From Ruegeria arenilitoris (GTDB taxonomy: Bacteria; Pseudomonadota; Alphaproteobacteria; Rhodobacterales; Rhodobacteraceae), in assembly GCF_013030985.1 (NCBI RefSeq), contig NZ_WPYP01000002.1, positions 62,001 through 126,000 of the forward strand: a DNA stretch of 64,000 nt. The letters run 5' to 3'. The translations under genes and the position numbers were made by a program. Each line of letters starts with the position of its first letter. Within the stretch, counting starts at the first letter, position 1. The notes beneath the pieces were generated by a model. The model was not told the origin of the DNA. It worked only from the letters and a program-made list of their open reading frames with translations, and did not search any database. Shown here one piece after another: positions 1-64,000 of this stretch.

Positions 1-59
1 AGGGTGCTGTCGACCTCCTGCACAATGTGCAGGCCGTATCCTTGCGGCCAATCGGTCAT
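1..59 (-). CDS. birA: Biotin--protein ligase BirA, N-terminal fragment (runs off window start)
   Basis: Only the first 19 codons are inside the window. They read MTDWPQGYGLHIVQEVDST, which resembles the start of alphaproteobacterial biotin-[acetyl-CoA-carboxylase] ligases: a short leader, then the E-x-D-S-T motif that opens the catalytic domain. The enzyme would biotinylate carboxylases such as the methylcrotonyl-CoA carboxylase encoded later in this window. BirA after nuoN is a common order in this family. The ATG follows a hairpin and T-run almost directly, so no ordinary ribosome binding site is visible. Family assignment rests on a short stretch and on position. Confidence 0.72.
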   Translation of the reverse strand, partial: MTDWPQGYGLHIVQEVDST

Positions 60-61
60 GG

Positions 62-90
62 CAAAAAGGCCCGGTCTTTTGACCGAGCCT
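62..90 (-). terminator. Intrinsic terminator after nuoN, abutting birA
   Basis: On the minus strand AGGCTCGGTC and GACCGGGCCT form a 10-bp stem (one G-T wobble) around an AAAA loop, followed by a run of T. It lies between the nuoN stop and the birA ATG and should end the nuo transcript. It leaves only three bases before birA. Confidence 0.85.
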
Positions 91-113
91 CCTGCAATTG
101 GATGTTAGGCAAA

Positions 114-1556
114 TCAGTTGACAAGCGTTGCCGCCGCAGCAGCTGCCGCGCCTTCAATGCCGAATTGATAGAACACACCAACCAGCATCAGCGCGGCCGA
201 GCCCATCAGCGCCACCCACAGAACCGGAGTGGAGCGCGTTTCGATTGGATCTTCGTTCTCTTCCCCGAAGTACATGTAGAACACGATCCGCAGGTAATAG
301 AACGCACCAATCACAGATGCGATGGCCGAGACAATGACCAGCCCGGTCAGACCCGCGCCGACACCGGCCTGCCATACGCCGAACTTGGCGAAAAAGCCCA
401 GCATCGGCGGCACACCCGCAAGGCTGAACATCAGGATCAGCACGGCCAGAGCCTTGCCGGGATCACGCTTGGAGTATTGACGCAGCGCGTCGATATCGGT
501 GACGGGTTTGCCGTCACGCTCCATCATCAGGATGAAGGCAAAGGTGCCGATATTCATGGTCACGTAGATCGCCAGATACATTAGCATCGCCTTGATGCCC
601 AGTTCCGTACCGGCCGCCAGACCGATCAGTGCATAGCCCATATGGGCAATCGACGAAAACGCCATCAGACGCTTGATGTTGCGCTGACCAATCGCGGCAA
701 CCGCGCCCAGCAGCATCGACAGAACGGACAGCAGAACGATCACTTGCTGCCAGTCCTTGACCACTCCGCCAAAGGCGTCGTGCATCAGGCGGGCAAACAG
801 CGCCATCGCGGCCACTTTCGGCGCGGTGGCAAAGAAGGCAGTGATCGGCGTGGGCGAGCCTTCGTAGACGTCCGGTGTCCACATGTGGAACGGCACGGCC
901 GAGACCTTGAATGCCAGGCCCGAGATCAGGAAGATCAGACCGAACAGCAGACCAACCGAAATGTCTCCGTGATGCACGGTCTGGATGATGCCCGAGAACA
1001 GCGTGGTTCCGGTAAAGCCATAGACCAGCGACGCGCCGTACAGCAGCAGGCCCGAGCTGAGCGCGCCCAGCACGAAGTATTTTAGACCGGCCTCGGTCGA
1101 TTTCGCGCTGTCACGGCGCAAGGCGGCCACGACGTAGAGCGACAGCGATTGCAGTTCAAGCCCCATGTAAAGGGACATCAGATCACCGGCGCTGACCATC
1201 ATCATCATGCCCACGGCAGCCAGAGCCACCAGCAGCGGGTATTCGAACCGCAGCAGCCCGCGGCGCGACATGTAATCCTGGCTCATTACCAGAACGGCAG
1301 CGGCGGACAGCAGGATCGCGACCTTGGCAAAGCGCGAGAACCCGTCGTCGATGAACATGCCGTTGAAGGCAACATTGACGCCGTCGCCATTTGTGGCAAT
1401 CCAGATGGCCAGCAGCGCCATCAGGCCAGCGGTCGACCACACCAGGATCGGCGCCAGCGCGTCCTTCGCCGTGTAGACAGCCCCGATCAGAGCGGCCATC
1501 GCATATACGGCCAGAACGATCTCTGGCAGGATTATTGTCAGATCAGCCTGGATCAT
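114..1556 (-). CDS. nuoN: NADH-quinone oxidoreductase subunit N
   Basis: Membrane-arm subunit of complex I, one of the three antiporter-like subunits that move protons across the inner membrane. The 480-residue product is almost entirely hydrophobic helices and has the family length. The Mrp-antiporter-type core is visible: a lysine-bearing helix near residues 210-220 and the [16 protein letters not shown] segment near 220-235. A GGAGG sequence precedes the ATG. It is the last nuo gene, downstream of nuoM, and is followed by a hairpin terminator. Confidence 0.98.
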
Positions 1557-1571
1557 GTCTCCAAAGCCTCC

Positions 1572-3116
1572 TTAATGCGAAGCGGCCGTCTGGAGCGCGG
1601 CCTCAGCCGCGGCCAGAGCCGTGTCATAGTTCGAAATCAGTGCAGCGGTCGAGTTACCGATCACATCCGTGACCAGCGACGGGTAAACGCCCAGCAGAAT
1701 GGTCATCACGACCAGCGGTGCGAAGATCAGCCGCTCGCGCGAGTTCATGTCGGTCATCGCCTTGAGGCTTTCCTTGATCAGATCGCCAAAGACCACTCGG
1801 CGATACAGCCACAGCGCGTAGGCCGCCGAGAAGATCACACCGGACGCCGCCACAGCGGTGACCCAGGTGTTGACCTGGAACGTGCCCATCAGGGTCAGGA
1901 ATTCACCGATAAATCCAGAGGTGCCCGGCAAGCCGACATTGGCCATGGTGAACAGCATGAAGACCAGAGCATAGGCGGGCATCCGGATCACCAGACCGCC
2001 ATAAGCCTCGATGTCGCGGGTGTGCATCCGGTCATAGATCACGCCAACACACAGGAAGAGCGCGGCCGAGATGAAACCGTGGCTGAGCATCTGGAAGATC
2101 GCGCCGTCGATACCCTGCTGGTTCGCCGCAAAGATACCCATGGTCACAAAGCCCATATGCGCGACCGAGGAATACGCGATCAGCTTTTTCATGTCCTCCT
2201 GCACCAGCGCCACCAACGAGGTGTAGACAACCGCGATGGCCGACATCCACAGCACCAGATCAGTCATCACCGCCGAGCCGACAGGGAACATCGGAAGGCT
2301 GAACCGCAGGAAGCCATAGCCGCCCATCTTCAGCAGGATCGCCGCCAGCACAACCGAACCCGCCGTCGGCGCCTGAACGTGCGCGTCCGGCAACCAGGTG
2401 TGCACTGGCCACATCGGCATCTTCACAGCAAACGAAGCAAAGAAAGCCAGGAACATCAGTGTCTGCATCCCGCCAACGACATAGATGCCAAGTACGCTGA
2501 ACCCTTCGGACGAGAAGTGGTGGCTCATCAGAGCTTCAATGTCCGTGGTGCCCGCGTCCGAATACATGGCAACCATCGCCACCAGCATCAGCACCGAACC
2601 GAGGAAGGTGTAGAGGAAGAACTTGAAGCTGGCATAGATGCGGTCCTTGCCGCCCCAGACGCCGATGATCAGGAACATCGGGATCAGGCCTGCCTCGAAG
2701 AACAGGTAGAACAGCACCAGATCCAGCGCCATGAACACGCCCAGCATCAGCGTTTCCAGCATCAGGAAGGCGATCATGTATTCCTTGACCCGGTCCGTGA
2801 CCTGCCAGCTGGCCAGAATGGTCAGCGGCATGATGAAGGTGGTCAGCAGCACGAACAGAACGCTGATGCCATCCACGCCCATCTTGTATTTCAGGCCCAG
2901 CAACCACTCACCCTCTTCCACCATCTGGAAGCCGGTGTTTGATGGGTCAAAGCCCGTATAGATGCCGATCGAGACAAGGAAGGTCACCGTGGTCGCCACG
3001 AGTGCAACCCATTTCGCGTTGCGCTGCGCGGCCACGTCATCGCCATGCAGGAACAGGGCCAGAATACCGGCCGCCACTGCGGGGATGAAGGTGACGATGG
3101 AGAGGATATTATCCAT
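1572..3116 (-). CDS. nuoM: NADH-quinone oxidoreductase subunit M
   Basis: Second antiporter-like, proton-translocating membrane subunit of complex I. The start is set at the ATG giving [12 protein letters not shown], because this ATG shares a base with the nuoL stop (TAATG), implying coupled translation; a longer open frame upstream is only the nuoL shadow. The product is 514 residues. Family motifs include [17 protein letters not shown] and the [19 protein letters not shown] stretch that follows the key trans-membrane lysine helix. Confidence 0.98.
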
Positions 3117-5317
3117 TATTGTGCGCCTCCGCCGATCGACATCCAGGTGACCAGGGCAGCGATGCCCAGAACCATCCAGAAGGCGTAAGTAAAGATGTAG
3201 CCCGTCTGCGCCTTGCCTGCGAGGCGGGTGAAGAAGGGAACAACGCCCATGGCGACACCGTTCAGGAAGCCGTCGATGGTGTTGCCATCGCCGCGTTTCC
3301 ACAGGAACCGGCCAAGCGCCACGGTGGGTTTGACGAAGATCGCGTCATAGATTTCGTCAAAGTACCACTTGTTCAGCAGGAACAGGTACAGCGGCCGCTG
3401 GTTCTGTGCCAGACGTCCCGGCAGAGACGGGTTCACGATATAGAACCAGTAGGCCATGACAAAACCCAGCACCATCGCAACGAAGGGCGAAACCTTGACC
3501 CATTTCGGAGCCGCGTGTGCGTCGTCCAGAATATGGTTATCCGGCGCGATATACAGGGCACCCTCGCCCGGCTTGCCCGTGAAGACATAGTGGTGATCCC
3601 CACCATGGGCTGCCTCGTCAGCGTGCGCAGCCTCATCTCCGTGGCCGTCATCCGCTTGAGTGTCCGACGCGTGGTCATCATCCGCATGAGCCGTATCAGC
3701 ATGTGCATGAGCCGTATCAGCATGTGCATCCGCCTGGCCGTGTTCGCCCGCCTCAGCATGCTCGGACGCCTCGGCAACCGGAATGCCGTAGAACTTGCCG
3801 ACCTTGTCCGCGTGACCAAAGAAGTTGCCGTACCAGATCATGCCGGCAAAGACCGCACCCAGCGACAGCACGCCCAAAGGCACCAGCATGGACATCGGAC
3901 TTTCATGCGCATGATCATGCGTATGCTGGTCGCCGCGTGGCTTGCCGTAGAAGGTCAGGAAAATCAGACGCCAGCTATAGAACGAGGTGAACGCAGCGGC
4001 GACCACCAGCAGCCAGAAGCCATAGGCCGACCCACCTGCATAGGCGCTCTCGATGATCGCATCCTTGGACAGGAACCCGGCGAACCCGAATGTGGTCAGC
4101 GGAATGCCAACGCCGGTGATGGCCAGCGTACCGACCATCATCGCCCAGAATGTATAGGGGATCTTTTTCCGCAGACCGCCGTATTCGGTCATCTCCTGCT
4201 CGTGGTGCATCGCATGGATCACCGAACCGGCGCCAAGGAACAGCAGCGCTTTGAAGAAGGCGTGCGTGAACAGGTGGAACATCGCCGCCGAGTACATGCC
4301 CACACCCGCAGCCACGAACATGTAGCCCAGCTGCGAACAGGTCGAATAGGCGATGACGCGCTTGATGTCGGTCTGCACCAGACCCACCGTTGCGGCAAAG
4401 AACGCGGTCGATGCACCCAGCACGGTGATGAACCCGGTGGCACCCGGTGCGAACTCCATCAGCGGCGACATGCGGCAGACCAGAAACACACCGGCGGTCA
4501 CCATGGTCGCGGCGTGGATCAGTGCCGACACAGGCGTCGGGCCTTCCATCGCGTCCGGCAACCACGTGTGCAGGATCAGCTGCGCCGATTTACCCATCGC
4601 ACCGATGAACAGCAACACACAGATCACCTCGATGGCGGTCCACTCACCCCACAGGAAGTGCAGCTGCGTTTCCGCCAGTTCCGGTGCCGACGCGAAGATG
4701 TCAGAGAAGTTGATGCTGTCGGTCAGGAAGAACAGCGCAAAGATCCCCAGCGCAAAACCAAAGTCACCGACCCGGTTCACCACGAAGGCCTTGATCGCAG
4801 CGGCGTTGGCAGAGGGTTTGCGGTAGTAGAACCCGATCAGCAGGTAGGACGCGACACCCACGCCTTCCCAGCCAAAGAACATCTGAACCAGGTTGTCCGA
4901 TGTCACCAGCGCCAGCATGGCAAAGGTGAAGAAGGACAGATAGGCAAAGAAGCGCGGCTTATAGCTTTCACCTTCGCGCCATTGCGGGTCGTGATCCATG
5001 TACCCGAAGGAATAGAGGTGCACGAGCGCCGAGACAGTCGTCACCACGATCAGCATGATTGCTGTCAGCCGGTCCAGACGGATGCCCCATTCGGTCGATA
5101 GCGAACCGCTTTCAATGAACCGAAGTACCGGCACCGAATAGGATCCCCCGGGATAGGCCGAGGGATCAAAGCTGAAGAAAACCAGCCACGACAGCAAACA
5201 GGCCAGAAACAGCAGGCCCGTGGCGGTCCACATGGCGGCTTTCTCGCCAATGAAGCGCCAGCCAAAGCCGCAGATCAGTGCGCCCACAAGCGGGGCAAAG
5301 AGGATGGTGGTTTCCAT
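3116..5317 (-). CDS. nuoL: NADH-quinone oxidoreductase subunit L, with His-rich insert
   Basis: Third and most distal proton-pumping subunit of complex I, including the long lateral helix region at the C-terminus. The product is 733 residues, longer than the roughly 610-700 usual for the family. Conserved segments include [19 protein letters not shown] near residue 150 and [26 protein letters not shown]. The extra length is a His/Asp/Ala/Glu-rich hydrophilic segment at about residues 514-572 that contains a 7-residue tandem repeat, plus a shorter HTHDHAHE patch near residue 465. These lie between predicted membrane segments, so they form a polar loop. Confidence 0.97.
3684..3725 (-). repeat. 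Perfect 21-bp tandem duplication inside nuoL
   Basis: Two identical 21-bp units, 3684-3704 and 3705-3725, lie head to tail in frame. Each encodes HADTAHA in the His-rich loop of NuoL, so copy number could change without breaking the frame. Confidence 0.9.
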
Positions 5318-5323
5318 GTTCCC

Positions 5324-5629
5324 TTACCCCTTCATCATGTTGACGTCTTCAACCGCGATGGTGCCACGGTTGCGGAAGAAACAGACCAGAATGGCCAGGC
5401 CAATCGCCGCCTCGGCCGCCGCAACGGTCAGAACGAACAGTGTAAACACCTGCCCGACCAGATCGCCGAGGAAACTGGAAAACGCCACGAGGTTGATATT
5501 CACCGCCAGCAGCATCAATTCGATGCTCATCAGCAGGATGATGACGTTCTTGCGGTTCAGGAAGAGCCCGAAGATGCCGATGACGAACAGCGTCGCCGCG
5601 ACCGTAAGATAGTGTTCAAGTCCGATCAT
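5324..5629 (-). CDS. nuoK: NADH-quinone oxidoreductase subunit K
   Basis: Small membrane subunit of complex I, homologous to MrpC and mitochondrial ND4L, with three trans-membrane helices and buried glutamates of the proton path ([13 protein letters not shown] and [12 protein letters not shown]). The start is [10 protein letters not shown], giving 101 residues, the family length. Its ATG overlaps the stop of the preceding small secreted-protein gene (ATGA). An upstream in-frame codon would add 16 residues lacking family character, so it was not used. Confidence 0.97.
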
Positions 5630-5871
5630 AGCATGACCTCTGCCCGGTAGTTTTCGATCGACGGAATCCAAGAGCACACACCAGAGTAGCCACAGTGGTA
5701 GTAGCCGTCTTCACCCGCCAAGCTTTTGGTAAAATCCAGTTCTTTTGCGACAATCGAATGAATAGTCGGCCCCATGTCGGAAGCCCAATAGTGAGTCCCG
5801 CCAAGATCGTTGGAAGCAAACTGCACAACGAACAACGCGACCAAGGTAGTGCCGAGAATTAGTTTCTTCAT
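5626..5871 (-). CDS. Small secreted protein of unknown function inside nuo operon
   Basis: 81-residue product starting [20 protein letters not shown], a clear signal-peptide-like N-terminus, so it is probably exported to the periplasm. The mature part is about 60 residues, aromatic-rich, with only two cysteines (HCGYSGVC), which could form a disulfide or bind a ligand. The start ATG shares a base with the nuoJ stop (TGATG) and its own stop overlaps the nuoK start (ATGA), so it is coupled on both sides. A 60-base sample (5701-5760) is 28/60 GC, below the neighbouring nuo genes. I do not recognise a family. Confidence 0.75.
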
Positions 5872-6473
5872 CACAACCCCTGCCCCGGTTTCACGTCCTT
5901 CAGCTCCATCGCCTCGGCCGGGTCGCGCATCATTTGGCCGACGATGTCCTGACGCTTGATGTCCTTGCGATGGCGCAGCGTCAGAACGATGGCACCGATC
6001 ATGGCCACCAGCAGGATCAGGCCTGCCAGTTGGAACAGAAGGAAGTATTGATCATAAAGAATGACGCCGAGCGCCTCGGTGTTGTGGCGGTCCACTGGCA
6101 CCGGCTGGGCAAGATTGGCCGCCGCGCCCTGCGCGCTGTCCCATGCCCCAAAGGCCATGACGAACTGCATCAGGATCACCAGACCGATCAGCAGGGCCAG
6201 CGGCATATAGCGCGCCATCTCGGCCTTGAGCTCGGCAAAGTCCACATCCAGCATCATCACCACAAAAAGGAACAGAACCGCGACCGCGCCCACATAGACG
6301 ATGATCAGCAGCATCGCCACGAACTCGGCGCCCAGCAGAACGAACAGCCCCGCCGAGGACAGGAACGCCAGGATCAGCCACAGCACCGAGTGCACCGGCT
6401 GGCGGCTGATCACCGTGAACAGCCCGCCGGTGATGGCGCTGATGGCAAACAGATAGAAGGCAAAGACGGTCAT
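5871..6473 (-). CDS. nuoJ: NADH-quinone oxidoreductase subunit J
   Basis: Membrane subunit of complex I (ND6 homologue) with five predicted helices in 200 residues. The conserved third-helix segment [24 protein letters not shown], which contains the pi-bulge region, is at about residues 50-75. The C-terminal tail ends in a short hydrophilic stretch. The ATG overlaps the stop of the preceding decarboxylase-like gene (ATGA) and the stop overlaps the next small gene (TGATG). Confidence 0.97.
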
Positions 6474-6880
6474 TGATCCTCATCCTCGTTGTCGCCCATG
6501 ACCTCCTGCGCCAGATCCAGCGCGCGGGTCATGGCCGGGATGCCGGCAAAGACCGACATCTGACCGATCGTTTCCACGATCTCTTGTTTCTTGGCACCCG
6601 CTTCCAGCGCGTGACGCACGGTCTGACGAACAGCCGAGTCCGCCTGTGCGCCCTGACAGGTCAGCCCGGCAAGTGTCAGCAGCAGGCGGGTTTTGGCATC
6701 CAGACCGTCCTTGTTGACGGTGTTGCCGAACATCATTTCCATGACCTCTTTGGGCATGGTCGGCCACAGCGCCTCGAACCCCTTGGGCGAGAAGTTTTCC
6801 ATCGCCGGGTTCATCGCCTTGGCCATGTCCTGAGCCTGCTTCATCATCAGCTCGAACGGATTTGTCGGCGTGTCACTCAT
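6470..6880 (-). CDS. Carboxymuconolactone decarboxylase-like protein in nuo operon
   Basis: 136 residues. The C-terminal half (about 55-130) has the helical pattern of the carboxymuconolactone decarboxylase/AhpD superfamily: [18 protein letters not shown], then [20 protein letters not shown] and an [10 protein letters not shown] helix. One cysteine is present rather than the CxxC of AhpD peroxidase-reductases, so redox activity of that kind is not supported. The first 50 residues are Met-rich and amphipathic. It overlaps nuoI upstream and nuoJ downstream by ATGA, so it is made in step with complex I. The function is unknown; a role tied to complex I is inference from position. Confidence 0.85.
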
Positions 6881-7371
6881 CGGTACGGCGCGTCCATTTC
6901 CAGATTGCGGGCGATCTCGGCTTCCCAGCGTTCGCCGTTATCCAGCAGCTTCTGCTTGTCGTAGAACAGCTCTTCACGGGTTTCCGTGGCAAATTCGAAG
7001 TTCGGGCCTTCGACGATGGCATCGACCGGGCAGGCTTCTTGGCAGAAACCGCAATAGATGCACTTGGTCATGTCGATGTCATAGCGTGTGGTGCGGCGGC
7101 TGCCGTCCTCACGCGGTTCGGCGTCGATGGTGATGGCTTGCGCCGGGCACACGGCCTCGCACAACTTGCAGGCGATGCAGCGCTCCTCGCCATTCGGGTA
7201 ACGGCGCAGGGCGTGCTCACCGCGGAAACGCGGGGACAGAGGGCCCTTCTCATGCGGATAGTTGATGGTGGCTTTGGGGGCGAAAAAGTACTTCATTCCA
7301 AGTTTGAAGCCGACCCAGAAGTCCTGCAGAAGAAAATACTTGGCGGCGCGGGTATAGTCGATTTGCGTCAT
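6877..7371 (-). CDS. nuoI: NADH-quinone oxidoreductase subunit I
   Basis: Peripheral-arm subunit (TYKY homologue) carrying two 4Fe-4S clusters, N6a and N6b, that pass electrons towards NuoB. The product is 164 residues starting [10 protein letters not shown]; an open frame 45 bases longer was rejected because it runs into nuoH. Cluster ligands are C65, C68, C71 with C114 and C104, C107, C110 with C75, in two classic CxxCxxCxxxCP motifs. The ATG is two bases after the nuoH stop. Confidence 0.98.
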
Positions 7372-7373
7372 GA

Positions 7374-8411
7374 TCAGCCTCCTACGCTCCACCGGGCGAA
7401 GATGCCCCAGAACCATTCGAATTTCGCCGCAAAGGCCACGAACACCACCCAGGCCAGCGAGAACGGCAGGAACACTTTCCAGCCCAACCGCATCAACTGG
7501 TCATAGCGGTAGCGGGGCGTGATTGCCTTGACCATCGCGAAGATGAAGAAGAAGAACGCCATCTTGCCGACCATCCACAGGACACCGTCGGGAAGACCCG
7601 GGATCGGCGACAGCCAGCCGCCGAAGAACAGCAGCGTGGTCAGCGCGCACATCAGGAAGATCGCGATATATTCACCAGCCATGAACAGCAGGAACATCGT
7701 GGCAGAATATTCCACCTGATATCCGGCCACGAGTTCCGATTCCGCCTCGGGCAGGTCGAAGGGCGGGCGGTTGGTTTCGGCGAGCGCCGAGATAAAGAAC
7801 AGGAAGACCATCGGGAAATGCGGCAGCCAGTACCAGCCAAAGAAGCCATAGCCGGTATCCTGCGCGCCCACGATGGAGCCAAAATTCATTGATCCAGTCG
7901 AGATGATCACACCGATGATGATCAATCCAATTGACACTTCGTATGAGATCATTTGCGCCGCAGACCGCAGCGACCCAAGGAACGGATACTTTGAGTTCGA
8001 CGCCCAACCGCCCATTATCACGCCATAAACCTCAAGCGAGGACACAGCAAACACATACAGAACCGCCACGTTCAGGTCTGACAAAACCCAGCCGTCGTTG
8101 AACGGGATCACCGCCCAGGCGATCAGCGACAGAACAAAGCTTGTCATCGGGGCCAGAATAAAGACGGCGCGATCTGCCCCGGCGGGGATCACGACCTCTT
8201 TCACGACGTATTTCAGCGCGTCGGCTACCGATTGCAAAATGCCATAGACGCCAACCACGTTGGGTCCGCGGCGCATCTGAACTGCCGCCCAGATCTTGCG
8301 GTCGCCATAAACAAGGAACAACAGCGAGATCATCACAAAGGCAACGACAGCAAGCACTTGCGCCAGAATGATGATGGCTATTCCGCCTGGGGTGTTAAAG
8401 AAATCAGCCAT
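7374..8411 (-). CDS. nuoH: NADH-quinone oxidoreductase subunit H
   Basis: Membrane subunit (ND1 homologue) that forms much of the quinone-binding cavity and the start of the proton path. The 345-residue product has about eight helices. Conserved loops are [21 protein letters not shown] near residue 50 and [21 protein letters not shown] near residue 210, which carries the conserved acidic cluster. Its start overlaps the end of a small upstream open frame by eight bases. Confidence 0.98.
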
Positions 8412-8619
8412 TGGTCCTCACACCGTGGGTATTCCGTTTTCCGCGAGCGATGCAAAGGCCATGTGCCTGCGCAAACTGCGGCTGGGTCGGCGCGTTGGTG
8501 TAAACAGCATCTGCCGCCATTACGCCACCCTTAATCTTGGGTTTCACACACAAATCAGCCGCGGCGTACTGCCACCCGGCAGTCGCGTTTGCCTGTGGTA
8601 TGAAACAGGTCTGGTTCAT
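8404..8619 (-). CDS. Hypothetical 71-residue protein between nuoG and nuoH
   Basis: The ATG overlaps the nuoG stop (ATGA) and the reading frame ends eight bases inside nuoH, so it fills a gap of about 200 bases that would otherwise be untranslated. The product is hydrophilic, with three cysteines, two in the N-terminal third, and no signal peptide or membrane helix. No family is recognised. The overlap geometry matches the other coupled genes of the operon and is the main support. Confidence 0.5.
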
Positions 8620-10637
8620 TCCGCTGCGATCTTCTCGGATTTACGGGCCAGCGCCTGTGCCGAAAGCTCGGCCATCAGTTGCGAAGCGCGCGCAATCGGG
8701 TTGGTCAGGTAGAAATCCTTGACCGCGTTGCGGAAGGTTGCTTTGCCCAGAGGGCCTGCCTCCAGCGGCTGAACCTCGTTCTGGGCCACTTCGTCGATGC
8801 GGGCCAGATGTGGAACCGCCTCAATCAATGCAGTGCGCAGCTGCGCCAGCGAGTCGAAGGGCAGCGTCGCGCCCAGTTCTGCCGACAGCGCCCGCAGAAT
8901 GGCCCAGTTTTCCTTGGCCTCACCCGGCGCAAACCCGGCGCGCATCGCCAGTTGCGGGCGTCCTTCGGTGTTCACGAACAGGCCGTTTTCCTCGGTATAG
9001 GCCGCGCCTGGCAGGATCACGTCGGCGCGATGTGCGCCCCGGTCACCATGGCTGCCCTGATAGATCACAAAGGCACCGTCACCGATTTCGACCTCATCCG
9101 CGCCGAGGTTGTAGATGACATCCGCCGCACTGACCGCATCCATGCCGCCTTCATTGGTTGCATCCACATCCATTGCGCCGACGCGCGAGGCCGCAGTGTG
9201 CAGAACGATCAGACCACTTTCGGTATTGGCCGCAATGGTTTGCGCGGCGGCCAGAACGGCAGTGCCGTCAGCCTCTTGCAACGCGCCCTGCCCGATGATG
9301 ACCAACGAGCGCTTGCTCTTGATCTCATCATCGCCGCCCATGCCGACAACTTTTTGCAGTGCCGCGCGGTCGTTACCCATGTGGTGATATTCATAAGTCA
9401 GATCCGCAGCCGGACCGACCAGAGCAACCTCGGCCCCGTGCGCCCAAGCCTTGCGGATACGGGCGTTCAGTACCGGCGCTTCGTCGCGCGGGTTGGTTCC
9501 GATCAGCAGGATACGCTCGGCGCCGTCGATGTCTTCGATCGCCGCAGTCCCGGCATAGGCGCCACGGTTCCCCGCTGGCAGCTTGGCACCGTCGGTGCGA
9601 CATTCAACAACGCCGCCCTGCCCCTCGATCATCTGCTTCAGCGCAAAGATCGCCTCGACCGGGGCCAGATCACCCACGATGCCAGCTGGCTTCTCGGCAC
9701 CCTTCAGCGCTTCGGCGGCTTTCGTCAGTGCCTCGGGCCACGTAGCCGGGCGCAGTTTGCCGTTTTCGCGGATGTAAGGCTTGTCCAGACGCTGGCGACG
9801 CAGGCCGTCCCAGACAAAGCGGGTCTTGTCGCTGATCCACTCTTCGTTCACGCCGTCATGGTTGCGCGGCAAAAAGCGCATTACTTCACGGCCCTTGGTA
9901 TCCACGCGGATGTTCGACCCCAGAGCGTCCATCACGTCGATGCTCTCGGTCTTGGTCAGTTCCCAAGGACGCGCGGTAAAGGCGTAGGGCTTCGAGGTCA
10001 GCGCGCCGACCGGGCACAGGTCGATGATGTTGCCCTGCATGTTGGAATCGAGCGTCTGGTTCAGATACGAGGTAATCTCGGCATCCTCACCCCGCCCGGT
10101 CTGGCCCATCTGGGTAATCCCGGCAACCTCGGTGGTAAAGCGCACACACCGGGTGCAGCTGATGCAGCGGGTCATCGCGGTGCTGACCAGAGGACCAAGG
10201 TCCAGATCGTCAACTGCGCGCTTGGCTTCCTTGAAGCGCGTACCCGACAGACCATAGGCCATCGCCTGATCCTGCAGGTCACATTCGCCACCCTGATCGC
10301 AGATCGGACAATCCAGCGGGTGATTGATGAGCATGAACTCCATCACCCCTTCACGGGCCTTCTTGACCATCGGTGAGTTCGTTTTGACCACCGGCGGCTG
10401 ACCTTCCGGTCCCGGGCGCAAGTCACGCACCTGCATCGCGCAGGAGGCGGCAGGTTTCGGCGGACCGCCGACAACCTCAACCAGACACATCCGGCAGTTG
10501 CCGGCGATCGACAGACGTTCGTGATAGCAGAAACGCGGCACTTCGACCCCGGCCTCTTCACAGGCCTGGATCAGGGTCATCGCACCATCGACTTCGATTT
10601 CCTGCCCGTCGATATTCACTTTGCGGAGGTCAGACAT
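8616..10637 (-). CDS. nuoG: NADH-quinone oxidoreductase subunit G
   Basis: Large peripheral-arm iron-sulfur subunit (75-kDa homologue). N-terminal ferredoxin-like domain (about 1-80) holds the 2Fe-2S cluster N1b ligands in [15 protein letters not shown] and a later cysteine. The His-Cys motif near [19 protein letters not shown] binds cluster N5, and the CISCTRC motif near residue 155 with a later cysteine binds N4. The remaining 450 residues are a molybdopterin-oxidoreductase fold that has lost its cofactor in this family. Length 673 is typical for Rhodobacteraceae. No cysteines of the extra N7 cluster were noticed. Confidence 0.97.
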
Positions 10638-10644
10638 AATGACG

Positions 10645-11091
10645 TTACCCTTTCAGAAAAGCGCCAATCGAGGTTTCATTGGAAATTTCGAGCCGACCGG
10701 CTGCGCAGAAAGTCTCAGCTTCTCCAATTACGATCCCGCGTTTTTGTATGTACGCAATTGCATCATCCTGAACCCGCTTGCGTGGCAGGTTTCGAGCAAG
10801 ATACTTAAAATCGCTCTCACGGTATCCCTCTGCTTCGTATTTCTCAGTCAGGGATTTGCTCGTTTTGTTTATCTGCGAACGGTTGAGAGTCAGAGAACGA
10901 CATTCGCTTGCTATTTGATCGGCTATCGCATTCGCAAATGCGAAGTCGTAAACGTCTGATGGCAGCTCGCCTCGGAACTCGGCACGGGAAACGGAAGAGT
11001 TGGCAGAGCTGTCAGTCGTGGTCGCGCAGGCACTAAGTGCCAACAGCAGCGCGACACCGATTGCGCCAGTTTTCAGAGTTTCAATACCCAT
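10645..11091 (-). CDS. Lipoprotein, diverged DUF5333-like, in nuo operon
   Basis: 148 residues. The N-terminus is a lipoprotein signal (hydrophobic stretch, then LSAC), so the mature protein should be membrane-anchored. The rest aligns end to end with the next gene upstream: IADQIASEC, then [16 protein letters not shown] and the C-terminal [20 protein letters not shown], matching IANEISEYC, LGYSDKEI, AYLAQHGV and SFCTLGQKEIERNSAIGVYL. Two cysteines (SEC, TFC) are conserved between the copies. It lies three bases after the upstream gene and just before nuoG. Base composition is lower in GC than nuoG. I infer duplication and divergence of a DUF5333 gene. Confidence 0.75.
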
Positions 11092-11094
11092 CCG

Positions 11095-11499
11095 TCAATT
11101 TGCCCTCAAATAAACGCCAATGGCGCTGTTTCTTTCGATTTCCTTCTGCCCCAACGTGCAGAAAGAGTTCGGATTTTCATACGTGACGCCGTGCTGGGCC
11201 AAGTACGCCTCGCCCTTGGCGCGCATCCTGTCCTTTTCAGCGTCGGAATCCACATAGGCCCGGATTTCCTTGTCCGAGTAGCCCAGCTTGTTCGCCTTAG
11301 ATCGCAGATCCCACATCACACCTATCGCCTTCAGACGGCGCCCGCTGATCGACGGGCAATACTCTGAAATCTCGTTTGCAATGGCGATGTAGTAGAGTTC
11401 GTTGTCGATCTCTTTGACTTCGCGCAAGGGCGGTTTGGCTTCGGCTAGGGTAGGCAGGGCCAATACCGAGATCAATGCGAGCGTTTTCATACCAGACAT
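11095..11499 (-). CDS. DUF5333 family periplasmic protein in nuo operon
   Basis: 134 residues starting MSGMKTLALISVLALPTLAEA, a cleavable signal peptide ending near residue 21. This start is chosen because AAAGGA lies about seven bases upstream; a frame 114 bases longer adds no family sequence. The mature protein has the pattern I associate with DUF5333, a Rhodobacteraceae family found in nuo operons: two conserved cysteines (EYC, SFC) and the closing EIERNSAIGVYL. Function unknown; an assembly or stability role in complex I is only suggested by location. A stable hairpin precedes the ribosome binding site. Confidence 0.82.
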   Translation of the reverse strand: MSGMKTLALISVLALPTLAEAKPPLREVKEIDNELYYIAIANEISEYCPSISGRRLKAIGVMWDLRSKANKLGYSDKEIRAYVDSDAEKDRMRAKGEAYLAQHGVTYENPNSFCTLGQKEIERNSAIGVYLRAN

Positions 11500-11509
11500 G
11501 ACAATTCCT

Positions 11510-11534
11510 TTCGTCTTGGGAAACCCAAGACGAA
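11510..11534 (-). other. Perfect 11-bp hairpin before the DUF5333 gene
   Basis: TCGTCTTGGG and its complement flank a three-base loop, making a perfect stem of 11 bp. On the transcript its 3-prime arm ends next to the AAAGGA ribosome binding site of the DUF5333 gene. There is no T-run on either side, so it is not a normal terminator; it may act as an RNA processing or stability element or limit translation. Confidence 0.7.
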
Positions 11535-11597
11535 GGGCTGTCGGGGCGCTATGCAATAACACCTCCCGCTTCATGGCCTGATATGCAAAAACACACT

Positions 11598-11993
11598 TCA
11601 TGGTCGCTGGCACGTTCCGGCAAATGTCAGTTTGTCGTCACTGATGCGCAGGTTCTGCGGCTCGGTATCCGGACCGACCTTCCAAACGATTTTGGAAGAG
11701 CCGAAGTTCTTGATACAGAACTTGGTTCCCTCAAACCGGCCAGCCTCGCGCGCGCCATCCAGCGAGGCAGAGACTTCGTTCACGACAACCGTAAAGTCAG
11801 CGGGTGACGCTTTTTTGTCGACGGGTTTCGCCTTGGCCCGGAACGCGTGACCGTCAAACAGAATCCGATCCGAAGACGGGGTGACAATCCCGCAAGCCGA
11901 AACCGTTGCCATCGCGACAACCACACTCAGCACAACGCTGTGATTTCTAAGATGCCTTAGCCCCAACATCCGATGTTTCCCCAGCCCCTTCAT
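11598..11993 (-). CDS. Putative lipoprotein of unknown function in nuo operon
   Basis: 131 residues when started at the ATG that shares a base with the stop of the MAPEG gene (TGATG). A later ATG (MLGLRHLRN) is also possible. The N-terminal hydrophobic segment ends in VSAC, a lipobox. The mature domain contains ILFDGHAFRAK, a SLDGAREAGRFEGTKFC motif and KIVWKVGPD, a pattern I have seen recurring in small Rhodobacteraceae lipoproteins but for which I have no name. Two cysteines besides the lipid-anchored one could form a disulfide. About 100 bases separate it from the DUF5333 gene. Confidence 0.75.
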   Translation of the reverse strand: MKGLGKHRMLGLRHLRNHSVVLSVVVAMATVSACGIVTPSSDRILFDGHAFRAKAKPVDKKASPADFTVVVNEVSASLDGAREAGRFEGTKFCIKNFGSSKIVWKVGPDTEPQNLRISDDKLTFAGTCQRP

Positions 11994-12409
11994 CAGAACG
12001 CTGCAACAAGCGCCATGAGGCCCATGACAAACATGCAGGCCCAGCCAACGACATAAAGAACCGATCGCAACCCGCTGTGAGGTTTGCCGATTCCGCGCAT
12101 ATGCACGACCAACATCAACAGACGCGCCAACAGCGCAACCGAAGCGAGAAGGTTCACCCAAAACGGGCTGACCCCCATCAGGATCGCGGCGACAGTGACC
12201 GTCAGATAGGCAGGCAGCGTTTCGGTCCCGTTCAGGTAGGCCCGGTTCAGGCGGTACGCCTTGTCGGAATAGTCCTGATCGGGTGTCGCCCCGGGCGCCA
12301 GTCCTTTACCTTGCTTGGCCAAGGCCGAAAACGGTGACAAGAACAGCACCACCAGGGTGAAGATCACCAGCGACGCAACTGCATGCCCATATTCCGCGAA
12401 GACTTCCAT
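11993..12409 (-). CDS. MAPEG family membrane protein
   Basis: 138 residues with four predicted trans-membrane helices and the MAPEG (membrane-associated eicosanoid/glutathione metabolism) signature: RLNRAYLNGTETLPAYLTVTV with its conserved R-x-x-R-A-x-x-N-x-x-E core, then a RLLMLVVHMRGIGKPHSGLRSVLYVVGW segment. Animal members are glutathione S-transferases or leukotriene synthases; bacterial members are mostly uncharacterised. It starts five bases after the nuoF stop, with GGAG inside the nuoF end, and is coupled to the lipoprotein gene downstream. Its substrate cannot be read from sequence. Confidence 0.9.
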   Translation of the reverse strand: MEVFAEYGHAVASLVIFTLVVLFLSPFSALAKQGKGLAPGATPDQDYSDKAYRLNRAYLNGTETLPAYLTVTVAAILMGVSPFWVNLLASVALLARLLMLVVHMRGIGKPHSGLRSVLYVVGWACMFVMGLMALVAAF

Positions 12410-12414
12410 CTGTT

Positions 12415-13713
12415 TTACTCCGCCGCCATCGCACCCATGCGACCCGACTTCTGCGCCTTGATGCGATCTTCGATCTCTTCGCGGAAGTTACGGATCAGAC
12501 CCTGGATCGGCCATGCTGCCGCGTCCCCAAGGGCACAGATCGTGTGGCCCTCGACCTGCTTGGTCACGTCGAACAGCATGTCGATCTCTTCCAGCTCGGC
12601 CTCGCCGCGCACCAGGCGGTCCATGACGCGCATCATCCAGCCGGTGCCTTCGCGGCACGGCGTACACTGGCCGCAGCTTTCGTGTTTGTAGAACTTGGAC
12701 AGACGCCAGATCGCCTTGATGATGTCGGTGGACTTGTCCATCACGATCACCGCCGCCGTTCCAAGCCCCGAACCCAGATCGTTGCGCAGATAGTCGAAAT
12801 CCATGATCGCATCACGCATGTTCTCGCCGCGCACACAGGGCACCGACGACCCACCCGGGATTACAGCCAGCAGATTGTCCCAGCCGCCACGAATGCCGCC
12901 GCAATGGGTCTCGATCAGGTCCTCAAAGGAAATCGACATCGCCTCTTCGACGACACAGGGGTTGTTCACATGGCCCGAGATCGCAAACAGCTTGGTACCT
13001 GCGTTGTTTTGGCGACCAAAGCCCGCGAACCAATCCGCGCCGCGGCGCAGGATGGTGGGCACAACGGCGATGGATTCCACGTTGTTCACCGTGGTCGGGC
13101 AGCCATAGAGACCCGCACCCGCCGGGAACGGAGGTTTCATCCGCGGCATACCCTTTTTACCCTCAAGGCTTTCAATCAGGGCAGTTTCCTCGCCACAGAT
13201 ATAGGCACCCGCGCCGTGATGCAGGAACAGGTCGAAATCCCAGCCCGAACCAGCCGCGTTCTTGCCAAGCAGGCCCGCATCATAGGCTTCATCAATCGCG
13301 GCCTGCAGCGCCTCACGCTCGCGGATGTATTCGCCGCGCAGGTAGATGTAGCAGGTATGTGCGTTCATCGCGAAGGACGCGATCAGGCAACCCTCGATCA
13401 GCGTATGCGGATCATGGCGCATGATCTCGCGGTCTTTACAGGTGCCGGGCTCGGATTCGTCGGCGTTCACCACCAGATAGGCCGGACGCCCGTCGCTTTC
13501 CTTCGGCATGAACGACCATTTTAAACCAGTCGGAAAGCCCGCGCCGCCGCGACCGCGCAGACCCGAGTCCTTCATGGTCTGGATGATCCAGTCACGGCCC
13601 TTTTCGATCAGGCCAGCAGTGCCGTCCCAATGCCCCCGGGCCTGCGCGCCTTTCAGCGTGCGCTCATGCATCCCGTAGATGTTGGTAAAGATCCGGTCCT
13701 GATCCTTCAGCAT
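12415..13713 (-). CDS. nuoF: NADH-quinone oxidoreductase subunit F
   Basis: NADH-binding flavoprotein of complex I (51-kDa homologue). The 432-residue product has the glycine-rich NADH/FMN loop [16 protein letters not shown] near residue 55 and a second nucleotide-contact region around [17 protein letters not shown] near 170. Cluster N3 ligands lie in [12 protein letters not shown] near residue 345 with a later cysteine in HTICALGD. The upstream AAGGT sequence is a weak ribosome binding site. It sits between the DUF5337 gene and the MAPEG gene. Confidence 0.98.
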
Positions 13714-13725
13714 CGTGTGTTACCT

Positions 13726-13947
13726 TCAGCTGTCCTGACGCATACGCCAGAGTTGAAATATGTTGACGCCCGCATAGATAAATCCTGCCAGAGCGGCGAG
13801 ATCGAACAACAGCGCGTGGCGCGTCGTCAGTTCCAGTGCGGGGCCGACGTACAGGTTCATGGCAAGCCAGATCACCATCGTCACCGCAATGACAACGCCG
13901 ATATGTCGGCCCTTTCGGGCTATGGCCTGTTCCTTGTCCTTGTCCAT
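13726..13947 (-). CDS. DUF5337 family small membrane protein in nuo operon
   Basis: 73 residues: a charged start (MDKDKEQAIARKGRHIG), two predicted trans-membrane helices (about 18-35 and 45-63) and a basic tail WRMRQDS. This matches the layout I associate with DUF5337, a Rhodobacteraceae family seen between nuoE and nuoF. A short AGGG precedes the ATG. Position and topology suggest an inner-membrane accessory or assembly component of complex I, but no function is established from sequence. Confidence 0.82.
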   Translation of the reverse strand: MDKDKEQAIARKGRHIGVVIAVTMVIWLAMNLYVGPALELTTRHALLFDLAALAGFIYAGVNIFQLWRMRQDS

Positions 13948-13979
13948 CTTACCCTGATGCCCCGGATGGGCACCGTCGT

Positions 13980-15098
13980 TTAGTCTTCGTAAGTGCCGTC
14001 TTCCTTGGCACGTTTGGCGAATTCGGTCTCCTCACCCGCCGCAAGCTTGGCCGCCTGTTCGATCCAGCCATCGCGTTCGATCCGGCCTTTGAACTTCAGA
14101 CGCGCATCCACCCAGGCCACCTGTTCAGGCGTCCAGGCCGCGATCTGGTCGTAGTGGAAGAAGCCCAGCTCGTTCAGTGTTTCTTCCAGCTTTGGCCCAA
14201 CGCCTTTCAGCAGCTTGAGGTCATCCGCCTTGCCGTCCCGCGCCGCGGTCAGCGTTTCGGGCTGGTCCTCTTTGACCTCTGCCGGTTCGGGCTTGGCTTT
14301 CGCCTCTTCTGCCTGCTTTACAGCCGGCTTGGGCGTTTCAGGCGCTTTCGGAGGTTTCGGAGCCGCCTTGGTCGCCGCCGCCTTACCGTCCTTGCCCAGC
14401 CAAGGGGTCAGGATCGGAACCTCGGTCCCGTCAATGCGCTTGACCGTGTCACCCAGATCAATCGCCAATTCGACACTTGCGTTGTACTGAGGCTTGCCCG
14501 CTTCATATTCAGCCAGACTGCTCAGGCCCTTCAGCGGTTCCGCTGCATAACGCCCGTTCTGCGGACCCGGGGTCGGTACCCTGCCCGCCACCAGATCGTC
14601 GACGATCTTGCCAAAGCTCTCGGCAGTCAGGTCTTCGTAATAATCCTTGCCGATCTGCGCCATCGGCGCGTTGGTGCAGGACCCGAGGCATTCCACCTCT
14701 TCCCAGCTCAGCTTGCCATCGGCGGACAGTTCATGCGGCTTGGCCGCGATCTTTTCCTTGCAGACCGCGATCAGATCTTCGGCCCCGCAGATCATGCAGG
14801 ACGTCGTGCCGCAGACCTGAATATGCGCAACCGAGCCAACCGGCTGCAGCTGGAACATGAAGTAGAATGACGCAACCTCAAGCACGCGGATATAGGCCAT
14901 GCCCAGCATGTCAGCGACGGATTCAATCGCCGGGCGGCTCAGCCAGCCCTCCTGCTCCTGCGCACGCCACAGCAGCGGAATGACCGCGCTGGCCTGACGC
15001 CCTTCGGGGTATTTGGTGATCTGCGCTTCTGCCCATTGCTGGTTTGCAGCGGAAAAGGCAAAGCTCTCGGGTTGTTCGGGGTGGAGGCGTCTGAGCAT
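13980..15098 (-). CDS. nuoE: NADH-quinone oxidoreductase subunit E with C-terminal HhH extension
   Basis: Peripheral-arm 24-kDa homologue. Residues 1-175 are the thioredoxin-like NuoE domain with 2Fe-2S (N1a) ligands C96, C101, C137 and C141. Residues about 240-290 form a Pro/Ala/Lys/Glu-rich linker, and residues about 294-350 hold a helix-hairpin-helix-like domain ([20 protein letters not shown]). Total 372 residues, roughly double a minimal NuoE; such extensions occur in Rhodobacteraceae. The start is the ATG that shares a base with the upstream gene stop (TGATG). A frame 96 bases longer is a shadow of that gene. Confidence 0.96.
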
Positions 15099-15529
15099 CA
15101 ACTGGCTCCTAAGTCGCGCACAAAACACAAGGTATGTGCGTCGCTTTCGTTTGACATAATTACAAAGTTGCGAGTTCCAGTGGGTATTATCCACGACTGA
15201 ACAATTCCGGCTCGCTCGCTAAGGCAAGCGGATGTGATGTCTTTGAAACCCAAGCTAGCAGAACTCAAAACTCGTGCTGAAACGGCATGAGGGACGAATT
15301 TGTGCATCTCTTGCGAAACATTGATGATGTCTTCGCAAATTGAACCAGGCAACTCGCACCCATCAACAAGTGCGAGCATTGCGTCCAAATTCGCGCTGAA
15401 ACTGTCATTCCCTGAATCGACAAAGTCCATCCATCCGATGAAACGTTGTTCCCGGGTCTCTTCTGCCGCCAATGCTGCAGAACTCAGGCACATTCCGAGC
15501 ACCCCTGCTATGAGCAAGGTAACTCTCAC
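15098..15529 (-). CDS. Secreted protein of unknown function between nuoD and nuoE
   Basis: 143 residues from a GTG start that overlaps the nuoD stop (GTGA); the stop in turn shares a base with the nuoE ATG (TGATG). The N-terminus [21 protein letters not shown] is a signal peptide. The mature part has four cysteines ([23 protein letters not shown]), consistent with two disulfides in the periplasm. GC content is visibly lower than in nuoD and nuoE. No family is recognised. Confidence 0.78.
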
Positions 15530-16749
15530 CGGTCAATCTCCCCAAACACCACATCCATGGTGCCGATGATGGCGGCGACGTCGGCCAGTTGGTGGCCCTT
15601 GGCGACGTGGTCCATGGCTTGCAGGTGCAGATAACCCGGTGCGCGCAGTTTGGCGCGGTAGGGTTTGTTGGAGCCGTCAGCGACCAGATAGACGCCGAAC
15701 TCGCCCTTGGGGGCCTCGACGGCGGCGTAGACCTCGCCCGCAGGGACGTGGAAGCCTTCGGTATACAGTTTGAAGTGATGGATCAGGCTCTCCATCGAGG
15801 TCTTCATGTCCGAGCGTTTCGGCGGGGTGATCTTACCACGGGCCAGAACGTCGCCCGGGCAGTCGCGCAGCTTGCCGATAGCCTGTCGGATGATGTGCAG
15901 CGACTGGCGCATCTCTTCCATGCGGACGAGGTAACGGTCATAGCAGTCGCCGTTCTTGCCGACGGGGATCTGGAATTCGAACTCATCATAACATTCATAA
16001 GGCTGCGCGCGGCGCAGGTCCCATGCCAGCCCCGATCCACGAACCATCACGCCCGAGAAGCCGTATTTCTGGATGTCATCCTCGGTCACGACGCCAATAT
16101 CGGCGTTACGCTGCTTGAAGATGCGGTTTTCGGTCAGCAGACCGTCAATGTCATCCAGAACAGCGGGGAATTCGTGGCTCCACGCTTCGATATCGTCCAG
16201 CAGTTCCGGCGGCAGGTCCTGGTGTACACCACCGGGGCGGAAATAGGCGGCGTGCAGACGCGCACCACAAGCACGCTCATAGAACACCATCAGCTTTTCG
16301 CGTTCTTCAAAGCCCCAGAGCGGCGGCGTCAGCGCGCCCACGTCCATCGCCTGCGTGGTCACGTTCAGCAGGTGGTTCAGAATGCGGCCGATCTCGGAAT
16401 ACAGAACCCGGATCAGCGAGCCCCGGCGCGGCACTTCCACACCGGTCAGCTTTTCGATGGCGAGACACCAGGCATGTTCCTGGTTCATCGGCGCCACGTA
16501 ATCCAGACGATCGAAATACGGCAGGTTCTGCAGATACGTCCGGCTTTCCATCAGCTTTTCGGTGCCTCGGTGCAGCAAGCCGATATGCGGGTCGCAACGC
16601 TCGACAATCTCGCCGTCCAACTCAAGCACAAGACGCAAAACTCCGTGCGCCGCAGGGTGTTGCGGGCCGAAGTTGATGTTAAAGTTGCGGATCTTCTGTT
16701 CTCCGCTCAGCGCGTCTGTGCTGCCGTCATCGTATCTTGAGCCGTCCAT
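15526..16749 (-). CDS. nuoD: NADH-quinone oxidoreductase subunit D
   Basis: Peripheral-arm 49-kDa homologue that lines the quinone site with NuoB. The ATG shares a base with the stop of the 41-residue gene upstream (TGATG), giving 407 residues. Quinone-site motifs are [17 protein letters not shown] near residue 25, which carries the conserved His, and the [17 protein letters not shown] helix near 115. The C-terminal [13 protein letters not shown] and [25 protein letters not shown] segments are family-typical and end in EIDR. Confidence 0.98.
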
Positions 16750-16874
16750 CAACGCCCTCGTTTGTTCTTTTTCGCCTCGGCCCGGACCCGGACCTTTTCG
16801 GCTTCGGCCGCTTTTGCAGCAGCCCCTGCAAGCAAGACGCCCAATGCGCCTAAAATGATCAATTCGCCCATCAT
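16749..16874 (-). CDS. Tiny membrane-anchored protein (41 aa) between nuoC and nuoD
   Basis: The frame reads [20 protein letters not shown], then a charged Ala/Lys/Arg/Glu helix ending KKNKRGR. That is one membrane helix plus a cytoplasmic basic tail. Its stop shares a base with the nuoD ATG (TGATG) and its start is one base after the stop of the next small gene. Either of the two leading ATGs could be used. The coupling on both sides and the sensible topology argue that it is real, although no family is recognised. Confidence 0.65.
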
Positions 16875-16875
16875 G

Positions 16876-17052
16876 TCAGCGTCGCTCCATCTCTTGCAGC
16901 TTCATCGCCATCATCCACAGCAGGACAATCACGACCGGAGAGATGATGCATGCAAACGCCCAGTTCTTGTTGATCCCGAAATGCGGCAGCAGCTTGGTCA
17001 TCGGTACGACCGTTGCAACCACCAGTACAATCCAGATCAGGAACTCAAACAT
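16876..17052 (-). CDS. Small membrane protein (58 aa) between nuoC and nuoD
   Basis: The frame starts MFEFLIWIVLVVATVVPMTK and has two hydrophobic helices (about 3-19 and 32-50) joined by LLPHFGINKNWAF, ending in MKLQEMERR. A good ribosome binding site, AGGAG, lies eight bases before the ATG and overlaps the nuoC end. The H-F-G-I-N-K-N-W segment between helices looks like a recurring motif of small Rhodobacteraceae inner-membrane proteins, but I cannot name a family. With the 41-residue gene it fills the nuoC-nuoD gap completely. Confidence 0.75.
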   Translation of the reverse strand: MFEFLIWIVLVVATVVPMTKLLPHFGINKNWAFACIISPVVIVLLWMMAMKLQEMERR

Positions 17053-17057
17053 GATGA

Positions 17058-17657
17058 CTACTCCTGTTTTTCATCCCCCGGCAGAATGTAATTCGCACCT
17101 TCCCATGGGGACATGAAATCGAATTGCCGGTATTCCTGCACCAGGCTGACCGGTTCGTAGACCACGCGCTTTTGCGCCTCGTCATACCGAACCTCGGTGT
17201 AACCGGTGGTCGGGAAATCCTTGCGCAGCGGATAGCCGCGGAAGCCATAGTCGGTCAGGATGCGCCGCAGATCCGGGTGGCCCGAGAACAGGATGCCGAA
17301 CATGTCGAACACCTCGCGCTCGAACCAGTTGGCCGAGGGGTGAACGTCCACGATCGAGGGTACCATGTCCTCCTCGCGGATCGAGACCCGCAGGCGGATG
17401 CGCTGGTTCTGGTACATCGACAGGAAGTGGTAAACCACGTCGAACCGCTTGGCGCGTTCGGGGTAATCGACACCGGTGATATCCACCAGGGTCGAGAACT
17501 TGCAGTTCTGGTCGGACCGCAGGAATTCCACGAACTCCACGATGTTCGACGGGGCCACATCAACGTTCAGCTCGCCATGGGTCACGTCCCAGGACAGGAC
17601 ACAATCAGCCCGCTTCAGCTCCAGCTGGGCGCCGAGTTCCTTGAGTGCTTCGCTCAT
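17058..17657 (-). CDS. nuoC: NADH-quinone oxidoreductase subunit C
   Basis: Peripheral-arm 30-kDa homologue that joins NuoD to the rest of the arm. The 199-residue product has the signature ERE(V)[33 protein letters not shown] near residues 110-145. It starts 11 bases after nuoB and is separate from nuoD, unlike the nuoCD fusion of enterobacteria. Confidence 0.98.
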
Positions 17658-17668
17658 CTGCCCTCTCC

Positions 17669-18193
17669 TCAGCGTACGATGGTGCCGGTGCGGCGGATTT
17701 TGCGTTGCAGCTGCATCAGACCGTACAGCAACGCCTCAGCCGTCGGAGGGCAACCGGGCACGTAGATGTCCACCGGAACAACCCGGTCGCAACCACGCAC
17801 AACGGAATAGGAATAGTGGTAATAGCCACCGCCATTGGCGCAGGACCCCATTGAGATCACATAGCGCGGCTCTGGCATCTGATCGTAGACCTTGCGCAGC
17901 GCCGGGGCCATCTTGTTGGTCAGGGTGCCGGCCACGATCATCACGTCGGACTGACGCGGAGAGGCGCGCGGCGCGATGCCAAACCGTTCCGCATCATAAC
18001 GCGGCATCGAGGTGTGCATCATCTCAACCGCGCAGCAGGCCAGACCGAATGTCATCCAATGCAGCGAGCCGGTGCGCGCCCAGTTGATGATGTCCTCGGT
18101 CGAGGTCAGCAGGAACCCTTTATCCTGCAGCTCGGCATTCAGGGCCTGGGTGGCGACTTCTTTATCGACGCCAGCGGTGTTTGCACCCGTCAT
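17669..18193 (-). CDS. nuoB: NADH-quinone oxidoreductase subunit B
   Basis: PSST homologue that carries the terminal 4Fe-4S cluster N2, the direct electron donor to quinone. Starting at the ATG that shares a base with the nuoA stop (TGATG) gives 174 residues. Cluster ligands are the tandem C53-C54, C118 in [11 protein letters not shown] and C148 in [11 protein letters not shown] start ten codons earlier lies inside nuoA and was rejected. Confidence 0.98.
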
Positions 18194-18558
18194 CACTCCC
18201 ATTCCAGGGCCCCTTTCTTCCATTCATAGGCAAAGCCGATGGTCAGCACCGCCAGGAACACCATCATGGACCAGAAGCCCACATCACTGATGTCCTTGAA
18301 GCCCACGGCCCACGGAAACAGGAAGGCAATTTCCAGATCGAAGATGATGAAGAGAATCGAAACCAGATAGAATCGGACGTCGAATTTCATCCGCGCATCG
18401 TCGAAGGCGTTGAAACCGCACTCATATGCGCTGACCTTTTCAGGGTCGGGATTGCGGACGGCCAGTACCACAGCGGCAAGAATCAGTACGATTCCAAGGC
18501 CCACGGCGACGGCCAGAAACACCAGAATCGGGAGGTACTCCCGCAGCAGGTCTTCCAC
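18193..18558 (-). CDS. nuoA: NADH-quinone oxidoreductase subunit A
   Basis: Membrane subunit (ND3 homologue), first gene of the operon. The start is GTG at 18558, giving 121 residues beginning [24 protein letters not shown] lies about six bases upstream. The conserved [21 protein letters not shown] loop, with the cysteine known to change accessibility between active and deactive states in mitochondria, is at about residues 45-65. Three helices are predicted. Confidence 0.97.
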
Positions 18559-18746
18559 GAATAGCTCCTTTCCTGCGCATACCCCCCGGGGACGCGCCGT
18601 CAATTGGCGTGTTGACTGGACATTCTCTATCCGCGCCGGGTCAGAGGGTCAACCGAACACAAACGCGCAGGGGCTTAATAATCCACTTGCTTCCACAAAT
18701 GGAAAACCTGGCATTTGAGCGAATCTGTTTTCACCCTGAAAACGCG
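18559..18746 (-). promoter_or_regulatory. Upstream region of the nuo operon, candidate promoter
   Basis: This 188-base gap between the enoyl-CoA hydratase gene and nuoA must hold the main nuo promoter unless the operon is read through from the leucine genes. The best candidate I see is TTGACC (18647-18652) with a 17-base spacer to TAGAGA (18624-18629), which matches a sigma-70 box only moderately. A second weak pair, TTGACG and TATGCG, lies nearer the start codon. No terminator with a T-run is visible after the hydratase gene. Confidence 0.4.
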
Positions 18747-19535
18747 CTAAACCTGAGTATTCCATGCAGGTTTTCGTTTATCGAAGAAGGCGCTGATGCC
18801 TTCCCGCGCCTCGTCTGTTTCCCACCGTTCGACCAGCGATTGGATCGTCCGGTCAATCACGGCATCGTCAATGCGTGGGCCCAACGCCTGCACAAGGTTC
18901 TTGGCCGACGCCACGGCCCCCGGCGCGCAGGAGAGGTAGGGTTGGACTTCGGCCTCGACCGCATCCTGCAGATCCGCTGCTGGGACAGCTTTGGCCAACA
19001 GCCCAAGGTCCACGGCTTCCGCAGCGTCGAACACCCGGGCCGACATGAACACGCGTCGGGCGCGGGTCGCACCCATGCGGGCGATGACATAGGGGCCGAT
19101 GGTTGCCGGGATCAGGCCCAATCGGGTTTCGGTCAGCGCCATCTTTATCCCATCCACGCCCACGGCCACATCGCAAACCGCAGCCAGCCCGATACCACCA
19201 CCAAAAGCATTACCCTGAAGCGCCCCGATCAAAGGTTTGGGCATCGTGTTCAGTGCCTGCAGCATCTCGGCCAGCTTGCGTGCCTCGGCAAACCGGGTTT
19301 CAGGGTCGGCAGCCATCTGCGCTTGCATCCAACCCAGATCCCCACCGGCACAAAAGCTTTTCCCTGCGCCGGTCAGAACCACGACCCGAACCGTGTCATC
19401 CGCCCCTAACTGCGCCGCCGCCTGCGTCAGCTCGGAAATCATCTGCGCTGACATTGCGTTGTGCTTTTCCGGACGGTCGAGCGTCAAAGTCGCCACACCG
19501 CGCGCGTCCTGCGTAACCGAAATTGTTTCGAACAT
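18747..19535 (-). CDS. liuC: Enoyl-CoA hydratase, probably methylglutaconyl-CoA hydratase
   Basis: 262-residue crotonase-family enzyme. The oxyanion-hole motifs GKSFCAGGDLGWM (about 58-70) and NAFGGGIGLAAVCD (about 110-122) are present, with the family glutamate in MALTETRLGLIP. Last gene of the leucine-degradation cluster, six bases after the HMG-CoA lyase gene. In this pathway the step between methylcrotonyl-CoA carboxylase and HMG-CoA lyase is hydration of 3-methylglutaconyl-CoA to HMG-CoA; that specificity is inferred from context. Confidence 0.9.
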   Translation of the reverse strand: MFETISVTQDARGVATLTLDRPEKHNAMSAQMISELTQAAAQLGADDTVRVVVLTGAGKSFCAGGDLGWMQAQMAADPETRFAEARKLAEMLQALNTMPKPLIGALQGNAFGGGIGLAAVCDVAVGVDGIKMALTETRLGLIPATIGPYVIARMGATRARRVFMSARVFDAAEAVDLGLLAKAVPAADLQDAVEAEVQPYLSCAPGAVASAKNLVQALGPRIDDAVIDRTIQSLVERWETDEAREGISAFFDKRKPAWNTQV

Positions 19536-19541
19536 GGCCCT

Positions 19542-20396
19542 TTACTCCGCTCGCATTGCTCGGGCCAACTGAGCGGCCTCTTCGACAACTGCCTGATCTA
19601 TCCCGGTCTGATATCCCAGCCGTTCCAGATGCGCGACGACGGCTTCGGTTGCGACATTACCCGAAGCACCCGGCGCATAGGGACAGCCGCCCAACCCACC
19701 GACCGCCGAGTCGAAGGTCCGGACGCCCAGCGCCAGCGCGGCGTCAATATTGTCGATGGCGCGGCCATTGGTGTCATGGAAATGGCCCGCCAACCGGGTG
19801 ACCGGAACCCGCTCCCGCACCGCAAGCAGCATATGCGCGATGGTATCCGGCGTCCCCTGCCCGATGGTGTCGCCCAGCGAGACTTCATAACAGCCCAGCG
19901 CGAACAGACGATCCGCGACCTCAGCCACTTTCTCGGGCGGGGTTGGCCCGTCATAGGGGCAATCGGTCACACAAGAGACATATCCACGCACCGGCAGGTC
20001 AATGTGGCGCGCGGCCTCGAGGATCGGAGTGAACCGTTCGATGGATTCCTCAATCGTGGCGTTGATATTGGCCTTCGAGAACCCTTCGGACGCCGAGGCG
20101 AACACCGCGATCTCATCCGCCTTGGCCGCCAGAGCGTCCTCGTAGCCACGCATATTCGGCGTCAGCGCGGCATAGCGCACCCCCTCCGCGCGTTTGATTC
20201 CGGCCAGCACGTCAGCGCTGCCCGCCATCTGCGGCACCCATTTGGGCGAGACGAAGCTGGCCACTTCGATCCGGTTGAACCCGGCGCGGCTGAGGCAGTC
20301 GATCAGCGCAACCTTCTCGGACACAGGAATTTCACGCTGTTCGTTTTGCAGGCCATCGCGTGGCCCCGCTTCGAAAATCTCGACCCGCTCGTCCAT
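19542..20396 (-). CDS. mvaB: Hydroxymethylglutaryl-CoA lyase
   Basis: Cleaves 3-hydroxy-3-methylglutaryl-CoA to acetyl-CoA and acetoacetate, the last step of leucine breakdown. 284 residues from MDERVEIFEAGPRDGLQNE, whose ARDGLQ-like motif supplies the catalytic Arg-Asp pair. The metal-binding HFHDTNG motif is near residue 205 and the catalytic-cysteine loop VGGLGGCPYAPGASGN near 240. GGAGG stands about nine bases before this ATG; a longer frame of 17 codons has no such support. Confidence 0.96.
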   Translation of the reverse strand: MDERVEIFEAGPRDGLQNEQREIPVSEKVALIDCLSRAGFNRIEVASFVSPKWVPQMAGSADVLAGIKRAEGVRYAALTPNMRGYEDALAAKADEIAVFASASEGFSKANINATIEESIERFTPILEAARHIDLPVRGYVSCVTDCPYDGPTPPEKVAEVADRLFALGCYEVSLGDTIGQGTPDTIAHMLLAVRERVPVTRLAGHFHDTNGRAIDNIDAALALGVRTFDSAVGGLGGCPYAPGASGNVATEAVVAHLERLGYQTGIDQAVVEEAAQLARAMRAE

Positions 20397-20468
20397 TACA
20401 GCGTTCCTCCCGGTTTCGTTCCCAACATGTTGACCCGACTGTGCCACGCGATGCGGCGCAGGAACAGG

Positions 20469-22397
<1,929 letters not shown>

Positions 22398-22400
22398 CTC

Positions 22401-22826
22401 TTACCCCTCAACCGCCAGATCTTCGATTAGGCGGAACCGTTCGCACAACAGTTCCATCTCTGGATCAAAACCACCATTACGCTCAAAGTACCGGCGATGA
22501 TCTTCGCGCCATCCCTCAAGCGTTTCATTTTCGCCCTCGGCCAACGCGAAATCCTCGGTCATATCGCAGAAACGACAGACCGAAACATCGACGGTCTCGA
22601 TCACCAAAGCAGGGCTTTCATCCCATTCCAAAGCGATGTCGCGGCGCCCAACGACCGGTGTTTCGGGGCTGCCATCGGGATAGTCCCTCAGCGCTCCACA
22701 GGTTGCCGTTTTCCGGCCCGCACGCACCAGTGAAAGCAACTCGGCACTCATCTTTGCGCTGTCGCCAAATTTGAAAGTTTGTGCGCCGGGATACCGGATC
22801 AATACATCTTGCATTGTCATGTTCAT
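22401..22826 (-). CDS. ASCH domain protein wedged between mcc genes
   Basis: 141 residues. The fold elements of the ASCH domain (PUA-like, probably RNA or nucleotide binding) can be seen: FKFGDSAKMSAELLSLVRAGRKTATCGAL near residues 18-45, then a strand DVSVCRFCDMTEDFALAEGE near 80-100 and a WREDHRRYF helix. The ATG shares a base with the mccB stop (TGATG) and the stop is three bases before mccA, so it is translated with the carboxylase. ASCH proteins have been proposed as coactivators or RNA-binding factors, and some relatives are amidohydrolases on modified cytidines. Its role here is unknown. Confidence 0.85.
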   Translation of the reverse strand: MNMTMQDVLIRYPGAQTFKFGDSAKMSAELLSLVRAGRKTATCGALRDYPDGSPETPVVGRRDIALEWDESPALVIETVDVSVCRFCDMTEDFALAEGENETLEGWREDHRRYFERNGGFDPEMELLCERFRLIEDLAVEG

Positions 22827-24430
22827 CACATCCTGAACACGCCGAAACGTGTCTCCTCGATCGGGGCGTTCAATGCCGCGCTCAGCGACAGGGCCAGCAC
22901 GCCGCGGCTTTTGCGCGGGTCGATTATGCCGTCATCCCACAACCGCGCCGAGGCATAGAGCGGGTGCGATTGCTCCTCGAACATCTCAAGCGTCGGGCGC
23001 TTGAACTCGGCCTCTTCCTCGGCCGACCACGTGCCGCCCTGCCGCTCGATCCCGTCGCGCTTGACAGTGGCCAGAACGCCTGCGGCCTGCTCTCCGCCCA
23101 TCACGGAAATGCGTGAGTTTGGCCAGGTCCACAGGAACCGCGGCTGATAAGCCCGCCCCGACATGCCGTAATTACCGGCCCCGAAGGACCCGCCGACCAG
23201 CATCGTAACCTTCGGCACGTTCGTCGTCGCGACCGCCGTCACCATCTTGGCGCCGTGCCGCGCGATGCCTTCGTTCTCGTATTTGCGACCGACCATGAAG
23301 CCGGTGATGTTCTGCAGGAACACCAGCGGGATACGACGCTGAGAACACAGCTCAACAAAATGCGCACCTTTCTGCGCCGACTCGGAAAACAGCACACCGT
23401 TATTGGCGATGATCCCGACCGGACAGCCTTTGACATGGGCAAATCCGGTTACCAGAGTCTCGCCGAACCGAGGCTTGAATTCATCGAAGCGGGAACCATC
23501 GACCAGCCGCGCAATCACCTCGCGGATGTCATAGGGCGTGCGCAGATCAGCCGGGACGACACCGAGAATTTCCTCGGGGTCATAGGCCGGGTCCTCGGGG
23601 CTGGCCCAATCCACAGTTTGCGGCTTGCGCAGGTTCAGCGAACCGACGGCGCGGCGGGCTAAGGCCAGCGCATGGGCGTCATCTTCAGCCAGGTAATCCG
23701 CCACGCCGGACAGGCGGGTATGCACATCTCCACCGCCCAAGTCCTCAGCACTGACCACCTCACCCGTCGCGGCCTTGACCAGAGGCGGCCCGGCCAGAAA
23801 GATCGTGCCCTGTTCCTTCACGATGATGGTCACATCGGACATTGCAGGCACATAGGCTCCGCCCGCCGTACAGGACCCCATCACAACCGCGATCTGAGCG
23901 ATCCCCTTCGCGCTCATCCGTGCTTGGTTATAGAAGATGCGGCCAAAGTGGTCGCGGTCGGGGAAGACCTCATCTTGATTTGGTAGATTCGCACCGCCGC
24001 TGTCGACCAGGTAGACGCAGGGCAGATGGTTTTCCTCGGCAATCTCCTGCGCGCGGAGGTGTTTCTTGACGGTCATCGGATAGTATGTGCCGCCCTTCAC
24101 GGTGGCATCGTTGCAGACCACCATAACCTCACGCCCCTGCACCCGGCCAATGCCCGCAATCACCCCGGCGCAAGGCGCGGCGTCGCCATACATTCCATGC
24201 GCCGCAGTCGCGCCGATTTCCAGAAACGGAGACCCCGGGTCCAGCAGGTTCGCCACCCGACGACGCGGCAGCATTTTGCCCCGCGATTCATGCCGCGCGC
24301 GAGATTTCTCACCGCCCCCCATGCGGGCCTTTTCGGCAGCGTCTGAGATTTGAGCCAGAGCGTCGAGATGCGCCGCGCGGTTTGTCTTGAAGCCCTCAGA
24401 GGCGGGCATGGCTTTGGATGTGAGTTTCAT
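22826..24430 (-). CDS. mccB: Methylcrotonyl-CoA carboxylase, carboxyltransferase beta subunit
   Basis: Transfers the carboxyl group from biotin to 3-methylcrotonyl-CoA. 534 residues, the family length, with the two crotonase-like carboxyltransferase halves. Motifs include [32 protein letters not shown] near 140-170, [16 protein letters not shown] near 185-200 and [27 protein letters not shown] near 420-445, which distinguish methylcrotonyl from propionyl enzymes. It overlaps the preceding secreted-protein gene by ATGA. Confidence 0.95.
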
Positions 24431-24936
24431 TCACCTTTGTCCTTCAGCAACCTTTGAGCGTACCTCAAGTCAAGCCATCTCAAAGTTGTGTCCAGCAGTT
24501 GACACTCCAGTTCTGGCACAGTGTCATCGCAAATTTTCGAAGTCGATCTTGATGCACGTGACACCGCACGTTCGTAGGATTTCTGCTCGAAGCCTCTGAG
24601 ACTGACTTGTGAAGGCAGGGAACTCAAAATTTCACCGCTTGTGTGCCGTAGATGATCAATTAAGACCATTTGGCACCATTCTTCTAAATCCGTCGAAATG
24701 TCACCGATGCAATAGTCTAGAGCTTGCGTAACGCAATCTGAATCAAGTGTCATTTTTGAGATGGTGACTTTTGTTGAATTGCTCAGTGCCGCGCAACCAT
24801 CAAACCAGTCTTCGATCCAAACGATAGGCTCTTCTGGTTCAGAGATGGAATACTCTTCTTCATTCTGCGCCAAACTGAAACCAGTAGAGACAACAAGCGC
24901 GATCAGAGAAAACAAAAGGATAATTGACTTTATCAT
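24427..24936 (-). CDS. Secreted protein of unknown function in leucine cluster
   Basis: 169 residues starting [24 protein letters not shown], a signal peptide. The mature protein is acidic at its start and has six cysteines (DGC, DSDC, LDYC, EEWC, SKIC, LEC), which would suit disulfides in the periplasm. The ATG overlaps the acyl-CoA synthetase stop and its stop overlaps the mccB start, both as ATGA. A 60-base sample (24601-24660) is 27/60 GC against 36/60 at 24301-24360 in mccB, so the gene looks like a later insertion. No family is recognised. Confidence 0.78.
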
Positions 24937-26474
24937 CGGGCATCTCTGCTTTCTAGAAATTCCGCGTTCGCCAATCGCTTCAACTCTTTCCGGATCACCT
25001 TCCCCGTCACCGTCATCGGCAGTTCCTCCAGAAAGGTCACCTCGCGCGGATAGGAATACTGCGCCAGACGGTCCTTGACCCACTCTTGCAACTCCCGCTC
25101 ATCGACTTCAGCCCCCGGTTTCAGCACCACATAGGCCTTCACGATCTCGGTCCGCAGCGGGTCGGGCTTGCCGACCACGCCCACCGTCGCCACCGCCGGG
25201 TGGGTCAGCAAACAATCCTCGATCTCAGCCGGGCCAATGCGATAGCCCGCCGAGGTGATCACGTCGTCATCACGACCCACAAAGCGCAGATAGTCACCCT
25301 CCCACACGCCGCGGTCTCCGGTGATCAGCCAATCGCCGCGGAACTTTTCAGCGGTCGCATCGGGCCGGCTCCAGTATTCCAGCAGCATCGAGGCCGAGCC
25401 GCGCCGGATGGCCACGTCGCCTTCCTCGCTGGTCGGGTTGCCGCTTTCGTCGATCACCTCCACCTCATGCCCCAGCACCGGCTTGCCAATACAGCCGGGA
25501 CGCACCTGGAAATCCTCGGCGCAGGAGGACACGACCATGTTGCATTCGGTCTGGCCGTAAAACTCGTTGATCGTCAGGCCAAACGCCTTTTGCCCCCAGG
25601 TCAGCATTTCGGCCCCCAGAGGTTCACCACCTGACGCAACCGAACGCAGGCCCAGGAGGCTCTGATCCGCCGCCTTCAGCATTCGCAGGGCCGTGGGCGG
25701 GAAGAAGACGTTGCGCACATTGCCGCGCGCGATCACATCGGCGCAGGCTTCAGGGGTGAACTTCTCGAGCCGCGCCGCCACCACGGGAATGCCCAGCGCC
25801 AAGCCTGGCATCAACACGTCGAACAACCCTCCGATCCAGGCCCAGTCGGCGGGCGTCCAAAGGCAGTCTCCGTCCCGCAGGTGGTTGTGGCTGATCGAAA
25901 CGCCCGGCAGATGCCCGGTCAGAACCCTGTGCCCGTGCAGCGCCCCCTTCGGGCTGCCGGTGGTGCCCGAGGTATAGATCAAAACCGCCGGGTCCTCGGG
26001 GCCGGTATCGGCAAAGGGCAGCGGATCATCGGACGGCGCAATCTGATCAACCCGGATCGGCTGCGCCAGATCGCCCAGCAATGCGGCACCGTCACCATCC
26101 GTCAGCACCGCCTGCGCCCCGGCGTCGCCAACCCGAGAGGCCAGCGCGTCATGTTTGAACAGCTTAAAAAGCGGCACCGAAATCGCCCCGAGCTTCCAGA
26201 CCGCCAGATGCGCCGCCGCGCACCACGGCGATTGGCTGAGCAGCACGCCGACGCGGTCACCGGGTTGCACCTGTTCCTGCATCGTCCGCGCGATCCCATC
26301 GGTCATGCGCCCAAGCTGGCCATACGTGACGACGTCCCGCGCCCCCGCTGTCAGATCAATGATGGCGATACTGTCACCGGGATGGCTCAGGCACTGCCGC
26401 GCCATGTTGAGCCGGGCAGGTATGTCCCACCTCCCCGATTCCCGCATACCCGGTATGATTTCAACGGGACGCAT
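24933..26474 (-). CDS. AMP-forming acyl-CoA synthetase
   Basis: Adenylate-forming enzyme that activates a carboxylic acid with ATP and CoA. 513 residues from MRPVEIIPGM. The P-loop-like motif VLIYTSGTTGSPKGALHGHRVL is at about 165-186, the adenylate-binding INEFYGQTECNMV near 305, the ITGDRGVWEGDYLRFVGRDDDVI hinge near 395-418 and the catalytic lysine in PMTVTGKVIRKELKRL near the C-terminus. Length suits medium-chain or branched-chain synthetases, not the longer acetoacetyl-CoA synthetases. Position next to leucine genes suggests a branched short acid such as isovalerate, but that is inference. Confidence 0.9.
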   Translation of the reverse strand: MRPVEIIPGMRESGRWDIPARLNMARQCLSHPGDSIAIIDLTAGARDVVTYGQLGRMTDGIARTMQEQVQPGDRVGVLLSQSPWCAAAHLAVWKLGAISVPLFKLFKHDALASRVGDAGAQAVLTDGDGAALLGDLAQPIRVDQIAPSDDPLPFADTGPEDPAVLIYTSGTTGSPKGALHGHRVLTGHLPGVSISHNHLRDGDCLWTPADWAWIGGLFDVLMPGLALGIPVVAARLEKFTPEACADVIARGNVRNVFFPPTALRMLKAADQSLLGLRSVASGGEPLGAEMLTWGQKAFGLTINEFYGQTECNMVVSSCAEDFQVRPGCIGKPVLGHEVEVIDESGNPTSEEGDVAIRRGSASMLLEYWSRPDATAEKFRGDWLITGDRGVWEGDYLRFVGRDDDVITSAGYRIGPAEIEDCLLTHPAVATVGVVGKPDPLRTEIVKAYVVLKPGAEVDERELQEWVKDRLAQYSYPREVTFLEELPMTVTGKVIRKELKRLANAEFLESRDAR

Positions 26475-26538
26475 GCTCAAAAGCCCTTGTTTTCATGACA
26501 TTTTCAGAACGGATACCCGCCTCATATCCCACGGAAAC

Positions 26539-26552
26539 TTGATGCAGATCAG
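26539..26552 (+). promoter_or_regulatory. FNR/FnrL-type box upstream of ompW
   Basis: TTGATGCAGATCAG matches the FNR consensus TTGAT-N4-ATCAA in nine of ten specified bases. It is centred about 65 bases before the ompW ATG, a workable distance for an activator site with a short leader. It could equally lie in the divergent region of the acyl-CoA synthetase gene. FNR control of ompW is known in enterobacteria; its use here is inferred. Confidence 0.6.
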
Positions 26553-26610
26553 AGTTTACCTTGCCCTCGGTCGGCAAAACCAACCCATCATCAAATTCAA
26601 AGGCCTTAAA

Positions 26611-27213
26611 ATGACCAAAACACTCGCCGCTTTGACACTCTCTACAGCGCTTGTCGCGCTTGCCGCCCCTGCAATGGCCCAGAACCAAGGTGACTGGACC
26701 GTGGGTATTGGTGTTGGCTACCTCGACCCGAAATCCGACAATGGCACACTGACCGGTGGCCTCGACGTCGAAGTGGATTCGGACACGCGCCCGATCTTTA
26801 CCGTGGAATATTTCGTCCGCGACAACCTGGGTATCGAACTTCTGGCGGCTACCCCGTTCAAACACGATATCACTCTGAACGGCAGCATTGATGCGGGCAG
26901 CGTCAAGCACCTGCCGCCCACCCTGTCGCTGAACTACCACTTCCCGACCAACAGCGTTTGGAAACCCTATGTCGGTGCAGGCCTGAACTACACAATTTTC
27001 TTCGACGAAGAGCTGCCCGGACTCGAGCTTGACAACTCCTTCGGCATCGCGCTGCAGGCTGGTCTGGATTACATGGTCACCGAAAAAGGTGCCGTACGTC
27101 TGAACGTCCGCTGGTTCGACATCGACTCGGACGTTTCGCTGGGCGGCACCGATGTCGGCACCGCCGAAATCGATCCTTGGCTGGTCGGCGTATCCTACGT
27201 CCATAGCTTCTGA
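26611..27213 (+). CDS. ompW: OmpW family outer-membrane beta-barrel protein
   Basis: 200 residues starting MTKTLAALTLSTALVALAAPAMAQ, a signal peptide cleaved near residue 23. The mature part has alternating-hydrophobicity strands, the GIGVGYLDPKSDNGTL opening and the ELLAATPFKHDI, KPYVGAGLNYTIFF and DPWLVGVSYVHSF segments of OmpW, with the closing C-terminal aromatic typical of porins. OmpW forms an 8-stranded barrel with a hydrophobic channel. A single-gene unit on the plus strand that splits the leucine cluster, with an FNR-type box upstream and a hairpin terminator 12 bases after the stop. Confidence 0.95.
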   Translation: MTKTLAALTLSTALVALAAPAMAQNQGDWTVGIGVGYLDPKSDNGTLTGGLDVEVDSDTRPIFTVEYFVRDNLGIELLAATPFKHDITLNGSIDAGSVKHLPPTLSLNYHFPTNSVWKPYVGAGLNYTIFFDEELPGLELDNSFGIALQAGLDYMVTEKGAVRLNVRWFDIDSDVSLGGTDVGTAEIDPWLVGVSYVHSF

Positions 27214-27224
27214 TCCTTTGAAAG

Positions 27225-27260
27225 AACGCCCCACAGTTCCCTGTATGTGGGGCGTTTTTT
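27225..27260 (+). terminator. Terminator after ompW, probably shared with ivd
   Basis: AACGCCCCACA and TGTGGGGCGTT form an 11-bp stem with a 10-base loop, followed by TTTT on the plus strand. It stands between convergent ompW and ivd, and the opposite strand has a short T-rich tail, so it may serve both. Confidence 0.88.
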
Positions 27261-27262
27261 CA

Positions 27263-28426
27263 TCACAGCATTTCGCTCATCAACTCGCGCCCGATCAGCA
27301 TCCGGCGAATTTCGCTGGTCCCCGCGCCGATCTCCATCAGCTTGGCATCACGGAAAATTCGGCTGACCGCCGAATCCGACAGGAACCCGGCCCCACCCAT
27401 CGCCTGCACCGCCTGATGCGCCTGCACCATCGCCTGTTCTGAGGCGTAAAGACAGCACGCCGCCGCGTCCTGACGGGTCACATCCCCCCGGTCACAAGCC
27501 TTGGCAACCTCATACACATAAGCCCGCGCGGAATTCATCGCGGTGTACATGTCGGCGATCTTGCCCTGCATCAGTTGAAAGTTGCCGATGGGTTTGCCGA
27601 ACTGCTTGCGCTCAGCCAGATAGGGCATGATCTCGTCCAGACAGGCCGCCATGATGCCCGTCCCGATCCCGGCCAGAACCACGCGCTCATAGTCCAGACC
27701 GGACATCAGTACAGCGATGCCCCTACCCTCTTCGCCCAGAACGTTTTCGAACGGCACTTCGACGTCTTCAAAAATCAGCTCGGCCGTGTTCGAACCACGC
27801 ATCCCCAGCTTGTCGAAATGGGGCGAGGTCGAAAATCCCTTCATCTCTTTTTCGATCAGAAAGGCCGTGATCCCCTTTGACCCTGCCTCCGGGTCTGTCT
27901 TGGCATAGACAACCAGAGTGTCAGCATCCGGCCCGTTGGTGATCCAGTACTTGTTGCCGTTCAGCCGATAATGATCGTTGCGCTTTTCCGCGCGCAGTTT
28001 CATCGAAACCACATCAGATCCCGCCGAGGCCTCGGACATCGCCAATGCGCCCACATGCTCTCCCGAAATCAGACGCGGCAGATACTTCGCCTTCTGCTCG
28101 TCGGTTCCATTCAGCTTGATCTGGTTGACGCACAGATTCGAATGCGCCCCGTAAGACAACGAAACCGAGGCCGACGCCCGCGCCACCTCCTCTACCGCAA
28201 CGGTATGGGCCAGGTACGACATCCCCGCCCCACCGTATTCTTCGGGCACGGTGATCCCAAGCATCCCCAAATCGCCCATCTCTTTCCACAATTCATTGGG
28301 AAAAGCGTTGGACTTGTCGACCTCAGCCGCGATCGGCTTGACCCGATCCTGCGCCCAGCGGTGCACCATCTCGCGCAGGGCATTCACGTCTTCGCCCAGA
28401 TCAAATTGCATTGTGGCCGAGAACAT
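27263..28426 (-). CDS. ivd: Isovaleryl-CoA dehydrogenase
   Basis: FAD-dependent oxidation of isovaleryl-CoA to 3-methylcrotonyl-CoA, first committed step of the leucine branch; electrons go to ETF. 387 residues from [29 protein letters not shown] lies just upstream, so the 74 extra upstream codons are not used. Acyl-CoA dehydrogenase motifs include [20 protein letters not shown] near residue 135 and the [11 protein letters not shown] segment, whose Glu is at the position of the catalytic base in isovaleryl-CoA dehydrogenases. First gene of the cluster, but ompW separates it from the rest. Confidence 0.94.
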
Positions 28427-28450
28427 ACGCGATCTCCTCCTTCGCATAAA

Positions 28451-28464
28451 TGAACACATGTTCA
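28451..28464 (-). promoter_or_regulatory. Inverted repeat upstream of ivd, candidate operator
   Basis: TGAACA and TGTTCA are separated by two bases, a perfect 6-bp inverted repeat in an A/T-rich setting, 25 bases before the ivd ATG. The symmetry and size fit a dimeric repressor site. No regulator gene lies next to it in the window. Confidence 0.5.
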
Positions 28465-28530
28465 ATAAACTGATAGCAGCCGGATTGCATCTGGTCAACG
28501 ACCCTGATCGGCACGACCTCCCAAAACGCA

Positions 28531-28555
28531 GACAGCCGCCCCAAAGGCGGCTGTC
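28531..28555 (-). terminator. Hairpin terminator after the DegT-type aminotransferase
   Basis: GACAGCCGCC and GGCGGCTGTC form a perfect 10-bp stem with a 5-base loop, downstream of the aminotransferase stop. On the minus strand it is followed by TGCGTTTT, a weak T-run. Confidence 0.65.
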
Positions 28556-28590
28556 AAATAGAGCGTGCACCGCAGGTGCACTCAATTGGA

Positions 28591-29781
28591 TCAGGACTGA
28601 TAGACCGCGCCAACCTCGGATCGGATGATACGCGCGATCAGGCGGCAATCCTCCAGCGAAAAGGTCAGAGGCACACGCATGTCCATGATACCGGCCAGAA
28701 TGCGATCACTGGCGGGCATAGGCACGCTGTCCGCATAACGCCAACTGTCATAGCGGGAGGTGAACCCGCTCGGCTCAGCCCCGCCGAACCATTTGAGCTC
28801 CACCCCACGCGCAGCACAGCGTCGGATCACCTCGGCAATGCGCTCCGGCGACCACTCGAGTAGCAGGAACTGGATCGACGACCCGACATAGGTTTCCTCT
28901 TCGGGGCGTTCGACGATGGTCAGACCCGGTGTTCCGCGCAACCCTGCGACAATCTCATCATAGCGTTCGTTCCAGCGCTGGACCTGCCGGTCCAGATCGC
29001 GCAGTTGCGGACGTAGAATGGCCGCGCGTAGGTTGTCCATACGGCCGGATACGTTTGGCGTTGTGTACTTGATCCGCTCGAACACCTCGGGCACCGGCGC
29101 GGCAAGATGGCGTTCGTAGAGCATATAGGACCCCGACAGCATCGTCGCCTTGGCCGCCAGTTCTTCGTCATCGGTGATCAGCAACCCGCCTTCACCGGAA
29201 TTGACGTGCTTATAGGTCTGACAGGAATAGCACCCTATCGCCCCCTGCCGCCCCGAAAGCTGCCCGTGCCACGCCGCGCCCATCGTGTGGGCGCAATCCT
29301 CGATCACGATAACGCCTGCCGCATCGCACATCTGCATCAGTCGATCCATGTCGCACAAATGTCCGCGCATATGGCTGAGCATCAGGACCTTCGCCTGATC
29401 CAGCTTTGCCTCAAGGTCAGCCAGATCAATCGTCAGGCTCTCGGTCACCCCAACAAAGATCGGCCGCGCCCCGACCGAGGCAATCGCCCCCGGCACCGGG
29501 GCCAGTGTGAAAGCATTGGTAAGAACCGGATCGCCCGGCTGCACTCCTACTGCCCGCAGCGCCGTCGCCAATGCATAGCCGCCGGAGGACACCGCCAGAC
29601 AGTATTTCGCCCCCATCTGCGCAGCAAATTCCTGCTCCAGCAAAGCGGTTTCGCCCAACTCACCGGGCACGACGTTGTAACGGTGCAGGCGTCCGTGGCG
29701 CAGGACGGCCATCGCGGCCTCGATCGCCTCTTCGGGGATAGGTTCCTGCTGGGTGAAGCTGCCAGTGAATATCTCAGTCAT
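28591..29781 (-). CDS. DegT/DnrJ/EryC1/StrS family aminotransferase
   Basis: 396 residues from [12 protein letters not shown]-dependent enzyme of the sugar-aminotransferase family: the aspartate that contacts the pyridine nitrogen is in [13 protein letters not shown] near residue 162 and the Schiff-base lysine is K191 in [14 protein letters not shown]. Family members usually aminate keto-sugars for LPS, O-antigen or antibiotic sugars, but some act on other substrates. No sugar-nucleotide genes adjoin it; gph and glmU/glmS lie upstream. Substrate unknown. Confidence 0.88.
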
Positions 29782-29820
29782 AGGCTTTTTCTGATGCTGC
29801 ATAGGTTGAGGGTCAAGAGA

Positions 29821-30492
29821 TCACGCCGCCGCACCGATCAACCCTTCGACCACCGAATGCAGATCGTCGAAGTGATGCAGCAACGCCTCGGGCTCCAGCG
29901 CGGCCATGTCATCGCCGGACGGGCCGAACGTGACAAGAACCGAGGGCACACCTGCCGCACGCGCTGTGTTGCGGTCAGTATCTGAATCTCCGATCAGCAC
30001 GCACAGATCGGGATGCCCACCCGCACGGCGCGCGGCCTCACGCAGGGGTTCCGGATCCGGCTTGCGCACTGGCAACGTGTCGGCCCCGACCAGAGAAGCG
30101 AACGCATCCCGCACTCCCATCTGGGTCAGCAACTGATGCGCCAGCGCCTCTGGCTTGTTGGTGCAGATGCCCACGCCATAGCCCGCCGACCGCAAAACCT
30201 CGACCGCGTCCAACGCGCCGGGATAGAACTGCGTGTGAGTGTCGATGGCCTGGGAATACGCCTCGAGCAGCGTTGGATAATAGGCGTGAACCGTATCTTC
30301 GTCATAGGCCCCGACCCGCCTGAGCCCATGCGTCAGCATCATCCGCCCGCCTCGCAACGCAACCGCCGCGTCCTGCTCGTGCACCAGCACATCGCCATGT
30401 CCCATCTGCCGAAAACAGTGGTTCGCCGCAGCCAGCAGATCGCCCGACGTATCGGCCAGAGTTCCGTCCAGATCGAAGATAACCGTGCGCAT
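29821..30492 (-). CDS. gph: Phosphoglycolate phosphatase (HAD family)
   Basis: Dephosphorylates 2-phosphoglycolate, a product of DNA repair or of Rubisco oxygenation. 223 residues from MRTVIFDLDGTLADT, with HAD motif I (DLDGT), motif II in GICTNKPEALA, the lysine in RKPDPEPL and motif IV in LIGDSDTDRNTA. HAD phosphatases are hard to assign exactly, so another small phosphate ester is possible. It is divergent from glmU with 134 bases between. Confidence 0.85.
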   Translation of the reverse strand: MRTVIFDLDGTLADTSGDLLAAANHCFRQMGHGDVLVHEQDAAVALRGGRMMLTHGLRRVGAYDEDTVHAYYPTLLEAYSQAIDTHTQFYPGALDAVEVLRSAGYGVGICTNKPEALAHQLLTQMGVRDAFASLVGADTLPVRKPDPEPLREAARRAGGHPDLCVLIGDSDTDRNTARAAGVPSVLVTFGPSGDDMAALEPEALLHHFDDLHSVVEGLIGAAA

Positions 30493-30564
30493 TGTGCCTC
30501 CTGCCTCGGCGGTTTTTTGCCGTGTCCTGTTGCAAACGGCAATCTTGTTTGATGGCTGAACCGC

Positions 30565-30592
30565 TTGCGCCTTTGACCTCAGCGGATAAAAC
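30565..30592 (+). promoter_or_regulatory. Candidate promoter for glmU-glmS
   Basis: TTGCGC and TAAAAC are 16 bases apart in the divergent gph-glmU gap, with the ATG 35 bases beyond. The match is modest; it is the best pair I saw. Confidence 0.3.
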
Positions 30593-30626
30593 GGACGGCA
30601 ACAAAACACAAAGAGAAATCGATTTC

Positions 30627-31979
30627 ATGAGCACTGCCCTTGTCATCCTTGCCGCCGGGAAAGGCACCAGGATGCATTCGGATACCCCCAAGGTTCTGCA
30701 CCCCATCGCCCAGACCCCCATGCTGGTCCATGCCATGCGCGCCGGTGCCGTGCTGTCGCCCGAGCGCACCGTGATCGTCACCGGCCATGGGGCCGAGGCC
30801 GTGGCAAAAGTCGCCGCGGACGAGGACGACACCGCGCAGATCGCGGTACAGGAAGAACAACTGGGCACTGCCCATGCCGTAGCACAGGCTCGTGACGCGC
30901 TGACGGGGTTCGAAGGCGATGTGGTCGTTCTCTACGGTGACACGCCGTTTCTGCAACCCGACACGCTGGAGCGCATGATCGCAGCCCGGACGGACAACGA
31001 TCTGGTCATTCTGGGTTTCGAGGCCGCCGACCCCGCCCGCTATGGCCGCCTGGTCATGAATGGCAACAGTCTGGAACGGATCGTCGAGTTCAAGGATGCC
31101 TCGGATCAGGAACGCGCCATAACTTTCTGTAACTCGGGCCTTTTGGCGTGTGATGCAAAGACGCTGTTCTCCCTGATTGATGCAGTGGAAAATGACAACG
31201 CAGCAGGTGAATATTACCTGACCGACGTGGTTGAAATCGCCCGCAACCGCGACCTGAAAGTCACCGCCGTCGCCTGCGACGAAGCACAAACGCTGGGCGT
31301 GAACTCGCGTGTTGATCTGGCCGCGGCGGATGCCGTGTTTCAAGCCAATGCACGTGCCGCCTTGTTGGAACTGGGCGTCACCCTGATGGCCCCTGAAACC
31401 GTCTATCTGGCCGCCGACACGGTCATCGGTCGCGATACGGTGATAGAGCCCAACGTGGTCTTCGGTCCCGGTGTCACCGTCGAAAGCGGCGCGACGATCC
31501 GGGCGTTTTCGCATCTGGAGGGTTGCCATGTCAGCCGTGGTGCCGTCGTTGGCCCTTATGCCCGCCTGCGCCCCGGCGCAGAGTTGGCGGAAAACACCCG
31601 AATCGGCAATTTTGTTGAGATCAAGAACGCTGAAATCGCCGAGGGCGCCAAGGTCAACCACCTCAGCTATATCGGCGATGCCTCGGTCGGGGCGGCCACG
31701 AATATCGGCGCGGGAACGATCACCTGCAACTATGACGGCGTGATGAAGCACCGCACTACGATTGGCGAGAATGTCTTTATCGGCTCGAACACCATGCTGG
31801 TGGCCCCGGTCACGCTGGGAGACGGCGCGATGACGGCAACCGGAACCGTAGTGACCCGCGACGTAGAGGCTGACGCGCTGGCTGTGGCCCGCGCCAAGCA
31901 GGACAACAAGCCGGGTTATGCGCGTAAACTGTTTGACATGTTGAAGGCGAAGAAGGCTCGCCGCGACAAAGGAGCCTGA
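30627..31979 (+). CDS. glmU: Bifunctional GlcNAc-1-P uridyltransferase / GlcN-1-P acetyltransferase
   Basis: Makes UDP-N-acetylglucosamine for peptidoglycan and LPS. 450 residues from MSTALVILAAGKGTRMHSDTPKVLH, the nucleotidyl-transferase motif with the signature G-x-G-T-x-M. N-terminal uridyltransferase domain to about residue 225; C-terminal left-handed beta-helix of hexapeptide repeats with the acetyltransferase motifs ENTRIGNFVEIKNAEI and GAGTITCNYDGVMKHRTTIG. Three bases separate it from glmS, the enzyme that makes its precursor. Confidence 0.98.
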   Translation: MSTALVILAAGKGTRMHSDTPKVLHPIAQTPMLVHAMRAGAVLSPERTVIVTGHGAEAVAKVAADEDDTAQIAVQEEQLGTAHAVAQARDALTGFEGDVVVLYGDTPFLQPDTLERMIAARTDNDLVILGFEAADPARYGRLVMNGNSLERIVEFKDASDQERAITFCNSGLLACDAKTLFSLIDAVENDNAAGEYYLTDVVEIARNRDLKVTAVACDEAQTLGVNSRVDLAAADAVFQANARAALLELGVTLMAPETVYLAADTVIGRDTVIEPNVVFGPGVTVESGATIRAFSHLEGCHVSRGAVVGPYARLRPGAELAENTRIGNFVEIKNAEIAEGAKVNHLSYIGDASVGAATNIGAGTITCNYDGVMKHRTTIGENVFIGSNTMLVAPVTLGDGAMTATGTVVTRDVEADALAVARAKQDNKPGYARKLFDMLKAKKARRDKGA

Positions 31980-31982
31980 TCC

Positions 31983-33803
31983 ATGTGTGGAATCGTAGGT
32001 GTTCTGGGCGAACACGAAGCCGCCCCCATTCTGGTCGAAGCCCTGAAACGGCTGGAATATCGCGGCTATGACAGCGCGGGCATCGCCACGGTCAATAACG
32101 GCGCGCTTGGGCGGCGCCGTGCGGTGGGCAAGCTGGTCAACCTCAGCGATCTGCTGGTGCACGACCCGCTGCCGGGCAAATCCGGCATCGGACACACTCG
32201 CTGGGCCACTCATGGCGCGCCCTCGGTCACCAATGCGCACCCCCACCAGGCCGGCCCGGTCGCCGTGGTACATAACGGTATCGTCGAGAACTATCGTGAG
32301 TTGCGGGCGGAACTGGCTGAACATGGCGTGGACTTCGTGACCGAAACCGACACCGAAACAGTTGCCCTGATGGCCGAGCATTACCTGAACACCGGTCTGT
32401 CCCCGGTTGACGCCGCCTTCAAGACCATCAACCGCCTCAAGGGTGCTTTTGCGTTGGCCTTCCTGTTCGATGGACAGGACGATCTGATCGTTGCGGCCCG
32501 CAAGGGCTCACCTCTGGCCATCGGGCATGGGGTTGGCGAGATGTTCGTGGGTTCGGACGCGATTGCGCTGGCGCCGCTGACCGACCGCATCACCTATCTT
32601 GAGGAAGGCGACCGTGCGGTCCTGACCCGCACTTCGCTGGAAATCCGCAACGAGGCCGGAGAGCTGGCCAACCGCGAAACCCGGAAGATCAAGCTGGATC
32701 AGACGCGGGCCGACAAAGCCGGTCACAAACACTTCATGGCCAAGGAAATGGCCGAGCAGCCCGTGGTGGTGGCCGAGGCGATCCGATCTTACCTGCCCAC
32801 CGGCGGGGATGAGGTCGTCTTGCCCGGTGATCTGGACTTCACCAAGCTTGACCGTCTGACCATGGTCGCCTGTGGCACGGCTTTCTACGCCTGCCTGACC
32901 GCGAAATACTGGTTCGAACAGTTGGCCAAGATGCCTGTCGAGGTCGATATCGCCAGCGAGTTCCGCTATCGCGAACCCCCGATCCCGGGCCGGACGGCGG
33001 CACTGTTTGTCAGCCAGTCGGGCGAAACTGCCGACACGCTGGCTGCCCTGCGCTATTGCGAGGGCAAGGCCGACAAGATCGTGTCGGTGATCAATGTCCC
33101 CGAAAGCTCGATCGCCCGGGAAAGCGACCTCGCCCTGCCCATCCATGCTGGGGTCGAGATCGGCGTGGCCTCGACCAAGGCATTCACCTGCCAGCTGAGC
33201 GTGTTGCTGATGCTGGCGTTGAAGGCTGCGGCGGACCGCGGCACGCTCAGCGACGAAGAACTGGCTGATCACGCCGCCGCGCTGCGCGGGCTGCCGACGG
33301 CGCTCAACACCGCGCTGGATCAGAACCGCGCCATAAAGAAATCGGCCCAGCGCCTGTCCGAGGCCCGCGACGTGCTGTTTCTGGGCCGCGGCCTGATGTA
33401 TCCTTTGGCCATGGAAGGCGCGCTGAAACTCAAGGAAATCAGCTATATCCACGCCGAAGGTTATGCGTCAGGTGAGCTGAAACACGGCCCCATCGCCCTG
33501 ATCGACAAACACATGCCGGTGGTCGTCATGGCCCCGCGCGATACGGTGTTCGACAAGACCGTCTCGAACATGCAGGAAGTCATGGCGCGCAAGGGCAAGG
33601 TCATCCTGGTCTCGGACGATGATGGCATTGCCGAGGCGGAAGACGGTGTCTGGAGCACCATCCGTATGCCCCACATTCACCCCAGCCTTGCCCCGATCCT
33701 GTATTCGGTTCCGGCGCAACTGCTGGCCTATCACACGGCAGTGGCCAAAGGCACAGATGTGGACCAACCGCGCAATCTGGCGAAATCCGTCACGGTGGAG
33801 TGA
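31983..33803 (+). CDS. glmS: Glutamine--fructose-6-phosphate aminotransferase (isomerizing)
   Basis: First committed step of amino-sugar synthesis: fructose-6-phosphate plus glutamine gives glucosamine-6-phosphate. 606 residues. N-terminal glutaminase begins MCGIVGVLGEHEAAP, so after Met removal Cys1 is the nucleophile, and RWATHG follows near residue 75. Two SIS isomerase domains occupy about 280-606, with FVSQSGETADTLAAL, STKAFTCQLS and the C-terminal DVDQPRNLAKSVTVE. Co-transcribed with glmU. Confidence 0.98.
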   Translation: MCGIVGVLGEHEAAPILVEALKRLEYRGYDSAGIATVNNGALGRRRAVGKLVNLSDLLVHDPLPGKSGIGHTRWATHGAPSVTNAHPHQAGPVAVVHNGIVENYRELRAELAEHGVDFVTETDTETVALMAEHYLNTGLSPVDAAFKTINRLKGAFALAFLFDGQDDLIVAARKGSPLAIGHGVGEMFVGSDAIALAPLTDRITYLEEGDRAVLTRTSLEIRNEAGELANRETRKIKLDQTRADKAGHKHFMAKEMAEQPVVVAEAIRSYLPTGGDEVVLPGDLDFTKLDRLTMVACGTAFYACLTAKYWFEQLAKMPVEVDIASEFRYREPPIPGRTAALFVSQSGETADTLAALRYCEGKADKIVSVINVPESSIARESDLALPIHAGVEIGVASTKAFTCQLSVLLMLALKAAADRGTLSDEELADHAAALRGLPTALNTALDQNRAIKKSAQRLSEARDVLFLGRGLMYPLAMEGALKLKEISYIHAEGYASGELKHGPIALIDKHMPVVVMAPRDTVFDKTVSNMQEVMARKGKVILVSDDDGIAEAEDGVWSTIRMPHIHPSLAPILYSVPAQLLAYHTAVAKGTDVDQPRNLAKSVTVE

Positions 33804-33806
33804 AGC

Positions 33807-34346
33807 ATGGCCAAGCAATTCCCGGAACTGGATGACGCCCAGCGCAAGTTCATCCAAGATCAGCACATCTTTTTCGTCGGCACCGCCGCACCTGATGGGC
33901 GGGTGAATATCTCACCCAAGGGAATGGACTCGCTGCGCGTTCTGGGGCCGAACCGGATTGTCTGGATGAACCTGACCGGCAGTGGCAATGAAACCGCCGG
34001 ACATCTGCTGGAAACCAATCGCATGACGCTGATGTGGTGTTCTTTCACCACACGCCCGCTGATCCTGCGCACTTATGGGACCGCGCGCACTTTGCATGTT
34101 GGGGACACTGGCTGGGACGAACTGGCCGATCTGTTCCCCGACCACCGCAGCGCCCGGCAGATTTATGATCTGGATATCGACCTCGTTCAGACCTCCTGTG
34201 GCTATGCGGTGCCATTTATGGAGTATCAGTCCGACCGGGAAACCATGCAGAAATGGGTGGATGGCAAGTCGGATAACGATATCCGCGCCTATTGGGTGGA
34301 AAAGAACCAACATACCATCGACGGCAAACCGACCCGCGCAAACTAA
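33807..34346 (+). CDS. Pyridoxamine 5-phosphate oxidase-related protein
   Basis: 179 residues. The N-terminal half has the flavin-reductase-like split barrel of the PNPOx family: FFVGTAAPDGRVNISPKGMDSLRVLGPNRIVWMNLTGSGNETAGHL at about 20-70 and a LMWCSFTTRPLILRTYGTA strand pair. Members bind FMN, heme or F420; the ligand here is not clear. It starts three bases after glmS, with GGAG before the ATG, so it is in that transcription unit. Confidence 0.87.
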   Translation: MAKQFPELDDAQRKFIQDQHIFFVGTAAPDGRVNISPKGMDSLRVLGPNRIVWMNLTGSGNETAGHLLETNRMTLMWCSFTTRPLILRTYGTARTLHVGDTGWDELADLFPDHRSARQIYDLDIDLVQTSCGYAVPFMEYQSDRETMQKWVDGKSDNDIRAYWVEKNQHTIDGKPTRAN

Positions 34347-34350
34347 ATCG

Positions 34351-35037
34351 ATGCTGAACACTTACCTCGATCAGATCAAAGCTCATGCGGATGCCGAACG
34401 TGCCGAGCAGATGGCGGCCTATCACAAGGCCGACCGCCCCTATCTGGGCGTTGGAAACCCGGTGCTGAATGACCTGACCAAAGCCTGGCGCCAGGAACTG
34501 GATGTGCCCGCGCGCGTGGAACTGGCAAATGCGCTCTGGCAGACCAACATCCACGAAGGCCGTCTGGCCGCAGCCAAACTGCTGACACAGGCACGCATTC
34601 GCCCCGATGAGGCGGTTTGGGAGCTGCTGCAAAGCTGGCTGCCTGATTTCGATGCCTGGGCGGTGGCCGATCACGCCTGCATGGCGATGCAGAAACGCTT
34701 ATCGGCTGATCCGTCCCGGCTGGATCAGGTCGAAGGCTGGACTCAATCGGAACATATGTGGACGCGACGCGCGGCGCTGGTGGCGACGCTGCCCTGGACC
34801 AAGCAGAACCACCCCAAACCCGATGATCTGGCGCGGCGCGACCGTATCCTCGGCTGGGCTGCAGGCTATGTGCCCGACCGCGATTGGTTCATCCAGAAAG
34901 CCATCGCATGGTGGCTGCGTGAGTTGTCCAAACACGACCCGGATCGCGTAATCACCTTCCTGAACAATCACGGCGGCGCAATGAAACCCTTTGCCCGCCG
35001 CGAAGCCGGAAAGTTCCTGAAAGATCAGTTGGAATAG
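34351..35037 (+). CDS. DNA alkylation repair protein, AlkD-like
   Basis: 228 residues of HEAT-like helical repeats. Family features include the N-terminal [27 protein letters not shown], the [14 protein letters not shown] helix, and [16 protein letters not shown]. AlkD-type glycosylases remove bulky alkylated purines by trapping the duplex with HEAT repeats. The ATG is five bases after the PNPOx-like stop. Its 3-prime end overlaps the convergent lipoprotein gene by 13 bases. Confidence 0.87.
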
Positions 35038-35441
35038 ACCTCAAGTTCTACCAACTCGTCAAACGGCAGCAGCAAGGCTCGCATCGCGTCCAGCGACAAT
35101 CGGCTGCCACCACTCTCCGGCCCGGGCGCCGGAACCAGAGTGATATAGGCCTGCGATCCGGTTTTCGGCACAACCACGCGGCCGGTGAACTCGGTATCGA
35201 CCAGCGGCGTCTGCAGCCAACGGCCCGGCGTCGTCGGGTCGCCCAACCCGGCAATGGTGGTCTTTGCCCCGACCCAGCCAGCAGGCGCGGTCGCAACCAG
35301 TTCGGGTTCGACGGTTTCCTCTGTCACGGCCTCTTCCGCTTCAACAGGTGCGCTATCCGACCCCAACACGCGATCCGTCGTCGACCGCACAGTGTCGCAG
35401 CCCGCAATAAGAACACACATAGTCAAAAGCAAATATCTCAT
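35025..35441 (-). CDS. Putative lipoprotein of unknown function
   Basis: 138 residues. The N-terminus [15 protein letters not shown] ends in an LIAGC lipobox. A Glu/Val/Ala-rich linker (about 30-48) precedes a C-terminal domain starting [27 protein letters not shown] that contains a beta-rich segment ([18 protein letters not shown]). Similar small Rhodobacteraceae lipoproteins have sometimes carried misleading enzyme names; I see no enzyme motif. Convergent with the AlkD-like gene and overlapping it by 13 bases. Confidence 0.75.
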
Positions 35442-35531
35442 GCCGACAGCCTACTGCCCTGCGCGCATCTGTACCAGCGCAAAGGAAACTTCGCCCTTGT
35501 CGCGACCATGTCGCAGCTTTACCTATACCGA

Positions 35532-36539
35532 ATGACTGCTCCGCTTATCGACCCGTTCGCTCGTGCGATTACCTATCTCCGCGTCTCCGTCACGGACCGC
35601 TGCGATTTCCGCTGTGTGTACTGCATGTCCGAGGACATGAAGTTCCTGCCTAAGAAAGACCTGCTGACGCTGGAAGAGCTGGACCGCATGTGTACCATCT
35701 TCGTGAAAATGGGGGTGGAAAAGCTGCGGATCACCGGTGGTGAGCCTCTGGTCCGCCGCAATATCATGACGTTTTTCAACAGCATGACCCGCCACCTGGA
35801 CAGCGGCGCGTTGAAAGAGCTGACGCTGACCACCAACGGTTCGCAGCTGCATCGCTTTGCGGATGATCTCTATGCCGCAGGCGTACGCCGGGTGAATATC
35901 TCACTGGATACGCTGGACGAGGACAAATTCGCGCAGATCACCCGCTGGGGCCGCCTGAAACAGGTGCTGAACGGCATCGACGCGGCGCAAAAAGCCGGAC
36001 TGCGGATCAAGATCAACGCGGTGGCCCTGAAGGGTTTTAACGAAGCAGAGCTGCCGACGATCACGAACTGGTGCGCTGAACGCGACATGGACCTGACCTG
36101 GATCGAGGTCATGCCCATGGGTGATATCGGCAACGAGGATCGGCTGGACCAGTACTGGTCGCTGAAAGACGTGCGCAAGGAATACGAGAACCACTATACG
36201 GTGACCGATCTGGCCGAACGCACCGGCGGACCTGCGCGCTATGTGCGGTTGGAGGAGACCGGGCAAAAGATCGGCTTCATCACGCCGCTGTCCCATAACT
36301 TCTGTGAAAGCTGCAACCGCGTGCGCCTGACCTGCACAGGTGAGCTGTATATGTGCCTCGGCCAAGAGGACATGGCCGACCTGCGCGGTGCCCTGCGCGA
36401 CCATACCGACACCGAGCAACCGCTCGAGGATGCGATCCGCGCCGCGATCAACCTCAAGCCCAAAGGCCACGATTTCGACTATTCCCGTCAGGCGGTTGAC
36501 GGCCAGATGAGCCGTCACATGAGCCACACGGGCGGCTGA
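35532..36539 (+). CDS. moaA: GTP 3,8-cyclase (molybdenum cofactor biosynthesis protein A)
   Basis: Radical-SAM enzyme that starts molybdopterin synthesis from GTP with MoaC. 335 residues from [24 protein letters not shown]. The N-terminal SAM cluster is CDFRCVYC (C-x3-C-x2-C) and the C-terminal substrate cluster is [11 protein letters not shown]-type (C-x2-C, then C 13 residues later). The last residues are HTGG, the conserved double glycine needed for activity. It would supply cofactor to molybdoenzymes such as the IorB-type subunit at 48,367. A start eight codons earlier is possible. The TGA and the waaA ATG are one base apart. Confidence 0.97.
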
Positions 36540-36540
36540 C

Positions 36541-37863
36541 ATGCCGGATCAACCGGGTCGACCAACGCTGCTCTATCAACTGTATTGCGGCCTGACCTCT
36601 GTTGCCGGCCCTCTGGTCTGGCGCACGGTGCGGAACAAGCTGCAGGCCGCTGACGTTCCCGAGCTACGACAGCAAGAACGTCTGGGCCACGCCAGCCTGC
36701 CCCGCCCCGATGGACGTCTGATCTGGTTCCACGCCGCAAGCGTCGGCGAAACCCTGTCGGTGATCAGTCTGATCAAACGGTTGGGTGAGCGTCTGCCCGA
36801 TGCCGAGTTTCTGATCACCTCGGGGACGCCCACCTCGGCCGCGCTGATCGAAAAGCGAATGCCGGCGCGCGCACGCCACCAATACCCACCCCTCGACATG
36901 CCCGGCCCCGTTCGGCGTTTTCTGGATCACTGGCGCCCCGACGCCGGTATCTTTGTCGAAAGCGAAATCTGGCCGCGCCTGATCGTCGAAGGCGCGGCGC
37001 GTGGTATCCCTCTGGCGCTGCTCAACGCGCGCTTGTCGGACAAATCCGTCCAAGGTTGGAAGAAACGCCCCGACACGGCGCGCTTCATTCTGGACCACTT
37101 CCGCCTGTTCCTGACACAGAATGACAAGACGGCGGCAAACCTGATCGACATGGGCGCGCGGGCGGATCGTGTTCAACCCGGCACAAACCTCAAGGCGATG
37201 TCCGACCCGCTGCCGGTGGATGAACCCACGCTATCGGACATCCGCGCGCAAATCGGAAACCGCCCTGTCTGGATCGCCAGTTCCACCCATGCGGGTGAAG
37301 AAGAAACCGTACTGACGGCCCATGCAGATTTGCTCAAACGCTGGCCCGATCTGCTTTTGTTGCTGATCCCCCGCCACCCTGAACGCCGCAATGACGTGGC
37401 CGCGCTGATTGAGCAGGCCGGACAAACCGCGGCATTCCGGTCTGCCGGAGATCAGATCACCGGGGAAACGCAGATCTACGTGGCTGACACTCTGGGTGAG
37501 ACCGGCACATGGTACGCCCTTTGCCCCATCGTGTTTCTGGGCGGATCACTGAAAGAGATCGGCGGCCACAACCCGTTCGAACCCGCACAGGCCGGAGCCG
37601 CAGTGATCACCGGACCGGGCTATTTCAACTTCGCCGAAACCTTTGCCCCGCTGATCGAAACAGGTGGAGCGCTGCAAGTCCAATCCGCCCCCGACCTGGC
37701 CGCCGGCGTGGCAACCTGGCTGTCGGATCAGAACGCTCTGGACACGGCGCGCAGCGCTGCAAAATCCTGCGTGAACACCCAAAAAACCGCACTGGATTCC
37801 ATCGTCGAAACGCTCTGCACCCAACTCAGCTTGTCTGACCGGGATCCAACTTCATCTGTCTAA
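36541..37863 (+). CDS. waaA: 3-deoxy-D-manno-octulosonic acid transferase
   Basis: Inner-membrane enzyme that adds Kdo to lipid A precursor during LPS synthesis. 440 residues, GT-B fold. Family motifs include IWFHAASVGETLSVISLIKRL near residue 62, VESEIWPRLI near 140, LLNARLSDKS near 160 and the nucleotide-sugar part PIVFLGGSLKEIGGHNPFEPAQAG near 325-348. Follows moaA by one base, though the two functions are unrelated. Its stop overlaps a repeated A-rich element. Confidence 0.96.
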   Translation: MPDQPGRPTLLYQLYCGLTSVAGPLVWRTVRNKLQAADVPELRQQERLGHASLPRPDGRLIWFHAASVGETLSVISLIKRLGERLPDAEFLITSGTPTSAALIEKRMPARARHQYPPLDMPGPVRRFLDHWRPDAGIFVESEIWPRLIVEGAARGIPLALLNARLSDKSVQGWKKRPDTARFILDHFRLFLTQNDKTAANLIDMGARADRVQPGTNLKAMSDPLPVDEPTLSDIRAQIGNRPVWIASSTHAGEEETVLTAHADLLKRWPDLLLLLIPRHPERRNDVAALIEQAGQTAAFRSAGDQITGETQIYVADTLGETGTWYALCPIVFLGGSLKEIGGHNPFEPAQAGAAVITGPGYFNFAETFAPLIETGGALQVQSAPDLAAGVATWLSDQNALDTARSAAKSCVNTQKTALDSIVETLCTQLSLSDRDPTSSV

Positions 37864-37899
37864 AAATATCTCGGGGAGCGCGAGGGGCTGGCCCCTCGC
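37862..37899 (+). repeat. Intergenic AAAAATATC element with hairpin, copy 1
   Basis: AAAAATATCTCGGGG (37862-37876) overlaps the waaA stop and is followed by a GC-rich stem (GCGAGGGG with CCCCTCGC, 37880-37899). The same A-rich core recurs at 42,145 and 51,605, each next to a GC-rich hairpin. It separates convergent waaA and the M20 gene and may act as a transcription end or mRNA-stability element. Confidence 0.6.
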
Positions 37900-37914
37900 T
37901 TCGGCATCCCAAGA

Positions 37915-39078
37915 TCAAGCCGCAGGCATCCGCTGTTCCACAATCTCGGCCCACCAACTGCACCCTGCCGGAATAGCCTCATCGTTGAAGTTGTATTCGG
38001 GATGATGCACGGCGGCCGTGTCGCCATTGCCGACCAGGATATAAGCCCCCGGACGCTCCTCGAGCATAAAGGCAAAATCCTCGCCGCCCATGATCAAAGG
38101 CGCCTCGTCGCAGCTGCCGGAAATGGATCGCGCCACATCAGCCGCGAAATCGGTCTGCGCGTCACTGTTCACCATCACCGGGTATCCCCGGTAATAGGTC
38201 ACCTCGACGGTCCCGCCAAAGGTTGCGGCCACACCGTTGCAAATCTCCTTGATACGTTTCTCTGCCAGATCGCGCATCTCCGAACTCATCGTACGGACGG
38301 TTCCTTTCACCTGCACCCTCTGCGGGATCACATTGAAGGCGGTGGTGGATGTTTCAAACGACGTCACCGAAACCACCACTTGGTCCACCGGATCAGCATT
38401 GCGCGCAGCAACCGTCTGCAAAGCCAGCACCGCTTGCGCGGCCATCACGGTGGTATCGATCGTCTCATGCGGTTTGGCCGCATGCCCACCCTTGCCTTCG
38501 AAGGTAATGTCGAACTGATCAGTGGCCGCAAAAAACGCGCCCGGACGAATGGCGAAACTGCCTACAGGGCGGCCGGGCCAATTGTGCATCCCATAGACCT
38601 CCTGAATGCCCCAGCGGTCCATCATGCCGTCTTCGCACATTTCGCGACCGCCGCCGCCGCCCTCTTCCGCCGGCTGGAAAATCACCACAACGGTTCCGTC
38701 GAAATTCCGGGTTTCCGAGAGGTATTTCGCCGCCCCCAACAACATCGCCGTGTGCCCATCATGACCACAAGCGTGCATCGCCCCGTCGGTCTTGGAGGCA
38801 TAGTCCAGACCCGTCGCCTCATGGATCGGCAGCGCATCCATATCCGCCCGCAGGCCGATCACCTTACCGCCTGTATCGACCTTGCCCTTGATAACACCAA
38901 CAACCCCGGTGCGACCTATACCTGTCACGACCTCGTCACAGCCGAATTCCTTAAGCTTGTCCGCGACCAACGCGCTTGTGCGGTGGGTCTCAAACAGGAT
39001 CTCGGGGTTTTCATGAATGTCCCGGCGCCATTCGGTGATTTCACCCTGCAACTCGGCGAAACGGTTCTTGATCGGCAT
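37915..39078 (-). CDS. M20 family amidohydrolase (hippurate hydrolase-like)
   Basis: 387 residues from MPIKNRFAELQGEITEW, with GGGAGA upstream; a longer frame adds nine codons. Metal-binding motifs: GLRADMDALPIHE near 82, HACGHDGHTAMLLGAAKYL near 105 and FQPAEEGGGGG near 140, and a C-terminal GGEDFAFMLEERPGAYI. The dimerisation lid domain lies between about 185 and 300. Members hydrolyse N-acyl amino acids or hippurate; the exact substrate is not shown. Confidence 0.92.
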   Translation of the reverse strand: MPIKNRFAELQGEITEWRRDIHENPEILFETHRTSALVADKLKEFGCDEVVTGIGRTGVVGVIKGKVDTGGKVIGLRADMDALPIHEATGLDYASKTDGAMHACGHDGHTAMLLGAAKYLSETRNFDGTVVVIFQPAEEGGGGGREMCEDGMMDRWGIQEVYGMHNWPGRPVGSFAIRPGAFFAATDQFDITFEGKGGHAAKPHETIDTTVMAAQAVLALQTVAARNADPVDQVVVSVTSFETSTTAFNVIPQRVQVKGTVRTMSSEMRDLAEKRIKEICNGVAATFGGTVEVTYYRGYPVMVNSDAQTDFAADVARSISGSCDEAPLIMGGEDFAFMLEERPGAYILVGNGDTAAVHHPEYNFNDEAIPAGCSWWAEIVEQRMPAA

Positions 39079-39135
39079 GGTTATCTCCCATCTTGTTCTT
39101 TTCACCGAGGCACACCTCGGCTTGAATTCGTGGCG

Positions 39136-40308
39136 TCAATCCAGAGGCGCAGGCCGCAGCGCGCCGGACAACAGGACAATTAGAACAGCCAAAGGCAGCA
39201 AGGCTGTGAACGCCAGTCGTAATGTAAGCATTTCCGCCAGAAACCCAATAAGCGGCGGGCCGATCAACAGCCCTCCGTAACCTAGCGTCGCAACGCTGGC
39301 TATGGCCTGTCCGGGCGGGACATGCGGGTCATTGGCCGCGCGACTGAAGGCCAGCGGCATGATCACGGCATAACCAACCCCCATCATGGCAAAGCCTGCC
39401 AGCGCCAGCCCAGCCTCGCCTGCCAAGACTACTCCAAGCACGCCCAACGCCGCGCAAACGCCACCGAAACGGGCGGTGGCAACAGGGCCAAAACGGGCTA
39501 TCACAAAGCCCCCGACCAACCGGAAAGCCACCATGGTCACCGAAAACACGGCGTACCCGAGGGCCGCGGTGCTTTCCGCTGCTCCGGTCACGTCGCGCAG
39601 GAAAATCGCGCTCCAATCCGCCACGGCACCTTCTCCCAGCGCTCCGCACAGGGCAGTGAAACCGACAAGGATCAGCGCGCCGGAGGGTAGTGCAAAAAAC
39701 GTGCCCCCAGGCGATGCGGCCTTGCGGGACGACCAGCGCACCCAAGATAAAGCCAGCGCCAAGGCCACGACCACGCCACCGGCCAGCAAGAAGTGCTGCA
39801 TCACTGTCAGCCCCATCTGCACCGCGCCATATCCGCTGAGCGCTCCCAGCCCGGCCCCAAGGCTCCACATCGCGTGAAACGAGGACATGACCGGCTTGCG
39901 ATAGGCTTGTTCCACCTCGGCCGCCCAGGCGTTCATCGCCACGTCCATCGAGCCGTGAAATGCCCCGAAAACAAACAGGAACGCCGCCAACGTCCAGAAC
40001 CCACCCGCCATGGCCAGCAGGATTAGAGACAGCGTATAGAGAACCGCTATGACCCGAGTCAGCGCTACGGCACCAAACCGGTCGGTCAGCCGCCCGGTCA
40101 CCGGGAAGGAACACACAGCCCCAGCCGCCATGAACAAAAGGCCAAAACCCAGCGCCTCATGCGTCAGGTCCAGCCGGTCGCGCACGGCGGGAATACGAGA
40201 CGCCCAGATGCCGAACAGCGCACCGTTCAGGATGAACATGGCAGCCACGGCCCGCCACGCGGCCACAAGTCCGATCACCGGGTTTCCTTCGCAAAAAGCG
40301 CCACTCAC
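39136..40308 (-). CDS. MFS transporter
   Basis: 390 residues, about 12 predicted helices. Motifs include RIPAVRDRLDLTHEALGFGLLFMAAGAVCSFPVTGRLTDRFGA, which carries the MFS loop 2-3 signature (G-R-L-T-D-R-F-G), and a charged segment in the second half. Resembles the YbjJ-type group of uncharacterised exporters. The reading frame begins with GTG (40,308); a GTG ten codons later is possible. The substrate is unknown. Confidence 0.88.
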   Translation of the reverse strand: MSGAFCEGNPVIGLVAAWRAVAAMFILNGALFGIWASRIPAVRDRLDLTHEALGFGLLFMAAGAVCSFPVTGRLTDRFGAVALTRVIAVLYTLSLILLAMAGGFWTLAAFLFVFGAFHGSMDVAMNAWAAEVEQAYRKPVMSSFHAMWSLGAGLGALSGYGAVQMGLTVMQHFLLAGGVVVALALALSWVRWSSRKAASPGGTFFALPSGALILVGFTALCGALGEGAVADWSAIFLRDVTGAAESTAALGYAVFSVTMVAFRLVGGFVIARFGPVATARFGGVCAALGVLGVVLAGEAGLALAGFAMMGVGYAVIMPLAFSRAANDPHVPPGQAIASVATLGYGGLLIGPPLIGFLAEMLTLRLAFTALLPLAVLIVLLSGALRPAPLD

Positions 40309-40347
40309 CCCCGTTCTACAGGCTTGCAGCGGATTGGCAAATGCCGT

Positions 40348-41625
40348 TCATTCCAGCCGCTTGCGGACCTGCCGGATAAAGAACCAGACCGCCAGCACCA
40401 CCGGGATCGTCACCGCCGCCGTCAACATCCCCTTGCTCATCCCGGCCTTGGTCAGTGGGTACAGCACATAGCTGACCAGCGAGACGGCATAATAGCTGAT
40501 CGCCACGACCGAGAGCCCCTCGACCGTGTGCTGAAGGCGCAGGGCCAGATCGGCGCGGCGATCCATGCTTTCCAACAGCGCCTGGTTCTGCGCACTGCGC
40601 TCCACGTCAACCCGCGTACGCAACAATTCACCCGCCCGAATGGCCCGGTCAGACAACGCCTGCAGGCGACGTTCCGTAGATTTCACGGTACGCATGGCAG
40701 GATCGTAACGACGCATCATGAAGTCGGCAAAGCTCTGACGCCCCTCAAACCGCTCCTCCCGCAGCACCTCGATCCGTTGGTTCACAATCGCCTCGTATGC
40801 GCCGGTGGCCCCAAAGCGGAATGAGCATTGGGCCGAGAGGGTCTCAAGCTCGGTCGAGGTTGACAGTAGGTCGGGCAGCAATTCGTCGGGATGCGCCGAA
40901 TTGTCGGTCATTTGCCCCATCAAGCCGGTCAGCCTTCTGTCCAACTCGCCAATGCGCGGCATCAGCTGTTTGACCCGAGCGAAACCCAGCATCGACATCG
41001 CCTTGTAGGTCTCGATCTCACACAGGCGCTGGATGATGCGACCGGTCCTGCGCCGCCCGGAGCCCTTGGTTACAAACAGCGCAAAACGCATGTGACCGGC
41101 CGGATCGATGCGGAAATCGCAGGCGCAGATGGCTGCATCGTCCAACACCCGCGCCACGGCCAGGCTTTCGGGCTCAAACCAATCCGCCAGCGACGCCTGG
41201 ACCGCTTCATCCTCCTGCCGTTCGACCACACGGATCATGGCCGAGGTAACGCGCTGGCCGGGGCTGGACATCAACCAATCAGGTGGAAAGACCTCAAAGT
41301 CAGCAGGGTTGAAGGCACGGTCACTGACGTTTTGAGTGATCGCGGTGTAAGTAACAAATTCGGTATGCTGTTCCCATTTCAACCAGTGACGACCGATCTG
41401 CCCTGCGTAGTGAGTGGCCTGCGGCTGCGGATGCTGTGCACCGTGTCGATCCAGCAGATTGATCAAATGGGCCAGATCCTCAGCCCGATCCCGCGCCGCG
41501 GCGGCTTCGGGCTTTTTGATCGCAAGAAAAGCCACAGTGCACGGGGTTCCCGCCACCGGAAAAGGGCGCGCGTGCAGCTCATTGGCCAGCGCATAGCGCA
41601 GCGGATGGTCGTCGATGGGCGTCAT
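40348..41625 (-). CDS. DUF3422 family membrane protein
   Basis: 425 residues. The N-terminal domain (MTPIDDHPLRYALANELHARPFPVA) and the region with ITQNVSDRAFNPADFEVFP are characteristic of DUF3422, found widely in alpha- and gammaproteobacteria. A long coiled-coil-like part at about 290-360 (RRYDPAMRTVKSTERRLQALSDRAIRAGELL) is followed by two trans-membrane helices (about 372-412) and a basic tail. Topology resembles CorA-like or MCU-like proteins. No function is established. Confidence 0.9.
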   Translation of the reverse strand: MTPIDDHPLRYALANELHARPFPVAGTPCTVAFLAIKKPEAAAARDRAEDLAHLINLLDRHGAQHPQPQATHYAGQIGRHWLKWEQHTEFVTYTAITQNVSDRAFNPADFEVFPPDWLMSSPGQRVTSAMIRVVERQEDEAVQASLADWFEPESLAVARVLDDAAICACDFRIDPAGHMRFALFVTKGSGRRRTGRIIQRLCEIETYKAMSMLGFARVKQLMPRIGELDRRLTGLMGQMTDNSAHPDELLPDLLSTSTELETLSAQCSFRFGATGAYEAIVNQRIEVLREERFEGRQSFADFMMRRYDPAMRTVKSTERRLQALSDRAIRAGELLRTRVDVERSAQNQALLESMDRRADLALRLQHTVEGLSVVAISYYAVSLVSYVLYPLTKAGMSKGMLTAAVTIPVVLAVWFFIRQVRKRLE

Positions 41626-41732
41626 ATAGGGCTCCGATTCACCCCGGCACTATACGGGACATCGGAAATACATCAATTCTCTTTTTATTTCATATACTTA
41701 CATGGATACGACTGTATACATTTCCAGCTATG

Positions 41733-42089
41733 TCATTGATTTGGCTGCCACAGCTCAATCGGATTGCCCTCGGGGTCGTGAATGCGGGCGAATTTTCCGA
41801 CTTCACTGTCCCATTCATCGCGGGTTTCAACCATGATCCCGGCACCTTGTAGCTGCGCAATCATCGCGGCCAGATCATCCACGCGGAAGTTGATCATCCA
41901 TTGCTGCTCTGCCCGCCCGAAATACTCGGTGTCCTGCGCAAAGGGGGCAAACACCGTGTACCCCTCGCGCTGCTTCCAAGGCACAGGATCATAGTAATTG
42001 ACGCCAAGGTGCTTTTCGTACCAGGCACTCAGGGTATCAGGATCGCGCGCGCGAAAGAACATGCCGCCTATACCATTCACCTTTTGCAT
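41733..42089 (-). CDS. VOC family (glyoxalase-like) protein
   Basis: 118 residues from MQKVNGIGGMFFRARDPDTLSAWYEKHLGV, the opening of a glyoxalase/bleomycin-resistance fold. The second half has INFRVDDLAAMIAQLQGAGIMVETRDEWDSEVGKFARIHDPEGNPIELWQP, with the conserved DPEGNPIELW end. Members bind metals and act on small molecules; substrate unknown. The frame begins one codon earlier with GTG, but the ATG is more likely. Confidence 0.9.
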   Translation of the reverse strand: MQKVNGIGGMFFRARDPDTLSAWYEKHLGVNYYDPVPWKQREGYTVFAPFAQDTEYFGRAEQQWMINFRVDDLAAMIAQLQGAGIMVETRDEWDSEVGKFARIHDPEGNPIELWQPNQ

Positions 42090-42144
42090 CACCGGCCTCC
42101 CAGAGTTGCGTTGCCCAATGATACCCCGCTTGCTTCATCTGGCC

Positions 42145-42180
42145 AAAAATATCTTGGGGGGTTTGGGGGCAAAGCCCCCC
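42145..42180. repeat. Intergenic AAAAATATC element with hairpin, copy 2
   Basis: AAAAATATCTTGGGG (42145-42159) followed by a G-run and a short stem (GGGGGC with GCCCCC, loop AAA, 42165-42179). Lies between the VOC gene and pntB, next to the pntAB terminator. Same core as at 37,862 and 51,605. Confidence 0.6.
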
Positions 42181-42184
42181 TGCC

Positions 42185-42220
42185 AAGAAAAAGAGAAAAG
42201 GGCGCCCGTAGGCGCCCTTT
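42185..42220 (-). terminator. Intrinsic terminator after pntAB
   Basis: On the minus strand AAAGGGCGCC and GGCGCCCTTT form a perfect 10-bp stem around a 4-base loop, followed by a T-rich tail (TCTCTTTTTC). It is 23 bases after the pntB stop and should end the pntAB transcript. Confidence 0.92.
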
Positions 42221-42242
42221 GCAGTTTGGCTAAACCTGCTGA

Positions 42243-43697
42243 TCAGTCGATCATTGGCAGGAGTTTGTCGAGCGACTGTTTTGCGTCGCCATAGAACATG
42301 CGGGTGTTCTCCTTGAAGAACAGCGGGTTTTCGATGCCCGAATAGCCGGTACCCTGACCGCGTTTCGAGACGAATACCTGCTTGGCCTTCCAGCATTCCA
42401 GAACCGGCATGCCGGCGATGGGGCTGTTGGGATCTTCCTGCGCCGCAGGGTTCACGATGTCGTTTGAGCCGATGACGATGGCCACGTCTGTGTCCGGGAA
42501 GTCGTCGTTGATCTCGTCCATTTCCAGAACGATGTCATACGGCACCTTCGCCTCGGCCAGCAGCACGTTCATGTGACCCGGCAGACGACCGGCAACGGGG
42601 TGGATCGCAAAGCGCACCTCTTTGCCTTTGGCCCGCAGCTTGCGGACCAGTTCTGAGACCGACTGCTGCGCCTGCGCCACCGCCATGCCGTAACCGGGGA
42701 TGATGATCACACTGTCGGCGTCGTTCAAAGCGGCCGCAACGCCGTCGGCATCGATGGCAACCTGTTCACCTTCCACTGCCATCTGCTCCCCTTGTGGGCC
42801 ACCAAAGCCGCCCAGGATCACGCTGACAAAGTGCCGGTTCATCGCCTTACACATGATGTAAGACAGAATCGCACCTGACGAGCCGACCAGCGCACCGACC
42901 ACGATCAGCAGGTCGTTGCCCAGCGAGAAGCCAATGGCCGCGGCCGCCCAGCCCGAGTAGCTGTTCAGCATCGACACAACCACCGGCATGTCGGCGCCAC
43001 CGATACCCATGATCAGGTGATAGCCGATGAACAGTGCCGCCAGCGTCATCAGGAACAGCGGGAAGAAGCCGCCCGAAGCGGTGTACCAGATCAGGCAGAT
43101 CAGCGAGAGACCCGCTGCGGCTGCGTTCAGCGCGTGACCGCCGGGCAGCTTGGTTGCCGCCGAAGTCACCTTGCCCGCCAGCTTGCCATAGGCCACGACC
43201 GAGCCGGTAAAGGTGATCGCACCGATGAAGACACCCAGGAACAGCTCGACATGCAGGATCGACAGTTCCGCCGGGGTTTTCTTGGCGATCAGCTGCCCAA
43301 ACCCTCCGAGCCCGGTGTACAGCACCTCTTTCGAGGCATCTGCAACCGCCATCACTTCGGCGACGTTCAGAACTTCGAAATGCGCGTTGAAGCCGACGAA
43401 CACAGCTGCCAGACCGACCAGCGAGTGCATCGCGGCCACCAGCTGCGGCATTTCGGTCATCTGCACGCGCTGCGCAACATACTGGCCAATGAAGCCGCCA
43501 CCGGCGATCAGCAGCAGCGACAGCAGCCACAGGCCGGAACCGGGGCCAACAAGCGTGGCAAAGACCGCCAGAGCCATACCGACGATGCCGTACCAAACCG
43601 CGCGTTTGGCGCTTTCCTGGTTCGACAGACCGCCGAGCGAAAGGATGAACAGAACAGCCGCAACAACATAGGCGGCAGTGGTGAAGCCAAATTCCAT
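42243..43697 (-). CDS. pntB: NAD(P) transhydrogenase subunit beta
   Basis: Membrane plus NADP-binding half of the proton-translocating transhydrogenase, which drives NADPH formation from NADH with the proton-motive force. 484 residues: about nine helices in residues 1-260, then the NADP domain III from about 300, with [42 protein letters not shown] and the [27 protein letters not shown] segment. Thirteen bases after pntA. Confidence 0.98.
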
Positions 43698-43710
43698 GTG
43701 CCCGGCCTCC

Positions 43711-45282
43711 TTAAGATTTCTGGAACATGGCGAGCATGCGCCGGGTTACGAGGAAGCCGCCGAAGATGTTGATCCCGGCCATGAAGACGGACAACGCCGC
43801 CAGCAGGATGACCAGGAACGAACCCGACCCGATCTGCATCAAGGCCCCAACGATAATGATCGACGAGATCGCGTTGGTGATCGCCATCAGCGGTGTGTGC
43901 AAGCTGTGCGAGACATTCCAGATCACCTGGAAGCCCACAAAGATCGCCAGCACGAAGACGATGAAGTGTTGCATGAAGCTGGCCGGAGCGATCAGCCCCA
44001 CCAGCAGCATCAGCGCGCCGCCGACACCCAGCAGGGTGAACTGCTGCTTGGTCTGCGCTTTGAAGGCCGCAATCTCCTGCGCCTTTTTCTCTTCCGCGGT
44101 CAGTTCCTTGACCTCGGGCTTTTTCTGCGCCGCGATCGCCTGCACCTTGGGCGGCGGCGGCGGGAAGGTGATCTCGCCCTCGTGGGTCACGGTCGCGCCG
44201 CGGATCACGTCATCTTCCATGTCATGATTGATCTGACCGTCTTTTTCAGGAGTCAGGTCGGTCATCATGTGGCGGATGTTGGTCGCGTACAGAGACGAGG
44301 ACTGCGCCGCCATCCGGCTGGGGAAGTCGGTATAGCCGATGATGGTCACGCCATTGTTGGTGACGACCTTCTCGTCCGGCACGGTGCCTTCCACGTTGCC
44401 GCCACGCTCGGCTGCAAGGTCAACGATGACCGAGCCCGGCTTCATCGCCTTGACCATGTCCTCCAGCCACAGCTTGGGAGCCGGACGGTTGGGGATCAGG
44501 GCGGTAGTGATGACGATGTCCATTTCCGGAGCAAGCTCACGGAACTTGGCCAGCTGCGCTTCGCGGAACTCCTCGGACTGAACCGAAGCATAGCCGCCGG
44601 TCGCCGCGCCGTCCTGCTGGTCTTCCTCGAAGTCCAGATAGACAAACTCGGCACCCATGGATTCGACCTGCTCGGCCACTTCGGGGCGCACGTCGAACGC
44701 GTAGGTGATCGCACCCAGAGAGGTCGAGGTTCCGATGGCGGCCAGACCGGCCACACCGGCCCCGACGATCAGAACCTTCGCAGGCGGAACCTTACCGGCC
44801 GCCGTCACCTGACCGGTGAAGAAGCGGCCAAAGTTGTTGCCTGCTTCGATCACCGCGCGGTAACCGGCGATATTGGCCATCGACGACAGCGCGTCCATTT
44901 TCTGAGCACGCGAAATCCGCGGCACCATTTCCATGGCGATGACGTTGGCGCCCTTGGACTTTGCCAACTCCATCCCCTCTTCGTTGCCTGCAGGGTTGAA
45001 GAAGGAAATCAGCGTCTTGCCCTTGGTCAGACGCTTCATCTCGGCCTCGGTCGGGATCCGGACCTTGGCGACGATATCGGCGGTTTTCCACAGCGACGCG
45101 GCAGTTTTCACGATCTCGACGCCCGCAGCCTCATAGGCCTCATCCGAAAAACCAGCAGCAGCACCCGCCCCTTTTTCGATGGCGCATTCATAGCCCAGCT
45201 TCTGCAACTGCACAGCCGAATCCGGGGTCATCGCGACCCGGTTCTCACCGTCCAGTATTTCCTTTGGTGTGCCTATCTTCAC
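43711..45282 (-). CDS. pntA: NAD(P) transhydrogenase subunit alpha
   Basis: NAD-binding domain I fused to the first membrane helices of transhydrogenase. 523 residues starting with GTG ([20 protein letters not shown]); AGGGGGA lies just upstream. The nucleotide fold is around [21 protein letters not shown] near residue 170, and the mobile-loop region has [18 protein letters not shown] near 345. The last 120 residues form four helices ([28 protein letters not shown]). Fused as in E. coli, not the split alpha1/alpha2 found in some alphaproteobacteria. Confidence 0.97.
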
Positions 45283-45327
45283 TGGCAGTCCCCCTAGTTT
45301 TCACTCGATCCGAGCGTGTGGTCGGTT

Positions 45328-45346
45328 ATGTTTGTTCAGCAAACAT
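45328..45346 (-). promoter_or_regulatory. Inverted repeat upstream of pntA
   Basis: ATGTTTG and CAAACAT are perfect 7-bp arms around a 5-base spacer, about 45 bases before the pntA GTG. They overlap a weak promoter-like pair on the minus strand (TTGCGA, 17 bases, TACATG). A second inverted repeat, CTGCGC/GCGCAG (45352-45378), lies just upstream. Either an operator or an RNA hairpin in the leader. Confidence 0.45.
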
Positions 45347-45411
45347 GTATCCTGCGCAACATTATTTCGCAAGCGCAGCATTTGTTACGTAATGTCATGA
45401 CATGGGCCACT

Positions 45412-45861
45412 CTAAATCCACCGGCGGGTTTTACGCTCGTATCGAGCGAAATCCGCGCGAAATGTGCGGCGCAGGCGGTCTTCTTCGGGCAGTATGAAGC
45501 GGCGTTCCAGTACCCACACGAAGACAGGTACCAAAATCAGAGACAACACCGCATCAAACCGCAGAACAAGCCCGGCCAGGATCAGAACATCGCCCACGTA
45601 AATCGGGTTGCGACTGCGGGTGTAGATACCCGTTTGCACCAAAGACGAGGGCGTTTCATGCGGGATGACCGTCGTTTTGTGACGGCGAAATTCGACGATT
45701 GCCAGGACTGCGAACAGGATACCGCCCCCGATCAGGATGCCGCTCAGCAGGTCGGTAACGCCGCTGTCCAAAGACAGCCCCAGCGAAAAATGGCGCGCTT
45801 GCAGCCAAGCCAGCAAAGCAAATCCAACCAGCCAGACAGGCGGTAAGTCGATCCGGCGCAT
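45412..45861 (-). CDS. Isoprenylcysteine methyltransferase-like membrane protein
   Basis: 149 residues with four predicted helices and the C-terminal motif LVQTGIYTRSRNPIYVGDVLILAG...ERRFILPEEDRLRRTFRADFARYERKTRRWI. The R-N-P-x-Y and E-x-x-L-x-x-x-F-x-x-x-Y elements define the ICMT/PEMT superfamily of SAM-dependent membrane methyltransferases. The ATG at 45,861 has GGAGAG upstream. Bacterial substrates are mostly unknown. Confidence 0.85.
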   Translation of the reverse strand: MRRIDLPPVWLVGFALLAWLQARHFSLGLSLDSGVTDLLSGILIGGGILFAVLAIVEFRRHKTTVIPHETPSSLVQTGIYTRSRNPIYVGDVLILAGLVLRFDAVLSLILVPVFVWVLERRFILPEEDRLRRTFRADFARYERKTRRWI

Positions 45862-46033
45862 GTTCACTCTCCGCAATTGACGAAGCGAAAAAAGTGTCGC
45901 TTCCGGACGATGTCCTACCGTTTTCGGAACAAATTGGCAAAAGCTCAGTATGTCGCATCAATGGACAGGCAAATGCGGATCGGATAGTTCGAAGAACACC
46001 ACCAATTCGTGACACAGTCTGGCGAGCCCCCCG

Positions 46034-47227
46034 ATGACCGATTTCTCTGCGACCAAAGCCATGTTCGATCTGCCCGAGGGCGTCATCTACCTTGATGGCA
46101 ACTCGCTGGGTCCGCTGCCGCGCGCCGCCACTGATCGGGTGAACCAGATGTTGGTCAACGAATGGGGCCAGATGCTGATCACCGGATGGAACAAGGCCGG
46201 GTGGATGGCGTTGCCGACCGGGCTGGGCGACCGTATCGGCCGATTGATCGGCGCGGAACCCGGAACGGTTGTGACCGGCGACACGCTGTCGATCAAAGTA
46301 TATCAGGCCGTGGCTTCGGCCCTTGAGCTGCGCCCGGATCGCAAGGTTGTCCTTTCGGATAACGGCAACTTCCCCTCGGACCTGTATATGGTGGACGGCC
46401 TGTTGAAGTCGCTGGGGCCGGGTTACGAATTGCGAGTTGTCGCGCCCGAGGACGTGGCCGCTCACATCACTGAAGACGTCGCCGTCCTGATGCTGACCGA
46501 GGTCGACTATCGCAGTGGCCGTATGCACGACATGAAGGCGCTGACCGAACTGGCCCATGCCAACGGCTCGGTGACCGTCTGGGATCTGGCCCATTCCGCC
46601 GGGGCGATCCCTGTGGACCTGTCCGGTTGCAATGCCGATTTCGCTGTCGGGTGTACGTATAAATACCTGAACGGCGGCCCCGGCGCGCCCGCCTTCATCT
46701 ATGTCGCCCCGCGTCTGGCCGATCGTGCGCGCCCCGCCCTATCCGGATGGCTGGGGCACGAGGCCCCCTTTGCCTTTGATCTGGACTACCGCCCGGGCAG
46801 CGGGATCGAGAGAATGCGGGTTGGCACCCCTCCGATCATCCAGATGACCGCTCTTTCGGCGGCGATGGATATCTGGGACATGGCGGACATGGCGGATGTG
46901 CGCGCCAAGTCCATCGCCCTGACCGAGCTGTTCATCGCTCGCGTCGAAGCCGCTTGCCCCGAACTGCAACTGGCAAGCCCGCGCGATCCGAGCCAGCGCG
47001 GCAGTCAGGTCTCGTTCCGGTTTGCTGACGGGTACGCCGCCATACAGGCCCTGATCGCCCGCGGCGTGATCGGAGATTTCCGTTCACCCAATATCATGCG
47101 GTTCGGGTTCACGCCGCTTTACATCGACGAACAGGATGTGGAGCGCGCCGTCGAAATCCTGACCGACATCATGCAGAACCGTTTGTGGGATGCACCGGAA
47201 TACAAGGTGCGCCAGCGGGTTACCTGA
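46034..47227 (+). CDS. kynU: Kynureninase
   Basis: PLP enzyme that cleaves kynurenine or 3-hydroxykynurenine to anthranilate and alanine in tryptophan breakdown. 397 residues starting MTDFSATKAMFDLPEGVIYLDGNSLGPLP, the family opening. The PLP lysine is in VGCTYKYLNGGPGAPAF near residue 215 and the substrate-binding FRSPNIMRFGFTPLYI is near the end. No other kyn genes are in the window. The ATG has no obvious ribosome binding site, only a C-rich stretch. Its end overlaps the convergent tetR gene by eight bases. Confidence 0.94.
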   Translation: MTDFSATKAMFDLPEGVIYLDGNSLGPLPRAATDRVNQMLVNEWGQMLITGWNKAGWMALPTGLGDRIGRLIGAEPGTVVTGDTLSIKVYQAVASALELRPDRKVVLSDNGNFPSDLYMVDGLLKSLGPGYELRVVAPEDVAAHITEDVAVLMLTEVDYRSGRMHDMKALTELAHANGSVTVWDLAHSAGAIPVDLSGCNADFAVGCTYKYLNGGPGAPAFIYVAPRLADRARPALSGWLGHEAPFAFDLDYRPGSGIERMRVGTPPIIQMTALSAAMDIWDMADMADVRAKSIALTELFIARVEAACPELQLASPRDPSQRGSQVSFRFADGYAAIQALIARGVIGDFRSPNIMRFGFTPLYIDEQDVERAVEILTDIMQNRLWDAPEYKVRQRVT

Positions 47228-47798
47228 CCTCAAGCCCCGCGCCGATCAGCGCGGCGACCTGCGCCACCTGCTGTTCATAGACCTCGGCCCCGGCCCCAAT
47301 CAGCTTGAGCCCCTTGAGCGTGGCGGTGATCGTCCGACCGGTCTCGACCGCATCGGCCAGCAGGCGCACCCGCCCGGCTTGCGCCTGTTGCGTCAACCAA
47401 TCGGCATAGAGGCCCGCCATCCTGGCCTCACCTTCCGAGATGATCTCGGCCGCCATGGACTTGGTATTGTCCAGCATCTCGAGCCCATGAGGTGAGGCCA
47501 GTATCGTTGCCATCCCCTCGGTCTGGGCTTTTATCGCGCGGGCCAGAACGTCGGACACCGACCCTGAAGCTGCCAGAGCTTCGGCGACTGCCGCGCTTTT
47601 CTCGGCATAATAAATCTCGGTCAGTTTGCTGACGATCGCTTCTTTATTCCTGAAATGCAGATAGACGGCTGGCCGGGACATTCCCGCCCCGCGCGCTATG
47701 TCATCCATCGAGGTTTTTCGAAATCCATAAGTGGCAAAGGCCTGAAAAGCAGAATTCAGGATCGCCTTTTGCCGTGAATCGTCAACTGTTTCCACCAT
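47220..47798 (-). CDS. TetR family transcriptional regulator
   Basis: 192 residues from MVETVDDSRQKAILNSAFQAF. The N-terminal helix-turn-helix is clear: FATYGFRKTSMDDIARGAGMSRPAVYLHFRNKEAIV at about 20-55. The C-terminal ligand and dimer domain is variable. Divergent from the IorAB-type genes across a gap of 100 bases that contains a perfect palindrome, so autoregulation and control of those genes is a reasonable inference. A 17-codon longer start lies within the promoter region and was rejected. Confidence 0.92.
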   Translation of the reverse strand: MVETVDDSRQKAILNSAFQAFATYGFRKTSMDDIARGAGMSRPAVYLHFRNKEAIVSKLTEIYYAEKSAAVAEALAASGSVSDVLARAIKAQTEGMATILASPHGLEMLDNTKSMAAEIISEGEARMAGLYADWLTQQAQAGRVRLLADAVETGRTITATLKGLKLIGAGAEVYEQQVAQVAALIGAGLEVR

Positions 47799-47828
47799 GA
47801 TAGAACTCGTGACATTTTTTGTACATTT

Positions 47829-47863
47829 TGTCAATTGACATACTGACACTTTAAGCCAATTAT
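47829..47863 (+). promoter_or_regulatory. Palindromic operator with embedded -35 box, iorAB/tetR
   Basis: TGTCAATTGACA (47829-47840) is a perfect 12-bp palindrome between the divergent genes. Its right half supplies a consensus -35 TTGACA (47835-47840) with a 17-base spacer to AATTAT (47858-47863) reading toward the oxidoreductase genes. A repressor bound here would block RNA polymerase. Confidence 0.65.
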
Positions 47864-47898
47864 GTCACATAACCTGCCACAGCTAGATGAGGTGCGCC

Positions 47899-48363
47899 AT
47901 GGCGACCGCCCTGAAGATCAATGGAAAGCAACATCAGGTTGACCTGCCCGATGACGTCCCCCTGCTTTGGGTGCTGCGGGATGAAGTCGGCCTGACCGGA
48001 ACCAAGTTCGGCTGCGGCGTGGCCGCCTGCGGAGCCTGCACCGTGCATATCAATGGCGAGGCCGTGCGGTCCTGCCAGGTGACGCTGTCGGATGTCTGGG
48101 GCGATGTGACCACCATTGAGGGGATTGGCTCGCCCGGTGCGATGAGCACGCTCCAACAGGCTTGGGTCGATCATCAGGTGGCGCAGTGTGGTTACTGTCA
48201 GTCAGGCCAGATCATGCAGGCCGCTGTGTTGCTGGCTGAAAACCCTGCCCCCTCGGACGAAGAAATCGACGAAGCCATGCAAGGCAACCTGTGCCGCTGC
48301 GGCACCTACCCCCGTATTCGCGCCGCGATCCATGACGCGGCTGCTAAACTGAAGGAGGCGTAA
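47899..48363 (+). CDS. (2Fe-2S) small subunit of molybdenum hydroxylase (IorA-like)
   Basis: 154 residues from MATALKING, with GAGGTG upstream. Two 2Fe-2S domains: plant-ferredoxin type with C39, C44, C47 and C59, and the four-helix type with C97, C100, C132 and C134 (QCGYCQSG and [10 protein letters not shown]). It passes electrons from the molybdenum subunit encoded four bases downstream. Similar to isoquinoline 1-oxidoreductase and aldehyde-type subunits; the exact substrate is not known. Confidence 0.92.
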
Positions 48364-48366
48364 ACG

Positions 48367-50607
48367 ATGGCGTCTGTTGGAAAAATCCTCCGCCGCACCT
48401 TCCTGATCGGTTCCGCCGCGATTGTCGGCGGCGTGGCGTTCGGCGCCTATTACGTCAGCCGCCCCGCTGCAAACCCGCTGAAACCCGGTGAAGGTCAGGC
48501 GGCGCTGAACCCGTTTGTCCTGATAGACCAGAACGGCGTGACGCTCTTCGCTCCACGCGCTGAGATGGGCCAAGGGGTCAAAACCACATGGGCCGCGCTG
48601 ATCGCCGAGGAACTGGACGTGGATCTGGACCAGATCACCGTTCTGCACGGTCCGGCGGCAGCGGCCTATTACAACTCGGCCCTGATGGGGGAAAGCCTGC
48701 CCAACAAGGGTTATGACATCTCAGACTTCCAACACAATCTGGGCGAGGCGCTGGGTGTGCTCGGTAAGGCGTTGAGTCTGCAGGTCACTGGTGGGTCGAC
48801 CTCGATGAAAGACGGGTTCGAGCGGATGCGTCAGGCCGGAGCCTCGGCTCGCGAGACGCTGAAACAGGCCGCAGCTGACCGGTTGGGCGTGGATCGCAGC
48901 GAGCTGAAAACCGCCTCGGGCCACGTCGTCGCCGCAAACGGAGACCGGATTCCCTATACCGAGCTTGCCGTCGATGTCGCCAAGCTTGAGCCGATCGAGG
49001 CACCTTTGCGTGATCCGTCCGAGTGGCGCTATCTGGGCCAGACCCAGCCGCGTCTGGACATGGTCGAAAAGGTGACTGGGACAGCTGAGTTCGGTGTGGA
49101 CGTCCGCCTGCCCGGCATGAAATTTGCTGCCGTCCGCATGAACCCCAAGCTGGGCGGCGCAATGAACGGTTTCGATGACAGTACCGCAAAATCCATGCCG
49201 GGGGTCGAGAAGATTGTCGATCTGGGCACCGGCATTGCGGTGATCGCCAACAACACATGGCTCGCCAATCAGGCGGTCGAGGCCATCGACGTTGATTGGG
49301 GTGACGCCCCCTATCCGCCCGACACGGATGGTATCTTTGCCAAGATTGCCGAGGCATTTGACGGCGCCCCAAACTCGACCATGCGCGATGACGGCGATGT
49401 CGATGTAACGCCCGAGGGTGCGACAGAGATCACGGCAGAGTATCGTCTGCCCTATCTGGCTCACGCCACGATGGAACCGATGAACGCAACCGCGCTTTAT
49501 ACCGGTGACGCTTTGGAACTGTGGTGCGGCAACCAGGCCCCGACCCTGATCCGCTTTCGTGTGGCCAACACAGCCGGCCTGGATACCGAAGCCGTGCAAA
49601 TCCACACCACCTATCTAGGCGGTGGCTTTGGTCGCCGGGGTGAGTTGGACTTTGGTGATATCGCCACCAAGGTTGCGATGGCCATGCCTGGCACTCCGGT
49701 TCAGACCACGTGGAGCCGCGAAGAGGACATGCGCCATGACTACTTCCGCCCCGGCGCCATCGCCCGGATGCGCGGAGCAGTGCAGGACGGCAAAGCGGTT
49801 CTGATCGACGGCAAGGTGGCGGCGCAATCCTGCACCCAACAGGCAGTGACGCGGTACACTGGAATGCCCGGCGCAGGCCCGGACAAGGTGCTGGTCGAAG
49901 GCTTTTTCAACCAACCCTACGCGGTGCCGAATTACCGGATGAGCGGCCACATCGCCAAGCTTGACGTCCCCGTCGGATTCTGGCGCTCGGTCGGCAACAG
50001 CCACAACGGGTTCTTCCATGAAACCTTCATGGACGAGATGGCCCACGCCGCCGGTCAGGACCCGCTGGAATTCCGACTGGAACTGATGAAATCCGAGCAC
50101 GCGCCTTCGGCGGGCTGCCTGGGAGCTGTCAAAGAGATGTCGGGCTGGACCGGCCAAACGCCGGATGGTGTCGGGCGCGGCGTGGCGTTCACCTACAGCT
50201 TCGGCACTCCGGTCGCTCAGGTGATCGAAGTGGTCGACGAAGACGGTACCATCCGCATCAACAAGGCGTGGATTGCTTGTGACATGGGGCTGGCTCTGGA
50301 TCCCGAAAACGTCAAGGCGCAGATGTTCGGCGGCATGATGTACGGTCTGTCTGCAGCCTGCTATGGCGAGATCACCTTTGCCGAGGGTGAGGTCGAGCAG
50401 TTCAACTTCCCCGACTATGACGCGCTGCGCATGCACACCGCGCCGCAGGTCGAAGTCAGGGTGCTGGAAACCAACCGTCATATGGGTGGCGCGGGTGAAC
50501 CCGGCACGCCACCGTCCATGCCCGCCTTGGGCAATGCTCTGTTCGACCTGACCGGAAAACGCGCCCGCACCCTACCACTGATCAATCAGTTCAACCTGCT
50601 GGTCTGA
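48367..50607 (+). CDS. Molybdopterin-binding large subunit, IorB-like, Tat-exported
   Basis: 746 residues, fused-type large subunit of the xanthine oxidase family. The N-terminus MASVGKILRRTFLIGSAAIVGG is a twin-arginine signal, so the enzyme is probably exported folded to the periplasm. Cofactor motifs include FAPRAEMGQGVKTTWAAL near 60, LGGGFGRRGELDF near 420 and a MGGAGEPGTPPSMPALGNALF segment near the end, which carries the catalytic glutamate of the family. It pairs with the 2Fe-2S subunit upstream; no cytochrome c or XdhC-type maturation gene lies nearby. Aldehydes or N-heterocycles are likely substrates. Confidence 0.9.
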   Translation: MASVGKILRRTFLIGSAAIVGGVAFGAYYVSRPAANPLKPGEGQAALNPFVLIDQNGVTLFAPRAEMGQGVKTTWAALIAEELDVDLDQITVLHGPAAAAYYNSALMGESLPNKGYDISDFQHNLGEALGVLGKALSLQVTGGSTSMKDGFERMRQAGASARETLKQAAADRLGVDRSELKTASGHVVAANGDRIPYTELAVDVAKLEPIEAPLRDPSEWRYLGQTQPRLDMVEKVTGTAEFGVDVRLPGMKFAAVRMNPKLGGAMNGFDDSTAKSMPGVEKIVDLGTGIAVIANNTWLANQAVEAIDVDWGDAPYPPDTDGIFAKIAEAFDGAPNSTMRDDGDVDVTPEGATEITAEYRLPYLAHATMEPMNATALYTGDALELWCGNQAPTLIRFRVANTAGLDTEAVQIHTTYLGGGFGRRGELDFGDIATKVAMAMPGTPVQTTWSREEDMRHDYFRPGAIARMRGAVQDGKAVLIDGKVAAQSCTQQAVTRYTGMPGAGPDKVLVEGFFNQPYAVPNYRMSGHIAKLDVPVGFWRSVGNSHNGFFHETFMDEMAHAAGQDPLEFRLELMKSEHAPSAGCLGAVKEMSGWTGQTPDGVGRGVAFTYSFGTPVAQVIEVVDEDGTIRINKAWIACDMGLALDPENVKAQMFGGMMYGLSAACYGEITFAEGEVEQFNFPDYDALRMHTAPQVEVRVLETNRHMGGAGEPGTPPSMPALGNALFDLTGKRARTLPLINQFNLLV

Positions 50608-50614
50608 TCGCGTT

Positions 50615-50648
50615 GCGCCGGTCCGGTCCCTCTCTTACGGGCCGGCGC
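50615..50648. terminator. GC-rich hairpin between convergent genes
   Basis: GCGCCGGTCC and GGGCCGGCGC form a 10-bp stem with one wobble, loop of 14 bases, between the IorB-like gene and the convergent hydrolase gene. No T-run follows, so termination would be weak or need another factor. Confidence 0.45.
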
Positions 50649-50653
50649 GAAAT

Positions 50654-51433
50654 TCACGCCGTTTGCTGCATCAACCCGGCGTCCGATCCTGTCGCCCAAG
50701 CACGTACGGCCGCGCCGAATGCCTCAAAAAGTGGCCGCGAGACAGGATCGTTGATCGCATCCCATTCCGGGTGCCATTGCACCGACAGGGTAAATCCAGG
50801 TGCGTCCTTGATATAGATCGCCTCGGGAGTGCCATCAGGCGCGTGCCCGTCAATCACGACGCGCTGCCCGACGGTTTTGATGCCCTGACCGTGCAGTGTG
50901 TTGGTCATCACCTCGGGAGCACCGAACAGTTGGTGAAACACGCCACCGTCGTTCAATGCCACCACATGGCGCAGGGCGAATTTCTCCTCCAGCGTACCGT
51001 CCGGCGGCATCCGGTGGTTCATCCGGCCCGGCAGATCGCGGATTTCCGGATAGAGCGTCCCGCCCATCGCCACGTTGACCTCTTGGAACCCGCGGCAGAT
51101 GCCCATGAACGGCTGGCCGCGTTCCACGCAGGCCCGGACCAGAGGCAAGGTGATCGCGTCCCGCGCCCGGTCGAATTCTCCATGCGCGTCGGTGGCGTCC
51201 TCGCCATATTCCTCGGGATGCACATTCGGCCGCCCGCCGGTCAGCAGAAAGCCGTCGCAGACCTCAAGCAATTCCTCGACCGTGACATAACGCGGATCAG
51301 ACGGGATCAGCAGCGGCAGGCAGTGCGAAACGTTGGCCACAGCTTCAGAATTCATAGTACCACCCGCGTGGGTCGGGTATTCATCGTTCATGAGGTAAGA
51401 GTTGCCGATGATACCGACGACGGGCCGAGACAT
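50654..51433 (-). CDS. Gamma-glutamyl-gamma-aminobutyrate hydrolase family protein
   Basis: 259 residues, class-I glutamine amidotransferase fold (peptidase C26). The nucleophile is C113 in FMGICRGFQEVNVAMGG, and LTLSVQWHPEWD near residue 225 carries the catalytic His and Glu. The PuuD-type enzymes release GABA from gamma-glutamyl-GABA in putrescine breakdown. AAGGAA lies seven bases before the ATG; a longer frame has no family sequence. No puu genes are nearby, so the substrate is inferred only from the family. Confidence 0.9.
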   Translation of the reverse strand: MSRPVVGIIGNSYLMNDEYPTHAGGTMNSEAVANVSHCLPLLIPSDPRYVTVEELLEVCDGFLLTGGRPNVHPEEYGEDATDAHGEFDRARDAITLPLVRACVERGQPFMGICRGFQEVNVAMGGTLYPEIRDLPGRMNHRMPPDGTLEEKFALRHVVALNDGGVFHQLFGAPEVMTNTLHGQGIKTVGQRVVIDGHAPDGTPEAIYIKDAPGFTLSVQWHPEWDAINDPVSRPLFEAFGAAVRAWATGSDAGLMQQTA

Positions 51434-51597
51434 TCCGTATTCCTTGCAGTTATTTTGCTTAACAGGAAAGCTATCCGCAGCAATGGAAACGTGCAACAGA
51501 ACACGCCCTGCATGACAGCGCAAGGACGTGTTCAATCACGCACACAGCGTTCCGATTTTTTTGATTTCTCCAGAACTCTGTTTCGGCACTAGCTGGA

Positions 51598-51620
51598 TTT
51601 CCGGAAAAATATCCCGGAAA
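51598..51620. repeat. Intergenic AAAAATATC element with hairpin, copy 3
   Basis: TTTCCGG and CCGGAAA form a perfect 7-bp stem with AAAAATATC as the loop. Here the A-rich core is inside the hairpin, unlike the other two copies (37,862 and 42,145), where the stem follows it. Lies between the hydrolase and glcG genes. Confidence 0.5.
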
Positions 51621-51653
51621 CCGCCCTTTCCCACCAATGAAGGCCGGTCGAGA

Positions 51654-52079
51654 TCAGATTTCTCCGATCAGACCTGCCTCCTCAATTCCGGTCACTCCTG
51701 CGGTCGCATCATTGTCCGAGGTATCGCCGGTTACACCAACAGCTCCAATGATTGCGCCTTTGCGGTCGCGAAGAAGAATGCCGCCCGGAACCGGTACAAC
51801 TTGTCCGCCATAGACGCCGTTCACAGCGGCCATGAAATAGGCCTGCGCTTCGGCCCTCTGCATTTGCGCCGTACCCGCCATACCCAGCATGACCGAGCCG
51901 TAGGCTTTGCCATGGGCAATAGCAAATCGGCCGGGGGCCGCACCGTCCTCACGCTCAAACGCGATCACGTGGCCGCCTGCGTCCAGCACCACAACGGACA
52001 GAGGCTTTAGCTCCATCTCGCGGCCTTTTTCCAGCGTTTTGCGAATGATCGTGCGGGCTTTGCGCAGAGTAACTGCCAT
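51654..52079 (-). CDS. glcG: GlcG/HbpS family heme-binding-like protein
   Basis: 141 residues with the GlcG fold: LSVVVLDAGGHVIAFEREDGAAPGRFAIAHGKAYGSV near residues 27-63 and PVPGGILLRDRKGAIIGAVGVTGDTSDNDATAG at about 95-128. Relatives bind heme (HbpS) or are encoded in glycolate utilisation operons (GlcG, function unclear). It sits 24 bases after the malate synthase gene, the usual glc-type arrangement, so the two are probably one operon. Its role is unknown. Confidence 0.9.
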   Translation of the reverse strand: MAVTLRKARTIIRKTLEKGREMELKPLSVVVLDAGGHVIAFEREDGAAPGRFAIAHGKAYGSVMLGMAGTAQMQRAEAQAYFMAAVNGVYGGQVVPVPGGILLRDRKGAIIGAVGVTGDTSDNDATAGVTGIEEAGLIGEI

Positions 52080-52103
52080 GTTCTTTCCTCTCTGTATTCG
52101 GGT

Positions 52104-54236
52104 TTAAAGGCTGGCTTTCAGCTCCAGACGGCGGGCGTGCAGGACCGGCTCGGTATAACCCGAGGGTTGGATCCGCCCCTTGAATACCAGATCGCAGGCG
52201 GCTTGAAAGGCGATGCCGTCGAAGCCAGGCGCCATTGGAATGTAGGCGGGGTCGCCTTCGTTCTGGCGGTCCACCACAGCGGCCATTTTGCGCATCGCCG
52301 CCATGACCTGTTCTTCCCAGACAACGTCATGGTGCAGCCAGTTGGCCAGCGCCTGGCTGGAAATCCGGCAGGTCGCGCGGTCTTCCATCAGGCTGATATC
52401 GTTGATGTCGGGCACTTTCGAGCAGCCCACGCCCTGATCGACCCAACGCACCACATAGCCCAGAATGCCTTGCGCGTTGTTCTCGATCTCACGCGTGATC
52501 TCGTCATCGCCAAGGTTGCGGCCACCCAGCAGCGGCAGGGTCAGCAGATCGCCCAGCGTGCCACGGGCACCACCCGCGGCCAGTTCGTCCTGACGGGCCA
52601 GAACGTCGACCTTGTGGTAATGCGTCGCGTGCAGGGTCGCGGCGGTCGGTGACGGTACCCAGGCGCAGGTGGCGCCGGATTGCGGGTGGCCGATCTTGGC
52701 ATCCAGCATGTCGCCCATCCGGTCGGGCATCGCCCACATCCCCTTGCCGATCTGCGCCTTACCCTTCAGGCCGCAGGCCAGACCGATATCGACGTTGCGA
52801 TCCTCATAAGAGGCAATCCACGGCGTGTTCTTGATGTCGCCCTTGGGCAACATCGGGCCAGCTTCCATTGAGGTATGAATCTCATCCCCCGTCCGATCCA
52901 GGAAACCGGTATTGATGAAGGCCACGCGCGATTTCGCGGCGCGGATACATTCCTTGAGGTTGGCCGAGGTGCGGCGTTCCTCATCCATGATGCCCAGCTT
53001 TACGGTGTTGCGCGGCAGGCCGAGGATGTCTTCGACCATATCGAAAATCTCGACCGAGAACGCCACCTCTTCCGGACCGTGCATCTTGGGCTTCACCACA
53101 TAGACAGACCCGGTGACCGAGTTTCCGCCTTCACGAGCCAAATCGTGCATTGCGACCAGAGTGGTGCAGAGCGCATCCATCAGGCCCTCGCCGATCTCAT
53201 CGCCTTCGGCGTCCAGAACGGCCGGGTTGGTCATCAGGTGGCCCACATTGCGCACCAGCATCAGCGAGCGGCCTTTCAGCGTGGCTTGGTTGCCGTTGGC
53301 GGTGGTGTAGTCCACGTCGCCTGCCAGTTTTCTGGTGAAGGTGTTGCCGCCTTTTGTCATTTCTTCGGTCAGATCGCTTTTCATCAGGCCCAGCCAGTTG
53401 CCATAGGCAACGACTTTGTCCTCGGCATCGACGCAGGCGACCGAGTCCTCGCAGTCCATGATGGTCGAAAGGGCCGATTCCAGATGAACATCCGCGATAC
53501 CCGCCGGGTCGAAGGCACCGATATCGCTGGACGGGTCGATCACGATCTTGATGTGCAGGCCATTGTTCTTCAGCAGCACGAAGTCTGGCTGCTCTGCTGC
53601 CTCACCGAAACCGACAAACTGCGTCGGGTCGGCCAGAGCAGGCGTCAGTGTTCCGTTTTCAACCCGCAGCTCGGACACATCCGCCCAAGACCCGTTGGTC
53701 AACGGCACGGCATCGTCCAGAAATCCTTTGGCCCACGCAATCACACGTGCGCCACGTTCTGCGTCATAGCCTCTGCCAGAGGGCAGATCGCCCATCGCAT
53801 CGGTGCCATAAAGCGCATCATACAGGCTGCCCCAGCGCGCGTTGGCAGCGTTCAGCGCAAAACGGGCGTTGGTGATGGGCACAACCAATTGCGGACCGGG
53901 GATCAGCGCGATCTCGGGGTCAACATTGGCGGTTTCAATCTGGAAATCCGCGCCCTCATCGACCAGATACCCAATCTCACGCAGAAAAGCCTGATAGGCG
54001 GCGGGGTCATGCGCCTGACCTTTACGATCCAGATGCCAGGCATCCACCTGCACCTGAATCTTTTCCCGCTTGGCCAGCAACGCTCGATTCTTCGGGCCCA
54101 GCTCGGCAACCATCCGCGACAGACCATCCCAGAACGTATCAGCCGTGACACCGGTTCCCGGCAGGGCCTTGCCTTCGATAAACTCGGCCAGAACCGTATC
54201 GATCTGAAGTCCGCTGCGTGCCTGCCTGATGCTCAT
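52104..54236 (-). CDS. glcB: Malate synthase G
   Basis: Condenses glyoxylate and acetyl-CoA to malate. 710 residues starting [19 protein letters not shown], with GGAGAG eight bases upstream; an ATG six codons earlier is an alternative. The long isoform-G layout is present: the catalytic core with [21 protein letters not shown] near residue 260, [19 protein letters not shown] near 395, [17 protein letters not shown] near 425 and the C-terminal [22 protein letters not shown] region. Probably operonic with glcG. No isocitrate lyase gene is in the window, so glyoxylate may come from glycolate or purines. Confidence 0.97.
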
Positions 54237-54439
54237 TTGGTGTCTCTCCGCCATTGTGCGCCACTGTATGCCGTCAGCATTTAGGCTGATTGTTTCCGAT
54301 AGGCAACTTTCAACGCCACGTTCAGACCCTTCGAATTTGCGCGAAACTGCTTCAAAAACAGCAAGGCAAAGAAGCTGCGGTTGCAGCCACCTGGCGAAGC
54401 CCCTAACGTCGCGCCGAACCAACTGATGCGAGGCCCCCG

Positions 54440-56992
54440 ATGCGCGACGCTGCCCCCACGACGATCTACCTGAAAGACTACACGCCGTTCGGCTATCTGG
54501 TGGACAGTGTGCATTTGACATTTGATCTGGCCGCAAACGCCACCCGCGTCACCTCTCGCATTGCCTTCCGGCCAAACCCCGAGGCCACCGACCCCACCTT
54601 TTTCCTGCATGGCGAAGACCTGACCCTGATCCGCGCGGTCATCGACGGGGCAGAAATCACCCCCGAGGTCACCGACAAGGGCCTGACGGCAGACGCCCCC
54701 GACGCGCCCTTTGTCTGGGAGGCCGTGGTCGAGATCGACCCTGCCAACAACACCGCGCTTGAAGGGCTGTATATGTCGAACGGCATGTACTGCACCCAGT
54801 GCGAGGCCGAGGGCTTTCGCAAGATCACCTATTACCCCGACCGCCCCGATGTGATGTCCACCTTCACCGTGCGCATCAACGGGGACCTTCCGGTGCTGTT
54901 GTCCAACGGCAACCCCACGGGCAAAGGCCAAGGTTGGGCAGAATGGACCGACCCGTGGCCCAAACCGGCCTACCTGTTCGCGCTGGTCGCTGGCGACCTC
55001 ATCGCCCACCCCGGTCAGTTCACCACCATGTCGGGCCGTGATGTGGAACTGAACCTTTGGGTCCGCCCCGGTGACGAGGGCAAATGCGCCTTCGGCATGG
55101 AGGCACTGAAGAAGTCGATGAAATGGGACGAGGACGTCTATGGCCGTGAATACGATCTGGACGTGTTCAACATCGTCGCCGTGGATGATTTCAACATGGG
55201 CGCGATGGAGAACAAGGGGTTGAACATCTTCAACTCATCGGCCGTTTTGGCCAGCCCCGAGACCTCGACCGATGCCAATTTCGAACGGATCGAGGCAATC
55301 ATCGCGCACGAGTATTTCCACAACTGGACCGGCAACCGCATCACCTGCCGCGACTGGTTCCAACTGTGCCTGAAAGAGGGCCTGACTGTCTTCCGCGACG
55401 CGCAATTTACTTCCGATTTGCGGTCGGACTCGGTAAAACGCATCCAGGATGCCATCGACCTGCGGGCGCGGCAGTTCCCCGAGGATAACGGGCCGCTCTC
55501 ACACCCCGTTCGACCGGAGAGTTTTCAGGAAATCAACAACTTCTACACCGCTACCGTTTATGAAAAAGGCGCTGAGGTGATCGGGATGCTGAAACGGCTG
55601 GTGGGGGATGAGGCCTATACACAGGCACTGGACCTATACTTCGACCGTCATGACGGGCAGGCCTGCACCATCGAAGACTGGATTAAGGTGTTCGAGGATA
55701 CGACGGGCCGTGATCTGACCCAATTCAAACGCTGGTACAGCCAGTCCGGCACCCCGCGCGTGGCCGTGGCCGAGGAGTACGCGGACGGCACCTACACCCT
55801 GACCCTGTCGCAGCGCACCGAACCGACCCCCGGCCAGGCCGAAAAACTGCCTCAGGTGATCCCGGTTGCTGTTGGCCTGCTAGGCCCCAATGGGGATGAA
55901 GTCCGCGCGAGCGAAATTCTGGAACTGACCGAGGCCGAACAGAGCTTTCAGTTCTCCGGGTTGGCCGCCAAGCCAGTGGCCTCGATCCTGCGCGATTTTT
56001 CGGCGCCGATCATCCTGGAGCACGACCACACGGATGCCGAGCGCGCCTTTTTGCTGGCCCACGACACCGACCCGTTCAATCGCTGGCAGGCCGGACGGTC
56101 GCTGGCAGAGGACACGCTGCTGCGCATGATCCGCGAAGACAGCGCACCCGGCACCGACTATCTGGACGGCATTCTGGCCGTGCTGCGCGACGGCGATCTG
56201 GACCCGGCCTATCGCTCACTGATGCTGGGCCTTCCGACCCAATCCGAACTGGCCGCCGCACAGTTCGAAGCCGGAGAAACCCCCGACCCGATGGCGATCT
56301 GGAGGGCCGTTGAAACCCTGCGGCAGGCAACAGCACAACATGTACAGGACCTGTTGCCCCGGCTGCACAGCGAGACCCTGATCGACGCGCCGTTCAGCCC
56401 CGACGCTGATCAGGCAGGCAAACGCGCGCTTGGTGGGGCCGCGCTGTATCTGACGTCGCGGCTGGATGGCGGCTCCAAAGCGGCCGAGGAATACGCGGCC
56501 GCCAACAACATGACGTACCAGTTGGCCGCCCTTTCGTGCCTGTTGCGCGCCGGAACGGGCCAGCAGGAACTGGCCGCGTTTTATGACCAATGGCAGCATG
56601 ATCGACTGGTGATGGACAAGTGGTTCGGCCTTCAGGTGACAACGGCCGCCCCCGAGGCCACTGCGGGTATCGCTCGCGCTCTGACCGAGCACGCTGATTT
56701 CAATTGGAAAAACCCCAACCGCTTTCGTGCGGTCATGGGGGCGCTGGCCATGAACCATGCCGGTTTCCATCATGCGGACGGGTCCGGATATGCTTTGCTG
56801 GCGGACTGGCTGATCCGGCTGGACCCGGTGAACCCGCAGACAACGGCGCGGATGTGCACGGCTTTCCAGACTTGGAAACGCTATGATGCCGATCGTCAGG
56901 CCCTGATCCGAACTCAACTGACCCGCATCTCCGACACGCCGGATCTGTCGCGCGATACCACGGAAATGGTGACCCGAATCCTCGACGCATGA
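54440..56992 (+). CDS. pepN: Aminopeptidase N
   Basis: M1 zinc metallopeptidase that removes N-terminal residues from peptides in the cytoplasm. 850 residues, close to the 870 of E. coli PepN. The GAMEN exopeptidase motif is in [14 protein letters not shown] near 252, and the zinc site is H290-E291-x-x-H294 with E313 ([14 protein letters not shown]...KEGLTVF). Domain order is N-terminal beta, catalytic, small beta and alpha-helical C-terminal. The stop overlaps the next gene start by ATGA. Confidence 0.97.
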
Positions 56993-57417
56993 CCCCGTTC
57001 ACCTTCACGCGCCACAATCGGACGCCGCGCACGATCCTGATCCTGATCTGTGTCTACGCGGCGCTGGCGGCCTTGCTGATCCTGTTCGATGCCGCGTGGT
57101 GGCTGGTCGGGCTGCTGGCCCTGTCCACCCTGCCCGCACTGTGGGATGTCGTGCATGGCACGCGCGCGGGGATGACGCTGGATCACGACCGGATAAAGTG
57201 GTTCTCGGGCAATCGTGAGGGCGAAATCCCTCTCGCGGATATCGACTATATCCGGTTCGACACCCGCTGGGATTTCTCGGTTCGCGTCTCTCTGGTGCTG
57301 GCATCGGGCAAGCGGATTCGGCTGCCTGACGAGTCCACGCCACCCCACAAAGAGTTTGAAATCACCCTGCAAGAGGTTGGTTTCCGGGTCGAGCGGCATC
57401 ATTTCACCGTTTTCTGA
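56989..57417 (+). CDS. Small membrane protein with PH-like domain
   Basis: 142 residues. Two helices (about 15-52) are followed by a beta-rich cytoplasmic-looking domain with GMTLDHDRIKWFSGNREGEIPLADIDYIRFDTRWDFSVRVSLVLASGKRIRLPDE, a pattern like small bacterial PH-type domains. The ATG overlaps the pepN stop. No family name is claimed. Confidence 0.72.
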   Translation: MTPFTFTRHNRTPRTILILICVYAALAALLILFDAAWWLVGLLALSTLPALWDVVHGTRAGMTLDHDRIKWFSGNREGEIPLADIDYIRFDTRWDFSVRVSLVLASGKRIRLPDESTPPHKEFEITLQEVGFRVERHHFTVF

Positions 57418-57548
57418 AACAATGTGTCCAAAAGGATGCCATTCACCCGGCGCAGCCCCTCCCACCCCGCAAAAAGCTTGAATTTGAGGTGAATTTCAGC
57501 CAAAATCTCAAGTCAGCCTATCTGTTTGTTTCGGTTTCGAGTTTTACC

Positions 57549-58808
57549 ATGTTTCGGTTTTTCAGGGCGCGTCAGGCCCGTTCTTCTTTGCCTTCCCGTC
57601 AGTTTACGCAGGACATGCGCGCAGCCGATTGTGCTGTGGCGGCTGGTCTGCCGGACACGGGGCAACTGAATATTCCGCTGGCCCGTGCCCGTGCCGAGGA
57701 CCTGATTGCCCGCGACACCATTGAACAAGGGCGGACGCTGGCCAGGCAGGACCGCTGGGCCGAACTGTCCCGACAGATGCGTGCCGCAGACGAATCCCGT
57801 ACTACTGCGCCTGACGGGATGCCAATTGCGGATCTGCTGGCCTTTGGGGCCCGGTCCGATGTTGTTCTGGCGGTCGAACACGCCCTGTCTGACGGGGCTG
57901 CCCTGTCCGAATATGACCTGCTGGGCGGTATCTCCGAGTTGGAAGACGAAATGCGCGCGCATCCCGATGATCCGATGATCTTCCTGGTGGTCGCCCTGGC
58001 GCATATCGACCTGGCCTGGGCGTGGCGCGGAACCGCGACGGATGCCACTTTGCCTCCGTTGCACCGGTCGCGCTGTGCCGCGCATTTCGACCGGGCCGCA
58101 GCCCTCTTGCCGAAGTGCCGTACAGCCGCGCCGGACAGCCCATTGGTTGCCGCAGCCGCGTGCGCACTGATGGCCGGTCAGCGCAAAACCGACCTGCGCG
58201 TGGCCGAGGAGTACGAACGGCTGATCACGCTGGACCCGAACAACCAGCGCCATATGCGGGCGATGGGCACCCATCTTCTGCCGCGCTGGTTCGGCAGCTA
58301 CGAAGAGCTTGAGGTTCAGGCCCTGCGCAACGCGGCCCGCACGCACGATGTCTGGGGCGCCGGCGGGTATACATGGGTCCAGTTTGACGCCATCGCATTG
58401 GATGAAGAGGCGTGCGCACGGCTGGACGTCGAGTATTTTCTGGAAGGGCTCCACGACATTCTGCACCGCCGCCCGGATCAGCAGACCGTCAACATGCTGT
58501 CGGCCTATTGCGCCATCACGATCCAGAGCGGACAGGGCCTGAACGACAAGGCCGATCTGGTGCGTCTGCAAATTCACGAGGCCGCCAACTGGTTGATCCG
58601 AGACCACATGACCGAATTGCACCCGCTGATCTGGGCGCACGCTGCGAGCGGGTTCAACAACTCGGTCCGTATCAACTCGGCCGAACGGTTTGCGGCCCGC
58701 GGCCAGCGCCAGGCCCTGCGCGCCATCGGCGATCTGTTCCGCGAGGAACTGCGCAGCGGTATGGACGTGACCTTCACGCCGTCGGGCCTGCGCCTGTCTC
58801 AGCACTGA
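57549..58808 (+). CDS. Hypothetical alpha-helical protein
   Basis: 419 residues from the ATG at 57,549 (MFRFFRARQARSS); a GTG 20 codons earlier also keeps the frame open, and neither has a clear ribosome binding site. The product is predicted all-helical with repeats resembling TPR arrays (HPDDPMIFLVVALAHIDLAWAW, AEEYERLITLDPNNQRHMRAMGTHLLPRW). No signal peptide and no enzyme motif were seen. Conserved-looking WGAGGYTWVQFDAIALDEEAC and HPLIWAHAASGFNNSVRIN stretches suggest a real, uncharacterised Rhodobacteraceae protein. Confidence 0.78.
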   Translation: MFRFFRARQARSSLPSRQFTQDMRAADCAVAAGLPDTGQLNIPLARARAEDLIARDTIEQGRTLARQDRWAELSRQMRAADESRTTAPDGMPIADLLAFGARSDVVLAVEHALSDGAALSEYDLLGGISELEDEMRAHPDDPMIFLVVALAHIDLAWAWRGTATDATLPPLHRSRCAAHFDRAAALLPKCRTAAPDSPLVAAAACALMAGQRKTDLRVAEEYERLITLDPNNQRHMRAMGTHLLPRWFGSYEELEVQALRNAARTHDVWGAGGYTWVQFDAIALDEEACARLDVEYFLEGLHDILHRRPDQQTVNMLSAYCAITIQSGQGLNDKADLVRLQIHEAANWLIRDHMTELHPLIWAHAASGFNNSVRINSAERFAARGQRQALRAIGDLFREELRSGMDVTFTPSGLRLSQH

Positions 58809-58878
58809 TTCCCCCTTGCCCCTAGCCACTGCCGGGCCTAATACGCAGGCTTAGACTTCTGCGGAAATGAGGCGCGCC

Positions 58879-60390
58879 ATGCTCGACCTGACATACGAAA
58901 TGCCCAAACCCAAAACCATTGCCGGGGCCAAGCACGATTGGGAACTGGTAATCGGGATGGAGGTGCATGCGCAGGTCTCATCGAATGCCAAGCTGTTCTC
59001 GGGCGCGTCGACCCAATTCGGGGCCGAGCCGAACTCGAACGTGGCCTTCGTGGATGCGGCGATGCCGGGGATGCTGCCGGTCATCAACGAGTATTGCGTG
59101 GAACAGGCGGTGCGCACCGGGCTGGGCCTGAAGGCGGACATCAACCTGAAATCGGCCTTTGACCGCAAAAACTATTTCTACCCTGACCTGCCGCAGGGCT
59201 ATCAGATCTCGCAGCTCTACCACCCCATCGTAGGTGAAGGCGAAGTGCTGGTTGAGATGGGCGACGGCACCGCGCGCATGGTCCGTATTGAACGCATCCA
59301 CATGGAGCAGGACGCGGGTAAATCGATCCACGACATGGACCCGCATATGTCCTTCGTCGACCTGAACCGGACCGGCGTCTGCCTGATGGAGATCGTTAGC
59401 CGCCCCGATATCCGTGGCCCTGAAGAGGCCGCCGCTTATATCGCGAAGCTGCGCCAGATCATGCGCTATCTGGGCACCTGCGACGGCAACATGCAAAACG
59501 GCAACCTGCGGGCGGATGTGAACGTCTCGATCTGTTTGCCGGGTGCTTATGAGAAGTATCAGGAAACGCAGGACTTCTCGCATCTGGGTACGCGCTGCGA
59601 GATCAAGAACATGAACTCGATGCGCTTTATTCAGCAAGCGATCGAGGTTGAAGCCCGTCGTCAGATTGCCATCGTCGAAGCTGGCGGCAAGGTCGATCAG
59701 GAAACCCGCCTGTACGACCCGGACAAGGGTGAGACGCGCTCGATGCGGTCCAAGGAAGAAGCGCATGACTACCGCTATTTCCCCGACCCTGACCTGCTGC
59801 CGCTTGAGATCGAGCAGGCATGGGTGGATGACATCGCCGCCAAGCTGCCGGAACTGCCCGACGGCAAGAAAGCCCGGTTTATCAGCGAGTTTGGCCTGAC
59901 CGACTATGACGCCTCGGTGCTGACCGCCGAAGTGGAATCGGCTGCCTATTTCGAAGAGGTCGCCAAGGGCCGCAACGGCAAACTGGCCGCGAACTGGGTG
60001 ATCAACGAACTGTTCGGCCGCCTGAAGAAAGAAGATCACGACATCACCGAATCTCCGGTTTCCCCGGCGCAACTGGGTGCAATCATCGACCTGATTTCCT
60101 CGGACGCCATCTCGGGCAAAATCGCCAAGGACCTGTTCGAGATCGTTTATACCGAAGGTGGTGACCCGGCGCAGATCGTCGAAGAGCGTGGCATGAAGCA
60201 GGTGACCGACACCGGCGCCATCGAGGCCGCATTGGATGAGATCATCGCCGCCAACCCGGCACAGGTCGAAAAGGCCAAGGTGAACCCGAAACTGGCAGGC
60301 TGGTTCGTCGGCCAGGTGATGAAAGCCACCGGCGGGAAGGCAAACCCGAAGGCGGTCAACGAACTGGTCAGCCAAAAGCTGGGTTCGTAA
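58879..60390 (+). CDS. gatB: Aspartyl/glutamyl-tRNA(Asn/Gln) amidotransferase subunit B
   Basis: tRNA-binding kinase subunit of GatCAB, which converts mischarged Glu-tRNA(Gln) or Asp-tRNA(Asn) to the amide form. 503 residues from [35 protein letters not shown]. The conserved [44 protein letters not shown] and LRADVNVS segments are present, with a YqeY-like C-terminal domain from about residue 350. The partners gatA and gatC are not adjacent. A strong terminator follows. Confidence 0.97.
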
Positions 60391-60413
60391 ACCGATTAGG
60401 GTACGAAATGCTG

Positions 60414-60451
60414 ACGGCGGGGTTTGCGCAAAACCCCGCCGTTTTTCTTTT
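60414..60451 (+). terminator. Intrinsic terminator after gatB
   Basis: ACGGCGGGGTTT and AAACCCCGCCGT form a perfect 12-bp stem with a 5-base loop, followed by TTTTCTTTT. Among the strongest terminators in the window, 24 bases after the gatB stop. Confidence 0.95.
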
Positions 60452-60532
60452 CCGCCAGTTTCCGCGCGAAGATGACTTTCCCAAAATCTCCAGCATGTTA
60501 GATTGCCGGGAACCGACCACCAGGAAGATCCG

Positions 60533-60940
60533 ATGCAGCGCTACGAATACAAAGTTGTCCCCGCCCCGCAAAAAGGCATCAAGGCCAAGGGTGAGAAAAC
60601 CGCAGAGGGCCGGTTTGCCGCATCGGTTGAACAGGTTCTGAACCAGATGGGTCAGGACGGCTGGGAATATCAGCGTGCCGAACTGCTGCCCAGCGAGGAA
60701 CGCGTGGGCCTGACCGGTTCGACCGTGAACTGGCGCAATGTTCTGGTGTTCCGGCGTGAGGTCACAGCTGACTTTGTTTCAACGCGGTCTGATGAAGATA
60801 CTGCGCAGGCAAAGCCTATTCCTGGCCCCGAGACGGTTTCGCCTCCCGCGCCGATTGCCGAAGAAGCCAAAGAGCCTCCGCTGTCTTTGAGAGGGGCTGA
60901 AAGGGAGTCCGAGAAGCCAGACGACGAAAAAACGCCCTAG
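60533..60940 (+). CDS. DUF4177 domain protein
   Basis: 135 residues from MQRYEYKVVPAPQKG. The N-terminal 70 residues match DUF4177: RYEYKVVPAPQKGIKAKG, then SVEQVLNQMGQDGWEYQRAELLPSEER and NVLVFRREV. The C-terminal 60 residues are Pro/Glu/Ala/Ser-rich and look disordered. Cytoplasmic, function unknown. It starts 80 bases after the gatB terminator, so it is a separate unit. An in-frame ATG ten codons earlier lacks support. Confidence 0.88.
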   Translation: MQRYEYKVVPAPQKGIKAKGEKTAEGRFAASVEQVLNQMGQDGWEYQRAELLPSEERVGLTGSTVNWRNVLVFRREVTADFVSTRSDEDTAQAKPIPGPETVSPPAPIAEEAKEPPLSLRGAERESEKPDDEKTP

Positions 60941-60984
60941 CTGTCCTTCCATCCTCTTATATTTGCACGAATTTACTAGCCGTA

Positions 60985-62337
60985 GTGAAACCCGCATTTT
61001 TCTTTTCAATGCCTTTGTTGGCTGTCACCTTGATGGCGCATGCGGCCGTCGCCGATCCCGTCACAGACCTGCAATGTCTTGAGGCCGAATGGTCTGAAAG
61101 CGCAGCCAAATTGCAGGAGAACCGTGCGACGGTCTGGCAATGGCTGCACGACATTCTCAACAGACCCGATCAGGTTGCCTGCGGCGACGAAGACTTCGTC
61201 AACGCAAATACTGACTGGCAAAAGAATCCTGAGTTTTCCTGGACTTGCCTCAACGGTTACTCAAACCTGACCACCACACTGAGTTTTCAATTACCTGACA
61301 AAGAACAGCGCGATGCTGCCCGATCCGGATTGATGATTCTGGGCGCGATTCACAGCATTTCGAACCCGGAACTCGTAAACGCTTTCCAAACAGCGATTGA
61401 GGATATTGCGCAAAGTATTGAAGAGACACTTGAGGAACTTGAAGCTGCGGGCATCGACATAACGTTTCATCCCGAACCCGAAAGTTCTGCGTCTACAAAG
61501 ACAAACTCGGAAGAGACCATTTCGCTAAACGATCTATTGGCAAATGCCCTTCCGTTGCAAAACAAGTGGGGTTTGACCGCCGATCTCGTCTGGACGCCAG
61601 CCTCGTTCGAAATCCCGGATGATGCGGATGACCAGATCAAGGCGCGGTATCTCGGCGAAATGCGGGGTCGGATCGAGAATGTGCAACACATAGAGTACAT
61701 TCTGCGAAGCCTGGAGAAAGCGCAGGTCCAGCCCGGTATCGCTATGCAGAACGCCGCGGCAGCTCATGCAAATGTTGTCGCGACGACCAAGGAAAAAGCA
61801 AACATCTGGGCTGCAGAAAACCTCGACATTGCGGCACGTAACTTTCGCCTGTTCGGCGAAGAGGTGGAGATACTGCAGCGCGACGCAGACAGTATTTCGG
61901 TCGTCGACACACGCTCATGGTCACAGTCACCGGGAGCCAATTGGCAAAACACCTCTGATGCGCAGATCGCCGAAGGCGTGAATGAGTTGGTGTTCTATTT
62001 TGAACCACAACCCGATTTCGAACGTCAAAATCCGGCGAACAGCGACTGCAGGATCACCAAGACCTTCCCTTGTCCGCCGTTCAAAGGATTGAACTCTGCC
62101 AAAAACGATCTGTCAGGCGTCTGGACCGGGGCTTGTGAGACCGCAAAAGGGTGCGATGTTACGACGCTCCGCTGGATCAATGACCATGTGGCGGTACGGA
62201 CCCATTTGCGTGCAAAAAACGCGGATGCAGCGTATCTTTCCCGATTTACAGGAAAGATGCTCACCCTGAGAACCAAATCACTGCTGGCCGCCTTTGAGCC
62301 CGACCCGGAATTTGATCCCGGGCAAACCTGCCAGTAG
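60985..62337 (+). CDS. Large secreted protein of unknown function
   Basis: 450 residues from a GTG at 60,985 giving MKPAFFFSMPLLAVTLMAHAAVA, a signal peptide; an ATG at 61,009 would also leave a hydrophobic start. No ribosome binding site is clear. The mature protein is mostly polar, with an acidic helical stretch (EDIAQSIEETLEELEAAG) near residue 130-147 and a C-terminal cysteine-containing part (CRITKTFPCPPF, GACETAKGCDVTTL). GC content is lower than in gatB. No family is recognised; likely periplasmic or exported. Confidence 0.8.
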   Translation: MKPAFFFSMPLLAVTLMAHAAVADPVTDLQCLEAEWSESAAKLQENRATVWQWLHDILNRPDQVACGDEDFVNANTDWQKNPEFSWTCLNGYSNLTTTLSFQLPDKEQRDAARSGLMILGAIHSISNPELVNAFQTAIEDIAQSIEETLEELEAAGIDITFHPEPESSASTKTNSEETISLNDLLANALPLQNKWGLTADLVWTPASFEIPDDADDQIKARYLGEMRGRIENVQHIEYILRSLEKAQVQPGIAMQNAAAAHANVVATTKEKANIWAAENLDIAARNFRLFGEEVEILQRDADSISVVDTRSWSQSPGANWQNTSDAQIAEGVNELVFYFEPQPDFERQNPANSDCRITKTFPCPPFKGLNSAKNDLSGVWTGACETAKGCDVTTLRWINDHVAVRTHLRAKNADAAYLSRFTGKMLTLRTKSLLAAFEPDPEFDPGQTCQ

Positions 62338-62354
62338 CTTGGCAGATTTACCGC

Positions 62355-62609
62355 CTAGGACCCGATATCCAGCGCCAGGGCGTGAATGCGCGGCACGATA
62401 TCGCCCAGCGCCTTGTGAATCGCACGGTGGCAGGCGACGCGCGACTGGCCTTCGAACGCGCTGGCGCGGATACGGACGTTGAAATGGCTCTCACCACCGT
62501 CCTGATAGCCCGCGTGGCCACGGTGGCTTTCGCTGTCGTCGACAACTTCCAGCTCGCGCGGATCAAATGCCGCCTGCAGGCGGGTTCGGATTTCGTCAGT
62601 CACGGTCAT
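62355..62609 (-). CDS. bolA: BolA family protein
   Basis: 84 residues, the family length. The BolA signature is present: VVDDSESHRGHAGYQDGGESHFNVRIRASAFEGQSRVACHRAIHKALGDIV at about 22-73, with the conserved His and the F-x-G-x-x-R-V-x-x-H-R helix. BolA proteins work with monothiol glutaredoxins in iron-sulfur and iron homeostasis. Divergent from a J-domain gene 107 bases away, an order common in alphaproteobacteria. Confidence 0.95.
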   Translation of the reverse strand: MTVTDEIRTRLQAAFDPRELEVVDDSESHRGHAGYQDGGESHFNVRIRASAFEGQSRVACHRAIHKALGDIVPRIHALALDIGS

Positions 62610-62716
62610 TTTTTCGCTCAGCGGTAAAAATTTTACCGCCCCCCTCTTCTACTTTCGGCTGCTTAGATTAAACTGCTGCCTCCGAGTCGAGAAGATGCGT
62701 TCTTAAGGATCACAGC

Positions 62717-63343
62717 ATGACGAAATCAGACCCTTTCGGATTCGATATGTCCGTCTCCAGCGCCAAGAAAAAGAACCCGCGCGGGCGTCGGGGGATGTCG
62801 GGCGCGTCTGAGACCTCGGTCCGTATCTGTGACCACGAAGGCTGTAACGAGCCAGGTAAGTTCCGCGCGCCGAAAGCGCCGGATGTTTTGGATGATTTCT
62901 TTTGGTTCTGCCAGCAGCACGTGCGCGAGTATAACCAGAAATGGAACTTCTTCGACGGCACCACCGAGGCCGAACTGAACGCGCAACGCTCCAAGGACAA
63001 AGTGTGGGAGCGTGAGACCAAGCCCATGGGCGATCCTGAGGCGCGCGCCTGGGCCCGTCTGGGCATCGAGGACCCGCATCAGGTGCTGGGCGCAAACAGC
63101 ACGCAGAACAAGGGCCGCACCTCGGGTGGCGGCGGTCGCCGCCTGCCCCCCACCGAACGCCGCGCGATCGAGATTCTCGAGGCCAAGGACAGCTGGACCA
63201 AGGCTGAGGTGCGCAAAGCCTATAAAAAGCTGATCAAGGTGCTGCACCCTGACATGAACGGCGGCGACCGGTCTCAGGAAGAACAGCTGCAAGAGGTCGT
63301 CTGGGCCTGGGATCAGATCAAGGACAGCCGGAATTTTAAATAA
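62717..63343 (+). CDS. J domain-containing protein
   Basis: 208 residues. The C-terminal J domain has AEVRKAYKKLIKVLHPDMNGGDR, with the HPD motif that stimulates DnaK ATPase, at about 165-188. The N-terminal half contains a small zinc-like motif, CDHEGCNEPG with a later CQQH, and a WNFFDGTTEAEL segment typical of the alphaproteobacterial DnaJ-like family divergent from bolA. Partner chaperone and client are unknown. Confidence 0.93.
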   Translation: MTKSDPFGFDMSVSSAKKKNPRGRRGMSGASETSVRICDHEGCNEPGKFRAPKAPDVLDDFFWFCQQHVREYNQKWNFFDGTTEAELNAQRSKDKVWERETKPMGDPEARAWARLGIEDPHQVLGANSTQNKGRTSGGGGRRLPPTERRAIEILEAKDSWTKAEVRKAYKKLIKVLHPDMNGGDRSQEEQLQEVVWAWDQIKDSRNFK

Positions 63344-63438
63344 GCCTTGCAAACCTTTACGCGACAAAACGAGTTTCGTACCTTGCGTGGATGAAACAGG
63401 CGGTATCACCCGCCTGGGCCTTTCGAGATACGAAGCCC

Positions 63439-64000
63439 ATGGCGCGAAAACAGCAAAAACCGCTGAAGGCAAAGATAAAGCCGGATCATCCATTTTCTGA
63501 CATCATCAACGATGCGTACAGGGTCTTTGCCTATTCAAAACCTCCCAGCATCGAAGTCTGTGAAGGCTGCTGCATGGAAGCAGATTTCGAGGCGGACTTT
63601 TTCGCGCCCCCGATTGCAGAACTTCCTCTTCACTATCTGCAGGACTGGTTTTTCGCCGCGTACGATCCGAAGGGTATTGCCAAGGCGACATGGGGTTACC
63701 TCCTGCCCCGGATACTCGAAGTTCTGGCCGTGGACGAAGACCTTGCCAGCGTCGGGTTGGAGGTCAGCCTGAACCGGTTTGAAACCGGAAACCCGGACAA
63801 CTGGTCCACCAATGAATGGCAGGTTCTGGATCGGTTTCAGCGCGCCTATCTCAAACGCGAAATCGGGCGAGACAATTGCTATCTGGACGACACTATTTGC
63901 ATGTTTGGCTTGGCGGGGTGGTCCCAAGAGGTACTGTTTGAACAGGTTGCCGCTACACCAGACCCGATATTGGTACAACGTTTTTGGCACGACTGGTGCA
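63439..64000 (+). CDS. Hypothetical protein, truncated by the window end
   Basis: Open from the ATG at 63,439 (MARKQQKPLKAKIKPDHPF) to the last base with no stop, at least 187 residues. Cysteines cluster early (EVCEGCCMEADFEADFF), then an aromatic segment LPLHYLQDWFFAAYDPKGIAKATWGYLLPRIL. The frame shows coding-like codon use throughout. No signal peptide, membrane helix or family recognised. Confidence 0.7.
   Translation, partial: MARKQQKPLKAKIKPDHPFSDIINDAYRVFAYSKPPSIEVCEGCCMEADFEADFFAPPIAELPLHYLQDWFFAAYDPKGIAKATWGYLLPRILEVLAVDEDLASVGLEVSLNRFETGNPDNWSTNEWQVLDRFQRAYLKREIGRDNCYLDDTICMFGLAGWSQEVLFEQVAATPDPILVQRFWHDWC

Follow-up and report, generated by a model that had tools for sequence, protein, structure and literature searches.

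Small membrane proteins such as CydX (cytochrome bd) and CcoM are encoded close to, or among, the genes of the respiratory complex in question. In Paracoccus denitrificans and Rhodobacter capsulatus, the nqo/nuo clusters also carry URFs between complex I genes. In Roseobacters, variable and poorly conserved novel genes have been described within sucCD, sucAB-sucCD, and sdhCDAB, some of them co-transcribed and seen by mass spectrometry, and the main text of that report contains neither the word nuo nor the word NADH (PMC3305630). The 2.3 Å structure of P. denitrificans complex I includes the extra subunits NDUFS4, NDUFS6, NDUFA12, and an inactive PIMT, and no small hairpin appears in the available part of its description (PMC11522691). 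In Rhodobacter sphaeroides, the 14 nuo genes were essential by Tn-seq on LB, and extra frames go unmentioned in the sections of the report available to us (PMC5513736). A limited literature search for nuoC-nuoD inserts, nuo URFs, and nuo-operon sulfotransferases returned nothing on the junction described here, which is no proof of absence. Our overlapping samples of 198, 57, and 350 genomes, one of them searched at too strict a threshold, gave no close match to P. denitrificans NuoC, the best reaching 76% identity.

Organization of the nuoC-nuoD gap

The window, that is, the whole stretch of 64,000 nucleotides of Ruegeria arenilitoris DNA that was analysed, carries a nuo operon on its minus strand. 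The closest named nuoC belongs to R. arenilitoris HKCCD9148, with 99% protein identity. The features of the gap between nuoC and nuoD, here called the slot, are as follows.

17058..17657, minus strand: nuoC, NADH-quinone oxidoreductase subunit C, the upstream border of the slot (Pfam PF00329, 7.2e-49; NCBIfam NF004733, 1e-104)
17061..17065, minus strand: AGGAG, ribosome-binding site of the 58-aa gene, within the last nuoC codons and 8 nt 5' of the ATG
ATG at 17052 to stop at 16876, minus strand: 58-aa hairpin gene of type 1, encoding a predicted two-helix membrane hairpin
16885..16888, minus strand: GGAG, possible ribosome-binding site of the 41-aa gene, within the end of the 58-aa gene and 10 nt 5' of the ATG
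ATG at 16874 to TGA at 16751-16749, minus strand: 41-aa gene, encoding a predicted single helix with a basic tail
15526..16749, minus strand: nuoD, subunit D, the downstream border of the slot (Pfam PF00346, 2.2e-118; NCBIfam NF004739, 1.1e-185)

Within the 308-base gap, the 58-codon frame occupies positions 5-182 and the 41-codon frame positions 183-309. At the downstream end, the 41-aa stop and the nuoD ATG (16749) share one A in a TGATG junction. A sequence-only reading of this DNA had proposed that two such frames tile the gap, and its coordinates, the AGGAG site, and the overlap of the stop with the nuoD ATG were all correct. It had added that the frames were unannotated and would be missed by gene calling. 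This part is doubtful because standard gene callers take genes down to about 90 bases. No sigma-70 type promoter was found in a scan of 15400-18700.

The AlphaFold2 model of the 58-aa protein contains helices at residues 2-25, 29-36, and 38-57 (mean pLDDT 78, pTM 0.46), and that of the 41-aa protein contains one helix at residues 2-39 (pLDDT 81, pTM 0.38). With moderate confidence, the two proteins are thus predicted to be a two-helix hairpin and a single helix with a basic tail, respectively, which matches what had been read from the letters. Neither protein has a Pfam or NCBIfam match that counts. Searches of the PDB with the single proteins gave best E values of 1.5 and 2 to unrelated entries and the hairpin profile likewise gave no relevant match, so that no sequence relative in a solved complex I was found by either route. 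Kinship with DUF805 or DUF5684 was rejected. Both are absent from the 17 Pfam families matched by 22 slot hairpins at E values up to 1, and two of five scanned relatives matched them at E 0.009-0.09, under the gathering cut-off. Among plasmid records, the 58-aa protein had no match, and the 10 records with a nuoC match include no Rhodobacteraceae.

Several further non-core frames were observed on the minus strand of the same operon. They encode an unknown 143-aa protein (15098-15529), a DUF5337 protein (13726-13947), a MAPEG protein (11993-12409), two DUF5333 proteins side by side (10645-11091 and 11095-11613), a 71-aa frame (8404-8619), a carboxymuconolactone decarboxylase-like protein (6470-6880), and an 82-aa frame (5626-5874) that overlaps the listed nuoK frame. 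In NuoE (13980-15101), the Pfam match covers only residues 25-170 of about 373 and leaves a long C-terminal extension.

Coding status of the two frames

It is conceivable that the frames arose by chance in a non-coding gap or one occupied by a regulatory RNA, and when the gap sequence was shuffled 20,000 times by dinucleotide, a single long frame near the 5' end did occur in 962 of the shuffles. A tiling like that observed, with a first frame of at least 50 codons starting no more than 12 nt from the nuoC stop and a second one that spans 35 codons or more and runs up to the nuoD start, occurred in 19 of 20,000. Conservation is a stronger test of gene status than this comparison. Profile searches of 54 Ruegeria genomes recovered the 41-aa gene in all 54 and the 58-aa gene in 53. 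The slots of these genomes (53 fetched, plus the window) were then compared by the Nei-Gojobori method, with 4 of the 54 41-aa genes left out for failing the motif used. Within the types of hairpin described below, dN/dS of the 58-aa gene was 0.066 (16 type-1 sequences) and 0.047 (33 type-2 sequences). For the 41-aa gene, the values were 0.049 (16 sequences, type 1), 0.123 (30, type 2), and 0.091 over 50 sequences. NuoC gave 0.03-0.04 in these comparisons, with 0.040 over 54 sequences.

Few amino-acid changes were seen solely in the proposed frame and in its opposite-strand mirror, the latter being expected of coding DNA. Variable sites of the 41-aa gene numbered 9, 6, and 34 at the first, second, and third codon positions in a first sample, and 22, 18, and 39 of 39 codons in a larger one. 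Across 26 hairpins, the residues W7, T14, P17, K20, L22, P23, F25, G26, W31, W46, and L52 are invariant. The gap reached no Rfam family at gathering score, with one match below threshold. Codon-position bias and frame-specific conservation likewise speak against a chance or RNA origin, which the substitution pattern refutes and to which we assign a negligible probability. The pattern indicates instead that both frames are protein-coding genes under purifying selection. The coding claim of the sequence-only reading is borne out by these values (dN/dS 0.05-0.12 within types), and the check proposed for it, a bias toward synonymous changes among relatives, was run and does not refute it. Across types, dN/dS of the 58-aa gene rises to 0.30 (16 Ruegeria sequences) and 0.27 (55 hairpins of the family), which suggests that selection between types is either weaker or adaptive.

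Contents of the slot in relatives

Slot contents were compared in the 80 nuoC loci closest to the NuoC of the window, of which one (L067) lacked nuoD and was dropped. Loci L002-L030, which had been picked via the hairpin, were excluded from the frequencies. To assign slot labels, a single seed of each family was extended through one round of profile search. A relative of the hairpin was present in 37 of the 79 named loci, a sulfotransferase without the hairpin in 8, and an NTF2-like gene alone in 2. The slot was empty in 19 loci and held something else in 13, of which 11 contained short frames of 32-60 codons. In the empty slots, which comprise the Phaeobacter loci together with several Pseudophaeobacter, Leisingera, and other loci, the nuoC stop and the nuoD start overlap or stand 4 bases apart.

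A broader sample of about one genome per genus contained 135 genomes among the matches listed for both genes, and nuoC and nuoD were adjacent in 133. A gene was counted as being in the slot when it lay on the same strand no more than 3 kb downstream of nuoC. By this measure, the hairpin occurs in 40 of the 133 genera, the alignment gap is below 100 bases in 38, and neither applies in 55. Ten of the 38 small-gap loci were fetched and all ten overlapped. Of the 55 remaining slots, 54 were fetched and contained a sulfotransferase (35, one of them together with GFA), GFA alone (6), an NTF2-like gene (3), or other genes (10). The labels are backed in Pfam by single examples of Sulfotransfer_3, GFA, Lumazine_bd_2, and, among the other genes, FlK thioesterase.

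Two kinds of slot resident deserve separate mention. Many Rhodobacteraceae genera have a sulfotransferase-like gene of some 290 residues at the nuoC-nuoD junction (L118, L120-L122, L124-L132, and others). Small one-helix-like proteins starting with MWFE, MWYD, or MWWS occur in the slot of Leisingera and others (L056, L069, L084, L104, L105, L136, L150). The MWFE type resembles the first four letters of mitochondrial NDUFA1, which we take to be most likely a coincidence. The 41-aa protein itself is narrow in range, with matches in 7 of 198 genera (5 strong, 2 weak). It looks by eye like the single-helix proteins found in the slot of Leisingera and Roseovarius, and this kinship was rejected after a profile comparison gave a probability of 20 over 11 columns.

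We placed the labels on a tree of 78 NuoC+NuoD rows, from which L034 and L099 are left out. The hairpin label changes 10 times, at least 4 of which are forced by supported branches, and the empty label changes 11 times, at least 8 of which are forced. The labels are clustered on the tree, as none of 500 label shuffles gave a count as low for either the hairpin or the empty state. Because of this clustering, turnover of the slot is repeated, not rampant. Thus, one junction of a conserved operon varies in gene content, and the comparison indicates that the nuoC-nuoD junction is a variable slot whose contents have repeatedly been lost, swapped, or replaced by unrelated genes.

The junctions themselves are tight. 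Of 80 loci, counted with the empty slots, 63 have a stop codon that overlaps the nuoD start, and in Ruegeria the stop of the 41-aa gene does so in 44 of 50 cases. Measured from the last base of the nuoC stop, the hairpin start lies at -4 or -1 in 26 of 38 loci and at +2 to +5 in 10. Such overlaps on both sides would suit frames that act as mere translational couplers or spacers for nuoD, the peptides themselves being idle. However, the amino acids are conserved, both in the dN/dS within types and in the 11 invariant residues over 26 sequences, and the empty slots join nuoC to nuoD directly. As such, a pure coupling role is highly improbable.

The sequence-only reading had compared the two proteins with CydX, and an obligatory small subunit of complex I would agree with their small size, their predicted membrane-spanning helices, their place in the operon, and their near-universal presence in Ruegeria (54 and 53 of 54). 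Yet the hairpin is not found wherever the complex is, being present in 37 of 79 named loci and 40 of 133 genera, and in 48 of 198 genomes of the one-per-genus sample even with weak matches included. When the slot region itself was searched, it was empty in Phaeobacter, several Pseudophaeobacter, Leisingera, and others, and one Ruegeria genome (G523) has no 58-aa gene. With 19 of 79 slots empty, other genes (sulfotransferase, GFA-type, or NTF2-like) in the slot elsewhere, and G523, an obligatory CydX-like role for these proteins is very unlikely, and as a general rule it is largely refuted. The distribution indicates that complex I in general does not require either gene. Because the contents of the slot have repeatedly been lost, swapped, or replaced in relatives, the 58-aa and 41-aa genes are probably not essential parts but helpful additions.

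Probable exchange of the hairpin gene within Ruegeria

Three types of hairpin occur in Ruegeria (16, 33, and 4 of 53). Hairpins of types 1 and 2 are 47-49% identical, while the neighbouring NuoC and NuoD of the same loci (8 including the window, against 7) are 91-99% and 97-100% identical. Type 2 is closer, with 64-82% identity, to the hairpins encoded at six loci that fall outside the main clade of Ruegeria. Two of these loci are also labelled Ruegeria, and the NuoC of the six is 81-89% identical. Four pairs of type-1 and type-2 loci were compared at the DNA level, where identity was 45-71% across the hairpin gene, 75-91% in the 41-aa gene, and 96-100% immediately downstream. Because identity falls over the hairpin gene and recovers across the 41-aa gene, the hairpin gene appears to have been swapped in place in Ruegeria. 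Fast divergence in place is a less likely alternative. The flank tree of Ruegeria is poorly resolved and swaps are not countable from it.

In G523 (L252), the 41-aa gene and the GGAG upstream of it are kept in a gap of 146 bases. This slot may represent either a deleted or a never-filled state.

Linkage of the hairpin to the nuo operon

In the 198 genomes of the family, the hairpin profile matched 52 places, 50 of which lie within the nuo operon. Forty-seven are at the nuoC-nuoD junction (46 by position and one in G130), and three lie just before nuoG, namely between nuoF and nuoG in G130 and G177 and, in G180, immediately ahead of nuoG close to the end of a contig. The pre-nuoG relatives belong to three genera (L186, 5109-5324; L267, 2259-2402; L268, 2582-2728). 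The remaining two of the 52 are weak (E 0.001 and 0.01) with no nuo gene nearby. Outside the family, 7 of 289 genomes in a class sample gave 8 weak matches. One of these, in another alphaproteobacterial family (L199, E 9e-10), again lies between nuoC and nuoD, and no nuo gene was present in the 3 kb of any of the other seven loci. In three such loci of other alphaproteobacterial families (L203, L204, L205), small two-helix-like membrane frames, in tandem in places, lie beside genes that resemble rlmN and argG by eye. The two frames scanned among them had no Pfam family above cut-off. These weak matches and a common motif suggest that the hairpins of the slot belong to a wider family of two-helix proteins, of which they would be the branch residing in nuo operons. 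The positions link the hairpin family closely to the nuo operon, which does not alone prove membership in complex I.

Discussion

The linkage of the hairpin family to nuo genes fits a tie with complex I, and its presence at two nuo junctions favours contact with the complex. The unrelated neighbours in the slot and the dispensability of its contents favour a different explanation, in which the junction is a tolerant insertion point and its residents are pure passengers, the hairpin and the 41-aa protein doing membrane jobs unrelated to complex I while being held there by exchange through the flanks. Sulfotransferase, GFA, NTF2-like, thioesterase, and other genes are found at the same place, 19 of the 79 named loci have no gene there, and seven of the eight weak out-of-family matches lie away from nuo genes. 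The Roseobacter genes within sucCD and sdhCDAB, as far as described in the available text (PMC3305630), are further variable novel genes in core operons of this kind. However, passengers alone would sit poorly with just two weak matches among 52 outside the nuo operon and with hairpins before nuoG in three genera. A passenger status is thus a serious possibility that we place somewhat below even.

We lean slightly toward a combined explanation in which these are coding, coupled, exchangeable, and nuo-linked genes, with an accessory role about evenly balanced. Ribosomes that finish nuoC would restart at each following frame in turn, first the 58-aa gene, next the 41-aa gene, and finally nuoD, and both peptides would thereby be made in step with complex I. 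The hairpin may insert in the membrane beside the membrane arm of the complex and serve as an optional, lineage-specific accessory in its assembly, its stability, or its lipid and quinone surroundings. The conserved nuoC and nuoD flanks are the probable sites of the recombination through which slot contents are exchanged. As a single functional guess, an optional complex I accessory is the best we can offer for the hairpin, and its chances seem just short of even; that slot residents elsewhere include soluble enzymes with no evident role in complex I counts against it, and so would the lack of a small hairpin among the four extra subunits named for P. denitrificans complex I (PMC11522691), should that species carry the gene. 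In the suggestion that the proteins stabilise complex I, the link of the hairpin to nuo genes (50 of 52 places) has held up, and the stabilising role is unproven. It is also imaginable, if rather unlikely, that recombination keeps this junction supplied with small membrane hairpins, that Rhodobacteraceae exchange them there, and that they bind and retune complex I; near-identical cores would then carry different optional subunits, in parallel to other slot genes such as sulfotransferases that perhaps act on the same membrane and quinone surroundings.

The core of complex I is strongly conserved, and a junction that turns over while keeping its overlapping stops and starts amounts to a natural experiment. 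What small optional membrane proteins do for a respiratory complex can be tested directly by comparing loci that have the hairpin with loci that lack it, or differing types that accompany near-identical NuoC and NuoD, and G523 offers a natural deletion-like state of the 58-aa gene that is useful for such tests. If the hairpins bind complex I, they would form a class of exchangeable accessory subunits that escaped notice by being so small. Otherwise, the junction would be a permissive insertion slot and a warning against inferring function from operon position.

Among known systems, the DUF5337 protein (PF17272), encoded between nuoE and nuoF of the same operon, is also small and has no assigned role, but it has a Pfam family, whereas the slot proteins have none. 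The slot proteins are like CydX and CcoM in size, predicted membrane helices, and gene placement. They differ from both in their patchy presence, the slot being empty in many relatives. The Roseobacter inserts in sucCD and sdhCDAB are alike in being variable genes inside core operons of the same bacterial group, while the nuo slot differs in belonging to the complex I operon, in having a defined resident family, and in the indications of in-place swapping. Finally, the URFs of P. denitrificans and R. capsulatus are, like the slot frames, extra frames amid the complex I genes of related bacteria.
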